Made by a program: the position numbers and the translations under genes. A stretch of 64,000 nucleotides of DNA. It comes from Nitrosospira sp. (GTDB taxonomy: Bacteria > Pseudomonadota > Gammaproteobacteria > Burkholderiales > Nitrosomonadaceae). Under the pieces are notes generated by a model that did not search any database, was not told where the DNA came from, and saw only the letters and a list, made by a program, of their open reading frames with translations. Every line of letters begins with the position of its first letter. Within the stretch, counting starts at the first letter, position 1. The stretch covers positions 1 to 64,000 of the forward strand of contig JAPLQS010000028.1 in assembly GCA_026399575.1 (NCBI GenBank). The letters run 5' to 3'. Below are positions 1 through 64,000 of the stretch, in pieces.

Positions 1-762
1 TTCTTGCGTGATAAACCATTGTGCGAAATTGATCGGGAACTGATCAGGCGCATTGCGCAGACCAAGGCACAGGAGGCCAGCTCTTCAACCGCTAACCGTC
101 ATTTGGCGCTGATACGCGCCATTTTACGCAAGGCTTGTCATGAATGGGAGTGGATCGACAAGGTTCCCAAGATCAAGCTGTTTCCGGAGCCTAGGCGTCG
201 CATCCGTTGGCTGACACCTGAGCAAGTAAAGACGCTACTCGGAGAATTGCCGCCACATCAGCAGGACCTGGTGATATTCGCTTTGTCCACTGGATTGAGG
301 CAGTCGAATGTGCTCAAGTTGGAATGGAGTCAGGTTGATCTGGAACGTCGAGCGGCCTGGATACATCCTGATCAAGCCAAAGCGAGAAGAGCAATTCATG
401 TCCCGCTTAATTCGGTTGCCTTGGCGGTATTGCTTCGACAAGTCGGCAAACACCCCACCAGGGTGTTTACGTATCATGGCCGCCCCGTTGCATGGGCGAA
501 CACCCACGCGTGGAAGGAAGGGCTGATACGGGCGGGTATCAAGGATTTTAGATGGCACGATCTGCGTCACACCTGGGCAAGCTGGTTAGCGCAACAAGGC
601 ACGCCCATGAATGTGTTGCAGGAACTCGGTGGATGGGAGTCGGAAGAGATGGTGAGGCGTTATGCTCACTTGTCGAAGCCGCAACTCATGCAGCATTCCG
701 AGTTGGTGTCGAATGTCCTTGAGAGCACAATTTTGACACGTTTGGAAAAAGAAAAAGGTTAG
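1..762 (+). CDS. Tyrosine recombinase / phage-type integrase (5' partial)
   Basis: This is the C-terminal part of a site-specific tyrosine recombinase. The reading frame is open to the left edge, so the start lies outside the window and 253 codons are visible. The catalytic domain is complete: the first Arg lies in STGLRQSN, the His-Leu-Arg box in WHDLRHTWASW, then LGGW, and the nucleophile Tyr in RRYAHL. The N-terminal part looks like a core-binding SAM-like domain. The gene ends 24 bp before the 3' end of a tRNA gene, the usual position for an integrase of an island or prophage that uses the tRNA 3' end as attachment site. The rest of the element should lie to the left. Nothing suggests an integron integrase, since no IntI-type extra patch is visible. 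Confidence 0.9.
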   Translation, partial: FLRDKPLCEIDRELIRRIAQTKAQEASSSTANRHLALIRAILRKACHEWEWIDKVPKIKLFPEPRRRIRWLTPEQVKTLLGELPPHQQDLVIFALSTGLRQSNVLKLEWSQVDLERRAAWIHPDQAKARRAIHVPLNSVALAVLLRQVGKHPTRVFTYHGRPVAWANTHAWKEGLIRAGIKDFRWHDLRHTWASWLAQQGTPMNVLQELGGWESEEMVRRYAHLSKPQLMQHSELVSNVLESTILTRLEKEKG

Positions 763-786
763 TGGTTAAGCTAACTTTTTGATTAA

Positions 787-862
787 TGGTAGCGAATCCC
801 AGACTCGAACTGGGGACCAACGGATTATGATTCCGCTGCTCTAACCGCTGAGCTAATTCGCC
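787..862 (-). tRNA. tRNA with CAU anticodon (elongator Met, or Ile2)
   Basis: On the minus strand the sequence folds into a full cloverleaf. The acceptor stem GGCGAAT pairs with ATTCGCT (first pair G-U), followed by A and an encoded CCA. The D-arm is GCTC/GAGC, the anticodon stem GCGGA/TCCGT encloses the loop ATCATAA with anticodon CAT, and the T-arm is CCCAG/CTGGG around TTCGAGT. The anticodon alone cannot separate elongator tRNA-Met from a lysidine-modified tRNA-Ile2. Its 3' end faces the integrase gene, so it is the probable attachment site. Confidence 0.93.
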
Positions 863-1341
863 ACGTGCAGACCCGAAAGAGGTGGCATTGTGCCTTCGGA
901 GGGGTGCTCTGTCAATATTGACAAGGGGTTGCGCCAGGCTGCATATGGTTTTGCCACGACAAATAAGTCGCTCAGTCTGGTTCGCGTGGATTCATTTGTG
1001 TGCGGGATGCGTGCTCACAGCCTCTTTGTATTCATGCTGGTTCGGGTGAGGCGGCGATATACCCCATCCCGCCCGATGCGAAGCGCCTGTATAATCATTA
1101 AACCTAGGTCCGGCAGTTGATCGCTCATTTTTCAGTTTAACACCATGACACATAGTAATTTTTTGCAGTATTTGGCCTTCACCCTTGGGGTGAGTTCGCG
1201 ACAGGGTAGATTGCACGATTTTTGCAGCACATGGCTGCGTTGCAACTCCCTGGAGTGGAACAACCATTCCGCGTCGTGGCGCCTTGCCCTGCACCCCAAA
1301 AACCGCACACTCTACCCCGTCCAACTGCCGGATTCAGGTCG
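863..1341. other. Intergenic region between tRNA and UbiH-type gene
   Basis: About 480 bp without a gene I can support. It holds the tRNA promoter, the palindrome TGTCAATATTGACA (910-923), and an isolated TATAAT (1090-1095) without a good -35 box upstream that could serve the downstream hydroxylase. Short open frames here have no recognisable protein content. Confidence 0.5.
887..915 (-). promoter_or_regulatory. Sigma70-type promoter for the tRNA
   Basis: Reading the minus strand, TTGACA (910-915) is followed after exactly 17 bases by CACAAT (887-892). The predicted transcription start near 880 lies about 18 bases before the mature tRNA 5' end at 862. The -35 box is half of a perfect 14 bp palindrome at 910-923. 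Confidence 0.6.
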
Positions 1342-2511
1342 ATGAAATTCGATATCGTCATTATCGGCGGCGGACTGGTGGGGGCGAGCCTGGCGCTCGC
1401 GCTCAAAGACAGCGGCTTGAAAATAGCTTTGGTGGAATCACGCCTCCCTGCTCCTCTGCCTGCTGACACCAGTTGGGATAGCCGAATTTACGCCATCAGC
1501 CCTGGCAGTGCTGCATTCCTGCAAACCCTTAATGTGTGGCAGACGCTCGCTGCCGCGCGCATAACGCCGGTTCATGAAATGCAGGTGTTTGGGGATGACA
1601 GCGCCACGCAGCTTGATTTCAGCGCTTACGATACCGGCTTGCCGGAGCTGGCTTTTATCGCGGAAAACCGCCAGCTTCAAGCTGCCGTATGGAAGGCGCT
1701 CAAGCGCCGGAAGAAGGACCTGACAATTTTCTGTCCCGCGCAATGTGCCTCGATAGCATGGAATGAATCTCAGGCTGATTTGCAGTTGGCAGATGGCAGT
1801 GTGTTACAGGCTGCATTAATCGTCGGTGCGGATGGCCTGAATTCCTGGGTGCGGAAACAGGCGGAAATTGAGGTTAAGCAACATTCTTACCAACAAATCG
1901 GTGTGGTGGCAAATTTCAGTACAGAGCTGTCCCATCGCAATGTTGCTCGCCAGTGGTTTCGCCGGGATGGAGTGCTGGCGCTGCTGCCACTGCCGGACAA
2001 ACTGGTATCGATGGTGTGGTCGGCAAATGAAGAGCAGGCCCGGGTGCTGCTTGCTTTGCCGGAAGCGGAATTGTGCCGCCAGGTTGCCGAGGCTTCCTGC
2101 CGTGCATTGGGTAAATTGCAGCTCGTCACGCCACCGGCAGCATTTCCACTGAATTTTGTACACGTGAAGAAACTGGTGCAACCTCGGCTTGCGCTTATAG
2201 GTGATGCCGCCCATGGTATTCACCCTCTGGCTGGGCAGGGTGTGAATCTGGGTTTGCGCGATGCGCGCGCACTGGCTGCAACTCTTATGGCGCGAGAATC
2301 ACAACCGGATTGTGGCGACTACCGGTTGCTGCGCCGTTACGAACGGGCGCGCAAGGAAGACATCCTGGCGATGGAACTTGTTACTGACAATCTGCAAAAA
2401 TTGTTTAACAACGCCAATCCGACGCTTGCCCGTTTGCGTAATTTGGGGTTTGGCATCACTAACCATCTGCCGTTGATAAAAAACCGTCTGATGCAACATT
2501 CACTGAGTTGA
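1342..2511 (+). CDS. UbiH/UbiF/VisC-family FAD-dependent ubiquinone hydroxylase
   Basis: The product is a 389-residue flavoprotein monooxygenase of the family that hydroxylates the ring of ubiquinone precursors. Three FAD signatures are present: the N-terminal GGGLVG dinucleotide fold (residues 9-14), the middle IVGADGLNSW motif (about 155-165), and the C-terminal GDAAHGIHPLAGQG motif (about 287-300). An upstream in-frame start at 1222 would add 40 residues before the Rossmann strand, so ATG 1342 was chosen because family members begin a few residues before VIIGGG. Which ring position it acts on (UbiH, UbiF or another betaproteobacterial member) cannot be told from sequence alone. A dsbC gene follows on the same strand. 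Confidence 0.88.
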   Translation: MKFDIVIIGGGLVGASLALALKDSGLKIALVESRLPAPLPADTSWDSRIYAISPGSAAFLQTLNVWQTLAAARITPVHEMQVFGDDSATQLDFSAYDTGLPELAFIAENRQLQAAVWKALKRRKKDLTIFCPAQCASIAWNESQADLQLADGSVLQAALIVGADGLNSWVRKQAEIEVKQHSYQQIGVVANFSTELSHRNVARQWFRRDGVLALLPLPDKLVSMVWSANEEQARVLLALPEAELCRQVAEASCRALGKLQLVTPPAAFPLNFVHVKKLVQPRLALIGDAAHGIHPLAGQGVNLGLRDARALAATLMARESQPDCGDYRLLRRYERARKEDILAMELVTDNLQKLFNNANPTLARLRNLGFGITNHLPLIKNRLMQHSLS

Positions 2512-2586
2512 ATTTTCGAACCGGCAGATTTCGCAGTCTGGCAGCACGAGTATGCCGTTAATATTTTTTCTTGAACTGGAGCAACT

Positions 2587-3309
2587 ATGGTTATGCGTTT
2601 AGGCTTTCTGCTTCCTTTTTTGCTGCTCTGCCTTTTCCCCGGTGCGGCTATTGCCGATGAGGCGTCATTGAGGAAGGCTCTCCAGGTACATTTCCCCGGT
2701 GATAAGATTGAAAGCCTGAAAAAAACTCCTTATCTGGGGTTATACGAAGTAGTGGTTGGCGGCGGATTATTTTATACCGACGAGAAAGCGAGCTACTTTT
2801 TCTCCGGCCATGTGATTGATCCGAAAACCGGGCAAAGTCTGACCGACGGGCGCCTGCAACAGGTCAAGGAATCGCGGCGGATAAGCATTGATTCCCTGCC
2901 GCTGGAGTTGGCAATCAAGGCAGTCAGGGGCAACGGCAAGCGCCGGGTAGCTGTTTTCTCTGATCCGAATTGCCCTTATTGCAAGCGTTTGGAAGCCGAG
3001 CTGAGCAAGATCACCGATGTCACTGTCTATACGCTGCTTTATCCGGTGCTGGGTAGCGGCTCGGTCGCGACAGCTACGGCGATATGGTGTTCCGCTGACC
3101 GGCTCAAAGCATGGGATGATTTCATGCTGAAAGGCATTGCTCCGGCCGCCAAGGGCTGTGAAACGCCGATTGCTACACTTATTCAGGTGGGCCAGAAACA
3201 CAGTGTGAGCGGCACCCCGACATTAATTTTTGCCGATGGATCGGTTGCGCCAGGAATGATACCCGGTGAAATGATCGAGAAGAAGCTGAACGCCGTACCG
3301 GCAAAATGA
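2587..3309 (+). CDS. dsbC: DsbC-family periplasmic disulfide isomerase
   Basis: A 240-residue exported thiol:disulfide interchange protein. A signal peptide spans about residues 1-23 (hydrophobic LGFLLPFLLLCLF, cleavage after AIA). It is followed by the small N-terminal dimerisation domain and a thioredoxin-fold domain with the active site CPYC (E. coli DsbC has CGYC) near residue 130, and the cis-Pro loop SGTPTL near 210. In the periplasm such proteins reshuffle wrong disulfides and are kept reduced by DsbD. GGAG lies 5 bases before the ATG. The gene converges on mltA, with a hairpin between them. Confidence 0.9.
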   Translation: MVMRLGFLLPFLLLCLFPGAAIADEASLRKALQVHFPGDKIESLKKTPYLGLYEVVVGGGLFYTDEKASYFFSGHVIDPKTGQSLTDGRLQQVKESRRISIDSLPLELAIKAVRGNGKRRVAVFSDPNCPYCKRLEAELSKITDVTVYTLLYPVLGSGSVATATAIWCSADRLKAWDDFMLKGIAPAAKGCETPIATLIQVGQKHSVSGTPTLIFADGSVAPGMIPGEMIEKKLNAVPAK

Positions 3310-3333
3310 AGCAGTCAACAACCTGACTGCTTT
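3309..3333. terminator. Bidirectional hairpin between dsbC and mltA
   Basis: AAGCAGTCA (3309-3317) and TGACTGCTT (3324-3332) form a perfect 9 bp stem with a 6-base loop, directly between the convergent stops. The stem overlaps both stop codons. Tails are short (TTTA on plus), so strength is uncertain. Confidence 0.55.
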
Positions 3334-4498
3334 ATGGCGTATAGCCGTTCGGCATTAATACCCACATCTTGCCGCTCTGTTTCATTTTCCCCGCCTGATT
3401 TCCCGCTTCCGGGCCAAAACCCCAGAAGAAATCGGCGCGCACACCGCCTTTGATGGCCCCACCGGTATCCTGCGCCACCATCAGTCGCTGCAGTTGTTTG
3501 TCGCTGTTGGGCCAGGTAGTGGCAAGGAACACCGGTGCGCCCTGGGGTATGGCGCGAGGATCAATTGCAATGCTTCTGCCCGCAGTCAGGGGTACGCCGA
3601 GTGCGCCCAGCGGCCCCGGCAGGTCGGCAGGCAGCTCACGGAAAAAAACATAGCTCGGATTCTGCTGTAGCAATTCGTTCAGCTTGTTCGGGTTTTTCTG
3701 CCCCCATGCCTTGATTCCCTGCATGGAGGCTTTTTCCAGCGCCAATTCACCACGTTCCACCAGCAGCCTGCCGATGGATTTATACGGGTGACCGTTTTGT
3801 TCCGCGTAACCGACGCGCATGATTTCGCCGTTTTCCAGTTCTACCCGGCCCGACCCCTGGATTTGCAGGAAGAATAATTCGACTGCATCCTCCACCCATA
3901 CCAGCTCACGTCCCTGTAACGCTGCCGTGCCCTTGCCCAGACCGTTTTCGATTTCGGCGCGGCTGTAATAAGGCACCACCTTGCGCCCCTGCAAACGCCC
4001 ACGCAAGCGCATGTTCCTGAGTTCTGGATAGACTTCGCCCAGATCGACCACGAGCAGCTCATCGGGCGTAACATAGAGCGGATAACGATAACGCCCGGAA
4101 GACTTGCGACTGCCTTTCAGCAACGGTTCATAATAACCGGTGATCAGACCATCGCTGCCGCCATCGGAATTCAATACCTGGTGCGGGACGAAACGGCTCT
4201 CGAAGAATTGCCGCAGCGTGACGCCATCCGGCTGTTGCATCGAGACGGCCTGAGCGCAGGTTTCCTGCCACAGCGGCCGGTTTATTAACGCCGTGCAGCT
4301 GCGCAGGAATGCATCCCATGCTGGCAGAATATCGTCATCCGCCCAGCCCGTCAGTGCACTCCAGTCAGTTGCCTTGAGCGTGGCGATGGCGGGTGGCGGA
4401 ATCGCCGTCAGCGGTGCGGGGGGGGCAACCGGCACAGTAGTGCAAGCATTGAGCAACAGCAACAACGCGATACTCAGCAAACTTAATTGGTTTTTCAT
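3332..4498 (-). CDS. mltA: Membrane-bound lytic murein transglycosylase A
   Basis: A 388-residue lipoprotein that cleaves the MurNAc-GlcNAc bond of peptidoglycan to form 1,6-anhydro-muropeptides. The N-terminus has a lipoprotein signal with lipobox LLNAC (Cys about residue 19). The MltA domain follows (GLITGYYEPLL near residue 120) and the 3D domain with its conserved Asp residues lies at the end (SIAIDPRAIPQGAP and VAQDTGGAIKG). Length fits the family. The anmK gene at 59.4 kb and mpl at 11.6 kb recycle the products of such enzymes. The gene is probably monocistronic and converges on dsbC. Confidence 0.93.
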   Translation of the reverse strand: MKNQLSLLSIALLLLLNACTTVPVAPPAPLTAIPPPAIATLKATDWSALTGWADDDILPAWDAFLRSCTALINRPLWQETCAQAVSMQQPDGVTLRQFFESRFVPHQVLNSDGGSDGLITGYYEPLLKGSRKSSGRYRYPLYVTPDELLVVDLGEVYPELRNMRLRGRLQGRKVVPYYSRAEIENGLGKGTAALQGRELVWVEDAVELFFLQIQGSGRVELENGEIMRVGYAEQNGHPYKSIGRLLVERGELALEKASMQGIKAWGQKNPNKLNELLQQNPSYVFFRELPADLPGPLGALGVPLTAGRSIAIDPRAIPQGAPVFLATTWPNSDKQLQRLMVAQDTGGAIKGGVRADFFWGFGPEAGNQAGKMKQSGKMWVLMPNGYTP

Positions 4499-4548
4499 TG
4501 GCTATTGGTTAAAGTCGAACTTGGTAAATATACAACAACGGTAAATAT

Positions 4549-4650
4549 ATGTGGGTATTACTACTGGAAATAGGCGTGGTTCTTGTGCTGATGTTTGTCA
4601 TCGTATGGTGGACCAGGCCGCGCAAAAAAGACGATGAGAAGAAAGATTGA
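4549..4650 (+). CDS. Small single-span membrane protein (33 aa)
   Basis: A 33-codon frame encodes one hydrophobic helix (WVLLLEIGVVLVLMFVIVWW, residues 2-21) followed by a very basic and acidic tail rich in Lys and Asp. This helix-then-charged-tail layout is typical of small bacterial membrane proteins. It sits alone between the divergent 5' end of mltA and the 3' end of rsmA. No clear Shine-Dalgarno is visible and I do not recognise a family, so it is a plausible but unproven gene. Confidence 0.4.
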   Translation: MWVLLLEIGVVLVLMFVIVWWTRPRKKDDEKKD

Positions 4651-4702
4651 AATGGTTTTGTTTTGATCTGCAAGTCCAATTTATTCGTCGCATCATCAGA
4701 GC

Positions 4703-5473
4703 CTAAAGCTTGCTCAGGTGGTTTGTGATCGCCACAAACTGCGCCACCGATAAATTTTCTGCACGCAGTCCGGGGTTAATTCCCAGCACCACGTAATCTT
4801 CCGGCTTTAGATGGCCGTGCAGTGTGTTGCGCAGGGTTTTGCGCCGCTGCGAGAATGCGGCAGAGACGATCTCGGAAAATAATTTCTCCTTGCCCGGCTG
4901 GACGGGCGCTTGCCTCAGCGGAGACATGCGCACAATGGCGGACTCGACTTTCGGCACAGGGAGAAAGGACTCCGGCGGCACGCCGAAAAGTTGTTCCATT
5001 TCGAAGCGGCATTGCAGCATCACGGAAAGCCGCCCGTAATCTGAAGTGGAAGGCGCAGCGACCATGCGCGCCACTACTTCCTTCTGCAGCATGAAATGCA
5101 TATCATGGATATTTGCCGCGAAGCTGCTCAAGTGAAATAGAATCGGTGTGGAAATGTTGTAGGGCAGGTTGCCGACCACCCGCAGATTGTTTCCGAGCAC
5201 GGAGAAGTCAAATTCCAGCGCATCAGCCGAGTATATCGTCAGTTTCTCTGCAGGGAATTCCCGCCGCAGGCGTTCGACAATGTCGCGGTCGATTTCCACT
5301 ACGTGCAGATGGTTGAGCGATTGCAATAATGGCCGCGTCAATGCACCCAGTCCCGGGCCGATTTCTACCAGCAGGTCGTCTTTGGCCGGGTGTATGGCGA
5401 AAATAATATCCGCCACGACTCGGGTATCAACCAGAAAATTCTGGCCAAAGCGCTTGCGGGGAATATGACGCAT
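4703..5473 (-). CDS. rsmA: 16S rRNA (A1518/A1519) dimethyltransferase
   Basis: RsmA (KsgA), 256 residues, uses S-adenosylmethionine to dimethylate two adjacent adenosines in the 3' hairpin of 16S rRNA late in 30S assembly. The N-terminus has the family signature RKRFGQNFLVD, the SAM-binding loop VEIGPGLGALT follows, and the catalytic NLPYNIS motif lies near residue 117. The start lies 3 bp after the pdxA stop, so it is translated from the surA-pdxA-rsmA message. This order matches the conserved proteobacterial cluster. Confidence 0.96.
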   Translation of the reverse strand: MRHIPRKRFGQNFLVDTRVVADIIFAIHPAKDDLLVEIGPGLGALTRPLLQSLNHLHVVEIDRDIVERLRREFPAEKLTIYSADALEFDFSVLGNNLRVVGNLPYNISTPILFHLSSFAANIHDMHFMLQKEVVARMVAAPSTSDYGRLSVMLQCRFEMEQLFGVPPESFLPVPKVESAIVRMSPLRQAPVQPGKEKLFSEIVSAAFSQRRKTLRNTLHGHLKPEDYVVLGINPGLRAENLSVAQFVAITNHLSKL

Positions 5474-5476
5474 GGC

Positions 5477-6478
5477 TTAGGGTTTTCTGTTTCCGGCCAG
5501 CATCAGGGCCAGTTCAATTGCCGCCAGCAGACTGCCTGGATCAGCGCGCCCGGTTGCGGCCAGATCCAGCGCGGTACCGTGATCCACTGAAGTGCGGATG
5601 AAGGGCAATCCCAGCGTAACGTTGATACCGCTGCCGAAGCTGGCATGCTTCAATACGGGCAGCCCCTGGTCGTGGTACATGGTAAATATGCAATCATAAT
5701 TTTGCAGCTGCGCTGGATTGAACAGGGTGTCGGCCGGTAGCGGTCCGGTCAGATGCATGCCTTCGGCGCGCAGCTTGTCCAGCACCGGGATGATGATGTC
5801 TATTTCTTCGCGGCCAAGATGGCCGGATTCGCCCGCATGGGGATTTAACCCCGCTACTGCAATGCGCGGTCTGGCAATGTCGAAGCGTGTGCTCAGGTCA
5901 TGCTGAATGATGCGCAGTTGCTGCTCCAGGCTGGTGCGCGTAATGGCTGCCGCAACGTCCTTGAGCGGCAGATGGGTGGTGGCGAGCGTCACCCGCATGC
6001 CGCCGCCGACCAGCATCATTACCACCTGGCTGTGGGTGAGTTGGGACAGGTATTCGGTATGCCCGGTGAAAGCGATGCCAGCGTCATTAATGACGCCTTT
6101 GTGTACCGGTGCGGTTACCATCGCAGCAAATTCGTCACTGCTGCAGCCGGTGACAGCCCGTTCCAGGGTTTTCAGTACATAGCGGGCATTGACCGGATCA
6201 AGCTTGCCGGGAACGGCTGACTCATTCAACGGCACATGCAGCACTTGCAGTCGGCCAACTTTGGGTCCAGGCGCGATATTCGGGAGATAGTCCGTCAGTT
6301 CCAGCGGAAGCCGCAACAACTGGGCGCGCTCTTGCAGCAATTCACGGTCGGCAATGACCACCAGCTGGCATGGCAGATTCTGTTGCGCGATTTGCACACA
6401 CAAGTCGGGGCCGATTCCGGCAGGCTCACCAGCGGTGAGAGCAAGAGTTGGGGTGAGGGTGGGCTTGGGCAGGGTCAC
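5477..6478 (-). CDS. pdxA: 4-hydroxythreonine-4-phosphate dehydrogenase
   Basis: PdxA oxidises 4-phosphohydroxy-L-threonine with NAD in pyridoxal phosphate synthesis. It carries ALTAGEPAGIGPDL near the N-terminus, AFTGHTEYL, and the metal-binding MYHDQGLPVLKH. A GTG at 6478 gives 333 residues, the usual family size, and lies 19 bp after the surA stop. The longer open frame to 6586 would run into surA and adds residues with no family match. No clear Shine-Dalgarno precedes the GTG, consistent with coupling to surA. Confidence 0.93.
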   Translation of the reverse strand: MTLPKPTLTPTLALTAGEPAGIGPDLCVQIAQQNLPCQLVVIADRELLQERAQLLRLPLELTDYLPNIAPGPKVGRLQVLHVPLNESAVPGKLDPVNARYVLKTLERAVTGCSSDEFAAMVTAPVHKGVINDAGIAFTGHTEYLSQLTHSQVVMMLVGGGMRVTLATTHLPLKDVAAAITRTSLEQQLRIIQHDLSTRFDIARPRIAVAGLNPHAGESGHLGREEIDIIIPVLDKLRAEGMHLTGPLPADTLFNPAQLQNYDCIFTMYHDQGLPVLKHASFGSGINVTLGLPFIRTSVDHGTALDLAATGRADPGSLLAAIELALMLAGNRKP

Positions 6479-6497
6479 GGCTTGCGCGAAGCGAATC

Positions 6498-7817
6498 CTA
6501 ACGTTCTTCCAGCCGGTATTCGACGTAGGCCCGATCGCGTAATCGTTGCAGCCATTCCTGAAAAGCGGTGTCAGCTTTACGTGCATGGATGGTTTGGCGC
6601 GCCGTTTTCCGCTGTCGATCGCTGCTTACATCCTGGGTGCGACGCTCGATTACCTGGATCAGGTGCCAGCCGAATGGCGACTGCACCGGTTCGCTGACTT
6701 GTCCAGGTTGAAGCGCGTTCATGGCGTGTTCGAATTCCGGGACGGTGTCACCGGGTGAAATCCAGCCCAGGCTGCCGCCCGATGCAGCGCTGGCATCTTC
6801 GGAATGAAGCTTTGCCAGTTCCTGAAAACTGGCGCCGTGGTCCAGGCGTTCCTTCAGATCAAGAACGCGGCGCCGGGCATCAGCCATAGAGGTGAGTTCG
6901 TTGGTTTTGACAAGAATATGGCGGGCCTGGGTCTGGGTTATTATCACGGTGGCTGCTTGCTGCCCGCGCCGCTCGAGTAGCTTGAAAATATAAAAGCCAT
7001 TTGGACTCTGGATTACCGGTGTCAACCCACCTGGTTGCATCGACGCCAATACTTCGGCAAATTTTGTTGGTAGCTGAGTGCTTGGACGCCAGTCGAGCAC
7101 ACCGCCTTTCATGGCATCGGCAGAGTCAGAGAACTCGGCGGCTACCTGGGCAAACTCTGCTCCACTTTTCAATTTGGCCAGAGCGGCTTCTGCGCGCCGG
7201 TACCTGACCTCAATTTGCGCTGGCTCCGCCCGTTCCGGCACTTGCACCAGGATGTGGGCAAGCCGATATTCATTGACGCCAGCGCCTGAGGTTTCCTGGC
7301 TATGCAGGAAATTATCCACTTCACCTTCGGTCACAGTGATCCGGTTGTCCACTTCACGCTCCTTCAGCCGCATCAAGATAAGCTCATTGCGGATTTCGTC
7401 GCGGAATTTATTAAAATTGACCCCGTCGCGCTCGAGTGCCGCGTAAAGCTCCGGCAGAGACATCTTGTTCTCCTTGGCGATGCGGCGCAAAGTGTCGTCG
7501 AGGTCGTTATCACTTACTACCAGGCCGGTTTCCTTCGCCATCTGCAATTGCAGCCGGTTGATGATGAAGCGTTCCAGCAACTGCTTCTCCAGGACATCAT
7601 GCGCAGGCGCCTGTACTCCGCGGGTCTGCAATTGCCTGATGGTATGGCCGAGCATCTCGTCGAGTTCTTTCTGCGTGATGACCTCTTCGTTCACCACTGC
7701 AATGATGCGATCTATCGGTGCAATTCTGCCGATGTGGGCGACCTGCTGCGCAACAGCAGTTTCAGCCATCAACACGAGCAGCAAAACAAGGAGGCGAGGA
7801 GAGTAACTTGTACTCAT
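6498..7817 (-). CDS. surA: Periplasmic chaperone / peptidyl-prolyl isomerase SurA
   Basis: A 439-residue exported chaperone for outer membrane beta-barrel proteins. A signal peptide ([15 protein letters not shown]) is followed by the SurA N-domain ([18 protein letters not shown]) and two parvulin domains starting near [12 protein letters not shown] (about residue 180) and [11 protein letters not shown] (about 295). Both parvulin domains end with the conserved FGWHLIQV-like strand. It lies 74 bp downstream of lptD, whose barrel is a known SurA client, and upstream of pdxA. This is the classical lptD-surA-pdxA-rsmA cluster. Confidence 0.95.
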
Positions 7818-7891
7818 GCGTATGAAAATTTTCAGGGGTTACAGAGCAATGAGAATCGGGTGTGGTTTGCGCCACGTACGCGAGCTTATGC

Positions 7892-10528
7892 TCACGGTCT
7901 TGCGGCGCCTCCCGGGTTTCTGGCCGTCGGGCTGGTATCGGTATAGCCGGGAATTCTCTGCTGCAGCGCTTTCAGCGGACTTATGCCTATTCCCATCAGG
8001 CCATTCAACTCAAGTTGCAGGAAGACCGCTTGGGTTGTATGCGCAGGAGTAAGGGCTATCTGCGAGTACATGAAGCGTAGCGACCAGCAGCAGGCATTAT
8101 ACTCAATCCCTACAAGTCTCTCCAGAGTTCTGGAATCCAGAAGGGAGTAGTTTATTTTTCCCACGGCCTGCCATTTCTCATTGAACCGCCATTGCGCCGA
8201 GATGTCGGCCTGGTGCAGTCCAAAAGGGTTCACAGGGTATAACGGTATCACCGTGGGGTTCAGAAGTGCACCGGGTCCAAAACGGGAGAATCGGTAGCCG
8301 AGATTGATTACTCTGCCCAGTTGCGGGCTGTAGCTCAAGGCCGAGCGCACCACGTCGACTTCTGTTCTGTTCGTATCGAATTGGAGGGTTGTGTCGGTCT
8401 TGATTTGTGGGGTGAAATGCCCCGTGACTCCAGCGATAAGGTCTATCTTGCTATTAGTCGGGGCTAAACCTGCCACGGTTACCCGCGTTGGTGTGAAGTG
8501 AATCTGCTGGCCTACGCTAAGGCTTAAGCGCTCTTTGCCGGTGTTTGCCTCAAGGAAGCGTGAGGTGAGTCCCAGTGTAACCCGGTTGGCATCATTGACG
8601 CGGTCATTGCCGCTAAAGCGGTTCTCATTGAAGATCTGTGCGAAACTGAAATCCGTGAAGGCCGAGTCAAAATTGGGCAGGCGGGTCTGGTCGCGGTAAG
8701 GCACATAGACATACATGGCACGCGGCTCGAGGGTCTGGGTGAAGCGTTCTCCATGCACTGCGACATCGCGGTCAAATATGAGGCCGCTGTCCAGGCTGAA
8801 TATGGGCATAGTACGATCCGGCTGCAGTTGGCCGCCCAAATTGGTTGCGCCCTGGTTCGCATTGAGGTCATAACTGGTGTGGTGCATACCAAACTTAGGA
8901 ATGACATAGCCGTACTCCTTGCGCAGAGGAAAGCTGATACTGGGATTGAGAACCAGGCGGTTACCGGTTGGCATGCTGGCCAGCCTATGAGAGAAGCTCG
9001 TCCAGCTACTCTTGAGATCAAGTTCTGCCCCGAATACATTGGGCTTTGTAATATTCAGAGTAAATTCCGGCAAGCGCTGGTAAATTCCCCCGCCGCGGAT
9101 ATTCTGGAAGCTCTGTGTTACCGCCTTGAAATTGACCGATCCGTCCCCCCACAGATTGCGCTGATACGCCAGAGAAGCTTCCTGCTTCATATTCGCCTGA
9201 CTGGTTTTTACGACATCATAAGCCAAGTCAATGAAGTAGTTGTTATCGGAAACCCTATTGAAATCTACCTTGCCGGTCCAGCCGTAACCAAACCGCTGCT
9301 CGTGTTGGAGTGATATGTAATAGCGATTCAGGCTGGAAGTGGTAGCGCCCGGGATTGCGCCCGAGGTTGCGCTCGGCAAGACCTCCAGCAGCAGATTGCC
9401 GCTTGCTTGCTTTTCTATATAACGCAATTCATTTTGCAGCATGATGCCGCGGTTGGACATCGTCCGTGCCGAGAAGGTTGCGTCGATGTTGGGCGCGATA
9501 TTCCAATAAAACGGCACCGTGAGTTCGGCACCGGTTCTGACAGTGTAGCCAACTTCAGGGGCGAGCAAGCCGCTCTTGCGCGTCTTGGTGTCAAGAGAGA
9601 AGTTCACCCAGGGCGTATAGGCTATCGGCACTCCCTTGAATGCGATTCTGACGTGGCGGCCGGTACCCACTTTCTTCTTGTTATCCACTTCCAGATCATC
9701 CGCCAGCAGCATCCAATCATCATCTCCCGCCGGGCAGGTGGTATAGCTTCCTTGGCGCACCCGGTAGTTGTTCTCGCCCTCGAACAGCAGCAGGTTGGCA
9801 TTGCCGCGGCCGCTGCCGCCGTCCTTCTGCAAGCCTTTCTGCAGACGATAGTTGACATCGCTCAGTTGTCCGGTGGTGTTTTCCACATTCAGCCTGAGTT
9901 GCGAGCCCTCTATTATGTCGCCACGACTTTGGTGTTCGATCCGCACGCCGCCTTCAGCCACGATCTCTTCGGTATCCGAGAAATATTTTATGCGTTTGGC
10001 CACGATGAGCTTGTCGTCGCTGCGCACTTCAACATCGCCGATGGCCTCGATCATTTTGTCAACGGTGCCCTCCATGCGGTCGGCATCGATGTATACCAAC
10101 TTGCTTTCCGAGCCGCCGCCACGCAACTCATCTTCGTATAACGCACCGATTCCGCGTTCGTAGTGGTTCTGTGCTCGCCCCCTCTCCATGAATACAAACT
10201 TGTTAGGGTTGACGATCTTCTTGGCTACAGGTGCCGCCGGTTTGCTGCGGACGGCTGGCACCGGTGATGTGCCGCTGGCCACTGCAAGCGGAGGGACGCC
10301 GCGCAGTTGAATCTCGCCGATGGTTTCGATGCTGCGTTCATAGTGGCCCTGTGCGCGTCCGACTTCGATGAATGCCGGTGTGCCGCCGATTTTCACTGTC
10401 TTTCGTGGAAATGGCGGCGCGTCGACAATCGCATTCAAAGTTGGTGACGGTGCCTCAGCAAGCGCATTGAGCGAAATGCAAAGCAAACAAATGAACCAGG
10501 GAATGGAGCGAGGAAGATGCAAACTCAT
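7892..10528 (-). CDS. lptD: LPS-assembly outer membrane protein LptD
   Basis: The 878-residue beta-barrel that inserts lipopolysaccharide into the outer leaflet with LptE. ATG 10528 opens a good signal peptide (WFICLLCISLNALAEA); the open frame continues 51 codons upstream without a signal. The OstA/LptA-like jellyroll begins near residue 143 and the LptD barrel fills the C-terminal 600 residues. Before the jellyroll lie two extra 25-residue copies of a related motif (GRAQGHYERSI, residues 58-68, and GRAQNHYERGI, residues 118-128), not usual in LptD. A Cys pair (NACCWSL) near the C-terminus fits the disulfide partners known in this family. Confidence 0.95.
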   Translation of the reverse strand: MSLHLPRSIPWFICLLCISLNALAEAPSPTLNAIVDAPPFPRKTVKIGGTPAFIEVGRAQGHYERSIETIGEIQLRGVPPLAVASGTSPVPAVRSKPAAPVAKKIVNPNKFVFMERGRAQNHYERGIGALYEDELRGGGSESKLVYIDADRMEGTVDKMIEAIGDVEVRSDDKLIVAKRIKYFSDTEEIVAEGGVRIEHQSRGDIIEGSQLRLNVENTTGQLSDVNYRLQKGLQKDGGSGRGNANLLLFEGENNYRVRQGSYTTCPAGDDDWMLLADDLEVDNKKKVGTGRHVRIAFKGVPIAYTPWVNFSLDTKTRKSGLLAPEVGYTVRTGAELTVPFYWNIAPNIDATFSARTMSNRGIMLQNELRYIEKQASGNLLLEVLPSATSGAIPGATTSSLNRYYISLQHEQRFGYGWTGKVDFNRVSDNNYFIDLAYDVVKTSQANMKQEASLAYQRNLWGDGSVNFKAVTQSFQNIRGGGIYQRLPEFTLNITKPNVFGAELDLKSSWTSFSHRLASMPTGNRLVLNPSISFPLRKEYGYVIPKFGMHHTSYDLNANQGATNLGGQLQPDRTMPIFSLDSGLIFDRDVAVHGERFTQTLEPRAMYVYVPYRDQTRLPNFDSAFTDFSFAQIFNENRFSGNDRVNDANRVTLGLTSRFLEANTGKERLSLSVGQQIHFTPTRVTVAGLAPTNSKIDLIAGVTGHFTPQIKTDTTLQFDTNRTEVDVVRSALSYSPQLGRVINLGYRFSRFGPGALLNPTVIPLYPVNPFGLHQADISAQWRFNEKWQAVGKINYSLLDSRTLERLVGIEYNACCWSLRFMYSQIALTPAHTTQAVFLQLELNGLMGIGISPLKALQQRIPGYTDTSPTARNPGGAARP

Positions 10529-10854
10529 TTTTTGAATGTTCGCCCTGAGAAGGCTATCCGGCCACGGATGAATTACCGTTCTCAGGTTTATAAATATCGC
10601 ATTACCGGTATCGAAGTGCGACGGCATGTATCCTTTCGCGGTCGGCTTCCAGAAGAGTGGGGCATGCATCAAGCCTGCCACTCAGCCTGCCAGACGATGC
10701 TGCATGGGCGAACAAGGTCGTAAGTGTAACAAAAAACAGGGCACAAACCATATGCAAGCCTTGATTATGCGGCCATTCCGGTACGGAATATCGCTGACGG
10801 GAAAGGTGTGTCTGACGCAGTATAATCCTGTCATCTGTTCCGAAATAATTCAAA
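10529..10854. other. Divergent intergenic region lptD / histidine phosphatase
   Basis: About 326 bp between divergent genes that must hold both promoters. I see no repeat, RNA gene or convincing protein. A 90-codon minus-strand frame across it has a composition unlike the neighbouring genes and no recognisable motif. Confidence 0.4.
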
Positions 10855-11490
10855 ATGACCATCAGCCGCATCATCTTGCTTCGCCATGGCGAAACCGTGT
10901 GGAACCGGGAGAACCGTATTCAAGGGCATCTCGACACTCCCTTGAGTGATGTCGGCGTTGCCCAGGCTGAAGCTTTGGCGCAACGGCTGACGAGGGAATC
11001 CTTCGCTGCGCTTTATAGCAGCGATCTGGGGCGTGCACATGAAACTGCGCGGCGTATTGCCGCCCGCACGCACCATCAAGTCATACTCGAGCCGGGTCTC
11101 AGGGAACGCAATCTCGGCATATTGCAGGGACTCACCCGTGTCGAAGCGAAAGCCCTGTACCCGGAAATCTACGCCCGCTATCGGATGTTCGATCCAGAGT
11201 GCATGGTGCCTGGTGGTGAGGATGCGCTGCCTTTCATTGCCCGGGTGGTAGCGTCATTTTCCGCCATCGCTGACCGGTTTCCCGGAGAAACCGTGGCAGT
11301 AGTGGCGCATGGCGGAACGCTGGATGCGATATACCGGCATGTCACCAAGGCTCCACTGCCGGGTGCACGCACCGCCCCATTGCCGAACGCAGGTTACAAT
11401 TGCCTGCTGCGTGACGCGCAGGGGCACTGGTCGATGCCGGTCTGGGGTGATGTGACCCATCTGCAGGACTGTTTGCCGGAAGGTACATAA
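10855..11490 (+). CDS. Histidine phosphatase family protein (GpmB/CobC-like)
   Basis: A 211-residue member of the phosphoglycerate-mutase-like histidine phosphatases. The phosphorylated His lies in LLRHGETVWN near the N-terminus, Arg and Glu of the pocket lie in LRERNLGILQG, and the second catalytic His lies in VVAHGGTLDAI. The family includes phosphoglycerate mutases, alpha-ribazole phosphatases and broad-range phosphatases, and sequence alone does not settle the substrate. It lies 64 bp upstream of mpl on the same strand. Confidence 0.88.
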   Translation: MTISRIILLRHGETVWNRENRIQGHLDTPLSDVGVAQAEALAQRLTRESFAALYSSDLGRAHETARRIAARTHHQVILEPGLRERNLGILQGLTRVEAKALYPEIYARYRMFDPECMVPGGEDALPFIARVVASFSAIADRFPGETVAVVAHGGTLDAIYRHVTKAPLPGARTAPLPNAGYNCLLRDAQGHWSMPVWGDVTHLQDCLPEGT

Positions 11491-11554
11491 GTGGTGTCGG
11501 CGGGTTGAGCCGCGCTTACTGAGCGTAGTTTATTTCAGATACAGGGGCTGAATC

Positions 11555-12913
11555 TTGCATATTCATATTCTCGGCATTTGCGGCACTTTCATGGGCGGTA
11601 TCGCGGCGATCGCGCGTGAAGCCGGACACAAGGTCACGGGCTGCGATGCCGGCGTTTATCCGCCGATGAGCACCCAACTGGAATCCCAGGGGATCGATCT
11701 GATCGAGGGATACGCGCCGGAACAGATCGGGCTGAATCCCGACGTGTTCGTGGTCGGCAACGTGGTATCGCGCGGCAACCCGCTGATGGAGGAAATCCTC
11801 AACCGCAACCTGCCCTATATTTCCGGCCCGCAATGGCTGGCAGAAAACGTGCTGCGCGACAAATGGGTGCTGGCGGTTGCGGGCACCCACGGCAAGACCA
11901 GCACCAGTTCGATGCTGGCGTGGATACTGGAGGATGCGGGAATGAAGCCGGGTTTTCTGATCGGCGGTATACCGCAGAATTTCGGCATCTCGGCCCGGCT
12001 TGGCAGTGACTCCCCCTTCTTTGTCATCGAAGCGGATGAGTACGACACTGCTTTTTTCGACAAACGTTCCAAGTTTGTGCATTACCGTCCCCGGACCGCG
12101 ATTCTCAACAATCTGGAGTTCGATCATGCTGACATCTTCGCCGATCTTGCTACTATCGAGCAGCAATTTCACCAATTTGTACGCATCATCCCGAGCAATG
12201 GACTGATCGTTGCCAATGGCCGCGACGAGAGTTTGCAGCGGGTTCTGGCCAAAGGCTGCTGGACGCCGGTGGAAACAGTAGGGACAGCTGCTGGCTGGCA
12301 GACGGATGCCCGGAATGATGGCGGAGTTGCTGTTTCTTTCGGGGGGGAGTCGCAAGGCATCCTGCAGTGGGAATTGCTGGGGGAGCACAACCGCATGAAC
12401 GCACTGGCGGCGCTGGCCGCCGCCCGCCATGCGGGTGTTCCGGTCAGCAGCGGCATGGCGGCGCTGGCACAGTTCAAGAACGTCAAGCGGCGCATGGAAG
12501 TGCGCGGCGTGGTCAACGGCGTCACCGTGTACGACGATTTCGCTCATCATCCGACGGCGATTCACACGACACTGCAAGGCCTGCGCGACAAGGTGAAAGG
12601 CGCGCGCATCATCGCCGTGCTGGAACCCCGCTCCAACACCATGAAAATGGGCACTTGGAAAGACAGCCTGGCAGGCAGCCTCGCTGCCGCCGACCAGGTG
12701 TTCTGCTACACCGCCAATCTGGGATGGAATGCAGCAGAAGCATTGCAATCCCTGGGCGCCAAAGCCGCGAGCCATGACAATCTGGAACAACTGATTGCCG
12801 CCATTGCTGCCGCCGCCCGCGCCGGCGACCACGTACTCATCATGAGCAACGGCGGTTTCGGCGGCATCCACGAGAAACTGCTCAAGGCACTGGCCGCAAC
12901 GGCTGCGGCATGA
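11555..12913 (+). CDS. mpl: UDP-MurNAc:L-Ala-gamma-D-Glu-meso-DAP ligase
   Basis: Mpl, 452 residues, reattaches the recycled tripeptide to UDP-MurNAc in the cytoplasm with ATP, bypassing MurC/D/E. It is a Mur ligase: HILGICGTFMGG at the N-terminus, P-loop AGTHGKTSTSS near residue 110, and the ligase C-domain with YDDFAHHPTA. The start is a TTG with CAGGGG about 8 bases upstream. It belongs functionally with anmK (59.4 kb), which handles the sugar part of the same recycling pathway. Confidence 0.95.
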   Translation: MHIHILGICGTFMGGIAAIAREAGHKVTGCDAGVYPPMSTQLESQGIDLIEGYAPEQIGLNPDVFVVGNVVSRGNPLMEEILNRNLPYISGPQWLAENVLRDKWVLAVAGTHGKTSTSSMLAWILEDAGMKPGFLIGGIPQNFGISARLGSDSPFFVIEADEYDTAFFDKRSKFVHYRPRTAILNNLEFDHADIFADLATIEQQFHQFVRIIPSNGLIVANGRDESLQRVLAKGCWTPVETVGTAAGWQTDARNDGGVAVSFGGESQGILQWELLGEHNRMNALAALAAARHAGVPVSSGMAALAQFKNVKRRMEVRGVVNGVTVYDDFAHHPTAIHTTLQGLRDKVKGARIIAVLEPRSNTMKMGTWKDSLAGSLAAADQVFCYTANLGWNAAEALQSLGAKAASHDNLEQLIAAIAAAARAGDHVLIMSNGGFGGIHEKLLKALAATAAA

Positions 12914-12954
12914 TTCACAGTTGCCATTCCCCGCTGGCTCTGCTGTAAATCCGA

Positions 12955-14025
12955 ATGATCAACGGCAAGACTTTTTACACGGTTCTGGGAATCAGCAGGG
13001 ACGCTGAGGATGGCGCCATCCGGGCGGCATACAAAACAATGGCGCAACAATCCTCTCCAGACGGGCATGCTGGGGACGCAGAATCTGCGGGTGAAACGAT
13101 GCGTCAGGCTGATGCTGCTTTTGATGTTTTGTCAGATGCGGACAAAAGGAAACAATACGACGCATGGCTGGATACGCAGACACCCTCATCACCAGCAGAC
13201 AAGTCATCGCAGGATGGCAAATCGGTAGAAACAAACCCGGAATCGCCAGTTGATGCGGAATCTGCTCAGTCTGAAAATCCGGCGCAGAATTACTCGGAAT
13301 CCCTGATAGCCTTTTTCAAGAAAGGCGACTGGATCGTGGTGGTCTTCCTGGTGGTAGTCACTTTCGCATCAAGCAATTTTCTGAAAGACCACTCCATTTC
13401 AGACAATGAATATCGGATCGTGACCGGGCAGGTATCACCTCCGGTTATTGAGTCGGGTAAATACTCGCTGTCCGGGATTGCAATCGGCGCCGATATTTCG
13501 TCCTTGTCCGTAATCGGCACTCCCCCCGCTGCAAGAGAGGACACGGGGAAATACGTCACAGAGAATTACCGATTGGCAGATGGGAATGAACTGCGCGTGG
13601 CATATGCGCGTGACGGAAGCAGGATAGTTTATTTGGAAACCCATTGGGGCGGTTCGAAATCAGGAACAACGACCGACTTTGAAGGATACGCCTATGGCAA
13701 AACGACTCTGCGGGATTTGACCGACAGGATCGGCAGCAATGGCTACACCTATAGCGCAAGACCGACGACGCATTTCCCGGAGGAAGGCGTCCGGATCAGG
13801 CTTAATTCATATGAACTGGAGGAAGCGGGCGCGCAAGTCATAACATTCGTTACAAGAATTCCGCCCGAGAGAGTTGCATACCTGAACGAAAACAAGGGCG
13901 GCGCTAAAGCAGACAAGGAATTCAAACTGGTCGCCATCATTCTGGCAGACCCGGCATATCTCGATGAAATATGGGGTTCAGGCAAGGTTCATGATGGAAA
14001 CTACAAACCAATAAAATTACACTAA
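12955..14025 (+). CDS. Membrane protein with degenerate J-domain
   Basis: A 356-residue protein. Residues 5-70 match a DnaJ domain (TFYTVLGISRDAEDGAIRAAY at the start and AFDVLSDADKRKQYDAWLD at the end). The invariant His-Pro-Asp loop that triggers DnaK ATPase reads Ser-Pro-Asp here. A Ser/Glu-rich linker follows, then one transmembrane helix (about residues 123-141, DWIVVVFLVVVTFASSNFL) and a 210-residue C-terminal domain I do not recognise, probably periplasmic. It lies 41 bp after mpl and may be cotranscribed with it. Confidence 0.75.
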   Translation: MINGKTFYTVLGISRDAEDGAIRAAYKTMAQQSSPDGHAGDAESAGETMRQADAAFDVLSDADKRKQYDAWLDTQTPSSPADKSSQDGKSVETNPESPVDAESAQSENPAQNYSESLIAFFKKGDWIVVVFLVVVTFASSNFLKDHSISDNEYRIVTGQVSPPVIESGKYSLSGIAIGADISSLSVIGTPPAAREDTGKYVTENYRLADGNELRVAYARDGSRIVYLETHWGGSKSGTTTDFEGYAYGKTTLRDLTDRIGSNGYTYSARPTTHFPEEGVRIRLNSYELEEAGAQVITFVTRIPPERVAYLNENKGGAKADKEFKLVAIILADPAYLDEIWGSGKVHDGNYKPIKLH

Positions 14026-14109
14026 TCTGCCCAGGCACATTGACTATCCATCATCGTCTTGATTCGCCATTGCTTACTGCCATGCTAAAGGTCTTAGTTG
14101 TGCCAATTG

Positions 14110-14296
14110 TGTTGAAAAACTCTTTTTTCTGGGTGCTTAAAAAAATTTAAGGCGTTTGGGCGAATTTTCCTTCGAGGGATATGTGGGGGATCGTATATTC
14201 CTTGATCATTCGTTGTAGGGCAGCTATTTCGCCTATAAAAAGGACAATGCCTTTTGGCAAGATTTCAGCATTTCTAAAAATTAGAGTTTTTCAACA
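14110..14296. mobile_element. 187 bp element with 14 bp terminal inverted repeats
   Basis: TGTTGAAAAACTCT (14110-14123) and its exact reverse complement (14283-14296) bound a 187 bp stretch in the gap between the J-domain gene and the rpfE-like gene. On the minus strand the inside stays open for about 45 codons up to a TAA at 14147. It reads like protein (LPKGIVLFIGEIAALQR), so it may be the end of a lost transposase or captured gene. No IS family is assigned. The ends resemble those of the element at 42887-42965 (shared GAAAAAC core). Confidence 0.55.
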
Positions 14297-14372
14297 GAAT
14301 TTGTCGATTTGAGACTGTCACCACCGGCAGAAACACGCCAGCCAAACTGCGCTCCTAACGGATCATCCGGGC

Positions 14373-15449
14373 TCAAGCAGCATAAGTTGCGAGCGGTTTA
14401 GCCGTACGCCAGAATTTCCATAAGTCGTCACGTGTCACGGTGAAATTCTTGTCACCATGCTCGCTGACGACAGTGAGGGTCAACTGCTCGAGCTTGCCCT
14501 GTTTCAACGCTGCCAGTACAGGAGCGAACCAATCCTGTTCCAATTTCTTCAGACTTTCGCGCCAGCCGTAGGCGTCATCGTATTGGGTTTTCGTGTGCAG
14601 CATATCGAGCACGGCCAGATGATTGCCGGCCGCAGCGGATTGACACCATGCAGTGGCTGTGGACGAGAGCGCCGCATGCTCCGCAGCACCTGCCAGCGCC
14701 AGCGCGCGGGGCAGAACAGCATCGCTCCACACCTGGGTATAGGGACAGCCGCTCAACTGCGGCATGGTTCCGCCGCCCCACAACCAGATGCCGTTGATGG
14801 CGAGTTCGCCGCGCGCTTCCCGCGCTTGGTTGAGCGGATGCTCGTGCAGCAGCATCTGCACTTCGTTGAAGATTCCCTGCCAGCGTACGCTGTCCGTGCC
14901 GGATGGCAGGAGCGCATGAATATCCTGACCGGCTGCTGCACTGAGCGCATGAGTTTGCAGCGCAGGTGTTTCAGTTACGCGCAGATACCAGCGGTCTGGG
15001 GTCAGCGGCAGAAAGACCAGTTCCTGCCGGGCAGTCGCGCTGTGGTGTGACGGGAGATCGCAACCGTCTGCGGCGAAATGCCGGTTGAGCAAATCGGCAA
15101 GTTGCTCTGCTTCTTCTGCCGTGATCCGGAAAATCTGACTGTCGGCCAGCACGACCTGATTCCGCTCGAGCCGCAGATGCACCGGGTCGGCGCGCAGCCA
15201 GTAATGGTTTTCTGCTTGCATCTGCCCGGCGCTGTCGGCCTGCAATGTGAGCGGCGCCACCGGCCAATCCTGCTGCTTCGTCACGCCGAAAGTGCGGCAC
15301 AGCCATGCTTCAATTCCTTGCGATGCATTTGCGGTGCGCGAGCTTCTTGCCAGCAGGGTTTCCAGTGCGGGCAACGGCAGGTCGCGGTAAATTTCCGGCA
15401 AAGCATCTCCCGGCCAGAACAGGGAGGGAACGAGAAGATGCAAATTCAT
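14373..15449 (-). CDS. RpfE-like conserved cytoplasmic protein
   Basis: A 358-residue protein starting MNLHLLVPSLFWP. It looks like the uncharacterised betaproteobacterial and xanthomonad family often labelled regulatory protein RpfE, related in fold to cofactor-independent phosphoglycerate mutase or alkaline phosphatase. Typical blocks are LPLPALETLLARS, a central NGIWLWGGG and a C-terminal Trp-rich segment. No signal peptide or membrane segment is present. The function is unknown, and the family name is from memory of similar sequences, so treat it as tentative. Confidence 0.6.
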   Translation of the reverse strand: MNLHLLVPSLFWPGDALPEIYRDLPLPALETLLARSSRTANASQGIEAWLCRTFGVTKQQDWPVAPLTLQADSAGQMQAENHYWLRADPVHLRLERNQVVLADSQIFRITAEEAEQLADLLNRHFAADGCDLPSHHSATARQELVFLPLTPDRWYLRVTETPALQTHALSAAAGQDIHALLPSGTDSVRWQGIFNEVQMLLHEHPLNQAREARGELAINGIWLWGGGTMPQLSGCPYTQVWSDAVLPRALALAGAAEHAALSSTATAWCQSAAAGNHLAVLDMLHTKTQYDDAYGWRESLKKLEQDWFAPVLAALKQGKLEQLTLTVVSEHGDKNFTVTRDDLWKFWRTAKPLATYAA

Positions 15450-15490
15450 TGTGCAGGAGGGAAGATGAACAGGAGCCGGATGCTAGCAGA

Positions 15491-15697
15491 TTAAACGGCT
15501 TCGAAACCGGCGTCCTTGATGGCCTGCTTGAACTGCTCGCTGCCGGTTACTGCAGCGTCATACTGGAGCGTGACTTGCGCATCCTCCAGCGAAACCTCCG
15601 CATCGCTCACCCCGGGAATTCTTTCCAGCACATTCTTCACGCTTCTGGCGCAACCCATGCAGGTCATGCCTTTGATGTTGATCACAGTCGTTTGCAT
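15491..15697 (-). CDS. copZ: CopZ-type copper chaperone (heavy-metal-associated domain)
   Basis: A 68-residue single HMA domain with the metal-binding motif GMTCMGC near residue 10. It binds Cu(I) in the cytoplasm and passes it to a copper ATPase. It lies 25 bp downstream of copA on the same strand, so both are probably cotranscribed. The extra Met between the Cys residues (CMGC) is common in bacterial chaperones. Confidence 0.88.
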   Translation of the reverse strand: MQTTVINIKGMTCMGCARSVKNVLERIPGVSDAEVSLEDAQVTLQYDAAVTGSEQFKQAIKDAGFEAV

Positions 15698-15722
15698 TTG
15701 TTCTGCTCCTTTTTAAAGATAA

Positions 15723-18119
15723 TCAAGAGCCCGCCTGCCAGCGCTTCAGCAACAACGAGTTGCTGACCACCGACACCGAACTCATCGCCATTGCCGCGCC
15801 CGCAATCACGGGGTTGAGCAATCCTATTGCCGCCAGCGGGATGCCCAGCGCGTTGTAGATGAAAGCAAAGAAAAGATTCTGACGGATTTTGCTCAGCGTT
15901 GCACGCGAGAGCGAGATCGCATCGGCCGCGCTCATCAGATCATCGCGCATCAGGGTGATGTCAGCGGCTTCAATTGCCACATCGGAGCCTGCGCCGATGG
16001 CGAAACTCACGTCGGCCGCAGCCAGCGCCGGTGCGTCGTTGATGCCGTCGCCGACCATGCCGGTGAATTTTCCGCTCGCTTTCATTTTTTCCACTGCGGC
16101 GGCTTTGTCTTGCGGCAGCACCTCGGCACGATAGCTGGTGATGCCCGCCTGCCGGGCAATGGCGGCAGCGGTGGCGGGGTTGTCGCCGGTCAGCATCACC
16201 ACTTCGATGCCCATGGCTTGCAGCCGCTTGACCGCCTGTGCGGAAGTGCTGCGCAAGCGGTCGGCGATGGCGAGGTAGCCGAGCACCTCGGGAACATCGT
16301 CAGTCACGGCGGCCACGGCGATGACGGTTTTGCCTGCAGCCTGCAGCGCCGCGATGCGCGCGTCATCAATGGCCGCGCCGCGACTACTTAGAAATCTTGG
16401 CGAACCGAGAAGGTATTCGGTGCCGTCGATGCGGGCAGTGATCCCGCTGCCGGCGATGGCGGAAAAATCACTCACTGCATCCGGGCGAATGTTCATGCTC
16501 GCAGCCCGTTCCAGCACCGCTTTTGCGAGAGGATGTTCCGAGCCTTGTTCCAGGGTGACGGCAACTTGCAGCAAGTCATGCTCGGTAGTCGATCCTGCCG
16601 CAACGATATCGGTCACCGCGGGTTTGCCTTCGGTGAGGGTGCCGGTCTTGTCCACAATCAGCACCTGGATTTTTTCTGCGTGTTCCAAAGCGGCGGCATT
16701 CTTCACCAGCACGCCGGTCTGCGCGCCGCGCCCGGTGCCGACCATGATCGCCGTCGGCGTGGCCAACCCCAATGCACAAGGGCAGGCGATTACCAGTACC
16801 GCAACGGCATTGATCAGCGCCGTGACGAAATCACCTGCAAGCCACCAGGTGAGCACCAGAGTCAGTGCACTGATGGCTACCACCACCGGCACGAATACTG
16901 CTGAAATGGTGTCGGCCATGCGCTGGATCGGTGCCTTGGAACCTTGTGCCTGTTCCACCAGATGAATGATGGCCGCAAGCTGGGTATGGGTACCGACGCC
17001 GGTGGCGCGGCATTTGAGCAGGCCCTGCTGGTTCATGGTGGCGGCATAGACTTTCGCCCCCATCTGCTTGCCGACCGGCAGACTCTCGCCGGTCAACATG
17101 GCCTCGTTCACGCTGGAAGCTCCTTCGATGACGACGCCATCCACCGGCAGATTCTCGCCCGGGCGCACGATGAAAATGTCGCCCAGCACGAGGCTGCCTG
17201 CGTCCACTTCGATGATCTCGCCGTTGCGCTCCACTCGTGCGGTTTTGGGCTGCAGCTTGATCAATTCCTCGATGGCAGCCGAAGTCTTGCCTTTGGCGCG
17301 CGCTTCCATCAGCTTGCCCAGCAATACCAGCGTGATGATGGCCGCGCTCGCTTCGAAATAGACATGCTGCTGCAGTGTCAGCAGCGTCACCACTGCGCTG
17401 AAAAAATACGCCATGCTGGTGCCGAGCGCGATCAGCACATCCATGTTGGCGCTGCCGCCGCGCAGCGTGTGCCATGCGGCGACATAGAAGCGCTTACCGA
17501 CCCAGAACTGCACCGGCGTCGCCAGCAGCCATTGCAGCCAGCGCGGCAGCAGATCTTCATGCATGCCCGAGAACATTGCGCCCATCTGCAGCACCAACGG
17601 CAGGGTGAGGATGGCGGCAATCCAGAACATGCGCAATTCCGCCTGATAGGCGGCAAGCCGTCGCGCTTTTTCCTCGGCGCGGCTGGCATCGCTGATTTCA
17701 CTGGCGCCATAGCCCGCTCTGACGACGGCGGCGATCAACTCATCCACCGTCACCATGCCGGGATTGAAACTGGCACGGGCTGTCTCCGTAGCCAGGTTGA
17801 CCGTGGCGCTGACGCCGGGAAGCTTGTTCAGCGCTTTCTCGATCCGGTTGCTGCAGGTGGCGCAGGTCATGTCGCTAATTTGCAGTTGCACCGATTGGGG
17901 AATGACGTGGAAACCGGCCTGCTCGATCGAGCGCACCAGGTCTTCGGGCCGGGTGGTGGTGCCGGCATCGAGTTCCACCCGCACTTTTTCGTTGGCGAAG
18001 TTGACCGCGGCATGCACGCCCGGCAATTTATTCAGATTGTTTTCGATGCGCGCCGCACAGGCGGCACAGGTCATGCCCTCGATGGGCAGTTCGATTTGCC
18101 TGAGAGCAAGGGAATTCAT
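15723..18119 (-). CDS. copA: Cu(I)-exporting P1B-type ATPase
   Basis: A 798-residue copper export pump of the inner membrane. Two N-terminal metal-binding domains carry GMTCAAC (residue 15) and DMTCATC (residue 83). Eight membrane helices follow, with the ion-path motif IACPCALG near residue 443. The phosphorylation site [11 protein letters not shown] lies near 488, and the nucleotide-binding HP motif SEHPLA and hinge [10 protein letters not shown] are present. It is transcribed with copZ. No CueR-type operator was recognised upstream. Confidence 0.96.
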
Positions 18120-18237
18120 GATGACGGCGCATTCATGGTGGGATCAGTGTATGCAGTATAGATCCAGGTAGCCAGTAATGAGACAACCGACGCCCGGCGG
18201 AATTCACGCCCGCCCTGATGCATGAACCGCGTGAGCG

Positions 18238-19767
18238 TCAGTCTTCCCGGCGCAACTGCGGAAACAGGATCACGTCGCGGATGCTGGGGCTGTCGGTGAA
18301 CAGCATGACCAGCCGGTCTATACCGATACCTTCGCCGGCAGTGGGGGGCAGGCCATATTCCAGCGCGCGGATGTAATCGGCATCGTAGTGCATGGCTTCG
18401 GCATCGCCGGCTTCCTTGGCTTGGGCCTGCTCGAGGAAACGCGCCGCCTGATCCTCCGGATCGTTCAGTTCGGAAAAGCCATTGGCGATTTCGCGTCCGG
18501 CGATGTAAAGCTCGAAGCGGTCGGTTACGTCGGGATTGATATCGTTGCGCCGTGCCAGCGGCGAGACTTCCGCCGGGTAATCGATGATGAAAGTCGGTTC
18601 GAACAGCAGATGCTCGGTAATTTCATCGAACAGCGTGAGCTGCAAGCCGCCGATGCCGTCCCGGGGTTTGTAGGCAATTTTGAGTGTCTGCAATTGATCG
18701 ATCAGGAATGTGCGGTCGTTGAGTTGCGCATCGGTGTATTGCGGGTGGAATTTGCAGATGGCCTGGGTGATGGTGAGCCGCGCGAACGGTTGCGCGAAAT
18801 CGATTTCCCGTCCCTGGTAGGTGATGCGGGTCGTGCCCATAACTTTTTCCGCCACCTGCCGCAGCATGGTCTCGGTGAAATCCATCAGGTAAGCGTAATC
18901 CTGATAGGCCTCGTAGAACTCCAGCATGGTGAATTCTGGATTGTGCCGGGTGGAGATGCCTTCGTTGCGGAAATTGCGGTTGATCTCGAATACTTTTTCC
19001 ATCCCGCCGACTACCAGGCGCTTGAGATAAAGCTCCGGCGCGATGCGCAGATACAGCGCCATATCCAGCGCATTGTGATGGGTGGCGAAAGGCCGCGCCG
19101 CTGCACCGCCGGGAATCGGGTGCATCATCGGCGTTTCCACTTCCAGATAGCCGCGTGCGACAAAGAATTCGCGGATGCACTGGATGATTCCGGAGCGGGC
19201 GGCGAATACCTTGCGAGTGTCCTCATTGGTAATCAGATCGAGATAGCGCTGGCGATATTTCTGTTCCTGATCAGACAGGCCGTGGAATTTTTCCGGCAGA
19301 GGACGCAGTGCCTTGGTCAGCAGGCGCAGCTGCGTGACCCGTACCGAAAGCTCGCCGGTCTTGGTTCTGAACAGCGTTCCTTGGGCACCGAGTATGTCGC
19401 CCAGGTCATGATGCTTGAATGCCTGGTGAACGGCTTCCCCGGTCAGGTCGTTGCTGATGTAGAGCTGGATGCGCCCGCTCATGTCCTGAATGGTGGCAAA
19501 GCTCGCCTTGCCCATCACGCGCTTCAACATCATGCGTCCCGCCACGCGCACGCTCTTCGCCGCCGTTTCCAGCGTTTCGTTGCTGTCCGCAGCATATTGC
19601 TGGTGCAGGTCTGCTGCCAGATCATCGCGGCGAAAATCGTTGGGAAAAGCGTTGCCAGCCTTGCGCAGCTCGGTCAGCTTGGCGCGGCGTTCATCGACCA
19701 GACTGATGTCCGCAGATGTTTTAGCAACTGCTGCATCCGGGTTCCCGTTAATCTCTGACTCATTCAT
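18238..19767 (-). CDS. lysS: Lysyl-tRNA synthetase, class II
   Basis: A 509-residue class II synthetase that charges tRNA-Lys. An N-terminal OB-fold anticodon-binding domain ([18 protein letters not shown]) precedes the catalytic core with motif 2 ([18 protein letters not shown]) and motif 3 ([13 protein letters not shown]) near the C-terminus. It lies 26 bp downstream of prfB on the same strand. The prfB-lysS order is conserved in many proteobacteria. Confidence 0.96.
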
Positions 19768-19793
19768 TTCTGTTTGACCTCCGTAACAGGCTG

Positions 19794-20898
19794 TTAAACG
19801 CCTTGTTTCAAACTCGCCTCGATAAAATCATCCAGCCCGCCGTCGAGCACGCCCTGGGTATTGCCGATCTCGACGCCGGTGCGCAAATCCTTGATGCGCG
19901 ACTGGTCCAGCACGTAGGAGCGGATCTGGTGCCCCCAGCCGATGTCGGTCTTGGAATCTTCCATCGCCTGCTTTTCGTCGTTGCGTTTGCGCAGTTCCGC
20001 TTCATACAGGCGCGATTTCAGCATGGCCATCGCTTCCGCGCGATTGCGGTGCTGCGAACGGTCATTCTGACATTGCACCACAATGCCGGTGGGGTTGTGG
20101 GTGATGCGGATCGCCGAATCGGTTTTGTTGATATGCTGCCCGCCTGCACCGGAAGCGCGGAACGTGTCGATGCGCAAGTCCGCCGGGTTGATGTCTACTT
20201 CGATGGTCTCGTCCACTTCAGGGTAGACAAACACGCTGGCAAATGAGGTATGGCGGCGATTGCCGGAGTCGAACGGGGATTTGCGCACCAGCCGGTGCAC
20301 GCCGCTTTCAGTCCGCAGATAGCCGTAGGCGTAATCGCCGGAGATCTTGAGGCTGGCGCTCTTGATGCCCGCGACCTCGCCGGATGATTCTTCCAGCACT
20401 TCCACCTTGTAGCCACGACGCTCGCAATAGCGCAGGTACATGCGTTCCAGCATGGACGCCCAGTCCTGCGCTTCGGTACCGCCGGAGCCGGACTGGATAT
20501 CGATGAAACAGTTATTGGGGTCCATCGGGTGGGCGAACATGCGGCGGAATTCCATGTCCGCCACAGTCTTTTCCAGTTGCGCGACATCGGCGCCGACGCT
20601 CTCCAGCGTGGCATCGTCATTTTCTTCTTTCGCCATCAGAAACAGATCGCGGGCATCATGCAATTGCCGCGCGACTGTTTCCAGAGTGTTGACGACACCC
20701 TCCAGCATTTTCTTCTCCCGCCCCAATTCCTGAGCGCGTTTGCTGTCACCCCAGATGGCAGGGTCTTCCGCCTGCCGGTTGAGTTCGGTCAGACGCGTCT
20801 GTTTGGCATCGAAGTCAAAGATACCTCCGTAATTCTGTCGCCCGGTTGTCGAGAGATGCGAGCTGATTGGCGATGGCGTTGAGTTGTTCCGCTTCCAT
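19794..20898 (-). CDS. prfB: Peptide chain release factor 2 (programmed +1 frameshift)
   Basis: RF2 recognises UGA and UAA and triggers peptide release. The gene needs a +1 frameshift. Translation starts at ATG 20898 ([13 protein letters not shown]), runs 27 codons to CTT-TGA at 20820-20815, then continues in the +1 frame as DFDAKQTRL to the stop at 19794, about 367 residues. The stop-recognition SPF lies in RKSPFDSG and the catalytic GGQ in [10 protein letters not shown] longer open frame upstream of the shift in the second frame is not the real N-terminus. Confidence 0.95.
20814..20829 (-). promoter_or_regulatory. RF2 autoregulatory frameshift site
   Basis: The minus strand reads CGGAGGTATCTTTGAC. 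An internal Shine-Dalgarno (GGAGG) lies 3 bases before the slippery CTT, followed by the in-frame TGA and C. This is the known RF2 autoregulation cassette: low RF2 lets ribosomes pause at UGA and slip +1. Confidence 0.95.
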
Positions 20899-21031
20899 GG
20901 GAGTCTGACCCGAAAATGCGACAAAAAGAAAATTATACAGCAAGCTCGGGGAAGCGCTGAGAATACGGGAAAGTATCCCGCTGCTTGTGGCTTGTCGGGA
21001 AGAGTATGGTTTTTTTCGTTACAATCACGCC

Positions 21032-21736
21032 ATGGCAAAATTCTTTGCATTGATTCCTGCAGCAGGTTCCGGTTCGCGCATGGGCAACGAACTGCCCAAG
21101 CAGTATCTGCCGCTGGCCGACAGGCCGATGATTTATCATGCCTTGCGCACGCTATGTGATTCACCCCGCATTGCCGGCGTGTTTGTGGTGCTTGCGCCCG
21201 GCGACAGCGAGTGGTTACGCTATGACTGGTCGGAGTTTTCCGGCAAGCTGGTGGTATTCGACTGCGGTGGCGCGGCCCGTGCCGAGAGCATACTCAACGG
21301 CCTGAAAGCAGCGCCGGGAGCAGTCTCCATTGGCGATGACGATTGGGTGCTGGTACACGATGCGGCGCGACCCTGTTTAAGTGCAGCGCAGCTCGACAAG
21401 CTGATTGATGAACTGGCTGACGATGCGGTGGGCGGATTGCTCGCGGTGCCGGTGGCTGATACCTTGAAGCGTGGCGATGCCGGCAGCCGGGTCGAACGCA
21501 CCGAATCCAGAGTGGGTTTATGGCAGGCGCAGACGCCGCAGATGTTTCGCTACCAACTGCTGGTGGATGCCCTGAGCAGAGTGGGCGGGGCGGCCATGAC
21601 CGATGATGCCGGTGCAGTTGAGGCTTTGGGTCTGCATCCCAGATTGGTGTTGAGCGATGCGCGTAATCTGAAAGTTACCTATCCCCAGGATCTGGCTCTG
21701 GCGGAATTGATATTACAAGAGAGGAAAGTACAGTGA
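21032..21736 (+). CDS. ispD: 2-C-methyl-D-erythritol 4-phosphate cytidylyltransferase
   Basis: IspD, 234 residues, transfers CMP to methylerythritol phosphate in the MEP route to isoprenoids. The N-terminal nucleotide-binding motif is [26 protein letters not shown] and the C-terminal MTDDAGAVE are also present. ATG 21032 was chosen because the family begins two or three residues before the Ala-Leu-Ile-Pro strand; the frame is open 45 bases further up. The stop overlaps the ispF start by 4 bases, so the two are coupled. Confidence 0.95.
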
Positions 21737-22230
21737 GCAGAATCAGGATTGGGCAGGGTTTTGATGTGCATCAACTGGCCGCAGGCCGCAAGCTGATCAT
21801 CGGCGGGGTCACCATCCCGCATGAAAAAGGCTTGCTGGGGCACTCCGATGCCGACGTGCTGCTGCATGCGGTATGCGATGCATTGCTGGGAGCGGCCGCG
21901 CTGGGGGACATCGGCCGGCATTTTTCGGATGCCGACCCGCGCTACAAGAATATCGACAGCCGCGTATTGCTGCGCGAAGTTTATCGCTTGCTGGAAAAAA
22001 ACGGCTACGAGGTGAGCAATATCGATGCAACCATCATCGCCCAGGCGCCGAAAATGGCGCCGCATATTCCCGCCATGATTGCCAACATCGCGCAGGATCT
22101 GCAGATGCCGGCCGCAGATGTCAACGTCAAGGCCAAGACTGCCGAGCATCTTGGCCCGGTTGGTCGGGGTGAGGGCATAGAGGCGGAGGTGGTGTGCCTG
22201 ATTACCGCAACAGATGATGTCGGCAACTGA
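21733..22230 (+). CDS. ispF: 2-C-methyl-D-erythritol 2,4-cyclodiphosphate synthase
   Basis: IspF, 165 residues, closes the cyclodiphosphate ring in the MEP pathway, in a trimer with a Zn ion and divalent cation per site. The metal ligands are in GQGFDVH (Asp, His) and the [10 protein letters not shown] box. The C-terminus has the family [17 protein letters not shown] block. The start is GTG, within the GTGA overlap with ispD. Confidence 0.96.
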
Positions 22231-22780
22231 AATGAATACTGCTGTTAAGGAAGAGACCGTCCGGGTTTTTTTTGCAATCTGGCCGGACGCTGCGGCACAA
22301 AAACAGTTGGCCGAGCTGGCAGAACGACTGGAAGCGGTCTGTGATGGACGCAAGGCCAGGGTGGAAAACATTCATCTGACGCTGGTGTTTCTCGGGGAAG
22401 TAAGTGTCGATCGGCTGGATGCACTATGCCATGTAGCCAACAAAGTTCGGGATGCAGGTGTGCAGGCTTTCGATTTCGCCGTCGAGGAAGTCCACTACTG
22501 GAAGCATAATCGTATCGCCTATGCGGGAACGGCCAAGGTTCCCCAGGGGCTTCTGGATCTGGCGAATGCTTTACAGAGTGCTTTGTTTGCTGCCGGATTC
22601 GCGTTCGATCGCCAGGCTTATGTGCCGCATATAACGCTGGTGAGAAAGGCCAGATGCCAGGCTTTACCTGAATTGGCGCAACCGATAGTCTGGCCGGTGC
22701 GTGAATGGGTGCTGGTAAAGTCGGGACAGGCCAACGGCAGATCGGGTTATACCCCTATCGGCCGCTGGCCCCTGACATGA
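22214..22780 (+). CDS. thpR: RNA 2',3'-cyclic phosphodiesterase (2H superfamily)
   Basis: A 188-residue LigT/ThpR protein that opens 2',3'-cyclic phosphates at RNA ends. The two signature HxT motifs are HLTLVFLG (about residue 55) and HITLVRKA (about residue 140). The start is either ATG 22214, overlapping ispF by 17 bases, or ATG 22232, 1 base after its stop; neither has a good Shine-Dalgarno. The conserved part starts at VRVFFAIWP. It forms the tail of an ispD-ispF-thpR operon. Confidence 0.88.
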
Positions 22781-22784
22781 CAAG

Positions 22785-23225
22785 TCACAGATAGATGCAG
22801 CTTTCCAGATGCCGCGTCAGTTCTTTTTCATTAACCTTGGTGTAGTCTTTCTCGAAACTGTCGCTTACCAGGGCGCGCACATGGTTTCCCAGGCGGCTAT
22901 TGATGAGTCCCATGAAAGGGGCTGACACCACCAGAATCAGGCGCTGGTAGCTATTGGCAGTACGTCCTTGCTCAAGTTCGCGTGCGAGCTGGAGGGCAAA
23001 ATTATGAGCTTCATTTTGTTTCGGGTCGGCGGCGGGTACGTAGGAGCCGTGGCCGTTGCCGTGGCTCTTGTTGTGTCCGGGGCGGTCTGAGACCAGGTCG
23101 TGTCCTTTTTCCCTGCTGGCAGCGTGTTTGAATTCCTTGAGTTTCTGTAACCCTTTCTTGGGTCCGTAATTGGCATACAGAGATGCTGCACTTGCATTGG
23201 CGACTAGTATCCACGTGATGCTCAT
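22785..23225 (-). CDS. Host attachment protein family (AtsE-like)
   Basis: A 146-residue protein beginning MSITWILVANASAASLY, typical of the host-attachment family named after AtsE of agrobacteria. The middle is rich in Gly, His and Asp, and the C-terminal half carries LARELEQGRTANSYQRLILV and the end block KELTRHLESCI. ATG 23225 has a strong GGAGG six bases upstream; the frame is open further but without family similarity. Biochemical function is unknown. It converges on thpR with 4 bp between the stops. Confidence 0.75.
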   Translation of the reverse strand: MSITWILVANASAASLYANYGPKKGLQKLKEFKHAASREKGHDLVSDRPGHNKSHGNGHGSYVPAADPKQNEAHNFALQLARELEQGRTANSYQRLILVVSAPFMGLINSRLGNHVRALVSDSFEKDYTKVNEKELTRHLESCIYL

Positions 23226-23401
23226 ATAATGCCTCCATGAGATGAAGAAGTGATGAGAGTGAAAACCGGACAGTTCCATTGCCAGCATAACATTGCGCGC
23301 GAGTTTTACAAACTGCGGGCAGCCAGCGAAAGTATAATTCCAGTAACTATGTTTCACCGCGTAGGCTCGGAGAGCCGCTTATCTGGGTTAAACCTGCCGC
23401 T

Positions 23402-24073
23402 TTGAAAATCCTCGCTCTCGATACTTCCACCGAATACTGCTCCCTTGCACTCTGGCTCGACGGCGAGATGCTGAGCCGGGAAGTGCTTGCCGGGCAACGG
23501 CATTCCGAACTGGTCCTGCCGCTGCTGCAGGAACTGCTGGAAGAAGCCGGGTTGACGCTGGCGCAACTGGATGGCATTGCTTTTGGTGCCGGTCCGGGAT
23601 CATTCACCGGTCTGCGCATTGCTTGTGGCGTGGCACAGGGGTTGGCTTTCGGCGCGAGCTTGCCAGTCATGGGCATAGGTACGCTGGAAGCATTGGCGCA
23701 GCAAACCGGGAGCGACAGCGTGATTGCCGCGCTCGACGCCCGCATGGGTGAGATTTATCATGCTGCCTACACCAAATCAGCAGATGGCTGGCAAGTAGTG
23801 AGTGAGCCCTCGCTCTGCCTGCCACAGCAGGCACCGCTGCTGTCAGGGGATGACTGGACTGGTTGCGGCAGCGGCTTTGCCAAGTATGACGAAGTCTTGC
23901 TCGGCCGCTACCATGGATGCATCGGACGCATCATCGACAACTTCAGTCCGCGTGCTCGCGAGATGGCGCAATTGGCGGTACCCGGATTTGCAGGGGGATT
24001 GGGCATTGATCCCGCCGCTGCTGCACCGCTTTATATTCGCAACAAGGTGGCGCTGAAGGAAGCTGAACGATGA
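23402..24073 (+). CDS. tsaB: tRNA t6A synthesis protein TsaB
   Basis: TsaB, 223 residues, is the inactive ASKHA-fold partner that supports TsaD in making N6-threonylcarbamoyladenosine at position 37 of ANN-decoding tRNAs. It opens ILALDTSTEYCSLAL and has the conserved GPGSFTGLRIACGVAQGLA block near residue 65. The start is TTG at 23402, matching the family's start. It overlaps rimI by 4 bases (ATGA), the usual tsaB-rimI pair. Confidence 0.94.
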   Translation: MKILALDTSTEYCSLALWLDGEMLSREVLAGQRHSELVLPLLQELLEEAGLTLAQLDGIAFGAGPGSFTGLRIACGVAQGLAFGASLPVMGIGTLEALAQQTGSDSVIAALDARMGEIYHAAYTKSADGWQVVSEPSLCLPQQAPLLSGDDWTGCGSGFAKYDEVLLGRYHGCIGRIIDNFSPRAREMAQLAVPGFAGGLGIDPAAAAPLYIRNKVALKEAER

Positions 24074-24492
24074 GCGCCCAGTGGCAGGAAACCCCGCAAA
24101 TCAGACGCATGCTTCCGGCAGACCTGGATGCGGTAGTAGCTGTAGAACGCGAGGTTTTTCTCTTTCCCTGGACACGCGGCAACTTCAGTGATTCGCTCGA
24201 CTCCGACTATCATTGCCGGGTACTGGAGCAGGCGGGTCATATTTTCGGCTATGGCGTGATGACGATCGGCGCAGATGAAGCCCATCTGCTTACCGAAAAA
24301 CTGCTGCAGCAGTTTATTCGTATTGCCAGAGAACGCCATGCAAAAACAATGTTTCTGGATGTGCGCGCATCCAACCAGGCTGCTGCCCGGCTGTATGAAC
24401 GGATAGGGTTCAGGCATATCGCCCGGCGCAAGGATTATTATCCAGCGATGGGCGGACGCGAGGATTCGCTGATTATGGAGCTGACGCTGTGA
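24070..24492 (+). CDS. rimI: RimI-like N-acetyltransferase lacking motif A
   Basis: A 140-residue GNAT protein matching RimI, which acetylates the N-terminal Ala of ribosomal protein S18. The N-terminal half (IRRMLPADLDAVVAVEREVF, FPWTRGNFSDSL) and the C-terminal half (MFLDVRASNQAAARLYERIG, RRKDYYPAMGGREDSLIM) are both well conserved. The segment between ADEAHLL and EKLLQQF lacks about 14 residues that in E. coli RimI contain the acetyl-CoA pyrophosphate loop (QRQGLG). The gene stays in frame, but the product probably cannot bind acetyl-CoA normally. It overlaps tsaB and lies 7 bp before the DNA glycosylase. Confidence 0.85.
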   Translation: MSAQWQETPQIRRMLPADLDAVVAVEREVFLFPWTRGNFSDSLDSDYHCRVLEQAGHIFGYGVMTIGADEAHLLTEKLLQQFIRIARERHAKTMFLDVRASNQAAARLYERIGFRHIARRKDYYPAMGGREDSLIMELTL

Positions 24493-24499
24493 ACTTGTC

Positions 24500-25201
24500 A
24501 TGAGTACCAGGCGCAAAGAAATACTCGAGGAGTTGGGTCTGACGCCGCTGTGGCACAGCCGGATTGCGCAGGGCGCCACGGATAGTGCAACGGATTCCAG
24601 TCACCAGGCCGATACCGCGGACGCCAGGCGTGCGCAGATTCTGCGCATGGACTGGACTCAGCTCAAGGCCGGCGTGGCAGACTGCACTGCATGCCCGTTG
24701 CATCAGGCTCGCACCCGCACAGTATTTGGTGTGGGCGATGAGAACGCCGACTGGCTGTGGGTGGGTGAGGGTCCGGGCGCTGAGGAGGATGCCAGCGGCG
24801 AGCCTTTCGTCGGCCAGGCTGGCAAGTTGCTGGACAACATGCTGGCGGCAATCAGTCTGCAGCGCGGCCGCAATGTCTATATCGCTAATATCGTCAAATG
24901 CCGTCCACCCGGCAACCGCAATCCGGAACCTGCTGAGGCGCAACAGTGCGCACCTTACCTGGCGCGGCAGATTGAATTGATCCAGCCCAAGCTCATCATC
25001 GCGCTCGGGAAAGTCGCTGCGCAGAACCTCTTGCACACCGATGCCACGGTCGCCAGCCTGCGCGGCAAGTTGCATGATTGTTCCGGCGTTCCCTTGATCG
25101 TCACCTATCATCCGGCCTATCTGCTGCGCACACTGGCCGACAAGGCCAAGGCCTGGGAGGACTTGTGTTTTGCCAGAAGCACCATGCAGACGCTGTTGTA
25201 A
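24500..25201 (+). CDS. Family 4 uracil-DNA glycosylase (4Fe-4S)
   Basis: A 233-residue base-excision enzyme removing uracil from DNA. The family 4 motifs are GEGPGAEEDASGEPFVGQAG (motif A) and HPAYLLR (motif B). Four Cys ligands for a 4Fe-4S cluster are visible: the CTACPL pair and the Cys residues in VKCRPP and QQC. The first 55 residues are a variable extension. It is probably cotranscribed with tsaB and rimI. Confidence 0.93.
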   Translation: MSTRRKEILEELGLTPLWHSRIAQGATDSATDSSHQADTADARRAQILRMDWTQLKAGVADCTACPLHQARTRTVFGVGDENADWLWVGEGPGAEEDASGEPFVGQAGKLLDNMLAAISLQRGRNVYIANIVKCRPPGNRNPEPAEAQQCAPYLARQIELIQPKLIIALGKVAAQNLLHTDATVASLRGKLHDCSGVPLIVTYHPAYLLRTLADKAKAWEDLCFARSTMQTLL

Positions 25202-25253
25202 TCGGTGATTTAGCCCCCATTTATCCTGCACCATATTTTCCCAGGAGAGATCC

Positions 25254-25859
25254 ATGCGTAATCTGCTGTTGTCCCTGACATTGCTGCTTACCCTTGCTTT
25301 GAGCGGCTGTGGCTACAATACCCTGCAATCTACTGACGAGCAGATCAAGGCGAGCTGGGCGGAAGTTTTGAACCAGTACCAGCGCCGCGCCGATCTGGTC
25401 CCCAATCTGGTAAATGTGGTGAAAGGTTTTGCCGCGCAGGAAAAAGACGTGCTGCTGGGGGTGACCAACGCCCGTTCCAGGGTGGGCGGGATTCAGGCGA
25501 CGCCCGAGCTGATCAACGATCCGGCGGCATTCGCCAAGTTTCAGGGTGCCCAGGGAGAGTTGTCGGGCGCGCTGTCGCGTCTGCTGGTGGTAGTGGAAAA
25601 TTATCCGCAGCTCAAGTCGGATGCCAACTTTCGTGAACTGCAGGCGCAACTGGAAGGCACCGAGAACCGTATTACCGTGGCTCGCAACCGCTACATCAAG
25701 GCGGTGCAGGAATACAACGTGGTGGTGCGTTCCTTCCCCAGCAATCTTACTGCAATGGTCTTCAGCTTTCAGGTGAAGCCCAGTCTCGCGGTAGAGAACG
25801 AGAAAGAAATTTCCACTGCGCCGAAGGTGGATTTCAGCGCACCGGCGGCGGGAAAATAA
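25254..25859 (+). CDS. LemA family lipoprotein
   Basis: A 201-residue LemA protein. The N-terminus is a lipoprotein signal with lipobox ALSGC (Cys 19). The LemA core begins with NQYQRRADLVPNLVNVVKGF and continues as long helices with GALSRLLVVVENYPQLKSD near the middle. Family function is unclear; it recurrently sits upstream of TPM-domain proteins, as here, and is tied to membrane processes. AGGAGAG lies 6 bases before the ATG. Confidence 0.9.
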   Translation: MRNLLLSLTLLLTLALSGCGYNTLQSTDEQIKASWAEVLNQYQRRADLVPNLVNVVKGFAAQEKDVLLGVTNARSRVGGIQATPELINDPAAFAKFQGAQGELSGALSRLLVVVENYPQLKSDANFRELQAQLEGTENRITVARNRYIKAVQEYNVVVRSFPSNLTAMVFSFQVKPSLAVENEKEISTAPKVDFSAPAAGK

Positions 25860-25911
25860 GGGTGTTTTCTCAAACGCTGCTCCGGTCGGTTCCCCCGGGG
25901 GTCGTGGCTGT

Positions 25912-26787
25912 ATGACCTTCACCAGGCTCGTTCAAGTCTGGGTAAAGCCCCTGATGTTGGCTGCACTGCTGTTTTCTGCTCCATTAGCCGGGGCGGATGT
26001 GGCGGTTCCGCCGCTCAAATCCCGCGTCACCGACCTGACCGGGACGCTCCCCACTGCCGTGGCCGCACAACTGGAGCAGAAATTGGCGGCATTTGAGGCG
26101 AGAAAAGGCAGCCAGGTGGCGGTGCTGATCGTCCCCACAACCCAGCCCGAAACCATCGAACAATATTCGATTCGTGTTGCCGAGGCATGGAAACTGGGAC
26201 GCAAGGGAGTGGATGACGGTGCCTTGCTGCTGGTCGCAAAGGACGACAGGACGCTGCGTATAGAGGTTGGCTATGGCCTCGAAGGTGCACTGCCGGATGC
26301 CATGGCAAAGCGGATTGTCGAAGAAATAATTGTGCCCGAATTTCGGCAGGGAGATTTTGTTGGTGGCATTGTCGCAGGGATCGGGCGGATTCTGGGTGTG
26401 ATCGAAGGGGAGCCGCTACCGCCGCCCCATTCCATAACTGGCGCCAGCCCCGCTAGCGGAACAGACACTGTCCTGGAAAATATGCTTCCCATACTCATCG
26501 GGCTGATCGTGTTCGGCAAGATATTGCAATCCATGTTCGGACGCCTCATCGGCGCCACGGTAATGAGTACGGTGGCGGGACTCATCGGCTGGCTGGTTTT
26601 TTCCTCACTGATCGTTGCACTATTTATTGCGCTGCTCATATTCTTCTTGGGACTGTTTGGCAACGCAGGCGGCGGAATTTACCGGGGTGGACGCGGTGAC
26701 TGGTCTGGCGGCGGTTTTGGCGGGGGTGGTGGTTTCGGTGGCGGCGGGGGCGGTTTTGGTGGTGGCGGTGCATCGGGGAGATGGTAA
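25912..26787 (+). CDS. TPM-domain membrane protein (YgcG family)
   Basis: A 291-residue protein with a signal peptide (LMLAALLFSAPLAGA), then a TPM phosphatase-fold domain (about residues 35-155, VTDLTGTLP, GSQVAVLIVPTTQPE, DDGALLLVAKDDRTLRIEVG). Two or three membrane helices follow (about 185-255) and a Gly-rich tail with FGGGGGFGGGG repeats. This architecture is standard for TPM proteins next to LemA. The precise role is unknown. Its stop abuts the start of the next TPM gene. Confidence 0.88.
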   Translation: MTFTRLVQVWVKPLMLAALLFSAPLAGADVAVPPLKSRVTDLTGTLPTAVAAQLEQKLAAFEARKGSQVAVLIVPTTQPETIEQYSIRVAEAWKLGRKGVDDGALLLVAKDDRTLRIEVGYGLEGALPDAMAKRIVEEIIVPEFRQGDFVGGIVAGIGRILGVIEGEPLPPPHSITGASPASGTDTVLENMLPILIGLIVFGKILQSMFGRLIGATVMSTVAGLIGWLVFSSLIVALFIALLIFFLGLFGNAGGGIYRGGRGDWSGGGFGGGGGFGGGGGGFGGGGASGRW

Positions 26788-27288
26788 GTGAATTTCACGC
26801 GCGTACTGCGGCATCTCTTTACTGGTCGAATGGCGCTGCGGCGCGCGTTCCCAGCTGCTTCCCTGGAGGCCATCGAACAAGCCATCAGGCAGTCAGAAGC
26901 AAGTCATGACGGCGAAATCCGTTTTGCGGTGGAAGCCGCATTGCATATATTGCCGCTGCTTGGAAAGCAGTCAGCGCGGCAGCGGTCGATAGAAGTGTTT
27001 TCCCAGTTGCGGGTGTGGGATACCGAGTGCAACAACGGGATACTGATTTATTTGCTGCTGGCCGACCGTCATGTGGAAATTGTCGCTGACCGCGGAATTC
27101 ACAGCAAGGTCGGCAGCGAGGAATGGGAGAAAATCTGTCGCGCGATGGAGACCGCTTTTCGACAGAGGCGATTCGAGACGGGGGTGATTGCGGGTATCGG
27201 CACCATCAGCGAGCATTTGCGAGCGCATTTCCCGACAGAGCGGCAAGGTGGAGAGAATGAACTTGCCGACAAGCCGGTGATTCTATAG
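26788..27288 (+). CDS. Second TPM-domain protein (cytoplasmic)
   Basis: A 166-residue TPM-family protein without signal peptide. It shows the pattern EAIEQAIRQSEASHDGEIRF, then SQLRVWDTECNNGILIYLLL and ADRHVEIVADRGI. The GTG start follows the TAA of the preceding TPM gene with no gap, so translation is coupled. LemA plus an exported TPM plus a soluble TPM is a recurrent betaproteobacterial operon of unknown function. The gene converges on lplT. Confidence 0.85.
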   Translation: MNFTRVLRHLFTGRMALRRAFPAASLEAIEQAIRQSEASHDGEIRFAVEAALHILPLLGKQSARQRSIEVFSQLRVWDTECNNGILIYLLLADRHVEIVADRGIHSKVGSEEWEKICRAMETAFRQRRFETGVIAGIGTISEHLRAHFPTERQGGENELADKPVIL

Positions 27289-27296
27289 CGCGGTTG

Positions 27297-28571
27297 TCAA
27301 TGCCCCTTGTGCGCTCCGATCAGGTGCAATGAGTCTTCCTTGCTCTGGTTGAGCAAGTGCCATTTGCGTATCAGTGTCATGATTACCGCCACAAACAAAC
27401 CGAACAGAATGATGACGGTGTTAACGTGCACATCGAGACTCACCAGCACGGCATACAGCGCCAGCATGGTAAGTATGCTCAGATTCTCATTGAAGTTCTG
27501 TACCGCAATAGAGTGACCCGCGCCCATCAGGATATGGCCACGATGCTGCAGCAGGGCATTCATTGGCACCACGAAGAATCCCGCTAGCCCGCCGATCAGC
27601 ATGAGTAATCCGATTGCGACCCACAGGTCGCGCACCACGATCATGGCCATCACCACAATGCCCATGGCGATGCCCAGCGGAATCACATTCACCGACTGCC
27701 GCAATGAAACCAGGCGTGCTGCCATGACCGCGCCCACTGCAATACCGAGAGCAACCACCCCTTGCAGCTGTGCGGCTTTACTGAGTGGAAAATCGAGCGC
27801 TGCTTCGGCCCATTTCAGCACGATAAATTGCAGGGTCGCACCTGCTCCCCAGAACAGCGTTGTAACAGCAAGCGAGATCTGTCCGAGCTTGTCGGTCCAC
27901 AGCAGTTTCAAGCAGTGCCCAAACTCGTGCATCAGGAATAACGGATTCTTGCTGAGTATGCGGTGATCGACCCCGGTGTTGGGAATGTACAAATTAAAAG
28001 TGGCGGCAATGCCGTAAAACGTGGCGATCAGCAGAATGCCTGCTTCTGTTACGGTATCCACCCCGGTGTCAATGAAGGGAAAATCGAACGCCAGAAATAT
28101 GGCAGAGACTGCGGGTGTAATCAGCACCCCGCCCAGCACCGTGCCAAGCACGATGGAGGCCACAGTCAATCCTTCGATCCAGCCGTTGGCAATGACCAGT
28201 TTATCCGGCGGCAGCAGTTCGGTAAGTATGCCGTATTTGGCTGGGGAGTAAGCGGCGGCACCCAGCCCCACGATCGCATAGGCGGCGAGAGCAAAATACT
28301 GGTGCGCGGCGAGAAACAGCAGGCTGCAGCCCACGATCTTGATGGTGTTGCTGATGAACATTACCCGCCACTTGGGCATGGAGTCGGCGAAAGCGCCGAC
28401 GAAAGGGGCAAGAATCACGTAGAACAGCACGAACACAAACTTGAGCATGGGAGTGAGATAAGCGGGCGCATGCAGGTCTATCAGCAGTGCGATGGCAATG
28501 ACCAGCAACGCATTGTCTGCCAGCGACGAAAAAAACTGTGCCGCCATGATGGTATAGAACCCGCGTTTCAA
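27297..28571 (-). CDS. lplT: Lysophospholipid transporter LplT
   Basis: A 424-residue major facilitator protein with about 12 hydrophobic helices, starting GFYTIMAAQFFSSLADNALL as LplT proteins do. It flips lyso-phospholipids to the inner leaflet for re-acylation. In E. coli it is linked to the acyltransferase aas; no such gene is adjacent here, and the divergent neighbour is alr. Conserved loops PAKYGILTELLPPDKLVIAN and KWRVMFISNTIKIVGC support the assignment. Confidence 0.92.
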   Translation of the reverse strand: MKRGFYTIMAAQFFSSLADNALLVIAIALLIDLHAPAYLTPMLKFVFVLFYVILAPFVGAFADSMPKWRVMFISNTIKIVGCSLLFLAAHQYFALAAYAIVGLGAAAYSPAKYGILTELLPPDKLVIANGWIEGLTVASIVLGTVLGGVLITPAVSAIFLAFDFPFIDTGVDTVTEAGILLIATFYGIAATFNLYIPNTGVDHRILSKNPLFLMHEFGHCLKLLWTDKLGQISLAVTTLFWGAGATLQFIVLKWAEAALDFPLSKAAQLQGVVALGIAVGAVMAARLVSLRQSVNVIPLGIAMGIVVMAMIVVRDLWVAIGLLMLIGGLAGFFVVPMNALLQHRGHILMGAGHSIAVQNFNENLSILTMLALYAVLVSLDVHVNTVIILFGLFVAVIMTLIRKWHLLNQSKEDSLHLIGAHKGH

Positions 28572-28829
28572 ACTATTCCTCCGGAAATTTTCTCATCAGC
28601 AGGCGCTGGATCATACAATAGCGATCCATCCCTGTTTTTGGGCAGCGGGTTTTATACCATGAAACCGCTGTGGCGACTAACTGTAACGGCTTTAATGATG
28701 AAACTCCCGGTAGACACTATCCCGGTGACGGGATTTGTGATTGAATGGCCGGCCAGTCTCTCTACCGACACCGTGCAGAAAGCTGTGGCGTAGCAATTCC
28801 GTAATGACATTCCGCTAAAAATCAAACAG

Positions 28830-29903
28830 ATGCCTCGTCCCATTCAAGCCCTGATCGATCTTTCCGCACTCGAGCAAAATCTGTCCGTAGTTCGCCGCCA
28901 TGCGCCGCGCGCGCGTGTGATGGCAGTAATCAAGGCCGATGCCTATGGTCATGGATTGCTGCGTGCTGCCAGTGCGCTCAAGAGTGCGGACGGGTTTGCG
29001 CTGCTGGAACTGGATGCTGCGATACGTCTGCGGGATGCAGGCTACCGCCAGCCCATACTGCTGGTTGAAGGTTTTTTTTCCACAGAAGAATTGGCATTGA
29101 TCGAGCAATATCACTTGAGTACCGTGATTCACCACAGCGAGCAGTTGGCCATGTTACCTGCCTTCAAGCGGCGCGGTGGTCTGGATGTGTTTCTGAAGCT
29201 CAATACCGGCATGAACCGCTTGGGATTCGTGCCTGAGCAGTTCCCCGCCGCGCTGGAACTCCTGAAAACCAGTCCCGCTATTGGTCAAATCACATTGATG
29301 ACCCATTTTGCCTGCGCCGATGAGCCCGCTGGCGAGGACAGTGTCAGCATGCAATCGCAATGTTTCAACGCTGTCGCCGCTGGACGGAATTTACCGTGCT
29401 CGCTGGCCAACTCCGCAGCGATTTTGCACTACCCTGAGACGCATGCCGATTGGGTGCGCCCTGGCATCATGCTCTATGGCGCTTCGCCATTTTCTGGCAA
29501 GACTGCCGCCGAACTGGGTTTGCGCCCGGTAATGACAATATCCAGCAGAATCATTGCGGTGCAGAATCTCAAGGCAGGGGATGCGGTAGGGTATGGCCAC
29601 ACTTTTCGTGCCGACCGGCCGATGCAGGTCGGCATCGTCGCGGGTGGTTATGCGGACGGCTACCCGCGTCATGCACCTACCGGCACACCGGTGCTGGTGA
29701 ATGGCAGGCGCAGCCGCATCCTCGGACGTGTGTCCATGGACATGCTGCACGTGGATTTGAGTGGAATCGAGAGTGCCGGTGTGGGCAGTCCGGTAATACT
29801 CTGGGGAGAGGGGATGCCGGTGGATGAGGTGGCGCAGTCGGCGGGCACGATCAGCTATGAGCTGCTGTGCGCTCTGGCGCCGCGCATGCAGGTAGTAACG
29901 TAG
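28830..29903 (+). CDS. alr: Alanine racemase
   Basis: A 357-residue PLP enzyme that makes D-alanine for peptidoglycan. The PLP lysine lies in AVIKADAYGHG (about residue 34) and the second catalytic base Tyr is in the C-terminal half in the VGYGHTF region. Other conserved blocks are LNTGMNRLGF, SAGTISYELLCAL and GRVSMDMLHVDL. It is the only gene before a strong bidirectional terminator. Confidence 0.96.
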   Translation: MPRPIQALIDLSALEQNLSVVRRHAPRARVMAVIKADAYGHGLLRAASALKSADGFALLELDAAIRLRDAGYRQPILLVEGFFSTEELALIEQYHLSTVIHHSEQLAMLPAFKRRGGLDVFLKLNTGMNRLGFVPEQFPAALELLKTSPAIGQITLMTHFACADEPAGEDSVSMQSQCFNAVAAGRNLPCSLANSAAILHYPETHADWVRPGIMLYGASPFSGKTAAELGLRPVMTISSRIIAVQNLKAGDAVGYGHTFRADRPMQVGIVAGGYADGYPRHAPTGTPVLVNGRRSRILGRVSMDMLHVDLSGIESAGVGSPVILWGEGMPVDEVAQSAGTISYELLCALAPRMQVVT

Positions 29904-29912
29904 AATAAAAAA

Positions 29913-29938
29913 GGGCGGTCACTTTGACCGTCCTTTTT
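29913..29938. terminator. Bidirectional rho-independent terminator alr / PPIase
   Basis: GGGCGGTCA (29913-29921) pairs with TGACCGTCC (29925-29933) in a 9 bp stem with a 3-base loop. TTTTTA follows on the plus strand, and AATAAAAAA before it supplies a U-run for the minus strand. It sits between convergent alr and the PPIase gene. Confidence 0.9.
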
Positions 29939-29969
29939 AGTTAAGCAATTTCCACAACAGATGCGGAGA

Positions 29970-30767
29970 TTATTCGACTTTGGCTTTGGCGCGAAGTTCG
30001 TTGACAGCACCTTCAAACTGCCGCTGCAGCACACGCTGTGTCAGATTATTCTTGATTTCTTCAAACGGTGGAATTTTCAGCGGACGCACGTCATCCAGTC
30101 GAATCACGTGCCAACCAAAAGGTGTCTGCACCGGCTGCTCGGTGAGTTGACCTTTGTTCAACTTGGTCAGGGCTGCAGCGAAGGGCTCGACATAATTTCC
30201 GGCGGGGCTCCAGTCGAGCTCACCTCCCTTGCTCTTGCTGCCGGTATCCATGGATTTTTCCTGGGCAATCTTGTCGAGTCTGGTACCTTTCTTGATGCTG
30301 GCGATAATATTTTTTGCTTCCGCCTCGGTTGCGACCAGAACGTGGCGTGCCTTGTATTCCTTGTCACCCATCTGCGCTTTCAGCGCTTCAAATTCCTTGC
30401 GCAAGGCTTCGTCGCTGACCGGATGGGTCTTTATGTAGTCGATCTGATACGCTCGAACCAGGGCTGTCTGACGGGCAATTTCCAGTTGCGCTATGATTTC
30501 AGGGTCCTTGTCCAGACCCTTTCTCAATGCTTCCTGGGCGATCACTTCCTCGGCGATAAGGTCATCACGCAAAGCTCTCCTGACTTCAGGAGTGTCTGGC
30601 TGCCCCTGGCTGGCACGAGCTTTGATTATAAAATCAAGACGCGACTGCGGGATTGCCACCCCGTTCACTTTGGCCATGGGCACTGCGGGTTGAGCTTGGG
30701 CAGCGGTTACGGCGATCAGACCGGAAATACCGATCGCCATTAATTGCGAAAATTTTATGAGTTGCAT
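29970..30767 (-). CDS. Exported parvulin-type peptidyl-prolyl isomerase
   Basis: A 265-residue periplasmic PPIase. A signal peptide (MAIGISGLIAVTAAQA) precedes a SurA/PrsA-like helical N-domain (VNGVAIPQSRLDFIIKA) and one parvulin domain (KARHVLVATEAEAKNI to QTPFGWHVIRLDDV). The C-terminal helix follows, ending with a Lys-rich tail. It has one parvulin domain where SurA has two, and resembles the PrsA/PpiC-like foldases common in betaproteobacteria. It is the last gene of the yciB-yciI-bolA operon. Confidence 0.92.
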   Translation of the reverse strand: MQLIKFSQLMAIGISGLIAVTAAQAQPAVPMAKVNGVAIPQSRLDFIIKARASQGQPDTPEVRRALRDDLIAEEVIAQEALRKGLDKDPEIIAQLEIARQTALVRAYQIDYIKTHPVSDEALRKEFEALKAQMGDKEYKARHVLVATEAEAKNIIASIKKGTRLDKIAQEKSMDTGSKSKGGELDWSPAGNYVEPFAAALTKLNKGQLTEQPVQTPFGWHVIRLDDVRPLKIPPFEEIKNNLTQRVLQRQFEGAVNELRAKAKVE

Positions 30768-30779
30768 AAAGCTCCCTCG

Positions 30780-31017
30780 TCAGTGGATTGAATCGGATAA
30801 AACCTCTTGAGGAGTATACGCCTTTACGCTGAGTGCGTGAATATCCTTGCGCATCATCTCCCCCAATGCAGCGTAGATCAGACGAAGTAAGGAGGTAATG
30901 TCCGCCACCGCTTTTGGCGCCCTCATGTCCCGCGTGCCGGGCGCTCTCGTCCAGAATTTCAATCTTTTCCGGATCAAGGGCGGCAAGCCTCTGCCTGATT
31001 AGTTCGATCGTATTCAA
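30780..31017 (-). pseudogene. BolA-family gene with out-of-frame internal deletion
   Basis: The first part, from a TTG at 31017, encodes a BolA N-terminus (MNTIELIRQRLAALDPEKIE, then SGGGHYLLT). The C-terminal part (LIYAALGEMMRKDIHALSVK) lies in another frame, ending at TGA 30780. Around 30884-30888 the usual middle of the domain (the SDxFEGKSLxxRH stretch, roughly 15 residues) is missing and the frame changes, so an intact BolA cannot be made by simple translation. The first frame runs on into the PPIase gene. BolA proteins normally bind [2Fe-2S] with monothiol glutaredoxins. An assembly error is possible. Confidence 0.8.
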
Positions 31018-31035
31018 TTGCGCGGCGCTCTGTGC

Positions 31036-31341
31036 TTATTCCGGAAAAACTTTCCGGAATGGCTTGACGGTGACTGCTGCATAGACCCCCGCAGTGACAT
31101 AGGGATCAGCTTCCGCCCAGGCGCGTGCCGCGGCCAGCGACTCGAATTCCGCCACGATTAGGCTGCCGGAAAATCCTGCTGGGCCGGGGTCGGGGCTGTC
31201 GATTGCCGGGCAGGGTCCGGCCAGGACAAGACGCCCGTCCTGTTGCAATGCCTTGAGGCGTTCCAGATGTCCGGAACGGGCTGCCAGACGTTTTTCCAGG
31301 CTATCGGGAGTATCTTCAGCATTTATCGCGTAGAGCATCAT
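31036..31341 (-). CDS. YciI-family protein
   Basis: A 101-residue YciI protein (ferredoxin-like fold, related to muconolactone isomerase), starting [20 protein letters not shown] and with the conserved His in [10 protein letters not shown] and Asp in [13 protein letters not shown]. The enzymatic role of stand-alone YciI is not settled. AAGGA precedes the ATG at 31341, and the start overlaps the yciB stop by 4 bases. The longer open frame lies inside yciB and is not real. Confidence 0.9.
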
Positions 31342-31883
31342 GTTCCTTTGTCCTCTTTGTCTTCCATATACTTTGCCAACATCAGTCCTTGCAACAGTAC
31401 AAACGCCAGCATCAGACCCATGAAACCGAACAGTTTGAAATTGACCCAGGTTTCGGTGGAATAGTTGAAAGCCACATAGAGGTTGACTCCGCCCATCGAC
31501 GCAAAAAATCCAGCCCAACTGGCGTTGAGCCGACCCCAGACCGCTTCCGGCAGCTTGATTTGTTCTTTCATCATGACGCGGATCAGGTTTTTGTTGAAAA
31601 ACCCGTGGGCCACCAGCAACGCACCGGCAAACAGCCAGTAGAGCACGGAAGGTTTCCACTTGATGAAGGTCTCATCCTGCAGTATCAGTGTGGCGCCGCC
31701 AAAAACGCCGATGATGACGAGACTCACCCACAGCATGGTGTCGACCTTGCGATGACGGAACCATACCCAGCCAATTTGCATAAAAGTGGCGGCAATGGCC
31801 ACAGCAGTGGCGGTATAAATGCCATAAATCTTGAATGCGATGAAAAACAGGATGACCGGGAAAAGGTCGAATAGAAACTTCAT
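31338..31883 (-). CDS. yciB: YciB inner-membrane septation protein
   Basis: A 181-residue inner-membrane protein with five hydrophobic helices, starting [20 protein letters not shown], the family signature. Other typical blocks are [14 protein letters not shown] and [20 protein letters not shown]. YciB (IspZ) is linked to cell-envelope synthesis and septation in enterobacteria. It is the first gene of yciB-yciI-bolA-PPIase, an order common in betaproteobacteria. Confidence 0.94.
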
Positions 31884-31983
31884 GAGTGCGCAGCGATGAG
31901 GTCTGTAGTTGGTAACAAGAACGATTATGACAGTTGAAACGGGGAAAAGCTCCCCGGCTTTATCTGGTTACCCAAAGTTTGTT

Positions 31984-33192
31984 TCAGTGCAAATGCATTG
32001 GTGCTGTTTTGCCCTCTTCGGGGAACTCGGCATGTACTACCTCACCTTCCGGGTTCGGGAACAGAGGCGCGCCGCACTCCTCACAATATTCCAGCGGAAA
32101 GCGATTATCCAGCAGCGTGACGTGAGTTACGCCACATTCCCGCAGCGTTGTTTCGATCTGCGTCACGGTGTCGCTGCTTTCGTCTTCTTCGCCCACCAGC
32201 GCCCAGACAATGCCGTAGAGCACATCGTCGCGATCCTTGAAGGTGAAACTGATACGGTACTCTTCCAGCCACTGGTCAAAAAATGGCGCGATCACCGCAC
32301 GCAAGCCATTTGCGGGGATATTCAGAGTGGATTGCAGAAAATCGATGGTGGCATGCATGGAATAGGGGCGAGCAAGGCGATCCGCCATGCGCCAAGCAGA
32401 GAAGAAGCCATCAGGCAGCAGTAATTCCAGCGCGCAACCCTGGAATAGTGGGCGCAGCGCCTCGCCACCGTGAGCTTGCCAGGCAAGCAGTATTTCCTGT
32501 TTTTGAGTTTTGGTCCCGGGCACAGTGCCGATTTCGCTGGCCCCTGTGGTTTCCTGCCAGCGGAACATGGGTTTTCCTCGCGGTACGGCAATGGCACCAA
32601 GAAGGTATCGGGTATCGGACAGAAAACGTCCGGTCTCAGCCAGTTGGCGCGGATTCATGTGCAAATCACGCCCCTCTGTCGCCGCCGTCCACAGTTTGCT
32701 GGCCAGTTCATGCGTGAGGTGATAACCGCGCGGCAACTGGTCGGGACTGAACAGGTAATCCGCCAGCGAAAACTGAACATCCGCTGCCAGCACGTGCGCC
32801 TGCAAATGTACTCGCAGACTGGCGAGCATCGCATCGGGTATCGGGCCGGAGGGGATTGAAAAGCGCGACCAGGTCAGCACTGGTGCGGCGAACATCAGCA
32901 CATCGTGGCTGCAGTCTTCCCGGGTCAAGACACTGCACTCGATGGCCGCTTCGATGGCATGAATGAATTCGCCGTAACCCGCAGGATCGGTTTCGTAAAG
33001 CTGATCCAGCGCTGTTTCCAGATTCTGATCATCGCCCGTGCGCAACTGGGCATGAATCTTCGCCGCCAGCAGGTTTTCCCAGAAAGCGTCCTCGATGCGA
33101 CTGCCGGAAGCGGCAAGCCCCGCCGCCAGACGTGAAAGCTCCTGCACGGCGCGCGGAGATTTGCTGCGGTGCGGAACACGGGTTTTTTTCAT
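31984..33192 (-). CDS. DUF2863 family protein
   Basis: A 402-residue protein of the betaproteobacterial DUF2863 family, with a basic N-terminus (MKKTRVPHRSKSP), long helical middle and an acidic C-terminal part with a CEECGAPLFPNPEGE block that could bind a metal through three Cys residues counting upstream CGVTH. ATG 33192 is preferred because upstream residues look like translated non-coding DNA. No signal peptide or membrane helix is seen. The function is unknown. Confidence 0.75.
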   Translation of the reverse strand: MKKTRVPHRSKSPRAVQELSRLAAGLAASGSRIEDAFWENLLAAKIHAQLRTGDDQNLETALDQLYETDPAGYGEFIHAIEAAIECSVLTREDCSHDVLMFAAPVLTWSRFSIPSGPIPDAMLASLRVHLQAHVLAADVQFSLADYLFSPDQLPRGYHLTHELASKLWTAATEGRDLHMNPRQLAETGRFLSDTRYLLGAIAVPRGKPMFRWQETTGASEIGTVPGTKTQKQEILLAWQAHGGEALRPLFQGCALELLLPDGFFSAWRMADRLARPYSMHATIDFLQSTLNIPANGLRAVIAPFFDQWLEEYRISFTFKDRDDVLYGIVWALVGEEDESSDTVTQIETTLRECGVTHVTLLDNRFPLEYCEECGAPLFPNPEGEVVHAEFPEEGKTAPMHLH

Positions 33193-33455
33193 GGCAGCAG
33201 TCGGTGCGTAGTGATCAACGGTGCATTTTAACCTAAATCCGCTGGCTGAACGGAGCGAGCTTATGCCGGATGGCAGGCTAGGGGGGCTTCGAGGTGCAGG
33301 GGTGGAGCGCATTTCATGTCTGCACCTACTGGAAAGTTTTGTTATTTTTACTAAACTGAATTGAGCATATTTCAATCTGCTGGGGTGACCGTTCAACCTG
33401 CAACCTTGTCAGAAGCTCTTTCCCAGTTACCACGACCACTATAGAGGAGCAATAA

Positions 33456-34043
33456 ATGGCAGCTCATATCGAAAGTAAAGACATCAAGGCTCTCCCTGTC
33501 CTCCCGTATTCAGATTTGCGCGCAAAGCTGAAGTCCGGAGATATTCTCTTCACCTCGGGGGACTACCTGGTTTCCAAGGCAATCCAGAAAGTAACCGACA
33601 GTCCGTGGAGTCATGTCGGTATTGTGTTTCGTCTCGATTCGATCGATCGGATGTTGTTATTGGAAAGCGTCGAAGACATGGGGGTACGTTTTGCTCCTTT
33701 GTCGAAATACCTCAATGACTACGAAGACGGCAAACCCTACAAGGGGCGAGCGGTTCTTGCGCGGTGTAAAGATGTCACATCCGCGACTGTTGCAAGCCTC
33801 TCCACCTTTGGCATTGACGAACTGACCCAGCCTTACGACAAAGACGAAGTCGCCAAGATATTGGCGCGGATTACCCTTGGCATAGGCAAGAAAGAACGGG
33901 ACCGCGAATACATCTGCTCCGAGCTTGTCTATGAGTGCTTTTCACATGCAGGAAAGGAGTTTGCTTACAATCCCAAAGGCTTTATCAGCCCGGAGGATGT
34001 TTGGGCAGATGAGAAACTTTCTCTTGTTGGACGCGTTTTATAG
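33456..34043 (+). CDS. C92/YiiX-type permuted papain-fold hydrolase
   Basis: A 195-residue protein of the YiiX/YebB-like NlpC/P60 group with circularly permuted papain fold. The conserved early His lies in DSPWSHVGIVFRLD and the catalytic Cys comes late, in EYICSELVYECFSHAG. The family is found in amidases, peptidases and lipid acyl hydrolases. No signal peptide is visible, so the substrate may be intracellular. A clear GAGGAG precedes ATG 33456. It is the first gene of the accessory region and is followed by a copy of the dispersed repeat. Confidence 0.82.
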   Translation: MAAHIESKDIKALPVLPYSDLRAKLKSGDILFTSGDYLVSKAIQKVTDSPWSHVGIVFRLDSIDRMLLLESVEDMGVRFAPLSKYLNDYEDGKPYKGRAVLARCKDVTSATVASLSTFGIDELTQPYDKDEVAKILARITLGIGKKERDREYICSELVYECFSHAGKEFAYNPKGFISPEDVWADEKLSLVGRVL

Positions 34044-34054
34044 CATAGCTGTTC

Positions 34055-34159
34055 ATTCGAATGGACACCGTTTCGCGGCTGCGGTTGCTGGAAAATTGCG
34101 ATACACTGCCTGCATCACAATTTTCTCGGGGTGCTGTTTATTTGTGTCCCCGTTTGGCA
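34055..34159 (+). repeat. Dispersed repeat, partial copy (attC-like right part)
   Basis: About 105 bp that align with the right two thirds of the 166 bp repeats at 41570 and 43388. Shared words are ATTCGA, GGACACC, TTCGCGGCTG, TACACTGCCTG, CAATTTTCTCGGGGTGC and CCCCGTT. The left palindrome arm is missing. The end box reads GTTTGGC. The next gene starts 23 bp later, the same layout as after the copy at 41570. Confidence 0.75.
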
Positions 34160-34182
34160 TTCACTCAGGGGGGAAGTAACAC

Positions 34183-34839
34183 ATGGAATTCTTTGTTTTC
34201 CGGTTGAACAAGCTCAAGATTCTCGACAATAGGGAATGGGGGCCAGGCGAACTCAAGATGTTGAGTTTTGTAACGGGCAAGGATGTCAACCTCCCCGCTT
34301 TGGATGATCTCCAGCGTACGACAGATCCAGCGATAAAGAAGCAGTTCATCCAAGAGGCTGCTCAATCCGTTCTTAGCGCGAAGACTCTCATGCAACTTGA
34401 TAATGTTACGGACGATGCCGAGATTACCTTTGGTGATACAGGCTATGCCTTGTATACGGCAGATCAGATACCAGTCTCGTTCAACTGGTCTTTGATGATC
34501 TTCGAGATGGATGAAGACATCAACGCTTTGGGGCGAAAGATTGACGAGATCATCAAGGCGCCGGAGTTCGATGGATTCACACAGAACGTGTTAACTCTGG
34601 TTTCCGCAGCGGCGAACCCGGCCGAAGTTGCCGGGGTGGCTATTGCAAAGTACATTTTCGAACACATAGCAGAAGCGATGATAGAGGATAAAGATGATCA
34701 GGTCGGGCTGGCCTATCAATCGTTCAACCGGTTTGAGCACTACCCCAAGGGGAAGAGAAAGAAGAATGACGTGCCCGATCTGAGCAACAACGTGCGTATC
34801 GACTATTCGATATTCGGCACTCAATACCAGGATTCCTGA
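34183..34839 (+). CDS. Unknown conserved-looking protein (218 aa)
   Basis: I do not recognise a named family. The protein has no signal peptide or clear membrane helix. The N-terminus alternates strands (EFFVFRLNKLKILDN), and a middle segment (PVSFNWSLMIFEMDED) and a C-terminal block (RFEHYPKGKRKKNDVPDLS, VRIDYSIFG) look like a beta-sandwich with a basic loop. An Ala-rich helix (VSAAANPAEVAGVAIAKYIF) may bind a membrane or partner. GGGGGAAG lies 8 bases before the ATG. It follows the C92 hydrolase in the same direction with only the repeat between. Confidence 0.7.
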   Translation: MEFFVFRLNKLKILDNREWGPGELKMLSFVTGKDVNLPALDDLQRTTDPAIKKQFIQEAAQSVLSAKTLMQLDNVTDDAEITFGDTGYALYTADQIPVSFNWSLMIFEMDEDINALGRKIDEIIKAPEFDGFTQNVLTLVSAAANPAEVAGVAIAKYIFEHIAEAMIEDKDDQVGLAYQSFNRFEHYPKGKRKKNDVPDLSNNVRIDYSIFGTQYQDS

Positions 34840-35336
34840 TGAGTTTAACCAAGCCATGAGGTATGTTGGCGAGTGGTGAAGAATGAGCAGTTTACGCGTT
34901 TGTTCTGCTGCAGCTACTTGTAGGCCGGTGACCTATCGGTCGGTAGCCTGATTTCGTCATGTTACGACAGGCTTCTTCTGGTACAACTAAAACCTTCAGC
35001 ACATGATCTGAGTCTGAAGATCAAGATATGAAGAGTGACAGGGACGGGATTCACAGCTGGCAGATTTTTTTGGGCAGCAAGGGTGTGCGGGGGAAATCGC
35101 GAAAACTGGTTATTCTTCACCAAGCGCCGCCACTTTTCATGCTTAGGGGAATTAGCTATGCGCACGAGTTAAGGCGAAGCGGTGGATTTGGAGGAATGTG
35201 CCTGATTCAGAGTTATGGTCAGTTGAAGCAATGGATCTAGCATGGCTTGCAGCTCATTTACGGGGGGATTATCCGGGTCTTGTCCGTTGTACGGGTACTA
35301 TGAATAAGCGATGAGTTACAGTGGTTTTTTCCAGCC
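34840..35336. other. Intergenic region before the di-heme genes
   Basis: About 500 bp with no gene I can support. A 70-codon plus frame (35028-35240) has no family resemblance. An imperfect inverted repeat around ACCTATCGGTCGGT (34931-34944) could be an operator. The promoter of the di-heme/P450 cluster should lie here, but I see no strong consensus. Confidence 0.4.
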
Positions 35337-37445
35337 ATGATGCCGTGCAAGGGAAGTGCTGTGGTAACCAGGAAAGCAAAAATTGCAAAATGCAGTTTGG
35401 GATGGGCTGTTATATTTTTGCTGGCCTTCCTGGCATTGGCGACAGTTTGGATAACCATCGGTGTATTCTCCCGAATGTATGAATTCCGGGACGATGATGC
35501 CGATCGTGGCGCTGCTACGGTCGAAATAAACAAGTTCGGCGACAGCTTTTCCAAGACGGCATATCTGGCTCAGGGCTGGTCAGAGTCAGACAGTCTATGG
35601 TTCTACAGCACCACACAGGGCTCCAACTTGCTACCCTATGGTTTTTTCTTGGTGCTGGAGCAGGCGGATTCCCAAGTCGTGTTCCGTAGCAATGAAAACA
35701 TTAACCGCTATGGTTATCTGCCACAAAACCCCACCATCAGTAACCCGGATGGCCTGCCCGTAGGAATGGTGCGTGACGAGTACCAGGGCAAGCAATTCAT
35801 GGGCTTTACCTGCGCCGCATGCCATACCACCCAGATCAACTACGGGGATGTCGGTATCCGTGTCGACGGTGGCCCGGCTAATTCGGATATGGAAACCTTC
35901 ATGGTCGATTTAGCAAAAGCCATGCATGCCACCTTAGACGATCCGGAAAAACGCAGCCGCTTTGTTGCCAATGCGCTGAAACAAGGTAGTTACGACAACG
36001 CTAAAGATGTGCTGGCCGACTTGGGGAAATACGCGCAACGTATCAAGACCTATACTATCGTTAACGCCCCCCGGGATACAAAACGGCCGTTAACTCACTA
36101 TGGTTATGCGCGGCTGGACGCGTTCGGACGCATCTATAACCGAGTGCTCGAGCACATTATGAGCGCGCAACAACTGCGTGAATTGCTGGCCGAGACCCTT
36201 TCTCCGGAAGCGCTGGCCGAGGTCATGGCAGGGGTGGAGCCGGTGCTGAGCAGCAATGATCGCGACCACATTATCGAGCGTATCCAAGAGTACCTGACCG
36301 GCAAACAGATCATCGAACTGCGCAATAAAATCTACAACCCGGCCGATGCGCCGGTAAGTTATCCCTTCCTGTGGGATATCCCACAGCATGACTATGTGCA
36401 ATGGAATGGAAGAGTCGACAACAGTGGTATCGGCCCAATGGCTCGCAATGCCGGCCAAGTCATAGGCGTATTTGGTACGCTGGACTGGCAGGAAAAGAAC
36501 GGCATAACCCTGTCCTCGGTCTTGGGTGGCCAAGGCTTTGGTGACAAGCATATCGACTTCCAATCCTCGATCAATATTCGCAATTTGCGCCGGGTGGAAA
36601 AGCAATTACGCAAGTTGACATCACCGCTTTGGCCGGAACATATCCTGCCCAGGATCGATAACACCCGGCTGACCAATGGCGCAGAACTGTTCACCCGTTA
36701 CTGCGCATCGTGCCACGATAGGATTGATCGCACGAGCCTCGACCGTCGCGTGGTAGCCAAGATGATCGCGGTCTCGTCGATAGAAACCGACTCCAAGACA
36801 GCTGCAAACAGCGCGCAATTTGCCGGTTACAGCGGCATTCTGCGAAACCAGTATGTCAGTGTCGGTGTGGGCGATATCTTGTTGCAACGTCAGGCACCCG
36901 TGGTTGCACTGCTCACGTCCGCCACCCGCAACGTGGTCACCACACCCGATAAAGACAAGTGGTTTATACAGCGTTGGGCCGAGCGGCTACTTGATTTTGC
37001 GCATACGTTTTTTGACAATGAAGTTCAGTCCTCGCTCAAACGCGGCGACTATACCCCGGATACCACGACCAACCCCTTTGCCTCGCTAATGGCTTACAAA
37101 GCCCGCCCCCTTAATGGCATCTGGGCAACCGCACCGTATCTGCATAATGGTTCCGTGCCAACGCTGTATGACGTGCTACTGCCAAAGAGACAAGCTGATG
37201 ACCCGGCGGATGGCGAGTACCGGCCGGACGAATTCATGGTCGGTTCGCGTGAGTTCGATCCGGTGAAGGTTGGCCTAAAATCGGCGGGTTACGACGGCTT
37301 CCTGTTCCGTACCAGCATTTGGGGCAACTACAATAGTGGCCACGAGTATGCTTCTGGCCGCACCCCACAATCGGACGGAACGATGCTGCCGGCCTTGACC
37401 AAGGAGCAGCGTATGGATTTGCTCGAATACCTTAAATCCTTATAG
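35337..37445 (+). CDS. Membrane-anchored di-heme c cytochrome, RoxA/OdsA-like oxygenase family
   Basis: A 702-residue protein with one N-terminal membrane anchor (WAVIFLLAFLALATVWITIG) and a periplasmic part with two c-heme sites, CAACH at residue 159 and CASCH at 456. Size, heme spacing and blocks such as WFYSTTQGSNLLPY and YPFLWDIPQHDYVQWNG fit the large di-heme family that holds rubber oxygenase RoxA and the tandem fatty-acid dioxygenase/diol synthase of Pseudomonas aeruginosa, rather than short CcpA/MauG peroxidases. A GTG at 35361 behind GGGAAG is an alternative start. A roughly 60% identical paralogue follows. The substrate is unknown. Confidence 0.8.
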   Translation: MMPCKGSAVVTRKAKIAKCSLGWAVIFLLAFLALATVWITIGVFSRMYEFRDDDADRGAATVEINKFGDSFSKTAYLAQGWSESDSLWFYSTTQGSNLLPYGFFLVLEQADSQVVFRSNENINRYGYLPQNPTISNPDGLPVGMVRDEYQGKQFMGFTCAACHTTQINYGDVGIRVDGGPANSDMETFMVDLAKAMHATLDDPEKRSRFVANALKQGSYDNAKDVLADLGKYAQRIKTYTIVNAPRDTKRPLTHYGYARLDAFGRIYNRVLEHIMSAQQLRELLAETLSPEALAEVMAGVEPVLSSNDRDHIIERIQEYLTGKQIIELRNKIYNPADAPVSYPFLWDIPQHDYVQWNGRVDNSGIGPMARNAGQVIGVFGTLDWQEKNGITLSSVLGGQGFGDKHIDFQSSINIRNLRRVEKQLRKLTSPLWPEHILPRIDNTRLTNGAELFTRYCASCHDRIDRTSLDRRVVAKMIAVSSIETDSKTAANSAQFAGYSGILRNQYVSVGVGDILLQRQAPVVALLTSATRNVVTTPDKDKWFIQRWAERLLDFAHTFFDNEVQSSLKRGDYTPDTTTNPFASLMAYKARPLNGIWATAPYLHNGSVPTLYDVLLPKRQADDPADGEYRPDEFMVGSREFDPVKVGLKSAGYDGFLFRTSIWGNYNSGHEYASGRTPQSDGTMLPALTKEQRMDLLEYLKSL

Positions 37446-37792
37446 TCATACAAGGAAGGAATCATGATCAGCCATTGGGAATTTTGCTGCTTCATGACTG
37501 GCTATGACTGGCTATGATTTAATATGATTTAATCGATATAGTGCCAGGAAGGTGTCAGAGTGCATTATTTGCTCAATTCTTTCCAACACAAGTGATCAAG
37601 ATTTGAAGCGTCAACATGTCATCCGGTAGAATTCGTATCCGTATTACCAACTTTATATTGATTAAACTTCCAAATAATGTTGCTGTTTCATTCGGCTTCG
37701 TATAAACATAAATTATCGGCCTAGCCGGGTATTTGACCGGAGTCGTCGATAGCACTATTCCCGGAAACTTTATTTTGCCTTAGGGAGGCATC
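37446..37792. other. Gap between the paralogous cytochromes with 10 bp tandem repeats
   Basis: A 347 bp gap without a gene. At 37494-37533 lie four consecutive 10 bp units, ATGACTGGCT twice then ATGATTTAAT twice. The rest is A+T-rich compared with the flanks and probably carries a separate promoter for the second cytochrome. AGGGAGG (37783-37789) is the ribosome binding site for the next gene. Confidence 0.6.
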
Positions 37793-39850
37793 GTGAAACA
37801 ATCTTCTGTAACGTCAATAAGACGGCATCCATTGTTTATTCCTGCTTTGCTTCTTATCAGCATGGTCCTGCCTGCCTGCGCGACGCTCTCGGATGACGAC
37901 CCTGAGCGTGGTGCAACTACCGTCAAACAGGATATTTTTGGCGACAGCTTCACGACGATAAAGTACCTTGATCAAGGCTGGAGCCCTGCCGACAGTTCGT
38001 GGTTTTACACCACCACTCAGGGATCAAATATGATGCCGTACGATTTCTTCCTGGAGTTGGAACAAGTCGGCAAATCCGAATTGTTTCGCGCTTACGAGAA
38101 TATGAATCGCTATCGTTATTTGCCGCAGAAAGCCAGCTTCAATAACCCGGATGCATTGCCGGTTGGCTGGGTAAAGGATGACTACAAGGGGAAAAATTAT
38201 GTCGGTTTGACCTGTGCTGCTTGTCACACCGGGCAGATAAATTACCGAGGTACTGGCATACGGATCGATGGCGGGCCGGCGAGTGCGGATATGGAAACCT
38301 TGATGATAGATATCGTTCATGCCATGCAGTCGACTATGAGCGACGAAGTTGTTCGAACTCGGTTTGTCAAGAATGTATTGGCACGTGGCAATTACGTCGC
38401 AGAAACTGAGGTACTCAATGACCTTAAAAAATATCATCGACGCCTCGAGACATACATCATAGTCAATCATAGCAAGACCAAATATGGCTATGCGCGGCTG
38501 GACGCGTTTGGGCGTATCTATAACCGGGTTCTTGAGCACATCATAAACGAGAGGGAGCTGAGGGAATTATTGCGTGACCACAAGATAATGCGCGATGACG
38601 GAATGACGGAAGAAGAGCTGAATTCAATTCTGCAAGATGCGGATAAAGTCCTCAGCAGCGAGCAGCGTGACCACATCGTCGAACGCCTTTCCAAAGTTCT
38701 GACCAAATGGCAACTCGGACGGTTGCGAAAAGAGCTGTTTAATCCACCCGACGCGCCAGTTAGCTATCCCTTTCTGTGGGATATCCCGCAGCACGATTAT
38801 GTGCAATGGAATGGCATAGCAGCCAATGCTGGACTGGGCCCGGTTGGGCGTAATACGGGGGAAGTGATTGGAGTGTTCGGTACACTTGACTGGGCAGAAG
38901 CAGAAAGAGCCACGCTGTCCACGCTTATTGGCGGGCAGGCCTCGGGAAACACTCGTGTAAGTTTCGATTCCTCCGTTAATGTGCACAACCTGCGCCGTAT
39001 CGAATCACGCCTTCGGGGGCTGCAGTCTCCGCAATGGCCGGAAGAAGTTCTCGGAGTTATTGACAAGAGCAGCGCTTTGCGTGGAGAGCGTTTATTCAAT
39101 CGCTATTGCGAAAGTTGCCATGTAGAAATTGACCGTACTGCGGCTGATCGCCGTGTCGTAGCGCACATGTCGAGGGTCAGCGATGTCGGTACCGATCCCA
39201 AGATGGCTGCTAACAGTTTCAGATATCAAGGCTTGTCTGGTATTTTGCGGAATCAGTATGTGGGCGTTGGCGTGGGTGATATTCTGCTCAATCGGCAGGC
39301 CCCAGTCGCAGCGCTGCTGACCAAAGCGACCTTGAACGTGGTTGCCACTCCCGATCCAGACAAATGGTTTCTGCGCCGTTGGACCGACTGGATTAGTGAT
39401 CTGGCCTCCGCGTTTTTTCATAATGAGATCAAACCTTCAATCAAGCATGGAAATTATGATCCAGACACTACGGCCAATCCGCTCTCTTCGCTGAATTCCT
39501 ACAAGGCGCGATCATTGAACGGTGTCTGGGCGACTGCACCCTATTTACACAATGGCTCCGTGCCAACGCTCTACGATTTGCTGTTGCCAAAAAAACGTCC
39601 GGGTGATCCGCAAGACGGTGAATACCGTCCAGACAAATTTGAAGTTGGATCTCGCGAATTCGACCCAATCAGAGTGGGCCTAAGAAGCAGCGAATATGAA
39701 GGTTTTACTTTCGACACCAGTTTTCCGGGTAATAGCAATGCCGGGCACGAGTATGCATCCGGACACACTGCGCAGACTGCTGGCGAAATTCTGCCGGCGC
39801 TGACCAAAGAACAACGCCTGGATTTGCTGGAATATTTGAAGACTCTATAA
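37793..39850 (+). CDS. Di-heme c cytochrome lipoprotein, RoxA/OdsA-like oxygenase family
   Basis: A 685-residue paralogue of the preceding gene. Its N-terminus is a lipoprotein signal with lipobox VLPAC, so it should be anchored by lipid instead of a helix. Heme sites are CAACH at residue 141 and CESCH at 439. The same core blocks occur (WFYTTTQGSNMMPY, YPFLWDIPQHDYVQWNG, ATAPYLHNGSVPTLYD). The start is GTG with AGGGAGG upstream. Two differently anchored paralogues in tandem recall the two-enzyme dioxygenase/diol synthase pair in Pseudomonas. P450 follows 50 bp downstream. Confidence 0.8.
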   Translation: MKQSSVTSIRRHPLFIPALLLISMVLPACATLSDDDPERGATTVKQDIFGDSFTTIKYLDQGWSPADSSWFYTTTQGSNMMPYDFFLELEQVGKSELFRAYENMNRYRYLPQKASFNNPDALPVGWVKDDYKGKNYVGLTCAACHTGQINYRGTGIRIDGGPASADMETLMIDIVHAMQSTMSDEVVRTRFVKNVLARGNYVAETEVLNDLKKYHRRLETYIIVNHSKTKYGYARLDAFGRIYNRVLEHIINERELRELLRDHKIMRDDGMTEEELNSILQDADKVLSSEQRDHIVERLSKVLTKWQLGRLRKELFNPPDAPVSYPFLWDIPQHDYVQWNGIAANAGLGPVGRNTGEVIGVFGTLDWAEAERATLSTLIGGQASGNTRVSFDSSVNVHNLRRIESRLRGLQSPQWPEEVLGVIDKSSALRGERLFNRYCESCHVEIDRTAADRRVVAHMSRVSDVGTDPKMAANSFRYQGLSGILRNQYVGVGVGDILLNRQAPVAALLTKATLNVVATPDPDKWFLRRWTDWISDLASAFFHNEIKPSIKHGNYDPDTTANPLSSLNSYKARSLNGVWATAPYLHNGSVPTLYDLLLPKKRPGDPQDGEYRPDKFEVGSREFDPIRVGLRSSEYEGFTFDTSFPGNSNAGHEYASGHTAQTAGEILPALTKEQRLDLLEYLKTL

Positions 39851-39900
39851 TCCGAATCAATCGTAATCAACGATATCTGTCATATACAAAGGGGCCACCG

Positions 39901-41184
39901 ATGAGTGCAAGCACAAGCCATTACCTGGAACAATATGACGCAGCTGCTGATGTAGACAAGTTTCCAATGGTGCGTCGTTGGATTGATACAGAGCCGCTGC
40001 CATTGTTCAAGGAACTACGTGAGAAACGGCCCATACTGGTGACTCCGCAATGTACTCTGCTCACTCGCTTTGACGATGTCAGGGAGGTGCTGAGCATGCC
40101 CAAAGTGTTCACGGTTGCCCCTTATGTCCCGAAAATGGGCGATTACATGATGGCGCATGATGATGACCCCCTGCACACCCGCGAGAAATCGCTGATGCAG
40201 TGCATGTTGAACCGTGATGATCTTCCGGCAGTGCGCGCCTTGGTGGCGGATATTGCCAAGGAAATACTCGATGCCGCCAATGGCCATATTGATGTGGTCA
40301 ATGAATACTGCCGCATGGTGCCGGCGACACTGGTGCGAAAATACTTCGGGCTTACCGGCGCGAAACGGCGTGACTTGATCGAGTGGTCTTACTGGAACCA
40401 GTACGATACCTTTCACAACCAGCCCTTCGATTTATTGCCGCCAGAAAAATCCAAATATGTGATTGATCGCCATAACGAAACTTCCAAACAGCTCGGGAAA
40501 TTCATACTCGAACTCATCGCCCGCCGTTTTCTGGAAGTGAAGGCAGAAGAAATAACGCTATCGACTCTGGTGCGACTGGACGACGATATCGTCACGAGAA
40601 TGTTACGCACAGATTACCCAAAACAGCTTGATTTCGACATCAAGCGCTTGGGAATTAATGCAGGCGGTTTGTTGATTGGCGCAATTGAAACCACCTCACA
40701 GGCAGTTGCACAGGTACTCCAGTATCTGCTTGAACGTCCGGAATGGCTTATCAGGGCAAAAAGTGCTGCACAGCAGGACGCGCCCACTGAATTCGATGGC
40801 ATCGTGTGGGAGGCCTTGCGCTTTGTGCCGATTACTCCCTATCTGTTTCGTACAACTGCCAGTGATTACACTGCTGCCAAAGGCACAGATCATGAAACCG
40901 TCCTCCGTGCAGGTACCTATGTCTTGCCAGTGACCTTGTCAGCGACGTTCGATGAACGGGCATTTGAATCTCCGGATGAATTTATTCCACAACGCAACTG
41001 GTACAACTATTTCCATTTTGGTTTCGGCAGTCATGAATGCCTGGGACGTTACGTGGGCATGGTGATGATTCCGGAGATGGTGCGCCAAGTATTGATCCGG
41101 CCGGAGATACAGGCCAGAAGTAGCATTGACTACAAAGCGGGACCTTTCCCGGAACAATACGATCTATTCTGGAGCACGCTGTAG
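39901..41184 (+). CDS. Cytochrome P450
   Basis: A 427-residue soluble P450. The heme-thiolate motif is FHFGFGSHECLG with the ligand Cys at about residue 380, the I-helix motif is IGAIETTSQA, and the K-helix ExxR is WEALR. AAAGGGG precedes the ATG. The gene follows the two di-heme cytochromes in the same direction, so all three may act on one lipophilic substrate. No ferredoxin or reductase gene is adjacent, so electrons come from elsewhere or it uses peroxide, for example a hydroperoxide made by the di-heme proteins (inference). Confidence 0.93.
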   Translation: MSASTSHYLEQYDAAADVDKFPMVRRWIDTEPLPLFKELREKRPILVTPQCTLLTRFDDVREVLSMPKVFTVAPYVPKMGDYMMAHDDDPLHTREKSLMQCMLNRDDLPAVRALVADIAKEILDAANGHIDVVNEYCRMVPATLVRKYFGLTGAKRRDLIEWSYWNQYDTFHNQPFDLLPPEKSKYVIDRHNETSKQLGKFILELIARRFLEVKAEEITLSTLVRLDDDIVTRMLRTDYPKQLDFDIKRLGINAGGLLIGAIETTSQAVAQVLQYLLERPEWLIRAKSAAQQDAPTEFDGIVWEALRFVPITPYLFRTTASDYTAAKGTDHETVLRAGTYVLPVTLSATFDERAFESPDEFIPQRNWYNYFHFGFGSHECLGRYVGMVMIPEMVRQVLIRPEIQARSSIDYKAGPFPEQYDLFWSTL

Positions 41185-41328
41185 GGTATGAGGTTGCAAT
41201 AAATCAACTCATAAACATATCGATAAATTAATTGGTGACTTACATTGAAAAACAGGATTGCTGCTTTCTGAAGACGGTGATTCCAGACAGAAAGGCTACC
41301 AGGCGCTACTTATTGAGGAGTGACCCAG

Positions 41329-41514
41329 ATGAAAAAACTTGATGCGTTTGAGAAAGGTATCTTGGCAGCTTATGAAAAAGGCAAGTTTAAATCCACCTCT
41401 CCTTCAAAAGCAGAATTGGCGAAATTCAAGGCCGCTGCTACAGCCACCTTCCTCAAGGAAAAACGGATCAACATCCGCCTTGCTACGCCAAATTTGTGGC
41501 TGGGCATCTTGTAA
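41329..41514 (+). pseudogene. Truncated CopG-type antitoxin
   Basis: The 61-residue product matches the N-terminal half of CopG-type antitoxins of type II toxin-antitoxin systems: KKLDAFEKGILAAYEKGKFK, then FKAAATATFLKEKRINIRLA. Family members continue with a GIPYQTLI helix and run to about 90-100 residues. Here the frame ends just after TPNLWLGIL, so the C-terminal half of the DNA-binding and dimer region is missing. GAGGAG lies 8 bases before ATG 41329. No toxin gene is adjacent. It ends 55 bp before an attC-like repeat, a placement seen for antitoxins in integron cassettes. Confidence 0.7.
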
Positions 41515-41569
41515 GCCACCGTCCAGTCTATTTCTCGTTCAAGCGGGATGCACCGGAAGCGCCGCACCG

Positions 41570-41735
41570 ACCTAACAGGGTTGCGAATTGACGAATTCGG
41601 GGAGCGGCGCGCAGCGCCGACTATTCCCTCATTCGAGCGGACACCGCTTCGCAGTTGCGTCCGCTCGAAAATCTCAATGCAATGCTCGCATCTCAATTTT
41701 CTCGGTGTACCGCTCAATTCGCGTCCCCGTTAGGC
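41570..41735 (+). repeat. 166 bp palindromic attC-like repeat, copy 1
   Basis: The site begins ACCTAAC (fits RYYYAAC) and ends GTTAGGC (fits GTTRRRY). Inside, the arms continue to pair: GGG..GCGAATTGA near the left end with TCAATTCGC..CCC near the right end. A perfect 10 bp stem TCGAGCGGAC (41633-41642) / GTCCGCTCGA (41659-41668) lies in the middle. The upstream word CGTTCAAGCGGGATGC resembles flanks of known gene-cassette sites. The preceding gene ends 55 bp before and the next starts 29 bp after. A copy of the same length lies at 43388. Confidence 0.75.
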
Positions 41736-41764
41736 GGCCAGCGAAAATAGGATAGGGATTGAAT

Positions 41765-42790
41765 ATGGATGATCTAAGGTTTCTTCCGTTCTATGAGCGA
41801 CTGATTATACGATTCCCAGGGTACCTTATTGGGAAGATCTTGGTTTCCACACTTCTTGGACTCGCATTTCTAGTGAGTCATTACGTGAGTATCGGAAATA
41901 AAGTCTTCGAGGACTGGAGTTGGTTCCTTAGTGTCTTGATCACCACCGCCATGCTCTGTCTCTATTACGCAACCCATACTCTACGGACTCTGCTTCCTGA
42001 AATGGATGTGCGTTTACGCCCTGATGGCAATGAAGTCTATATGGCCACACTAAGGCGCATCCTTTCGGATCGTCATTTTGTTCTAGCAGGATTCTTCTTT
42101 GGCTTATTGAACTGTGGGGTTGGGTATTCCTTCGGGCTCCCCTACTCCAAAGGGCTCGCAGTCGTTACAATTTTGAGTGGATATTTTCTTGCCGGATTTG
42201 TGTGCGGCATGGCAGTTTTTGGGATCTACGGCATCTCCGTTTTGATCAGCGCGTTCTCTCGGAAGGCAAAACACTCCTTCGACTTCACATCACCGGATCG
42301 TTGTGGGGGAACACTGTTTCTGGGCGAAGCGCTCATCATATTCAGTTCGGTTACGCTAATCGTTGGGGTCATGATCTCAGTTTATATACTGAAAACCCCT
42401 TGGGAAGGGGATGACACGGGGTGGATTAGGGCGCTCAAATATTTATGGATAGTATTTCCCTATGTGATGTCTCTGGTCGCCTTGATCGCCCCTGTGGTTC
42501 CAATTAATAATGAACTAAGGCAGTACAAGATGGAACAAGAAGCCATGCTCCAAGATCGTTTGACTGAAATTTGCAAATGCCTTGAAAAAAATAAACTCGA
42601 TGCGGCTGAACGGAGGGATTTGCGTGAAGACTATGAATTTCAACAGAGTATCCGAAAGTATCTCCATGGAATGCGAACATGGCCCTATGGCGTGGGCGAG
42701 AATCTAAAATACCTCGCAGTTTTTGTTGCCAATTTATTCGCAACGGTGGATAGTGCTTCATCGTGGATGAGTAAGATTTCCATTTCGTAG
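41765..42790 (+). CDS. Unknown polytopic membrane protein
   Basis: A 341-residue membrane protein that I cannot assign to a family. Hydrophobic helices lie at about residues 22-42, 50-70, 100-122, 130-155, 186-208 and 224-246. A charged, coiled-coil-like cytoplasmic segment follows (YKMEQEAMLQDRLTEICKCL), and one more hydrophobic stretch near the C-terminus. ATG 41765 has AGGATAGGG upstream. It lies between two attC-like sites (41570-41735 and 42823-42885), the exact layout of a gene cassette. Confidence 0.75.
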   Translation: MDDLRFLPFYERLIIRFPGYLIGKILVSTLLGLAFLVSHYVSIGNKVFEDWSWFLSVLITTAMLCLYYATHTLRTLLPEMDVRLRPDGNEVYMATLRRILSDRHFVLAGFFFGLLNCGVGYSFGLPYSKGLAVVTILSGYFLAGFVCGMAVFGIYGISVLISAFSRKAKHSFDFTSPDRCGGTLFLGEALIIFSSVTLIVGVMISVYILKTPWEGDDTGWIRALKYLWIVFPYVMSLVALIAPVVPINNELRQYKMEQEAMLQDRLTEICKCLEKNKLDAAERRDLREDYEFQQSIRKYLHGMRTWPYGVGENLKYLAVFVANLFATVDSASSWMSKISIS

Positions 42791-42822
42791 AGTAGCCGTT
42801 GCGCAAGGCACGGTTAGAAGGC

Positions 42823-42885
42823 GCCTAACCACATGCTGCACCGGACCGCCGACAAGCGACGGTCAGTGAGCTTCGCCGTTTAGGC
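42823..42885 (+). repeat. 63 bp attC-like site
   Basis: Starts GCCTAAC and ends GTTTAGGC, which pair with one bulged base. An inner pair (GCACCGGACC with GGTCAGTGAGC) is imperfect, as in attC sites. It starts 33 bp after the stop of the membrane-protein gene. Its sequence differs from the 166 bp repeats, as expected for unrelated cassettes. The last T insertion weakens the match to the GTTRRRY box. Confidence 0.55.
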
Positions 42886-42886
42886 C

Positions 42887-42965
42887 GTAGAAAAACCCCT
42901 GATGAAAGATCGGGGCTGCAATGAACAAGAACTGGTTTGCTCGACCCCTCAAGGGGTTTTTCTAC
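42887..42965. mobile_element. 79 bp miniature inverted-repeat element
   Basis: GTAGAAAAACCCCT (42887-42900) and its exact reverse complement (42952-42965) bound 79 bp. If the target duplication is TA, the inner repeat is GAAAAACCCCT, which would fit an IS630/Tc1-type MITE; this is inference. Each end also forms a GC hairpin followed by TTTTT reading outward, so it can stop transcription from both sides. It lies between the 63 bp attC-like site and the DUF3024 pseudogene. Confidence 0.6.
42944..42962 (+). terminator. Rho-independent terminator in the miniature element
   Basis: ACCCC (42944-42948) and GGGGT (42953-42957) pair around TCAA, followed by TTTTTC. The mirror-image structure at the left end acts on the minus strand. 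Confidence 0.6.
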
Positions 42966-42987
42966 AGCATCGTTATGTGGCAAGAGC

Positions 42988-43335
42988 ATGGCGTTGAACG
43001 ACGTTGAGCAGAAGCGAATCGAGAAAGCAGTCGGTGCATTAGTCGAGAAGCGCCGGCCACCCCCACATATTCGCCCCAAGCTCGATTTGGGTTTCGCGTC
43101 TCAGGCCAGAGCGTTGAGCTGCTCGAGATTCGTCCGCAGTGGGATCGGCCGGAGATAAAGCGTGAGAACTCTTTCGCCAAAGCTGCCATTGTCCGGACTC
43201 AAGGGTTGTGGAAGGTGTACTGGAAGCGCGCCGATTTGAAGTGGCACAGCTACGAACCCGCACTGGAAGTTGCGGCTAGCGAAGAATTTCTGGCCGTAGT
43301 GCAACAGGACGAGTATGGCTGTTATCTTCGGGTAG
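42988..43335 (+). pseudogene. DUF3024 protein gene with two compensating frameshifts
   Basis: Frame 1 from ATG 42988 reads MALNDVEQKRIEKAVGALVE and PPPHIRPKLDLGF, the DUF3024 N-terminus. At about 43095 one base is missing and the protein continues in another frame (LLEIRPQWDRPEIKRENSF, WKVYWKRADLKWHSYEP, EEFLAVVQQDEYGC). At about 43324 one extra base removes the expected FFG-stop; without it TAG at 43333-43335 would end the protein. Apart from these two changes the reading is intact, so inactivation is recent or due to assembly errors. The shifted frame continues to 43409. DUF3024 function is unknown. Confidence 0.75.
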
Positions 43336-43387
43336 GCTTGCCACATAGCTTGGCGTCCCACTCGGACGCGCCGGAAGCGCCGCGCCG

Positions 43388-43553
43388 ACCTAGCGAGATC
43401 GTGACTTGACGAATTCGGGGAACGGCATACAGCGTTGCTTATTCTCGCATTCGAACGGGCACCACTTCGCGGCTGTACCTACTCGTAAATTCCGTTACAC
43501 TGCCTATATCTCAATTTTCTCGGGGTGCCGCTCAACTCGCGACCCCGTTAACC
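43388..43553 (+). repeat. 166 bp palindromic attC-like repeat, copy 2
   Basis: Aligns end to end with the repeat at 41570-41735 and has the same length. It begins ACCTAGC and ends GTTAACC, so both boxes have drifted from consensus. The left arm GATCGTGACTTGA still pairs with the right arm TCAACTCGCGACC. The shared core is TTCGCGGCTG, TACACTGCCT and CAATTTTCTCGGGGTGCCG. It lies 52 bp after the ancestral stop of the DUF3024 gene. Confidence 0.72.
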
Positions 43554-43720
43554 AATGGGGCTGCCGGGAGGTGTCGCCGTTCTAATTTTTTCTGGATATA
43601 GTCACCGCAGAAAATAAATCCATTTGGGAGGAGTTCAATAGATGATGAAGATCAATTACTCCCTTACGATGACCGATTTGTAGAGTGATGCAGACCACCC
43701 ATCATACAAGGAATGAGAGA
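43554..43720 (+). other. Leader of the KAP NTPase gene with a 13-codon frame
   Basis: After the repeat, GGGAGGAG (43628-43635) lies at the right distance before ATG 43641, which opens a 13-codon frame (MMKINYSLTMTDL) ending TAG 43682, 38 bp before the NTPase ATG. It could be a leader peptide or the remains of another gene. Confidence 0.35.
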
Positions 43721-45241
43721 ATGAACGATGTTACTGACAACTGGAATCCAGATGACAAGCTCGACCGAAAAGAATCTGCCGATTTTCTGACCAACTACCT
43801 CATCAAACGCTATGGACTTGCCTCTAAACACCAACACCCAGATACATTTGTATTAAACATCAGGGCAGACTGGGGTTTCGGAAAAACTTTTTTCCTTCAG
43901 CGGTGGGCAGGAGACTTGAGGAAAGCAGGTTTCCCGGTTGTATTCTTCAACGCTTGGGAAAATGATTTCAGCGACGACCCGCTGATTGGATTCATTGCGG
44001 AAATAAATGATGGACTATCTGGGCACTTCAAGAGCAAGAAAATTTTGTTACACCTTGATGAGGCCATTGCGATAGGGCGAAAACTTATCAAGCCGGTTAG
44101 CCTTGGAGTTACCGCCATGTTAGTAAAGCAACTGTCTGGTCTTAGCCTAGAAAAGCTACAAGAATCCTACTCACAGGGCAGCGAAAGCGGGGCTGCTGAC
44201 AGCAGTGAGGGTAAAAGCAAATCCGAAAGTGATATATCTTCTTTGCTTTCGAAATACGCCGATATCGCGCTCAAGGAACACCTGAATAAAAGAGAAACGA
44301 TAAAACTCTTCAAAGATAAGTTGAGTCGTCTGATCACGACTCTGCAGAGTGAGGAAAAACACATTAAGCTTCCACTGTTCATTTTCATTGACGAACTGGA
44401 CAGATGCAGACCGACCTATGCCATCGAACTTCTGGAAGCCGTAAAGCACCTTTTTGGTGTGCCTGGAGTCTACTTCGTCGTCGCCACTAATCTTGAGCAG
44501 CTCGGACACTCAATCCGCGCTGTGTATGGCGAACAGTTTGACTCTGAGCGTTATCTGAAGCGATTTTTCGATCAGGAGTACCTGTTGCCATCGCCCGATA
44601 ACACCCGTTTCACCGCATTCCTGTTTGAACGGTATGCATTGAATGATTTCGGTACTTTCTACACGGTCATAGAAGATAAGATATATGACCCTACGCCATC
44701 CGATCAGGCGCTGTTTACGATTTTATGTGATGGTTTCAAGCTGGGGCTTAGGGATCAAGAGCAGGTAGTTGGAGCACTCCAAGCAGTTCTACTGAATTGG
44801 CCGACGGGTGAGCGTATTCACCTTGCCTACCTGTTGTTCCTTATCATCGCCAAACAGATTTCACCTTTTCTTTTTCAGCAACTCGCGGACAAACAACTGG
44901 TTGATTCATCAAAATTCAGTGGAGCTCTCTCAACAAAATTGCGCGAGAACGTCAAATTCAAAACCCGTGATCTTGTCAGCAAAGAAAGGGGTTATGAAGT
45001 GATAGAGCGTAATGTTTTGGATATGCTTTTGACGTATCAAAACCTACAAGGTCGGACAGTTAAGAATCTCTGGGAACAAAACTACAACAGCATCGCATTC
45101 CCTGGCAAAATTGGGAGCGCTGTTAGCCAAGACTGTTCCCGTACCATTCCACAGGGAGAGAACTCTATGCCACCAATTTCCGATTACGCCCGCCGGGTTA
45201 GCCAAGCAGGGCAACTAAGCAACGTAATGCAGAAAACTTAA
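43721..45241 (+). CDS. KAP-family P-loop NTPase
   Basis: A 506-residue KAP NTPase. Walker A is ADWGFGKTFF (Lys about residue 55) and Walker B is FIFIDELDRCRPTYAIELLE (near 222), with the sensor VVATN after it. A moderately hydrophobic stretch (VSLGVTAMLVKQLSGLSL) between them sits where many KAP proteins insert membrane helices. The C-terminal 200 residues are helical and unassigned. ATG 43721 has AAGGAATGAG upstream; the frame is open 12 codons more. Family members such as PifA of plasmid F exclude phage, so a defence role is possible but not shown. Confidence 0.88.
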   Translation: MNDVTDNWNPDDKLDRKESADFLTNYLIKRYGLASKHQHPDTFVLNIRADWGFGKTFFLQRWAGDLRKAGFPVVFFNAWENDFSDDPLIGFIAEINDGLSGHFKSKKILLHLDEAIAIGRKLIKPVSLGVTAMLVKQLSGLSLEKLQESYSQGSESGAADSSEGKSKSESDISSLLSKYADIALKEHLNKRETIKLFKDKLSRLITTLQSEEKHIKLPLFIFIDELDRCRPTYAIELLEAVKHLFGVPGVYFVVATNLEQLGHSIRAVYGEQFDSERYLKRFFDQEYLLPSPDNTRFTAFLFERYALNDFGTFYTVIEDKIYDPTPSDQALFTILCDGFKLGLRDQEQVVGALQAVLLNWPTGERIHLAYLLFLIIAKQISPFLFQQLADKQLVDSSKFSGALSTKLRENVKFKTRDLVSKERGYEVIERNVLDMLLTYQNLQGRTVKNLWEQNYNSIAFPGKIGSAVSQDCSRTIPQGENSMPPISDYARRVSQAGQLSNVMQKT

Positions 45242-45272
45242 TGAGACTTGACATGAGTCCCTGCTTTGGCAC

Positions 45273-45345
45273 TTTGCGTGGCTGCATTCGTGCGAGAATT
45301 TCGCTACACTGCGTGCTTTCTGGTTTGTTCGGGGCGATCCCGGCC
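45273..45345 (+). repeat. Diverged partial copy of the dispersed repeat
   Basis: About 73 bp after the KAP gene resemble the repeat core: TTGCGTGGCTGCATTCG, CGAGAATTTCG, TACACTGC and TTCGGGG in the same order and spacing as at 43468-43530. Both palindrome arms are lost. It marks the right end of the accessory region; sdaA starts 45 bp later. Confidence 0.5.
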
Positions 45346-45389
45346 CTGCCAATCATCTTTCATGCGGCATCACACTACGGGAATATCCA

Positions 45390-46769
45390 ATGTTCATCAG
45401 TGTTCTTGAGCTTTTCAAAATCGGCATCGGTCCTTCGAGTTCGCACACCATGGGACCGATGGTGGCGGCCAGTGATTTTCGCAACCGCATCCAGACGTTC
45501 GTTGCAACCCATACGGTCAATTCGGATCTTCATATTCGCTGCACCTTGAAAGGTTCGCTGGCTTTTACCGGCAAGGGCCACGCGGCCGATCGCGCCGTGG
45601 CATTGGGGCTGCACGGCTATTCGCCGGAAGGTCTGGCCGACCAGCCGGTGAGCGAGCTGACAGAGCGCCTGTGGCACAGTCATTCCATCACGCTGAGTGC
45701 AGCACTGTCGGCCAGATTCTATGCGGCTGAAGATGTGGTGTTCGATCGCGGCAAGCCGCTGCCGCAACATCCGAATGGCATGATCTTCGAATTGCTCGAT
45801 TCGAGTGGCAAAGCGATCCTGACGGAAACCTATTTTTCAATCGGCGGCGGTTTCGTCAATACGCTTGCCGAAATCAGCACGCTGGATGCGCCGCTCAAAA
45901 TGGAATCTGCCAGCTCGTGCCCTTATCCATTCGATTCGGCGGACGCCATGGTGCAGATGGCGGACGCCAGCGGCTTGTCCATCGCGGCGATAAAGCGCTT
46001 GAACGAACATACCAAGATGGCCGATGCCGCACTCGACAAGGGGCTGGATGCGATCTGGCGGGCGATGCAGGTTTGTCTCGAGAAGGGACTGGCGGTCGAA
46101 GGCATCCTGCCCGGAAGCCTCAAGCTGCCACGACGCGCGAAGGCTTTGTTCAAACAGTTGCAGGATGCGCCTGCAGAAGCCAACCTGAATGACTGGCTGT
46201 GCGCCTATGCCATGGCGGTGAATGAGGAAAATGCCGCCGGTCATATGGTGGTGACCGCCCCCACCAATGGTGCGGCAGGGGTGATCCCCGCGGTTCTGTA
46301 TTACCTCGTGCATCATGAAGGCGGTACTCTGGAACAGGTGCGGGAATTCCTGCTCACTGCTGCTGCAGTTGGCGGCATCATCAAGCATAGAAGTTCGATT
46401 TCCGGCGCGGAGGTGGGATGCCAGGGCGAAGTCGGTTCCGCCGCTGCCATGGCAGCAGCCGGCTTATGCGCGGTGCGCGGCGGCAGCCCGCAACAGATCG
46501 AGAATGCTGCGGAAATCGCGCTGGAGCATCACCTCGGCATGACTTGCGACCCGGTGGGAGGTCTGGTGCAGGTTCCGTGTATTGAACGTAACGGCTTTGG
46601 CGCCATCAAGGCGTTCACCGCCGCTTCACTCGCGAAGCGCGGGAGCGGGATACACTTCATGCCGCTGGATGGGTGCATTGCCGCAATGAAGCAGACCGGG
46701 CTGGAGATGTCGGTAAAATACAAGGAAACCTCTTTGGGTGGTTTGGCGGTCAGCATTACCGAGTGTTGA
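45390..46769 (+). CDS. sdaA: L-serine ammonia-lyase
   Basis: A 459-residue iron-sulfur L-serine dehydratase making pyruvate and ammonia. It starts VLELFKIGIGPSSSHTMGPM, the substrate-binding signature of the beta domain. The alpha domain carries VTAPTNGAAGVIPAVLYY and Cys ligands of the 4Fe-4S cluster in EVGCQGEVGSA, GMTCDPVGG and VPCIERN. Alpha and beta domains are fused, as in E. coli SdaA. Confidence 0.96.
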   Translation: MFISVLELFKIGIGPSSSHTMGPMVAASDFRNRIQTFVATHTVNSDLHIRCTLKGSLAFTGKGHAADRAVALGLHGYSPEGLADQPVSELTERLWHSHSITLSAALSARFYAAEDVVFDRGKPLPQHPNGMIFELLDSSGKAILTETYFSIGGGFVNTLAEISTLDAPLKMESASSCPYPFDSADAMVQMADASGLSIAAIKRLNEHTKMADAALDKGLDAIWRAMQVCLEKGLAVEGILPGSLKLPRRAKALFKQLQDAPAEANLNDWLCAYAMAVNEENAAGHMVVTAPTNGAAGVIPAVLYYLVHHEGGTLEQVREFLLTAAAVGGIIKHRSSISGAEVGCQGEVGSAAAMAAAGLCAVRGGSPQQIENAAEIALEHHLGMTCDPVGGLVQVPCIERNGFGAIKAFTAASLAKRGSGIHFMPLDGCIAAMKQTGLEMSVKYKETSLGGLAVSITEC

Positions 46770-46796
46770 TAATTTCCTGAACAAAGATGCTGCCGG

Positions 46797-47168
46797 ATGA
46801 CCATGCCACTCGCTGACGTCATCCTGGCGGTGCATTTTCTGTTCGTGCTGTTCGTGGTCGGCAGTCTGCCGCTGATCTGGGTCGGCGCGTGGTGCGACTG
46901 GGATTTCGTGCGTAGCCATCGCTTCCGGTTTGTACATCTTGGCGCGATCCTGTTCGTCGTCGGCGAGTCGCTGCTGGGCATGGTCTGTCCGTTGACCGCG
47001 TGGGAAGACGAGTTGCGTCAGACCGAAGGGCGCGGCAGTTTTATCCAGCGCTGGCTGCATTACATTCTGTTCTATGATTTCCCGGAAGGGGTATTGACTG
47101 TCGTTTATGTATTGTTCGCGCTGCTGGTTGCGGCTACTTTCAAGCTGGTGCCGCCGCGTCGGCGATAG
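46797..47168 (+). CDS. DUF2784 family membrane protein
   Basis: A 123-residue inner-membrane protein with three or four hydrophobic helices, starting ADVILAVHFLFVLFVVGSLP and with the conserved RFRFVHLGAILFVVGESLLG and CPLTAWEDELR blocks of DUF2784. The function is unknown. ATG 46797 is followed by a second in-frame ATG at 46803. Its 3' end overlaps the 3' end of mnmH by 29 bp on the opposite strand. Confidence 0.85.
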   Translation: MTMPLADVILAVHFLFVLFVVGSLPLIWVGAWCDWDFVRSHRFRFVHLGAILFVVGESLLGMVCPLTAWEDELRQTEGRGSFIQRWLHYILFYDFPEGVLTVVYVLFALLVAATFKLVPPRRR

Positions 47169-48213
47169 CCGTGTGTGCCAGATGCAACATGGCTTGTTCG
47201 CTCAAATCGTCTGCCCGCAACACTATCCCCTGTGCATGCCGTGCATAATGCTTGAGCGTGGAGCGGGTATAAGCCGGGTCATAGTGTTTCACCAGCAATT
47301 CTTCCACCAGTTGTTCCCATTGTTCCCTGCTTGCGAGTTCTTTCCAGTGGCCGATGATCTCTTTACTGTGGAGGCCGATGAGACAATCGAGTTTCTGTTC
47401 CAGGGTGGGGATGTCGATCAGGAAGTGGGCGTATTCTTCCATGAGTAACTGCACGCGGCTGGCCAGCCCCACTTCCAGGCGAACGCAATCACTTTGCCAC
47501 ATGGCATCTATCATGGTTTGGGAAACACGCAGGTCGCCGATTTTCTTGCTCTCAGCTTCGACATAAACGGGTTTTGCCGGATCGAATTGCTTGAGTTCAG
47601 CGCACATCAGGCTGTCGAAATATTTTTGCGACGGTTGCGGTGCGTCCGGCATGTTGCCCAGCACCGAACCACGGTGGCAGGTGAGCTGTTCCAGATCCAG
47701 CACTTGCGCACCGGCCTCGCGTAGCGCCTGCAGCAGACGGCTTTTGCCGGAACCGGTGAGGCCGCACACCACGCGCCAGCGGAATTGCTGCGGCAGAATC
47801 GCAAGCGCCTCCAGCACTGCGTGCCGGTAGGTTTTGTAGCCGCCTTCCAGTTGCTGCGCGCGCCAGCCGACCTGGCTGAGCACATGTGTCATTGCGCCGC
47901 TGCGTTTTCCGCCGCGCCAGCAGTACACCAGCGGATGCCATTCGCGCGGGCGATGGACAAAGTGCTGTTCGAGATGACGGGCGATGTTGCTCGCGATGAG
48001 GGCAGCGCCCAATTTTCTGGCATCGAACGGCGAAACCTGTTTGTAGATCGTGCCAATGCGGGCGCGTTCCTCGTCGTTCAATACGGGATAATTGATGGCG
48101 CCGGGAATGTGGTCCGCAGTGAATTCCGACGGCGAGCGCACGTCGATGATCTCGTCAAACTCCGCCAGCTGTGCTACGGTAACGGCGCCTGCAGTTTTCA
48201 AGAAACACTCCAT
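47140..48213 (-). CDS. mnmH: tRNA 2-selenouridine synthase
   Basis: MnmH (SelU), 357 residues, replaces sulfur by selenium at wobble 2-thiouridine using selenophosphate, via a geranylated intermediate. The N-terminal rhodanese domain has EIIDVRSPSEF and the catalytic Cys in VYCWRGGKRSG; the P-loop domain has GLTGSGKSRLLQAL near residue 150. The start is ATG 48213, with a TTG at 48201 as alternative. It is divergent from selD, which makes its selenophosphate. Confidence 0.94.
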   Translation of the reverse strand: MECFLKTAGAVTVAQLAEFDEIIDVRSPSEFTADHIPGAINYPVLNDEERARIGTIYKQVSPFDARKLGAALIASNIARHLEQHFVHRPREWHPLVYCWRGGKRSGAMTHVLSQVGWRAQQLEGGYKTYRHAVLEALAILPQQFRWRVVCGLTGSGKSRLLQALREAGAQVLDLEQLTCHRGSVLGNMPDAPQPSQKYFDSLMCAELKQFDPAKPVYVEAESKKIGDLRVSQTMIDAMWQSDCVRLEVGLASRVQLLMEEYAHFLIDIPTLEQKLDCLIGLHSKEIIGHWKELASREQWEQLVEELLVKHYDPAYTRSTLKHYARHAQGIVLRADDLSEQAMLHLAHTAIADAAAPA

Positions 48214-48215
48214 CA

Positions 48216-49268
48216 ATGAACAAGCCAAACGAAATAATCCGTCTGACGCAGTATTCCCACGGTGGCGGTTGCGGCTGCAAGATTGCGCCGGCACTGTTGA
48301 GCCAGGTGCTGGCGGAAATGCCAGCCACTCTGCCATATCGGGATTTGTTGGTGGGAACGGAATCCAGCGATGATGCGGCAGTGTATCGCATCAACGACAG
48401 CCAGGCGATAGTTGCCACCACCGATTTCTTCATGCCCATCGTGGATGATCCCCATGATTTCGGGCGTATCGCCGCGACCAATGCATTGTCCGATATCTAC
48501 GCCATGGGCGCGCAGCCACTTTTCGCACTGGCCATCGTCGGCATGCCGATCGACAGGCTGCCGCTGACAGTGATCCAGCAAATCCTGGCGGGTGGTGCAT
48601 CGGTCTGCAAGGAAGCCGGCATCCCTATTGCGGGAGGGCATTCGATCGATTCATCCGAGCCGATTTACGGATTGGTGGCGCTGGGGCTGGTGCATCCCGA
48701 CCAGGTGAAGCGCAACGACCGCGCCCAACCCGGCGATGTGCTGATATTGGGCAAGGCGCTGGGTATTGGCATCCTGAGCGCGGCGCTGAAAAAAGGTGAG
48801 CTGGATGATGCAGCTTATCAACAGATGCTGGCGAGCACGACTCAGCTCAACACTCCGGGGTTGGCGCTGGGCGGCATGGTACAGGTCCACGCATTGACCG
48901 ATGTGACCGGCTTCGGTCTGGCCGGTCATTTGCTGGAGATCTGTCGCGGCTCAAAACTGGCGGCGGAAATCCGTTTCGACGCTTTGCCGGTGCTTGATGC
49001 CGCGCGGAATTTTGCGCAGCAGGGTTACAGCACCGGGGCATCAAAGCGCAATTGGGCGAGCTACGGTGACGACGTGGTTCTGCCTGCGGACATGCCGGCA
49101 TGGCAGCAAAGTATTTTGACCGATCCGCAGACCAGCGGCGGCTTGCTGGTTGCCTGTGCACCGGCAGCCGCAGAGCAGGTGCTGCAGATATTCAGGCAGC
49201 AGGGATTTCACTATGCCGCACGGATCGGTGAAGTCAAAGCGGGCACACCCAAAGTCACGGTGCGTTAA
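48216..49268 (+). CDS. selD: Selenide, water dikinase (selenophosphate synthetase)
   Basis: SelD, 350 residues, makes selenophosphate from selenide and ATP. It opens IRLTQYSHGGGCGCK with a Cys (not selenocysteine) active site and the essential Lys, then SSDDAAVYRI and LTDPQTSGGLL near the end. With mnmH next to it and no selA, selB or selC in view, the selenium here most likely serves tRNA. ATG 48216 is 2 bp from the ATG of the divergent mnmH. Confidence 0.96.
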   Translation: MNKPNEIIRLTQYSHGGGCGCKIAPALLSQVLAEMPATLPYRDLLVGTESSDDAAVYRINDSQAIVATTDFFMPIVDDPHDFGRIAATNALSDIYAMGAQPLFALAIVGMPIDRLPLTVIQQILAGGASVCKEAGIPIAGGHSIDSSEPIYGLVALGLVHPDQVKRNDRAQPGDVLILGKALGIGILSAALKKGELDDAAYQQMLASTTQLNTPGLALGGMVQVHALTDVTGFGLAGHLLEICRGSKLAAEIRFDALPVLDAARNFAQQGYSTGASKRNWASYGDDVVLPADMPAWQQSILTDPQTSGGLLVACAPAAAEQVLQIFRQQGFHYAARIGEVKAGTPKVTVR

Positions 49269-49288
49269 AGCGAGCATTTACCGCGGTT

Positions 49289-50656
49289 TCAGCGGATGAC
49301 GATGGTCAGGCGCAAATCGCCGCGCAGCAGGCTGAGCATGATGACGTTCTCGCCGGTTTTCAGCGCAGCAAGGAATTCCTGTACCGAGCGTACTTTGCGG
49401 CGATTGATACCGATGATGATGTCACCGGGTCTGATACCGTGCTGCCATGCGGGACTGTTGGCTTCCACCTTGGTCACCAGCACGCCTTCGGCCTTGCCGT
49501 GCAGCGGCGAGCCGGGCTTGATGTTGGCCACCGATGCTCCCGCCAGTTGCGGTACTGTTTCCTCGCTGATGCTGGGCACCTCGAGCGGTTTGGCAATCTG
49601 CGCTTTCGCAGTCAGCGGCCTGCCCTCCCGCAGCAATCCGAGTTCTATGCTTTCCCCGATCGGCACCATGCCGATTTTGTTGCGCAAATCAGCGGAATTG
49701 CGCACGACGCGGCCATTGAATGCCGTCACGATATCACGCGGTTTGATCCCGGCTTTTTCCGCCGGTGAACTGGGATCAATCGAACTGATGATGGCGCCTT
49801 CGGTTGAGGCTAGCCCCAGGGCCGTGGCCAGGTCATAGGTAATATCTTCGCTGCTTGCACCCAGTCTGCCCCGGCGCACTTCGCCAAAGCGCACGAGCTG
49901 ATCCAGCACCGCTTTGGCCATCACGCTCGGCACCGCGAAGCCAATGCCGACACTGGCACCGGAGGGTCCGATGATGGCGGTGTTGATGCCGATCAATTCC
50001 CCTTTGAGATTGACCAGCGCGCCGCCGGAATTGCCCGGATTGATGGATGCATCGGTCTGGATGAAATCCTCATAGCCTTCGATATCCAACCCGCTTCGAC
50101 CGAGTGCGCTGACTATGCCGGAAGTGACGGTTTGACCCAGGCCGAACGGATTGCCGATGGCGACGACAAAATCGCCGACGTTGAGCAAATCCGAATCACC
50201 GAGGCGCAGCGCCTGCAAATTCCTGGCTTCTATTTTCAGCAGCGCAATGTCGGTACCGGGGTCCATGCCTACCAGTTTTGCCTGAAACTGGCGTCTATCC
50301 TTGAGCGTGACGATAACCTGCAGGGCATCCTTGATGACATGATGGTTGGTGAGAACATAGCCCCTGGCCGCATCCACGATCACACCCGATCCGGCGCTGC
50401 GCTCCTGCCGCGCGGCTTGGTCGGGTATGTTGAAAAAGCGGCGGAAGAACGGGTCGCGAAACAGCGGATTGTCTTCGATGGCAGAACGCGTCAGCACCGA
50501 GATATTCACCACCGCCGGTGTAACGTCCTGCAGCAGTGGCGCCAGCGAAGGGATGCCACCCTTGCCATCGCTAAGCGGCAGAATTCCTGCGCCGGCCGGC
50601 AGGGTCAGTGTCAGCCAGACGACAAGAGCGGTGAAGAGGTTGAGTGATTTTGTCAT
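49289..50656 (-). CDS. Periplasmic HtrA/DegQ-type serine protease
   Basis: A 455-residue protease of the Do family. A signal peptide (FTALVVWLTLTLPAGA) is followed by the trypsin-like domain with the catalytic triad His (YVLTNHHVI), Asp (DIALLKI) and Ser (NPGNSGGAL). Two PDZ domains follow (from about residue 265 and 365; GIKPRDIVTAFNG and GIRPGDIIIGINR). The loop after the signal is short, closer to DegQ than DegP. It acts in protein quality control in the periplasm. ttcA ends 15 bp from its start on the same strand. Confidence 0.94.
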   Translation of the reverse strand: MTKSLNLFTALVVWLTLTLPAGAGILPLSDGKGGIPSLAPLLQDVTPAVVNISVLTRSAIEDNPLFRDPFFRRFFNIPDQAARQERSAGSGVIVDAARGYVLTNHHVIKDALQVIVTLKDRRQFQAKLVGMDPGTDIALLKIEARNLQALRLGDSDLLNVGDFVVAIGNPFGLGQTVTSGIVSALGRSGLDIEGYEDFIQTDASINPGNSGGALVNLKGELIGINTAIIGPSGASVGIGFAVPSVMAKAVLDQLVRFGEVRRGRLGASSEDITYDLATALGLASTEGAIISSIDPSSPAEKAGIKPRDIVTAFNGRVVRNSADLRNKIGMVPIGESIELGLLREGRPLTAKAQIAKPLEVPSISEETVPQLAGASVANIKPGSPLHGKAEGVLVTKVEANSPAWQHGIRPGDIIIGINRRKVRSVQEFLAALKTGENVIMLSLLRGDLRLTIVIR

Positions 50657-50671
50657 GAGCGAACTTGACGG

Positions 50672-51565
50672 CTACAGATCCAGGCTGTTGCGCAGGTTCA
50701 CGATCTCTGCTGCTTCGGGCGCGAATGTCTCCTGGTCGAACGCCGTGTCGCCGTCGGCAACAGGTTTCCCCCCTGCTTTAAGACTGCGAAAATCGTATAG
50801 CGCAGAATCGGCCAGGTGCGAAGGCTGCACATTCTGCAGTGCGGTGAACATGGTCTCCAGTCTGCCGGGAAATTTCCGTTCCCATTGCTGCAGCATTTCC
50901 TTCACTGCCTGGCGCTGCAGATTTTTCTGCGCCCCGCACAGGTTACAGGGGATGAGAGGAAAGCCCTCCGCTTCGGCGTAAGCGGCCAGATCTTTTTCCT
51001 TGCAGTAGGCGAGCGGGCGTATCACGATATGCCGGCCATCGTCACTTACCAGCTTGGGTGGCATGGTTTTAAGCTTGCCGCCATAGAACAGGTTGAGAAA
51101 CAGGGTTTCGAGTATGTCATCGCGGTGGTGCCCCAGCGCGATCTTGGTTGCACCCAGTTCGCTGGCGACGCGATACAACACTCCCCGGCGCAGGCGGGAG
51201 CAGAGACTGCAAGTTGTCTTGCCTTCTGCGATGACGCGCTTTACTACGCTGTAGGTATCCTGTTCGACGATGCGAAACGGCATGCCGATGCCGGCGAGAT
51301 ACTCCGGCAGTACATGCGCGGGGAAGCCGGGCTGTTTCTGGTCCAGATTCACTGCGATCAACTCGAACTGCAGCGGCGCATGAGCCTGCAGGTTGCGCAG
51401 GATGTCGAGCAGTGCGTAGCTGTCCTTGCCCCCGGACAGGCACACCATCACCCGGTCACCCGCCTCGATCATGTTGAAATCGGCAATCGCCGAGCCGACC
51501 AGACGCCTCAGCCGCTTATGCAGTTTGTTGGTGTTGTACTGTTCCTTTCGGGACACGACTTCCAT
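50672..51565 (-). CDS. ttcA: tRNA 2-thiocytidine biosynthesis protein
   Basis: TtcA, 297 residues, thiolates C32 of tRNAs with ATP and a 4Fe-4S cluster. It has the PP-loop [13 protein letters not shown] and the two CxxC motifs CSLC and CNLC that hold the cluster. ATG 51565 is chosen ([19 protein letters not shown]); an upstream start at 51658 adds residues without family match. The C-terminus is longer than in E. coli by a Pro/Asp-rich tail. degQ lies downstream. Confidence 0.94.
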
Positions 51566-51880
51566 TTGATCCTCGTAATCTGAATCCAAAAATACCGGCT
51601 GTCGGACGAGTTGCAGAGACGTCAGGATATTTTCGCTGATCAGCCAATACATGAACATGACTGGGATTTATGCACATTTTCCCAGATTGCAAGTGGCTTG
51701 CACAGCACTGACCCCCCATCAAGCCGCTTACTGACCGAGCGCGTTGGGGTAAATACATCCAGGAGTTGATCCATATATACATAAAAAGAATAAGCAAATG
51801 AAATGATAGTATTTAAAATTATAACAACTGTCTGTTAATCTCCCGCCCATCGATTTTTATCACTCTGTCAGGTGAAGTAA

Positions 51881-52102
51881 ATGATTGCCGCTACAGACTT
51901 GGAATCAAAGCATATCGCAGCAGAGCAGGCTGCCAGACGGGTACCCGCAGATATCAAGCAGGAAATTCTGCGTGCCGTTGCCGGTATCGAATATGGTTCG
52001 GTCGAAGTGGTGATCCACGACGGCAAAGTCGTGCAGATAGAGTGCAGGGAAAAAATTCGCGTGGGCCGTGATGAGCCCACCCGCAAGCCCGCAAAACCAT
52101 AA
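51881..52102 (+). CDS. DUF2292 (YezD-like) small protein
   Basis: A 73-residue protein whose core (ILRAVAGIEYGSVEVVIHDG, then VVQIECREKIR) matches DUF2292/YezD, a small beta-rich family that recurs with sulfate-assimilation genes. Here it is the first gene before a porin and the sulfate ABC transporter, 114 bp upstream of the porin start. AGGTGAAG lies 5 bases before the ATG. The molecular role is unknown. Confidence 0.85.
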   Translation: MIAATDLESKHIAAEQAARRVPADIKQEILRAVAGIEYGSVEVVIHDGKVVQIECREKIRVGRDEPTRKPAKP

Positions 52103-52216
52103 GTAAGACCATAAAAGTGGCTACAAAATAACGCCGACCATGAGACTGGAGGTGGGAACAATAAACCGATAGCGGTGACCGACCGGAATGCCGGAGGAGC
52201 CATTCAGGAGAAAGTA

Positions 52217-54031
52217 GTGAAATACTATTGGCGCATCGTGCTTGCATCCGCGGTTAGCATATTGCCTATCGGCTCGATTCAGGCGAATGTAGGCAGTGGG
52301 CAATCCGGGAAACCCCAGGCAACCCGGCAAGGAGTACAGCAGCTAGCCCAAGCCGGCGCAGCGGCTGCAAATAAAAAGCCGGCCAAATCAGCAGACGAGA
52401 ACTTCAAGTGGGCAATTAAGCCGTTGGACGTGGATAAAGGGTTGGTCAAATCAGTGGATGACAATTTCAAATGGGCGATCAAGCTAGGGGATCAACCTGC
52501 TGCTCCACCTGCTCCCAGCCCGCATCCGTATGCGGATCGCGAGTACGACTGGTGGGAGCAATCTGCTGCCAAAGGGGCGGCAGCCAAGAAACCTACGAGC
52601 TATCACCGGCGTGCCAACAGCTATGCTACTAATCCCGACTCCGATCCGCCCAGATATGTGCGTCAGTTGAGCGAGATCGGCGTTGAGGCATTCAAGAATG
52701 TCACTTGGTTGGATATCGGTTTTGAGCACCGCACTCGCTATGAATGGCGCCACAATGACATACGGCATGTTGAAGGCGGGGACGATAACCCCTTCTTCCT
52801 GCGTGACCGCGCGTATCTTGGGGTAAAAAATATCCTCGATCCATTCCGTTTTGCGGTCGAGTTTCAGGACTCACGGGTCTACAATCACAAATTTGCGTCT
52901 ACTGACCAGGAAAATAATCCCTATGACTTGATTCAAGGATACGGCGAGCTTTATTTCAAAAATGCGCTGGGTGGCGATGATCGTGGTCAGAATACGCCCA
53001 TCAGATTCCGCGTGGGTCGTATGGCCTATGAAGCAACGGACCGGCGTTTCATCGCAAGAAATGAGTGGCGTAATACCACCAATACCTTTGAAGGCTTTCG
53101 CCTGAATCTGGGCCAACAAAACAATCCTTGGGAAGTCGATCTGTTCGGTATGCAGCCGGTCAAACGCCTGCAAACTGAATTTGATAGGCGCAATGATCAC
53201 TTGTGGTTTTTTGGCTCAATTGGAACTTGGCGCAAGTGGTCAGACATTATCACCATACAACCCTATTACATGGGGCAGAAACAAACTGCTGATCTATATG
53301 GCAGGACGAATACCAATAAACTTGAGCGAGAAATTCATATGCCGGGGTTTCGCGCATACGGAAAGGTGGATGATTGGTTTGATTTCGATGCAAGTTTCAA
53401 CTACCAGTTCGGTTATCAGTCCGATCCTCTTGGTACTCAATCTGGAGCCAATAGGTTCAAGCACGAGACGGTTGCAGCATATGGTTATACCGTCGAAGTA
53501 GGGCGGAACTTTAATTACGATTGGAAGCCACGGGTAAGCGCTTTTTATGGTTACGCCAGCGGCGATCGTGATCCCAACGACAACGTGAATAACCGTTTTG
53601 ACCGTTTTTTCGGTTTTGCACGGCCCTGGTCAGCCGATCATTACGTTATCTATGAAAACATCAAATCTCCCAAAATCAGATTTGACCTTCAACCGACCCA
53701 GAAATTCGGGATAGAAGCCGGCTACACCTGGTTCTGGCTGGCCAGCAGTACGGATCGTCTTTTCGACACTTTCGACGGTAACATCAGTGTCGTCAGGGAT
53801 CCGGGTTTTAATCGTAACAGGAATGGAACCTGGGGCGACCAGGTAGGTGGGGCATTTGAAGGGCGCTTACGCTACCAGCCTTGGCCACGGGTCAATACCG
53901 TGTTGGGGTACACCCATTTCACCGCTGGGGATTTCGTAAAAAATGCAATCGCGGCACAGCCTACCCACATCGACCAGCGCTCAGGCAACACCGACTTTCT
54001 CTACTTTGAAGTATTAATCAGTGCTTTTTAA
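52217..54031 (+). CDS. Alginate-export-family outer membrane porin
   Basis: A 604-residue outer membrane beta-barrel. GTG 52217 has AGGAG 8 bases upstream and opens a signal peptide (RIVLASAVSILPIGSIQA). Residues 24-145 are a low-complexity Ala/Lys/Pro region with the 12-residue motif KSADENFKWAIK (57-68) repeated as KSVDDNFKWAIK (78-89). The rest shows alternating strands ending in Phe (YFEVLISAF), with LRDRAYLGVKN, RFRVGRMAYEATDRRF and WYFGS-like blocks of the alginate_exp family. Its place before sbp-cysTWA suggests sulfate or sulfonate passage (inference). Confidence 0.82.
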   Translation: MKYYWRIVLASAVSILPIGSIQANVGSGQSGKPQATRQGVQQLAQAGAAAANKKPAKSADENFKWAIKPLDVDKGLVKSVDDNFKWAIKLGDQPAAPPAPSPHPYADREYDWWEQSAAKGAAAKKPTSYHRRANSYATNPDSDPPRYVRQLSEIGVEAFKNVTWLDIGFEHRTRYEWRHNDIRHVEGGDDNPFFLRDRAYLGVKNILDPFRFAVEFQDSRVYNHKFASTDQENNPYDLIQGYGELYFKNALGGDDRGQNTPIRFRVGRMAYEATDRRFIARNEWRNTTNTFEGFRLNLGQQNNPWEVDLFGMQPVKRLQTEFDRRNDHLWFFGSIGTWRKWSDIITIQPYYMGQKQTADLYGRTNTNKLEREIHMPGFRAYGKVDDWFDFDASFNYQFGYQSDPLGTQSGANRFKHETVAAYGYTVEVGRNFNYDWKPRVSAFYGYASGDRDPNDNVNNRFDRFFGFARPWSADHYVIYENIKSPKIRFDLQPTQKFGIEAGYTWFWLASSTDRLFDTFDGNISVVRDPGFNRNRNGTWGDQVGGAFEGRLRYQPWPRVNTVLGYTHFTAGDFVKNAIAAQPTHIDQRSGNTDFLYFEVLISAF

Positions 54032-54077
54032 ATAATCTTGAACAGAGTTACTCAACATTTCTACTAAAGGAAAAATC

Positions 54078-55073
54078 ATGAACATCAAAACATGGCTGCC
54101 AGCAGCCTTAGTGGCGAGTTTGTTAATCAGCGGCAACGCGGTTGCGGACAGGGTGTTGCTCAATGTCTCCTATGATCCGACACGGGAGCTATATCAGGAA
54201 TTTAATGCTTCATTCATAAAACAGTGGCAGGCGAAAACCGGAGAGAAGGTTGCCGTCAGGCAATCCCACGGCGGTTCCGGCAAGCAGGCGCGTTCCGTGA
54301 TCGATGGTCTTGAAGCGGACGTGGTAACCCTGGCGCTGGGCAACGACATCAATGCCATTGCGGAAAAAGCCAAATTGCTGCCGGAAGACTGGCAGAAGCG
54401 ATTTGCACGCAACAGCACTCCCTACACCTCGACCATCATTTTCCTGGTGCGCAAAGGCAACCCCAAAGGTATCAAGGATTGGAACGATCTGGCCCGGCCC
54501 GGTATAGCAGTGATCACCCCCAACCCCAAAACCTCCGGCGGCGCACAGTGGAATTATCTGGCGGCATGGGAATTCGGCAAGCGAAACTTTGGTGAGGCCA
54601 GAGCAAAAGAATTTGTCGCCGATATCTACAAGAATGTGCCGGTGCTTGATTCCGGCGCACGCGGGTCGACCACGACTTTTGTCGAGCGCGGTGTCGGTGA
54701 TGTACTTATTTCCTGGGAGAATGAAGCCTTTCTGGCAATCAAGGAGTACGGTTCCAGTAAGTTTGAGATCGTAATACCCTCACTCAGCATCCTTGCGGAA
54801 CCACCGGTTGCGATAGTGGACAAGGTAGTGGACAAGAAAGGTACGCGCGATCTTGCCGAAGCCTATCTGCAGTATCTCTATTCGGAGGAGGGCCAGGAGA
54901 TCGCCGCGAAGAATTTCTACCGACCGACCAATCAGAAAGTCGCGGCAAAATATGCCAAGCAGTTTCCGGCAATCATGCTGTTCAGGATCGATGAGGCGTT
55001 TGGCGGCTGGAAGAATGCGCACAAGACCCACTTTGCCGATGGCGGCACGTTTGATCAGATCTACCAGAAGTGA
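54078..55073 (+). CDS. sbp: Sulfate ABC transporter, periplasmic binding protein
   Basis: A 331-residue Sbp/CysP protein with signal peptide ([13 protein letters not shown]). The mature start [18 protein letters not shown] is the family signature. Other ligand-loop blocks are [36 protein letters not shown] and [15 protein letters not shown]. It binds sulfate or thiosulfate and feeds the CysT/CysW/CysA transporter encoded downstream. AAAGGA precedes the ATG. Confidence 0.95.
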
Positions 55074-55126
55074 CCACACTGATTGGTCACCAGCAAACAA
55101 TAACCGGATTTAACAGGAGTGCATAA

Positions 55127-55960
55127 TTGAGTACGTTCAGGCAACACAGCATCCTGCCGGGGTTCAACCTGGCACTCGGCTTTACGCTGCTTTATCTGAG
55201 CCTGATCGTGTTGATCCCATTATCCGCAGCGTTTATCCGCACTACCGAGCTTACCTGGGAAGAATTTTGGTTTGCGGTGACGACGCCACGCGTGCTGGCT
55301 TCGTATCGACTGACGTTCGGTGCTGCGTTTGCGGCTGCACTGGTCAATGCGGTATTCGGGCTGCTGGTGGCGTGGGTGCTGGTACGTTATCGCTTCCCCG
55401 GCAAGAAGCTGATAGATGCGCTGGTAGATCTGCCATTCGCGCTGCCGACTGCAGTGGCCGGCATTGCCTTGACGGCGCTCTATGCGGGCAACGGCTGGAT
55501 CGGCCAGTATCTTGAGCCACTGGGCATCAAGGTGGCCTTCACACCGATCGGGGTTTTTGTGGCGCTGACTTTTATCGGCTTGCCGTTCGTGGTGCGCACG
55601 GTGCAGCCGGTGCTCGAAGACATCGAGTCGGAACTGGAGGAGGCGGCAGCCATGCTGGGGGCGAACCGCTTTCAAACGTTCACGCGCATAATTTTTCCGA
55701 CGATCTTCCCGGCGTTGATGACCGGTTTTGCGCTTGCCTTTGCCCGTGCGATCGGTGAGTACGGCTCGGTCATTTTCATCGCTGGCAACATGCCGATGGT
55801 TTCCGAGATTACCCCGCTGCTGATCATCACCAAGCTTGAGCAGTACGACTATGCAGGCGCCACGGCGCTGGCAGTCGTGATGCTGGTCATTTCCTTTATC
55901 TTGCTGCTGGTCATCAATCTGTTGCAATGGTGGGGTCGCCGCCGCGGCGCTTTGGCATGA
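55127..55960 (+). CDS. cysT: Sulfate ABC transporter permease CysT (CysU)
   Basis: A 277-residue permease with six hydrophobic helices. It starts at TTG 55127 with AGGAG 8 bases upstream and has [19 protein letters not shown] at the N-terminus. The EAA loop that docks on the ATPase is [18 protein letters not shown]. It pairs with CysW, whose gene starts 10 bp downstream. Confidence 0.95.
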
Positions 55961-55970
55961 GGAAATTCAA

Positions 55971-56858
55971 ATGAACGCTACCACCCTGCCCACAACTGCC
56001 CGCGTGCGGCGTACGCGAGCTACCCAGGAACCTGCCTGGGTACGCTGGACTTTGATCGGGCTGGCGCTCGCATTTCTGACGCTGTTTCTTTTTGTGCCAT
56101 TGATCCTGGTGTTCTATGAGGCGTTGAAGAAGGGGACTGATGTCTACTTCGCGGCCATTATCGAGCCGGATGCGCTATCGGCAATTCGACTTACCTTGAC
56201 CGTTGCAGCGATTGCAGTGCCGCTCAATCTGGTATTCGGCGTAGCGGCTGCCTGGGCTATAGCCAAATTCGAATTCCGTGGCAAGAATCTGCTGATCACA
56301 CTGATTGACCTGCCGTTCTCGGTATCGCCAGTGGTCTCGGGACTGATTTACGTGCTCATTTTCGGTTTGCAGGGCTGGCTGGGGCCGTGGCTGGCGGAGC
56401 ACGACATCAAGGTCATATTTGCGGTAACCGGTATTGTGCTGGCTACTGTTTTTGTGACCGTCCCGTTTATCGCGCGTGAGTTGATTCCGCTGATGCAGGC
56501 ACAGGGTACCGAGGAAGAGGAGGCAGCCGTGGCGCTGGGCGCAAACGGCTGGCAGACCTTCTCCCGGGTGACGCTGCCGAACATCAAATGGGGTCTGCTG
56601 TACGGTACCATCCTGTGCAACGCGCGTGCGATGGGCGAGTTTGGCGCAGTATCGGTGGTATCCGGCCACATCCGCGGCAGTACCAACACCCTGCCGCTGC
56701 ACGTCGAGATCCTCTACAACGAGTATAATTTTGCGGCCGCATTCGCAGTAGCGTCTTTGCTGGCGTTGCTTGCCCTCGTGACGCTGGCACTGAAGACCAT
56801 GGTCGAATCCAGAATCACGCAACCCAAGGAGAATGCCAATGAGCATCGAAGTGCGTAA
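55971..56858 (+). CDS. cysW: Sulfate ABC transporter permease CysW
   Basis: A 295-residue permease, six helices, with the EAA loop [20 protein letters not shown] and the conserved [20 protein letters not shown]. It overlaps the start of cysA by 20 bp, so the two are translationally coupled. The first 35 residues are a basic cytoplasmic extension. Confidence 0.95.
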
Positions 56859-57912
56859 TCTGTCCAAGCAGTTCGGGACATTCGCTGCGCTGCGTGACGT
56901 CAGTCTGGAGGTACGCTCAGGTGAACTGCTCGCGCTGCTGGGCCCTTCGGGTTCCGGCAAAACCACGCTATTGCGCGTGATCGCGGGACTTGATGTGGCG
57001 GACGCTGGCCAGGTTCTGTTTCAAGGCGAAGATGCCACCGACCAGCATGTGCGCGAACGGCAAGTGGGTTTCGTGTTCCAGCACTACGCGCTGTTTCGTA
57101 ACATGACAATTTTCGAGAATGTCGCTTTCGGTTTGCGCGTCCGTCCGAAAGACGTGCGCCCGCCTGATGCAGAGATACGGGAGCGAGTTCATGAATTACT
57201 GAAACTGGTGCAGCTTGACTGGCTGGCGGAACGCTATCCGCATCAACTTTCAGGTGGGCAGCGCCAGCGTATTGCTCTGGCACGGGCGTTGGCGGTGGAG
57301 CCGAAGGTGTTATTACTGGATGAACCTTTTGGTGCGCTTGATGCCAAGGTCCGTAAGGAGTTGCGTTCCTGGCTGCGACGGCTGCATGATGACATGCACA
57401 TCACCAGCGTGTTCGTCACCCATGACCAGGAAGAAGCGCTGGAGGTGGCGGATCGGGTGGTGGTCATGAATGAAGGCCGCATCGAACAAATCGGCACGCC
57501 GGACGAAGTCTATGAGAATCCGGCCAGCCCGTTTGTCTATGAATTTCTCGGCAATGTGAACCTGTTCCATAGCCGGCTGCACCGCGGACGTGCCTGGATC
57601 GACGGCATCGAAGTCGACGCGCCTGAGCACGCTGAAGCAGAGGAACTTGCAGCTGTCGCTTACGTTCGCCCCCATGATATTGAAGTCGACCGTGTTGCCC
57701 AGGGTGAGGCGGCGCTGGCCGCGCGCGTGACTCATGTTCTTTCAGTCGGCCCCATCGTGCGACTGGAGTTGATCCGTGAAGACAGTGAAGACAAGAATCC
57801 GATTCAGGTGGAGATAAGCAAGGAACGCTTTCGCGAATTGCAGTTGGTGCGAGGTGATCAGGTTTTCATCAAACCGCGCCGCTTTGATCTGTTCCCGAAT
57901 CGGATACACTAG
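56839..57912 (+). CDS. cysA: Sulfate/thiosulfate import ATPase CysA
   Basis: A 357-residue ABC ATPase energising sulfate import. Walker A is [11 protein letters not shown], the signature is [15 protein letters not shown], Walker B is [12 protein letters not shown], and the H-loop His lies in [10 protein letters not shown]. The last 110 residues form the regulatory OB-like domain ([11 protein letters not shown]). ATG 56839 is preferred over 56833 because AAGGAG then has a 7-base spacing. Confidence 0.96.
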
Positions 57913-58016
57913 CAGCCTGCCAGATTCCTTGCTCGATCTTGTTGTTGATCCGCCGGTATCCCCGGTCTGCAGATTTTTATGTTAGACTTTCCGCCTTTCA
58001 AAGCAACCAGAAAAAC

Positions 58017-59333
58017 ATGCTGCGCGACGATAACAAAATCAGGGAGCAAAAGCCATTGGCACTGGCACAAAAAAGCCTGCGCTGGCCGGTCGTGCTGGCC
58101 AGTCTCCCGCTATTCGGCATGGTCGCTGCTTTTGGCATTGCGCCTGACACTTCCCTGAAAGACGTGCCTGTGCAGCAAGTCGTTCTCAACCTCGAGCTTC
58201 CGGAGATATCCCACACTGCCGCCACTGATATCACTTTCTGGCGTCAGGAGCACATCCAGCGCGGGGATACCGTCGCGGCGCTGCTTTCCCGATTCGAAGT
58301 GAACAATCGGGATGCGGCCAACTTCTTGCGCGACGCCAGAAATGCCAAGGCCATGCATCAACTGGTACCCGGCAGGGTTGTTCATGCGCAGACCACGGCG
58401 GCGGGCGAATTGCTGTTGCTGCGCTATTTCCCCGGCGGCAATGAGCAGTTCCTGATGGAAAAAACGGATGGTGCTTTCAAGTTAAGTGAACAACCGATCG
58501 AACTGGAGGCGCACATCCAGATGAAATCGGGAGTGATAAACAGTTCGTTATTTGCCGCTACCGACAGTGCGGGTGTGCCCGATAATATCACCACCCAGAT
58601 TGTCGATATCTTCGCTTCCGATATTGATTTTCATCGAGACTTGCGCAAGGGTGATCGCTTCACCGTGGTGTATGAATCACTGCATAATGATGGCGAGCTT
58701 GCCAAAGCCGGACGTGTGCTGGCGGTGGAATTTGTCAATCAGGGAATATCCTATCAGGCGGTATACTTCCAGGCGAATGATGGCAATAGCGGCTATTACG
58801 CACCTGACGGCAAAAATCTGCGCAAGGCATTTCTGCGGTCACCCCTGGAGTTTTCCCGTATCAGCTCAGGTTTTTCCAGTGCCCGTTTTCATCCGGTGCT
58901 GCAAACCTGGCGTGCCCACAAGGGTGTTGATTATGCCGCGCCAACGGGCACACGGGTAAAAGCCACTGCCAACGGTACCGTGGCATTCGCCGGCTGGCAG
59001 AACGGTTATGGCAATGTGGTCATTCTGCAACATCAGGGCCAATACACCACCGCTTACGGTCATTTATCGGCTTTTGCCAAGGGCCTGCGCAAGGGGCAGC
59101 GCGTTAGCCAAAGCGATGTAATCGGTTATGTCGGCGCAACCGGAATGGCTACGGGTCCGCACCTGCATTATGAATTCCGTGTCAGCGGTGTGCAGCGCGA
59201 TCCGCTGCGTGTAGCAATGCCTGCCGCCATACCCATCGCGGCCAGAAGCATGGCTGCATTCCACGAGAGTACCAAGCCACTGATAGTCCGGCTGGATATG
59301 CTGCGCGACACCAATCTTGCGTTCCTGGACTAG
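58017..59333 (+). CDS. M23 (LytM-type) membrane-anchored peptidoglycan endopeptidase
   Basis: A 438-residue envelope protein with one N-terminal membrane helix (WPVVLASLPLFGMVAAFGIA). A LysM-like/OapA-type region follows (HIQRGDTVAALLSRFEVNN), and a C-terminal M23 domain with the Zn site His in RAHKGVDYAAP and HxH in GPHLHYEFRV. Both Zn motifs are complete, so it should be an active DD-endopeptidase like MepM. ATG 58017 was chosen; the open frame upstream to 57939 lacks similarity. anmK follows 43 bp downstream. Confidence 0.92.
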   Translation: MLRDDNKIREQKPLALAQKSLRWPVVLASLPLFGMVAAFGIAPDTSLKDVPVQQVVLNLELPEISHTAATDITFWRQEHIQRGDTVAALLSRFEVNNRDAANFLRDARNAKAMHQLVPGRVVHAQTTAAGELLLLRYFPGGNEQFLMEKTDGAFKLSEQPIELEAHIQMKSGVINSSLFAATDSAGVPDNITTQIVDIFASDIDFHRDLRKGDRFTVVYESLHNDGELAKAGRVLAVEFVNQGISYQAVYFQANDGNSGYYAPDGKNLRKAFLRSPLEFSRISSGFSSARFHPVLQTWRAHKGVDYAAPTGTRVKATANGTVAFAGWQNGYGNVVILQHQGQYTTAYGHLSAFAKGLRKGQRVSQSDVIGYVGATGMATGPHLHYEFRVSGVQRDPLRVAMPAAIPIAARSMAAFHESTKPLIVRLDMLRDTNLAFLD

Positions 59334-59376
59334 CTTCGAAATCAAGCAGTAATACGGTCACATAGCCGAACTCCAT

Positions 59377-60477
59377 TTGAAACCTGCTTACTATATCGGC
59401 ATCATGTCAGGCACCAGCCTGGATGGGATAGATGTGGTGCTGGCGGACTTCAGTTTGTCACCCCCTTCTCTGTCCTGCACCTTTTACTCGCCCTACGATA
59501 AGGATCTGCGTCAGCGGTTACTGGATTTGCATCATTCGGGCAATGATGAACTGCATCGTGCGGCCATACTCAGTAATGAATTGGCTCGCTGCTATGCCGA
59601 GGCTGTAGTCAGCCTGCTCAATAAAAGCGGGGTAGAGCCGCAGGATGTTACCGCCATCGGTTGCCATGGCCAGACTGTGCGCCACTGCCCTCAATCTGGA
59701 AGCGGCTATACCATCCAGCTAGGCAATGCCGCATTGCTGGCCGAACTCACCGGCATCACCGTAGTAACGGATTTTAGAAATCGTGACATCGCGGCTGGCG
59801 GACAGGGCGCTCCGCTTGTGCCGAAGTTTCACCAAGTCTTATTTGCAGATTTGAAGAATCATCGTGTTGTTGTCAACATTGGCGGGATCTCCAACCTTAC
59901 CAGTCTTACGCCTGCCGGAGGAGTCACCGGATTTGACTGCGGCCCCGGCAATCTGCTGATGGATGCATGGTGTTTGCGTCACTTGGGCAAGATATATGAT
60001 GAGAATGGGATCTGGGCGGGGACAGGCAAAGTAATTCCGGCGCTGTTTGAAAAACTTCTGACGCTGCCATTTTTCTCGCTGCCGCCACCGAAGAGCACCG
60101 GCAGGGAAATGTTCAACCTGCCTTGGCTGGAGAGTTTTCTGTGTGGTAAGGAGAAACCGGAGGATGTGCAGGCTACTTTGTTACAGCTCACTGTCACAGG
60201 GATCTCCAGGTCGGTGCTTGCTTACTTCCCGAGTGCAGTGGAAATCTATTTATGTGGCGGTGGAGCGCGCAATGCAGAACTGGTTGCCAAATTACAGATC
60301 GCATTGCCGGGAAAAAAGGTGGAACTGACCGATGCACTGGGCGTGGATGCTGACTGGCTGGAGGCATTTGCTTTTGCCTGGCTGGCGCAGCAGGCTATTG
60401 TGGGGATTCCTGCCAATCTTCCCGAGGTTACTGGCGCGAAGGGTGCCCGGGTCCTTGGTGCAATTTACCGGGCTTGA
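59377..60477 (+). CDS. anmK: Anhydro-N-acetylmuramic acid kinase
   Basis: AnmK, 366 residues, opens and phosphorylates 1,6-anhydro-MurNAc to MurNAc-6-phosphate in cell-wall recycling. It has GIMSGTSLDGIDVVL at the N-terminus, then GCHGQTVRH, NIGGISNLT and the catalytic-Asp block FDCGPGNLLMDAW. The start is TTG 59377 (LKPAYYIG). It complements mpl and mltA in this window. Confidence 0.96.
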   Translation: MKPAYYIGIMSGTSLDGIDVVLADFSLSPPSLSCTFYSPYDKDLRQRLLDLHHSGNDELHRAAILSNELARCYAEAVVSLLNKSGVEPQDVTAIGCHGQTVRHCPQSGSGYTIQLGNAALLAELTGITVVTDFRNRDIAAGGQGAPLVPKFHQVLFADLKNHRVVVNIGGISNLTSLTPAGGVTGFDCGPGNLLMDAWCLRHLGKIYDENGIWAGTGKVIPALFEKLLTLPFFSLPPPKSTGREMFNLPWLESFLCGKEKPEDVQATLLQLTVTGISRSVLAYFPSAVEIYLCGGGARNAELVAKLQIALPGKKVELTDALGVDADWLEAFAFAWLAQQAIVGIPANLPEVTGAKGARVLGAIYRA

Positions 60478-60515
60478 GTCTCTGCAATCTCATTCAACAA
60501 TTTCACCAGCCAAAT

Positions 60516-60545
60516 AAAAATGGGAGCGAAGGCTCCCATTTTTTC
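60516..60545. terminator. Bidirectional rho-independent terminator anmK / erpA
   Basis: TGGGAGC (60521-60527) pairs with GCTCCCA (60532-60538) around GAAG, flanked by AAAAA and TTTTTT that extend the stem and supply U-runs in both directions. It lies between convergent genes. Confidence 0.93.
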
Positions 60546-60559
60546 TAATAAGAACTTGC

Positions 60560-60928
60560 TTATGCTGAGAACGAAGACCCGCAACCGCAGGTACTGGCAG
60601 CGCCGGGATTCTTGATCACGAATTGGGCGCCCTCGGGGCTTTCCTGATAGTCGATTTCCGCACCCGCCAAGTATTGGAAACTCATCGGGTCGATCAGCAG
60701 TTTCACCCCATTCTTTTCCATTACGGTATCGTCTTCGTTGACCAGTTCGTCAAAGGTGAAGCCGTATTTGAAGCCGGAACACCCGCCTCCGCTTACGAAA
60801 ACTCTCAGTTTAAGTTCGTTGTTGCCTTCTTCCTCGATCAATTGTTTGACCTTGCCTGCCGCGCTATCGGTAAAGATCAGCGGAACCTGCATTTCAGTAA
60901 TCGAGTCTGTTTCGGTGACTGCATTCAT
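60560..60928 (-). CDS. erpA: Iron-sulfur cluster insertion protein ErpA
   Basis: A 122-residue A-type carrier that hands Fe-S clusters to apo-proteins. The three conserved Cys are in [12 protein letters not shown] and the C-terminal STCGCGSSF. The N-terminal 15 residues are a short extension. The minus-strand gene ends at the shared terminator; upstream lies the bactofilin gene. Confidence 0.95.
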
Positions 60929-60985
60929 ATCGAACTCTTTATATTAAATAAGCCATAAAAATTATCCTCTGCTACTGAGCGAAGG

Positions 60986-61396
60986 TCAATCGCCAGTGGC
61001 GGGTACCAATGTCATTACTTTATTGCCTTGCTGTACATGATCCTGGTGCAGCAGCATGCCTTCGATCGTTGCCCCAAGCTGAATTTCAAGAGCACGGCAA
61101 TACACATCCCCCGACACTCTGGCTTTGGCTTGTAGTTCCAGGTATTCATCTGCGTGTACTGGGCCGACTACGGTGCCATTGATGACCGCATGAGAAACCT
61201 GAATTTTCCCCTCAATACTTGCCTGATCGCTCAGCATCAGGGTGCTGGGCTTGTCCCCCGTTGCGGTGATGTTTCCACGGACGCGTCCATCTATGCGCAG
61301 ACCGCCACTGAAACTGATGTCGCCCACGACGTGAGTACCCGTGCCGATGAGTGAATCGATCTGGTTTTGGGGTTTGTTGGTTTTTTTTCCGAACAT
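60986..61396 (-). CDS. Bactofilin (polymer-forming cytoskeletal protein)
   Basis: A 136-residue DUF583 protein: a short polar N-terminus (KKTNKPQNQIDSLIGTGTHV), then a right-handed beta-helix of short repeats (ISFSGGLRIDGRVRGNI, SIEGKIQVSHAVINGTVVG, VSGDVYCRALEIQLGATIEG). Bactofilins form non-polar filaments that localise wall enzymes. It lies 11 bp downstream of the DUF6776-like gene, so both are probably one unit; the M23 peptidase gene nearby is a plausible partner (inference). Confidence 0.93.
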   Translation of the reverse strand: MFGKKTNKPQNQIDSLIGTGTHVVGDISFSGGLRIDGRVRGNITATGDKPSTLMLSDQASIEGKIQVSHAVINGTVVGPVHADEYLELQAKARVSGDVYCRALEIQLGATIEGMLLHQDHVQQGNKVMTLVPATGD

Positions 61397-61407
61397 TTCT
61401 TCCTCCT

Positions 61408-62160
61408 TTACGAGGGTAGATTCACGACTTGCGTTAACTTCGATTGCGCCACGCCATTTTCGAACACCCGTACCTGCAGGCTCTCCACTACGGCGCCTGG
61501 CTGCAACCGGAAGCTTTTCTCTACTCGCTGGTAAAACTTGAAGCTGACATTAGTTGTCTTTGAAGAGTCCTCGCCAGGAAGAGGCATGGCCACCATACTC
61601 CCATTCTGCCGCAAATTGACTGTGAATTCCAGATTACCCTGAAAATCCTTGGTACGCTGCTTACCCTGCACCAGCAGCAGGCTGTAGTGATATTCTCCAG
61701 GGGATTGCCCCCGTCCCAGTTTGAAATGGTATATGGAAACCCCATCGCCCGCCATTCCGCTACCTGACATGAAGGTCTGGAGGAAAGCCAGATCCTCCTT
61801 CAGTTGGGTGTTCTCATTCCCCAGAGTCTTGACCTGCTTGACAAGATCGTCGCGCGCGGCAAGTTCCATTTGTGCACGGCGTTCAAGCCCGATTGCTCCT
61901 ATGCGCAGCGCTTCATTATCCTGCTGTAACTGCATGTTCGATTTAGACAGTCGACCCAGTTCCTGGGTTACTCCATTCATGTCAAAATTTGCAAACTTGC
62001 GCCCGGCATCATATATGCCTAAGGATAGCCCCAGTGCCAGCGCCAGCCCGGCAACGACAGCAATTACCAGCCACCGCAGGTACCATGGAAAATGTGGACG
62101 CACCGCCACTCGCGGCGCGGATATGCCAAATTTTCTTTTGAGAGATTTAATTATTACCAT
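61408..62160 (-). CDS. DUF6776-like membrane protein with coiled coil
   Basis: A 250-residue bitopic protein. A basic N-terminus leads into one membrane helix (about residues 30-50, WLVIAVVAGLALALGLSLGI). A coiled coil follows (about 65-125, LGRLSKSNMQLQQDNEALR) and a C-terminal beta-rich periplasmic domain (YHYSLLLVQGKQRTKDFQGN). The family recurs just upstream of bactofilin genes in betaproteobacteria. The DUF name is from memory and the function is unknown. Confidence 0.75.
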   Translation of the reverse strand: MVIIKSLKRKFGISAPRVAVRPHFPWYLRWLVIAVVAGLALALGLSLGIYDAGRKFANFDMNGVTQELGRLSKSNMQLQQDNEALRIGAIGLERRAQMELAARDDLVKQVKTLGNENTQLKEDLAFLQTFMSGSGMAGDGVSIYHFKLGRGQSPGEYHYSLLLVQGKQRTKDFQGNLEFTVNLRQNGSMVAMPLPGEDSSKTTNVSFKFYQRVEKSFRLQPGAVVESLQVRVFENGVAQSKLTQVVNLPS

Positions 62161-62189
62161 CAGGCTATGCTGAGGCGGTGGCGGCGCAT

Positions 62190-63218
62190 TTAAGGCAGCA
62201 ATGGAGCATGATCGATGGCAAGAGTTTCTGGCAAACTAAACATGAGATTCATATTCTGCACCGCCTGTCCGGCCGCGCCCTTGACCAGATTATCCGTTAC
62301 CGATAGTACCACTACCGTGTCGCCTCCTTGGGGTCGATGCACCGCAATGCGGCAGAGATTGGAGCCGCGCACTGAGCGGGTTTCGGGATGACTGCCCGCA
62401 GGAAGCACGTCAACAAACGGTTCGTTGGCATAACGCTGTTCAAACAGGGTCTGTAAATCAGTATTCGTGGTAAGTCTGGCATAGAGTGTGGCGTGTATGC
62501 CCCGGATCATTGGGGTGAGATGCGGTACGAACGTAAGTCCGACCGGCTTTGCTGCCATATTGGACAGCCCCTGTCTGATTTCTGGCAGATGGCGGTGACC
62601 CGGTACCCCATAAGCCTTGAAATTGTCAGAAGCTTCGGCAAACAGCGTGTGTACTTCTGCCTTGCGTCCCGCGCCGGAAACGCCAGATTTCACATCGGCG
62701 ACAAGATGATCCACATCTACTATGCCGGCCTCAATCAAGGGAAGAAAACCCAGTTGCACCGCAGTAGGATAGCAACCGGGATTCGCCACCAACCGTGCTT
62801 TCCTGATCCTGTCGCGATGGATCTCAGGCAGGCCATAGACAGCCTCTGCCACCAGTTCCGGACAGGCATGGGGCATACCGTACCATTTCTCCCATACCGC
62901 CACATCCTTGATGCGGAAATCGGCAGCCAGATCTATCACCCGTACTCCTGCGGCGAGTAACGATCTGACTTGCTGCATGGCAATGCCGTTGGGCGTGGCG
63001 AAGAACACCACGGCACAGTCCTCCAGCGCAACTTCGGCCGGGTCACAAAATTTGAGCGCCACCCGCCCACGCAAGCTGGGAAACAGATCTGCCACGGCCA
63101 CGCCGGCTTCCTGGCGCGAGGTGATCGCCTGTATCTGCACCTCAGGGTGCTGCGATAGAATACGTAACAACTCGACGCCGGTGTATCCGGTTCCGCCAAC
63201 GATGCCAACTTTGATCAT
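62190..63218 (-). CDS. argC: N-acetyl-gamma-glutamyl-phosphate reductase
   Basis: ArgC, 342 residues, reduces N-acetylglutamyl phosphate to the semialdehyde in arginine synthesis. It has the Rossmann motif [17 protein letters not shown], the catalytic Cys in [12 protein letters not shown], and the conserved His in [11 protein letters not shown]. It is downstream of rplM-rpsI but separated by a terminator. Confidence 0.96.
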
Positions 63219-63321
63219 GGAGTCTCCATGGTTTTGCGGGGTGAACAGCGTTCATGCGGCATTCTGCCCGTCTTGCCCGCTTTGCAGGAAAGAATCAGTC
63301 CACCGATTATAAGCAACAAAC

Positions 63322-63352
63322 AAAAAAGCCGCCAGAAGCGGGCGGCTTTTCC
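63322..63352 (-). terminator. Rho-independent terminator of rplM-rpsI
   Basis: AAAAGCCGCC (63324-63333) pairs with GGCGGCTTTT (63341-63350) around a 7-base loop. Read on the minus strand the stem is followed by TTTTTTG, so it stops transcripts leaving rpsI. Confidence 0.9.
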
Positions 63353-63368
63353 GGTATATGCGAAAAAT

Positions 63369-63761
63369 TTATCGCTTGGAAAACTGCTTGCGCCGACGCG
63401 CCTTGCGCAGACCGACTTTTTTCCGCTCCACCTCACGCGCATCGCGCGTGACCAGCCCAGCCTTGCTCAATACGGGTTTGAGTGTAGCGTCGAAATCAAT
63501 CAACGCCCGAGTGATGCCGTGGCGCACTGCACCAGCCTGGCCTGATTCGCCGCCGCCATGGATATTGATCATGATGTCGAAGGTCGCAAGATTGCCGGTT
63601 AATTCCAGCGGTTGACGAACCACCATGCGACCAGTTTCGCGGGAAAAATATTCATCCACCGGCTTGTCGTTGACCGTAATCGCACCTTTGCCGGGTTTGA
63701 GGAATACCCGTGCTACCGCGCTTTTGCGCCGGCCGGTACCGTAATTATAATTTGTACTCAT
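63369..63761 (-). CDS. rpsI: 30S ribosomal protein S9
   Basis: S9, 130 residues, starts [20 protein letters not shown] and ends with the basic tail [14 protein letters not shown] that reaches the P-site t[19 protein letters not shown] is the conserved middle. The start lies 3 bp after the rplM stop, the universal rplM-rpsI pair. Confidence 0.98.
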
Positions 63762-63764
63762 ATA

Positions 63765-64000
63765 TTAAGCTCTGACCTCGAGTTGTCGCGGCTGTTGTGC
63801 CGCGTGGGGGTGGGTGGCACCGGCATAAACCTTCAGCTTCTTCAGCATGGCGTAGCCTAGCGGACCCTTAGGCAGCATGCCTTTGACCGCTTTCTCCAGT
63901 GGTCGCCCTGGAAAGCGCGCATGCATTTTGGTGAAGTTGGTCTGGTAAATGCCACCGGGGTAGCCGCTGTGCCGGTAGTAGATTTTATCTTCCGCCTTGT
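63765..64000 (-). CDS. rplM: 50S ribosomal protein L13 (5' partial)
   Basis: The C-terminal 78 residues of L13 are visible, stop TAA at 63765-63767. Conserved blocks are [38 protein letters not shown] and [16 protein letters not shown]. The start and the first half lie past the right edge of the window. Confidence 0.98.

Follow-up and report, generated by a model that had tools for sequence, protein, structure and literature searches.

A probable, slightly decayed attC site behind an orphan membrane-type protein gene in a Nitrosospira chromosome

Upstream of a serine-dehydratase gene in the draft genome of a Nitrosospira sp. (2.09 Mb in 93 contigs, 95% complete), an orphan gene for a membrane-type protein is followed by a short, imperfect inverted repeat, which raises the question of whether the chromosome holds an integron cassette here or merely a gene that happens to end on a palindrome. 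The DNA analysed, which we call the window, is positions 1-64000 of contig C60. An earlier note, made from the sequence alone, had proposed that a 63-bp stretch with the ends GCCTAAC and GTTTAGGC is a second type of attC site; this stretch is present at 42823-42885, and its inner pairing is imperfect, as noted, yet has the geometry of an attC, with spacers of 5 and 6 nt and a bulged L''. We are highly confident that it is the attC of an integron cassette with one gene, which the chromosome acquired ahead of the serine-dehydratase gene and which survives there as a remnant in slight decay. The element is most likely one more case of a familiar type, carried on the chromosome of a Nitrosomonas-related bacterium.

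In the bottom strand of an attC site R'' pairs with R' and L'' with L', and the unpaired spacer and the bulged bases are read by the integron integrase. The parts of the 63-bp stretch stand in the order found in attC sites, namely R'', spacer, L'', central hairpin, L', spacer and R' (Table 1), with pairing between L'' and L', an extrahelical base and unpaired spacers; the spacer lengths and the single-base bulge at the standard position in L'' are the same in attC arrays of relatives. Excerpts of two publications (PMC3053210, PMC12901181) give RYYYAAC and GTTRRRY as the consensus of R'' and R', respectively, and 57-141 bp as the range of attC lengths. The left box and the length of our site agree with these values. 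Its right box, GTTTAGGC, departs from GTTRRRY, which counts against the attC reading, and the extra T that it contains is unique among 13 aligned sites (this one and 12 hand-picked others of the genus). The site is therefore claimed as a decayed attC and not as an intact one, the extra T probably impairing it.

Table 1. Coordinates of the features at the locus, in positions of the window
Feature	Position	Strand	Remarks
166-bp repeat, copy B	41570..41735	+	right end GTTAGGC is the upstream boundary of the cassette
Inferred gene cassette	41730..42878	+	starts behind the G of GTTAGGC (41729); last base is the G of R'
Orphan membrane-type protein gene, 341 aa	41765..42790	+	open reading frame, ATG at 41765, TAG stop
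Probable attC site of the membrane-protein cassette	42823..42885	+	geometry and covariance model R1
R'' box	42823-42829		GCCTAAC
Spacer''	42830-42834		CACAT, 5 nt
L''	42835-42841		GCT[G]CAC, extra G at 42838
Centre	42842-42865		24 nt
L'	42866-42871		GTGAGC
Spacer'	42872-42877		TTCGCC, 6 nt
R' box	42878-42885		GTTTAGGC, one extra T
Hairpin element	42887..42965	.	perfect 13-bp arms 42887-42899 / 42953-42965; RNA fold z -4.18
GTTATGT, where the following (DUF3024) cassette likely starts	42972..42978	+	complement of G007 ACATAAC
Frameshifted DUF3024-type gene	42988..43335	+	frames broken
ACATAGC, putative remnant R'' of the DUF3024 cassette's attC	43343..43349	+	left half only; compare G007 ACATAAC
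166-bp repeat, copy D	43388..43553	+	no R1 match
KAP P-loop NTPase gene	43721..45241	+	KAP (Pfam); candidate defence family PDC-S20

In the circular form of a cassette, R'' pairs with an R' box whose remainder is supplied by the first six bases of that same cassette. Two core sites with boxes that are complementary in the circle, as expected of a gene cassette, delimit the region between repeat B and our site: the upstream boundary at 41729-41735 is complementary to R'' at 42823-42829 in 7/7 positions and, unlike the R' of the cassette's attC, is a correct GTTAGGC. Adjacent cassettes no more than 2,500 bases apart were compared in 10 array loci of relatives: the upstream R' and the cassette's own R'' were complementary in 7/7 positions in 54 of 70 cases and in at least six in 65 of 70, as against 7/7 in 366 of 4830 (7.6%) mismatched box pairs; GCCTAAC is a common box, so that the 7/7 complement gives support of about tenfold and not proof. 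The cassette holds a single gene with short flanks (35 nt on the 5' side, 32 nt on the 3' side), in the same orientation as the attC. The location behind the gene for the 341-residue protein, put forward in the earlier note, is thus upheld, with its distance of 33 bp corrected to 32 nt after the TAG stop.

To the right of the site, the segment 42879-42971, from the attC to the start of the next cassette, is unaccounted for and counts against the cassette reading; a distant-mode DNA search of plasmids with 42791-42972 returned nothing. Directly behind the attC this DNA carries a 79-bp hairpin, possibly a two-way terminator. As a repeated element of its own genome the hairpin was rejected, being present in a single copy (its only match is itself), and in the sibling genome G004 it has one 38-bp match of 84%, with no match to our covariance model R1 (see below) nearby. 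The DUF3024 region that follows is read as a second cassette at the locus, which would be half destroyed. Its gene has 69.6% DNA identity over 349 bp to a DUF3024 CDS of NZ_CP151407.1 (a distant-mode DNA search of phages with the region found nothing), the GTTATGT at 42972 is the exact complement of R'' ACATAAC in an attC behind a DUF3024-like gene end in sibling G007 (L056, 9408-9456), and the ACATAGC at 43343 is followed by repeat D where G007 has the right half of its attC.

No intI gene (TIGR02249) scored above the cut-off in the draft genome (best 82.6 bits, cut-off 265), so that no complete integron, for which intI has to be present, was found there; at 95% completeness, this absence is likely but not certain. 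Siblings G003 and G007 do have intI above the TIGR02249 cut-off and G008 has a 78-aa fragment, while contig C55 of our genome shares 91.7% with the flank of the G007 intI, an agreement that stops about 90 bases before the gene, where the sequences part. These integrase genes in siblings, an attC of our genome with 95% identity over 59 bp to an attC next to the intI of G007, and R boxes that would pair 7/7 in circular form are what could be expected of an attC that is mobile today, through an integrase supplied in trans and either missed in the assembly or encoded by a relative. We nonetheless regard present-day mobility as unlikely, given the extra T in R', the failure of any intI to reach the cut-off, the decay of the neighbouring gene and the survival of only half of the neighbouring attC. 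We retain the decayed remnant, and its boundaries suggest how it may have arisen: a circular cassette with the membrane-protein gene would have joined at G^TT within GTTAGGC, the right end of repeat B, and later R' would have gained a T, or the DNA now at its right would have supplied one. No integrase gene having been detected in its genome, the cassette is now probably left without a means of moving, or is moved seldom and in trans only.

A different question is whether the 63 bp could be a chance imperfect inverted repeat behind a gene, or the ordinary hairpin of a 3' untranslated region. On both strands of the window, a geometry scanner that allows one extra base in R' (a rule added after the site had been seen) matched 42823-42885 and nothing else, and it had matches in 10 of 13 intI loci of relatives (L025-L034, none in L035-L037). 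It also gave one match each in L022, on contig C36 of our own genome, and in L057 of sibling G001, neither of which R1 supports, so that the scanner alone is no proof. When the window was dinucleotide-shuffled 60 times, the loose form of the scanner averaged 0.68 matches (maximum 4) and the strict form had none in any of the 60; in 3000 shuffles of the local 210 bp, on the + strand, the corresponding counts were 3 and 0.

Independent evidence comes from R1, a covariance model with 16 pairs that was built here from 34 attC sites, picked by hand for diversity among the scanner's matches in the ten intI-linked loci L025-L034 of relatives, four of the sites coming from L033, a locus with 32, and none from the window's genus; the sites aligned well. 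R1 matched 42823-42885 from end to end (model positions 1-70) with 26.1 bits and an E-value of 3.4e-4, such values being rough by the tool's own statement. The only other match in the window at E of 10 or less was a partial one in repeat B (14.2 bits, E 0.28), and the 39.3 kb that adjoin it on this contig (L038, L039) gave none at E up to 10. Control DNA, which comprised 77 of 80 loci of serine-dehydratase relatives (769,240 bases; the three closest relatives left out), contained three matches with a best score of 22.6 bits, two of them in one locus and possibly real attC sites.

Within its own genome the site fares less well, ranking tenth of the 12 R1 matches listed, with E 0.011 (150 of 626 first-look candidates scored), behind at least nine attC matches of 37.8-51.9 bits; its low score beside these counts against the attC reading. 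Folding of the bottom strand gave the 63 nt a z-score of -1.93, with 6 shuffles out of 200 as stable, and the 86 nt of 42810-42895 one of -1.34 (18 of 200), in comparison with -5.85 for one clean attC of a relative; by folding energy itself the site is only weakly unusual. The earlier note had proposed to judge the site by folding 42810-42895 and by covariance scoring, holding that a score below attC thresholds, together with homologues of the gene always in non-cassette contexts, would speak against it. The folding is weak, but the score of 26.1 bits with the model made here does not fall below the attC level. Altogether, 42823-42885 is credible as an attC, though a weak one, and its genome contains clear attC sites.

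Chance would account for the barely unusual folding energy and for an R' off consensus, and it gains some weight from the loose scanner, with about 0.7 matches per shuffled 64 kb besides those in real DNA that R1 leaves unsupported; we consider it quite improbable, since it would have to explain an end-to-end R1 match that no score in 769 kb of control DNA equals, a position directly behind a gene and boundary boxes that are complementary throughout. No T-run follows the hairpin, and a transcription terminator at 42823-42885 was rejected, the terminator-like scan listing none there. A dispersed palindromic element (REP or small inverted-repeat transposon) that lies behind the gene by chance would suit a palindromic site adjoined by the inverted-repeat element 42887-42965, but is very hard to credit when the 200 bp around the site match their own genome only once, at the site itself, and when the one-sided bulge and unpaired spacers, an asymmetry specific to attC, would be unexpected.

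The 341-aa product of the orphan gene has only a sub-threshold Pfam match, to DsbD_2, a single-sequence structure model is helical and of low confidence (pLDDT 45.7), and PADLOC reported nothing for it. Searches of 60 relatives, of plasmids, and of genome contigs and viral contigs (both reaching close relatives only) found no match, and 368 other genomes of the class yielded one marginal, partial match (E 8.8e-4) at a locus, L077, in which R1 found nothing at E up to 1. No homologue was found in any cassette, and this counts against the cassette reading.

The earlier note had regarded the 166-bp repeats as another type of attC, alongside which our site would lend the cassette reading separate support. 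R1 did not bear this out, and the repeats were rejected as attC sites: copy B, whose ends resemble R boxes and whose inner match lacks a bulge, gave only the partial match described above, copy D gave none, and the two R1 matches in seven loci with sibling copies both lie outside the repeats. The cassette reading is therefore supported by 42823-42885 and gains no parallel support from the long repeats, so that our site is its main evidence and not a supplement to them. The repeats have inverted ends (ACCTANC...GTTAGRY) and partly overlap the promoter-like region before the serine-dehydratase gene. Full or partial copies also occur at 34053-34158 and 45274-45390 of the window, at C36:329-378 in the same genome, and in G001, G003, G004, G007 and G008. 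In G004 an attC match of 33.9 bits (L058, 402-482) ends just before a repeat copy, and the boxes of this junction (L058, 402-500), GATAGGT and ACCTATC, are complementary, so that the repeat could be a cassette without a gene.

Comparison with sibling genomes places the cassette in a variable interval. The serine-dehydratase protein is 97% identical to that of a metagenome assembly of Nitrosovibrio sp. Nv4, 91% to that of an uncultured proteobacterium and 90% to that of a Nitrosomonadaceae bacterium, G001 being the nearest sibling by this measure (97%). G001 has a match to 41233-41496, then a copy resembling repeat B and directly after it the serine-dehydratase gene, with no insert; the insert is likewise missing from G003 and G008, where the repeat is incomplete. 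Before its serine-dehydratase gene G007 carries a DUF1003 gene and two more open frames, and G004 has other open frames behind a P450 gene, its serine-dehydratase gene lying on a second, unjoined contig, while the G002 contig ends too close to the locus for comparison. R1 matches occur in the interval in G007 (L056, 9408-9456, 26.0 bits) and G004 (L058, 402-482, 33.9 bits). Presence and absence among relatives, as expected of a gene cassette, is seen in the 341-aa gene, found in 0 of 60, and in the missing insert of G001, G003 and G008. In G005 and G006, a match to 33.1-33.24 kb of the window stands about 150 bases before a match to the serine-dehydratase region at 45341, a gap so short that the whole stretch of about 33.24-45.34 kb must vary in the genus, the cassette being one addition among several. 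The interval before the serine-dehydratase gene gains and loses genes across the genus. The variable stretch 33240-45340 includes an amidase-like gene, two RoxA-like cytochrome genes, a P450 gene and the cassettes, and the KAP NTPase gene lies in it between repeat D and the serine-dehydratase gene. A short open frame at 41329-41514, whose product we take to be antitoxin-like in appearance, seems to have been shortened by an internal deletion relative to G001, G003 and G008, and the window copy has no Pfam hit.

Among known systems, the site shares with attC sites (59-base elements) the order R''-L''-L'-R', the one-sided bulge and a size within 57-141 bp, and with those of integron cassettes the position behind one gene and the complementary boundary boxes across the cassette; it differs in the extra R' base, the low model score and a gene with no homologue found. 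The locus also resembles a CALIN (a cluster of attC sites without an integrase, as defined by IntegronFinder) in having attC-bearing remnants and no detected intI, but differs in having only one full attC by R1 and one half site, whereas IntegronFinder 2.0, according to excerpts describing its defaults, reports a CALIN from two attC sites on. Cassette insertion at attG, outside attI and attC, is reported in an excerpt of PMC12901181, citing Loot et al. 2024; the likeness here is that the attC matches of this genus are spread over the chromosome, and the end of the 166-bp repeat would be only a candidate target of such insertion.

At E up to 0.1, R1 had matches in seven of nine genomes of the genus, at least 67 in total, a count for which up to 150 first-look candidates were scored in each genome. 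The nine stronger matches in our own genome lie on six contigs (C10, C17, C20, C31, C49 and C52). When sites within 4 kb are grouped, the matches listed form seven groups in our genome and 1-13 in six others; some groups are at contig ends and could be one broken array, and on contig C45 of G007 groups lie about 29 kb apart. It is conceivable, though we hold it only tentatively and think it doubtful, that cassettes of the genus are scattered over many chromosomal places outside any integron and that the 166-bp repeat, with its CCCCGTTAGRY end, is a recurrent landing site that makes the region before the serine-dehydratase gene a cassette hotspot.

Integrons are known in Nitrosomonas. No description of this locus turned up among the publications found on integrons, cassettes and attC sites in Nitrosomonadaceae and Nitrosomonas, which is no proof of absence. 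In our locus, a lineage close to Nitrosovibrio and Nitrosomonas has an integron cassette that carries the gene of an orphan membrane protein. On its own, 42823-42885 is ordinary; of greater interest are the dispersal of cassettes and the 166-bp repeats. The scattered attC groups make cassette insertion outside integrons testable, by comparing empty with filled sites.
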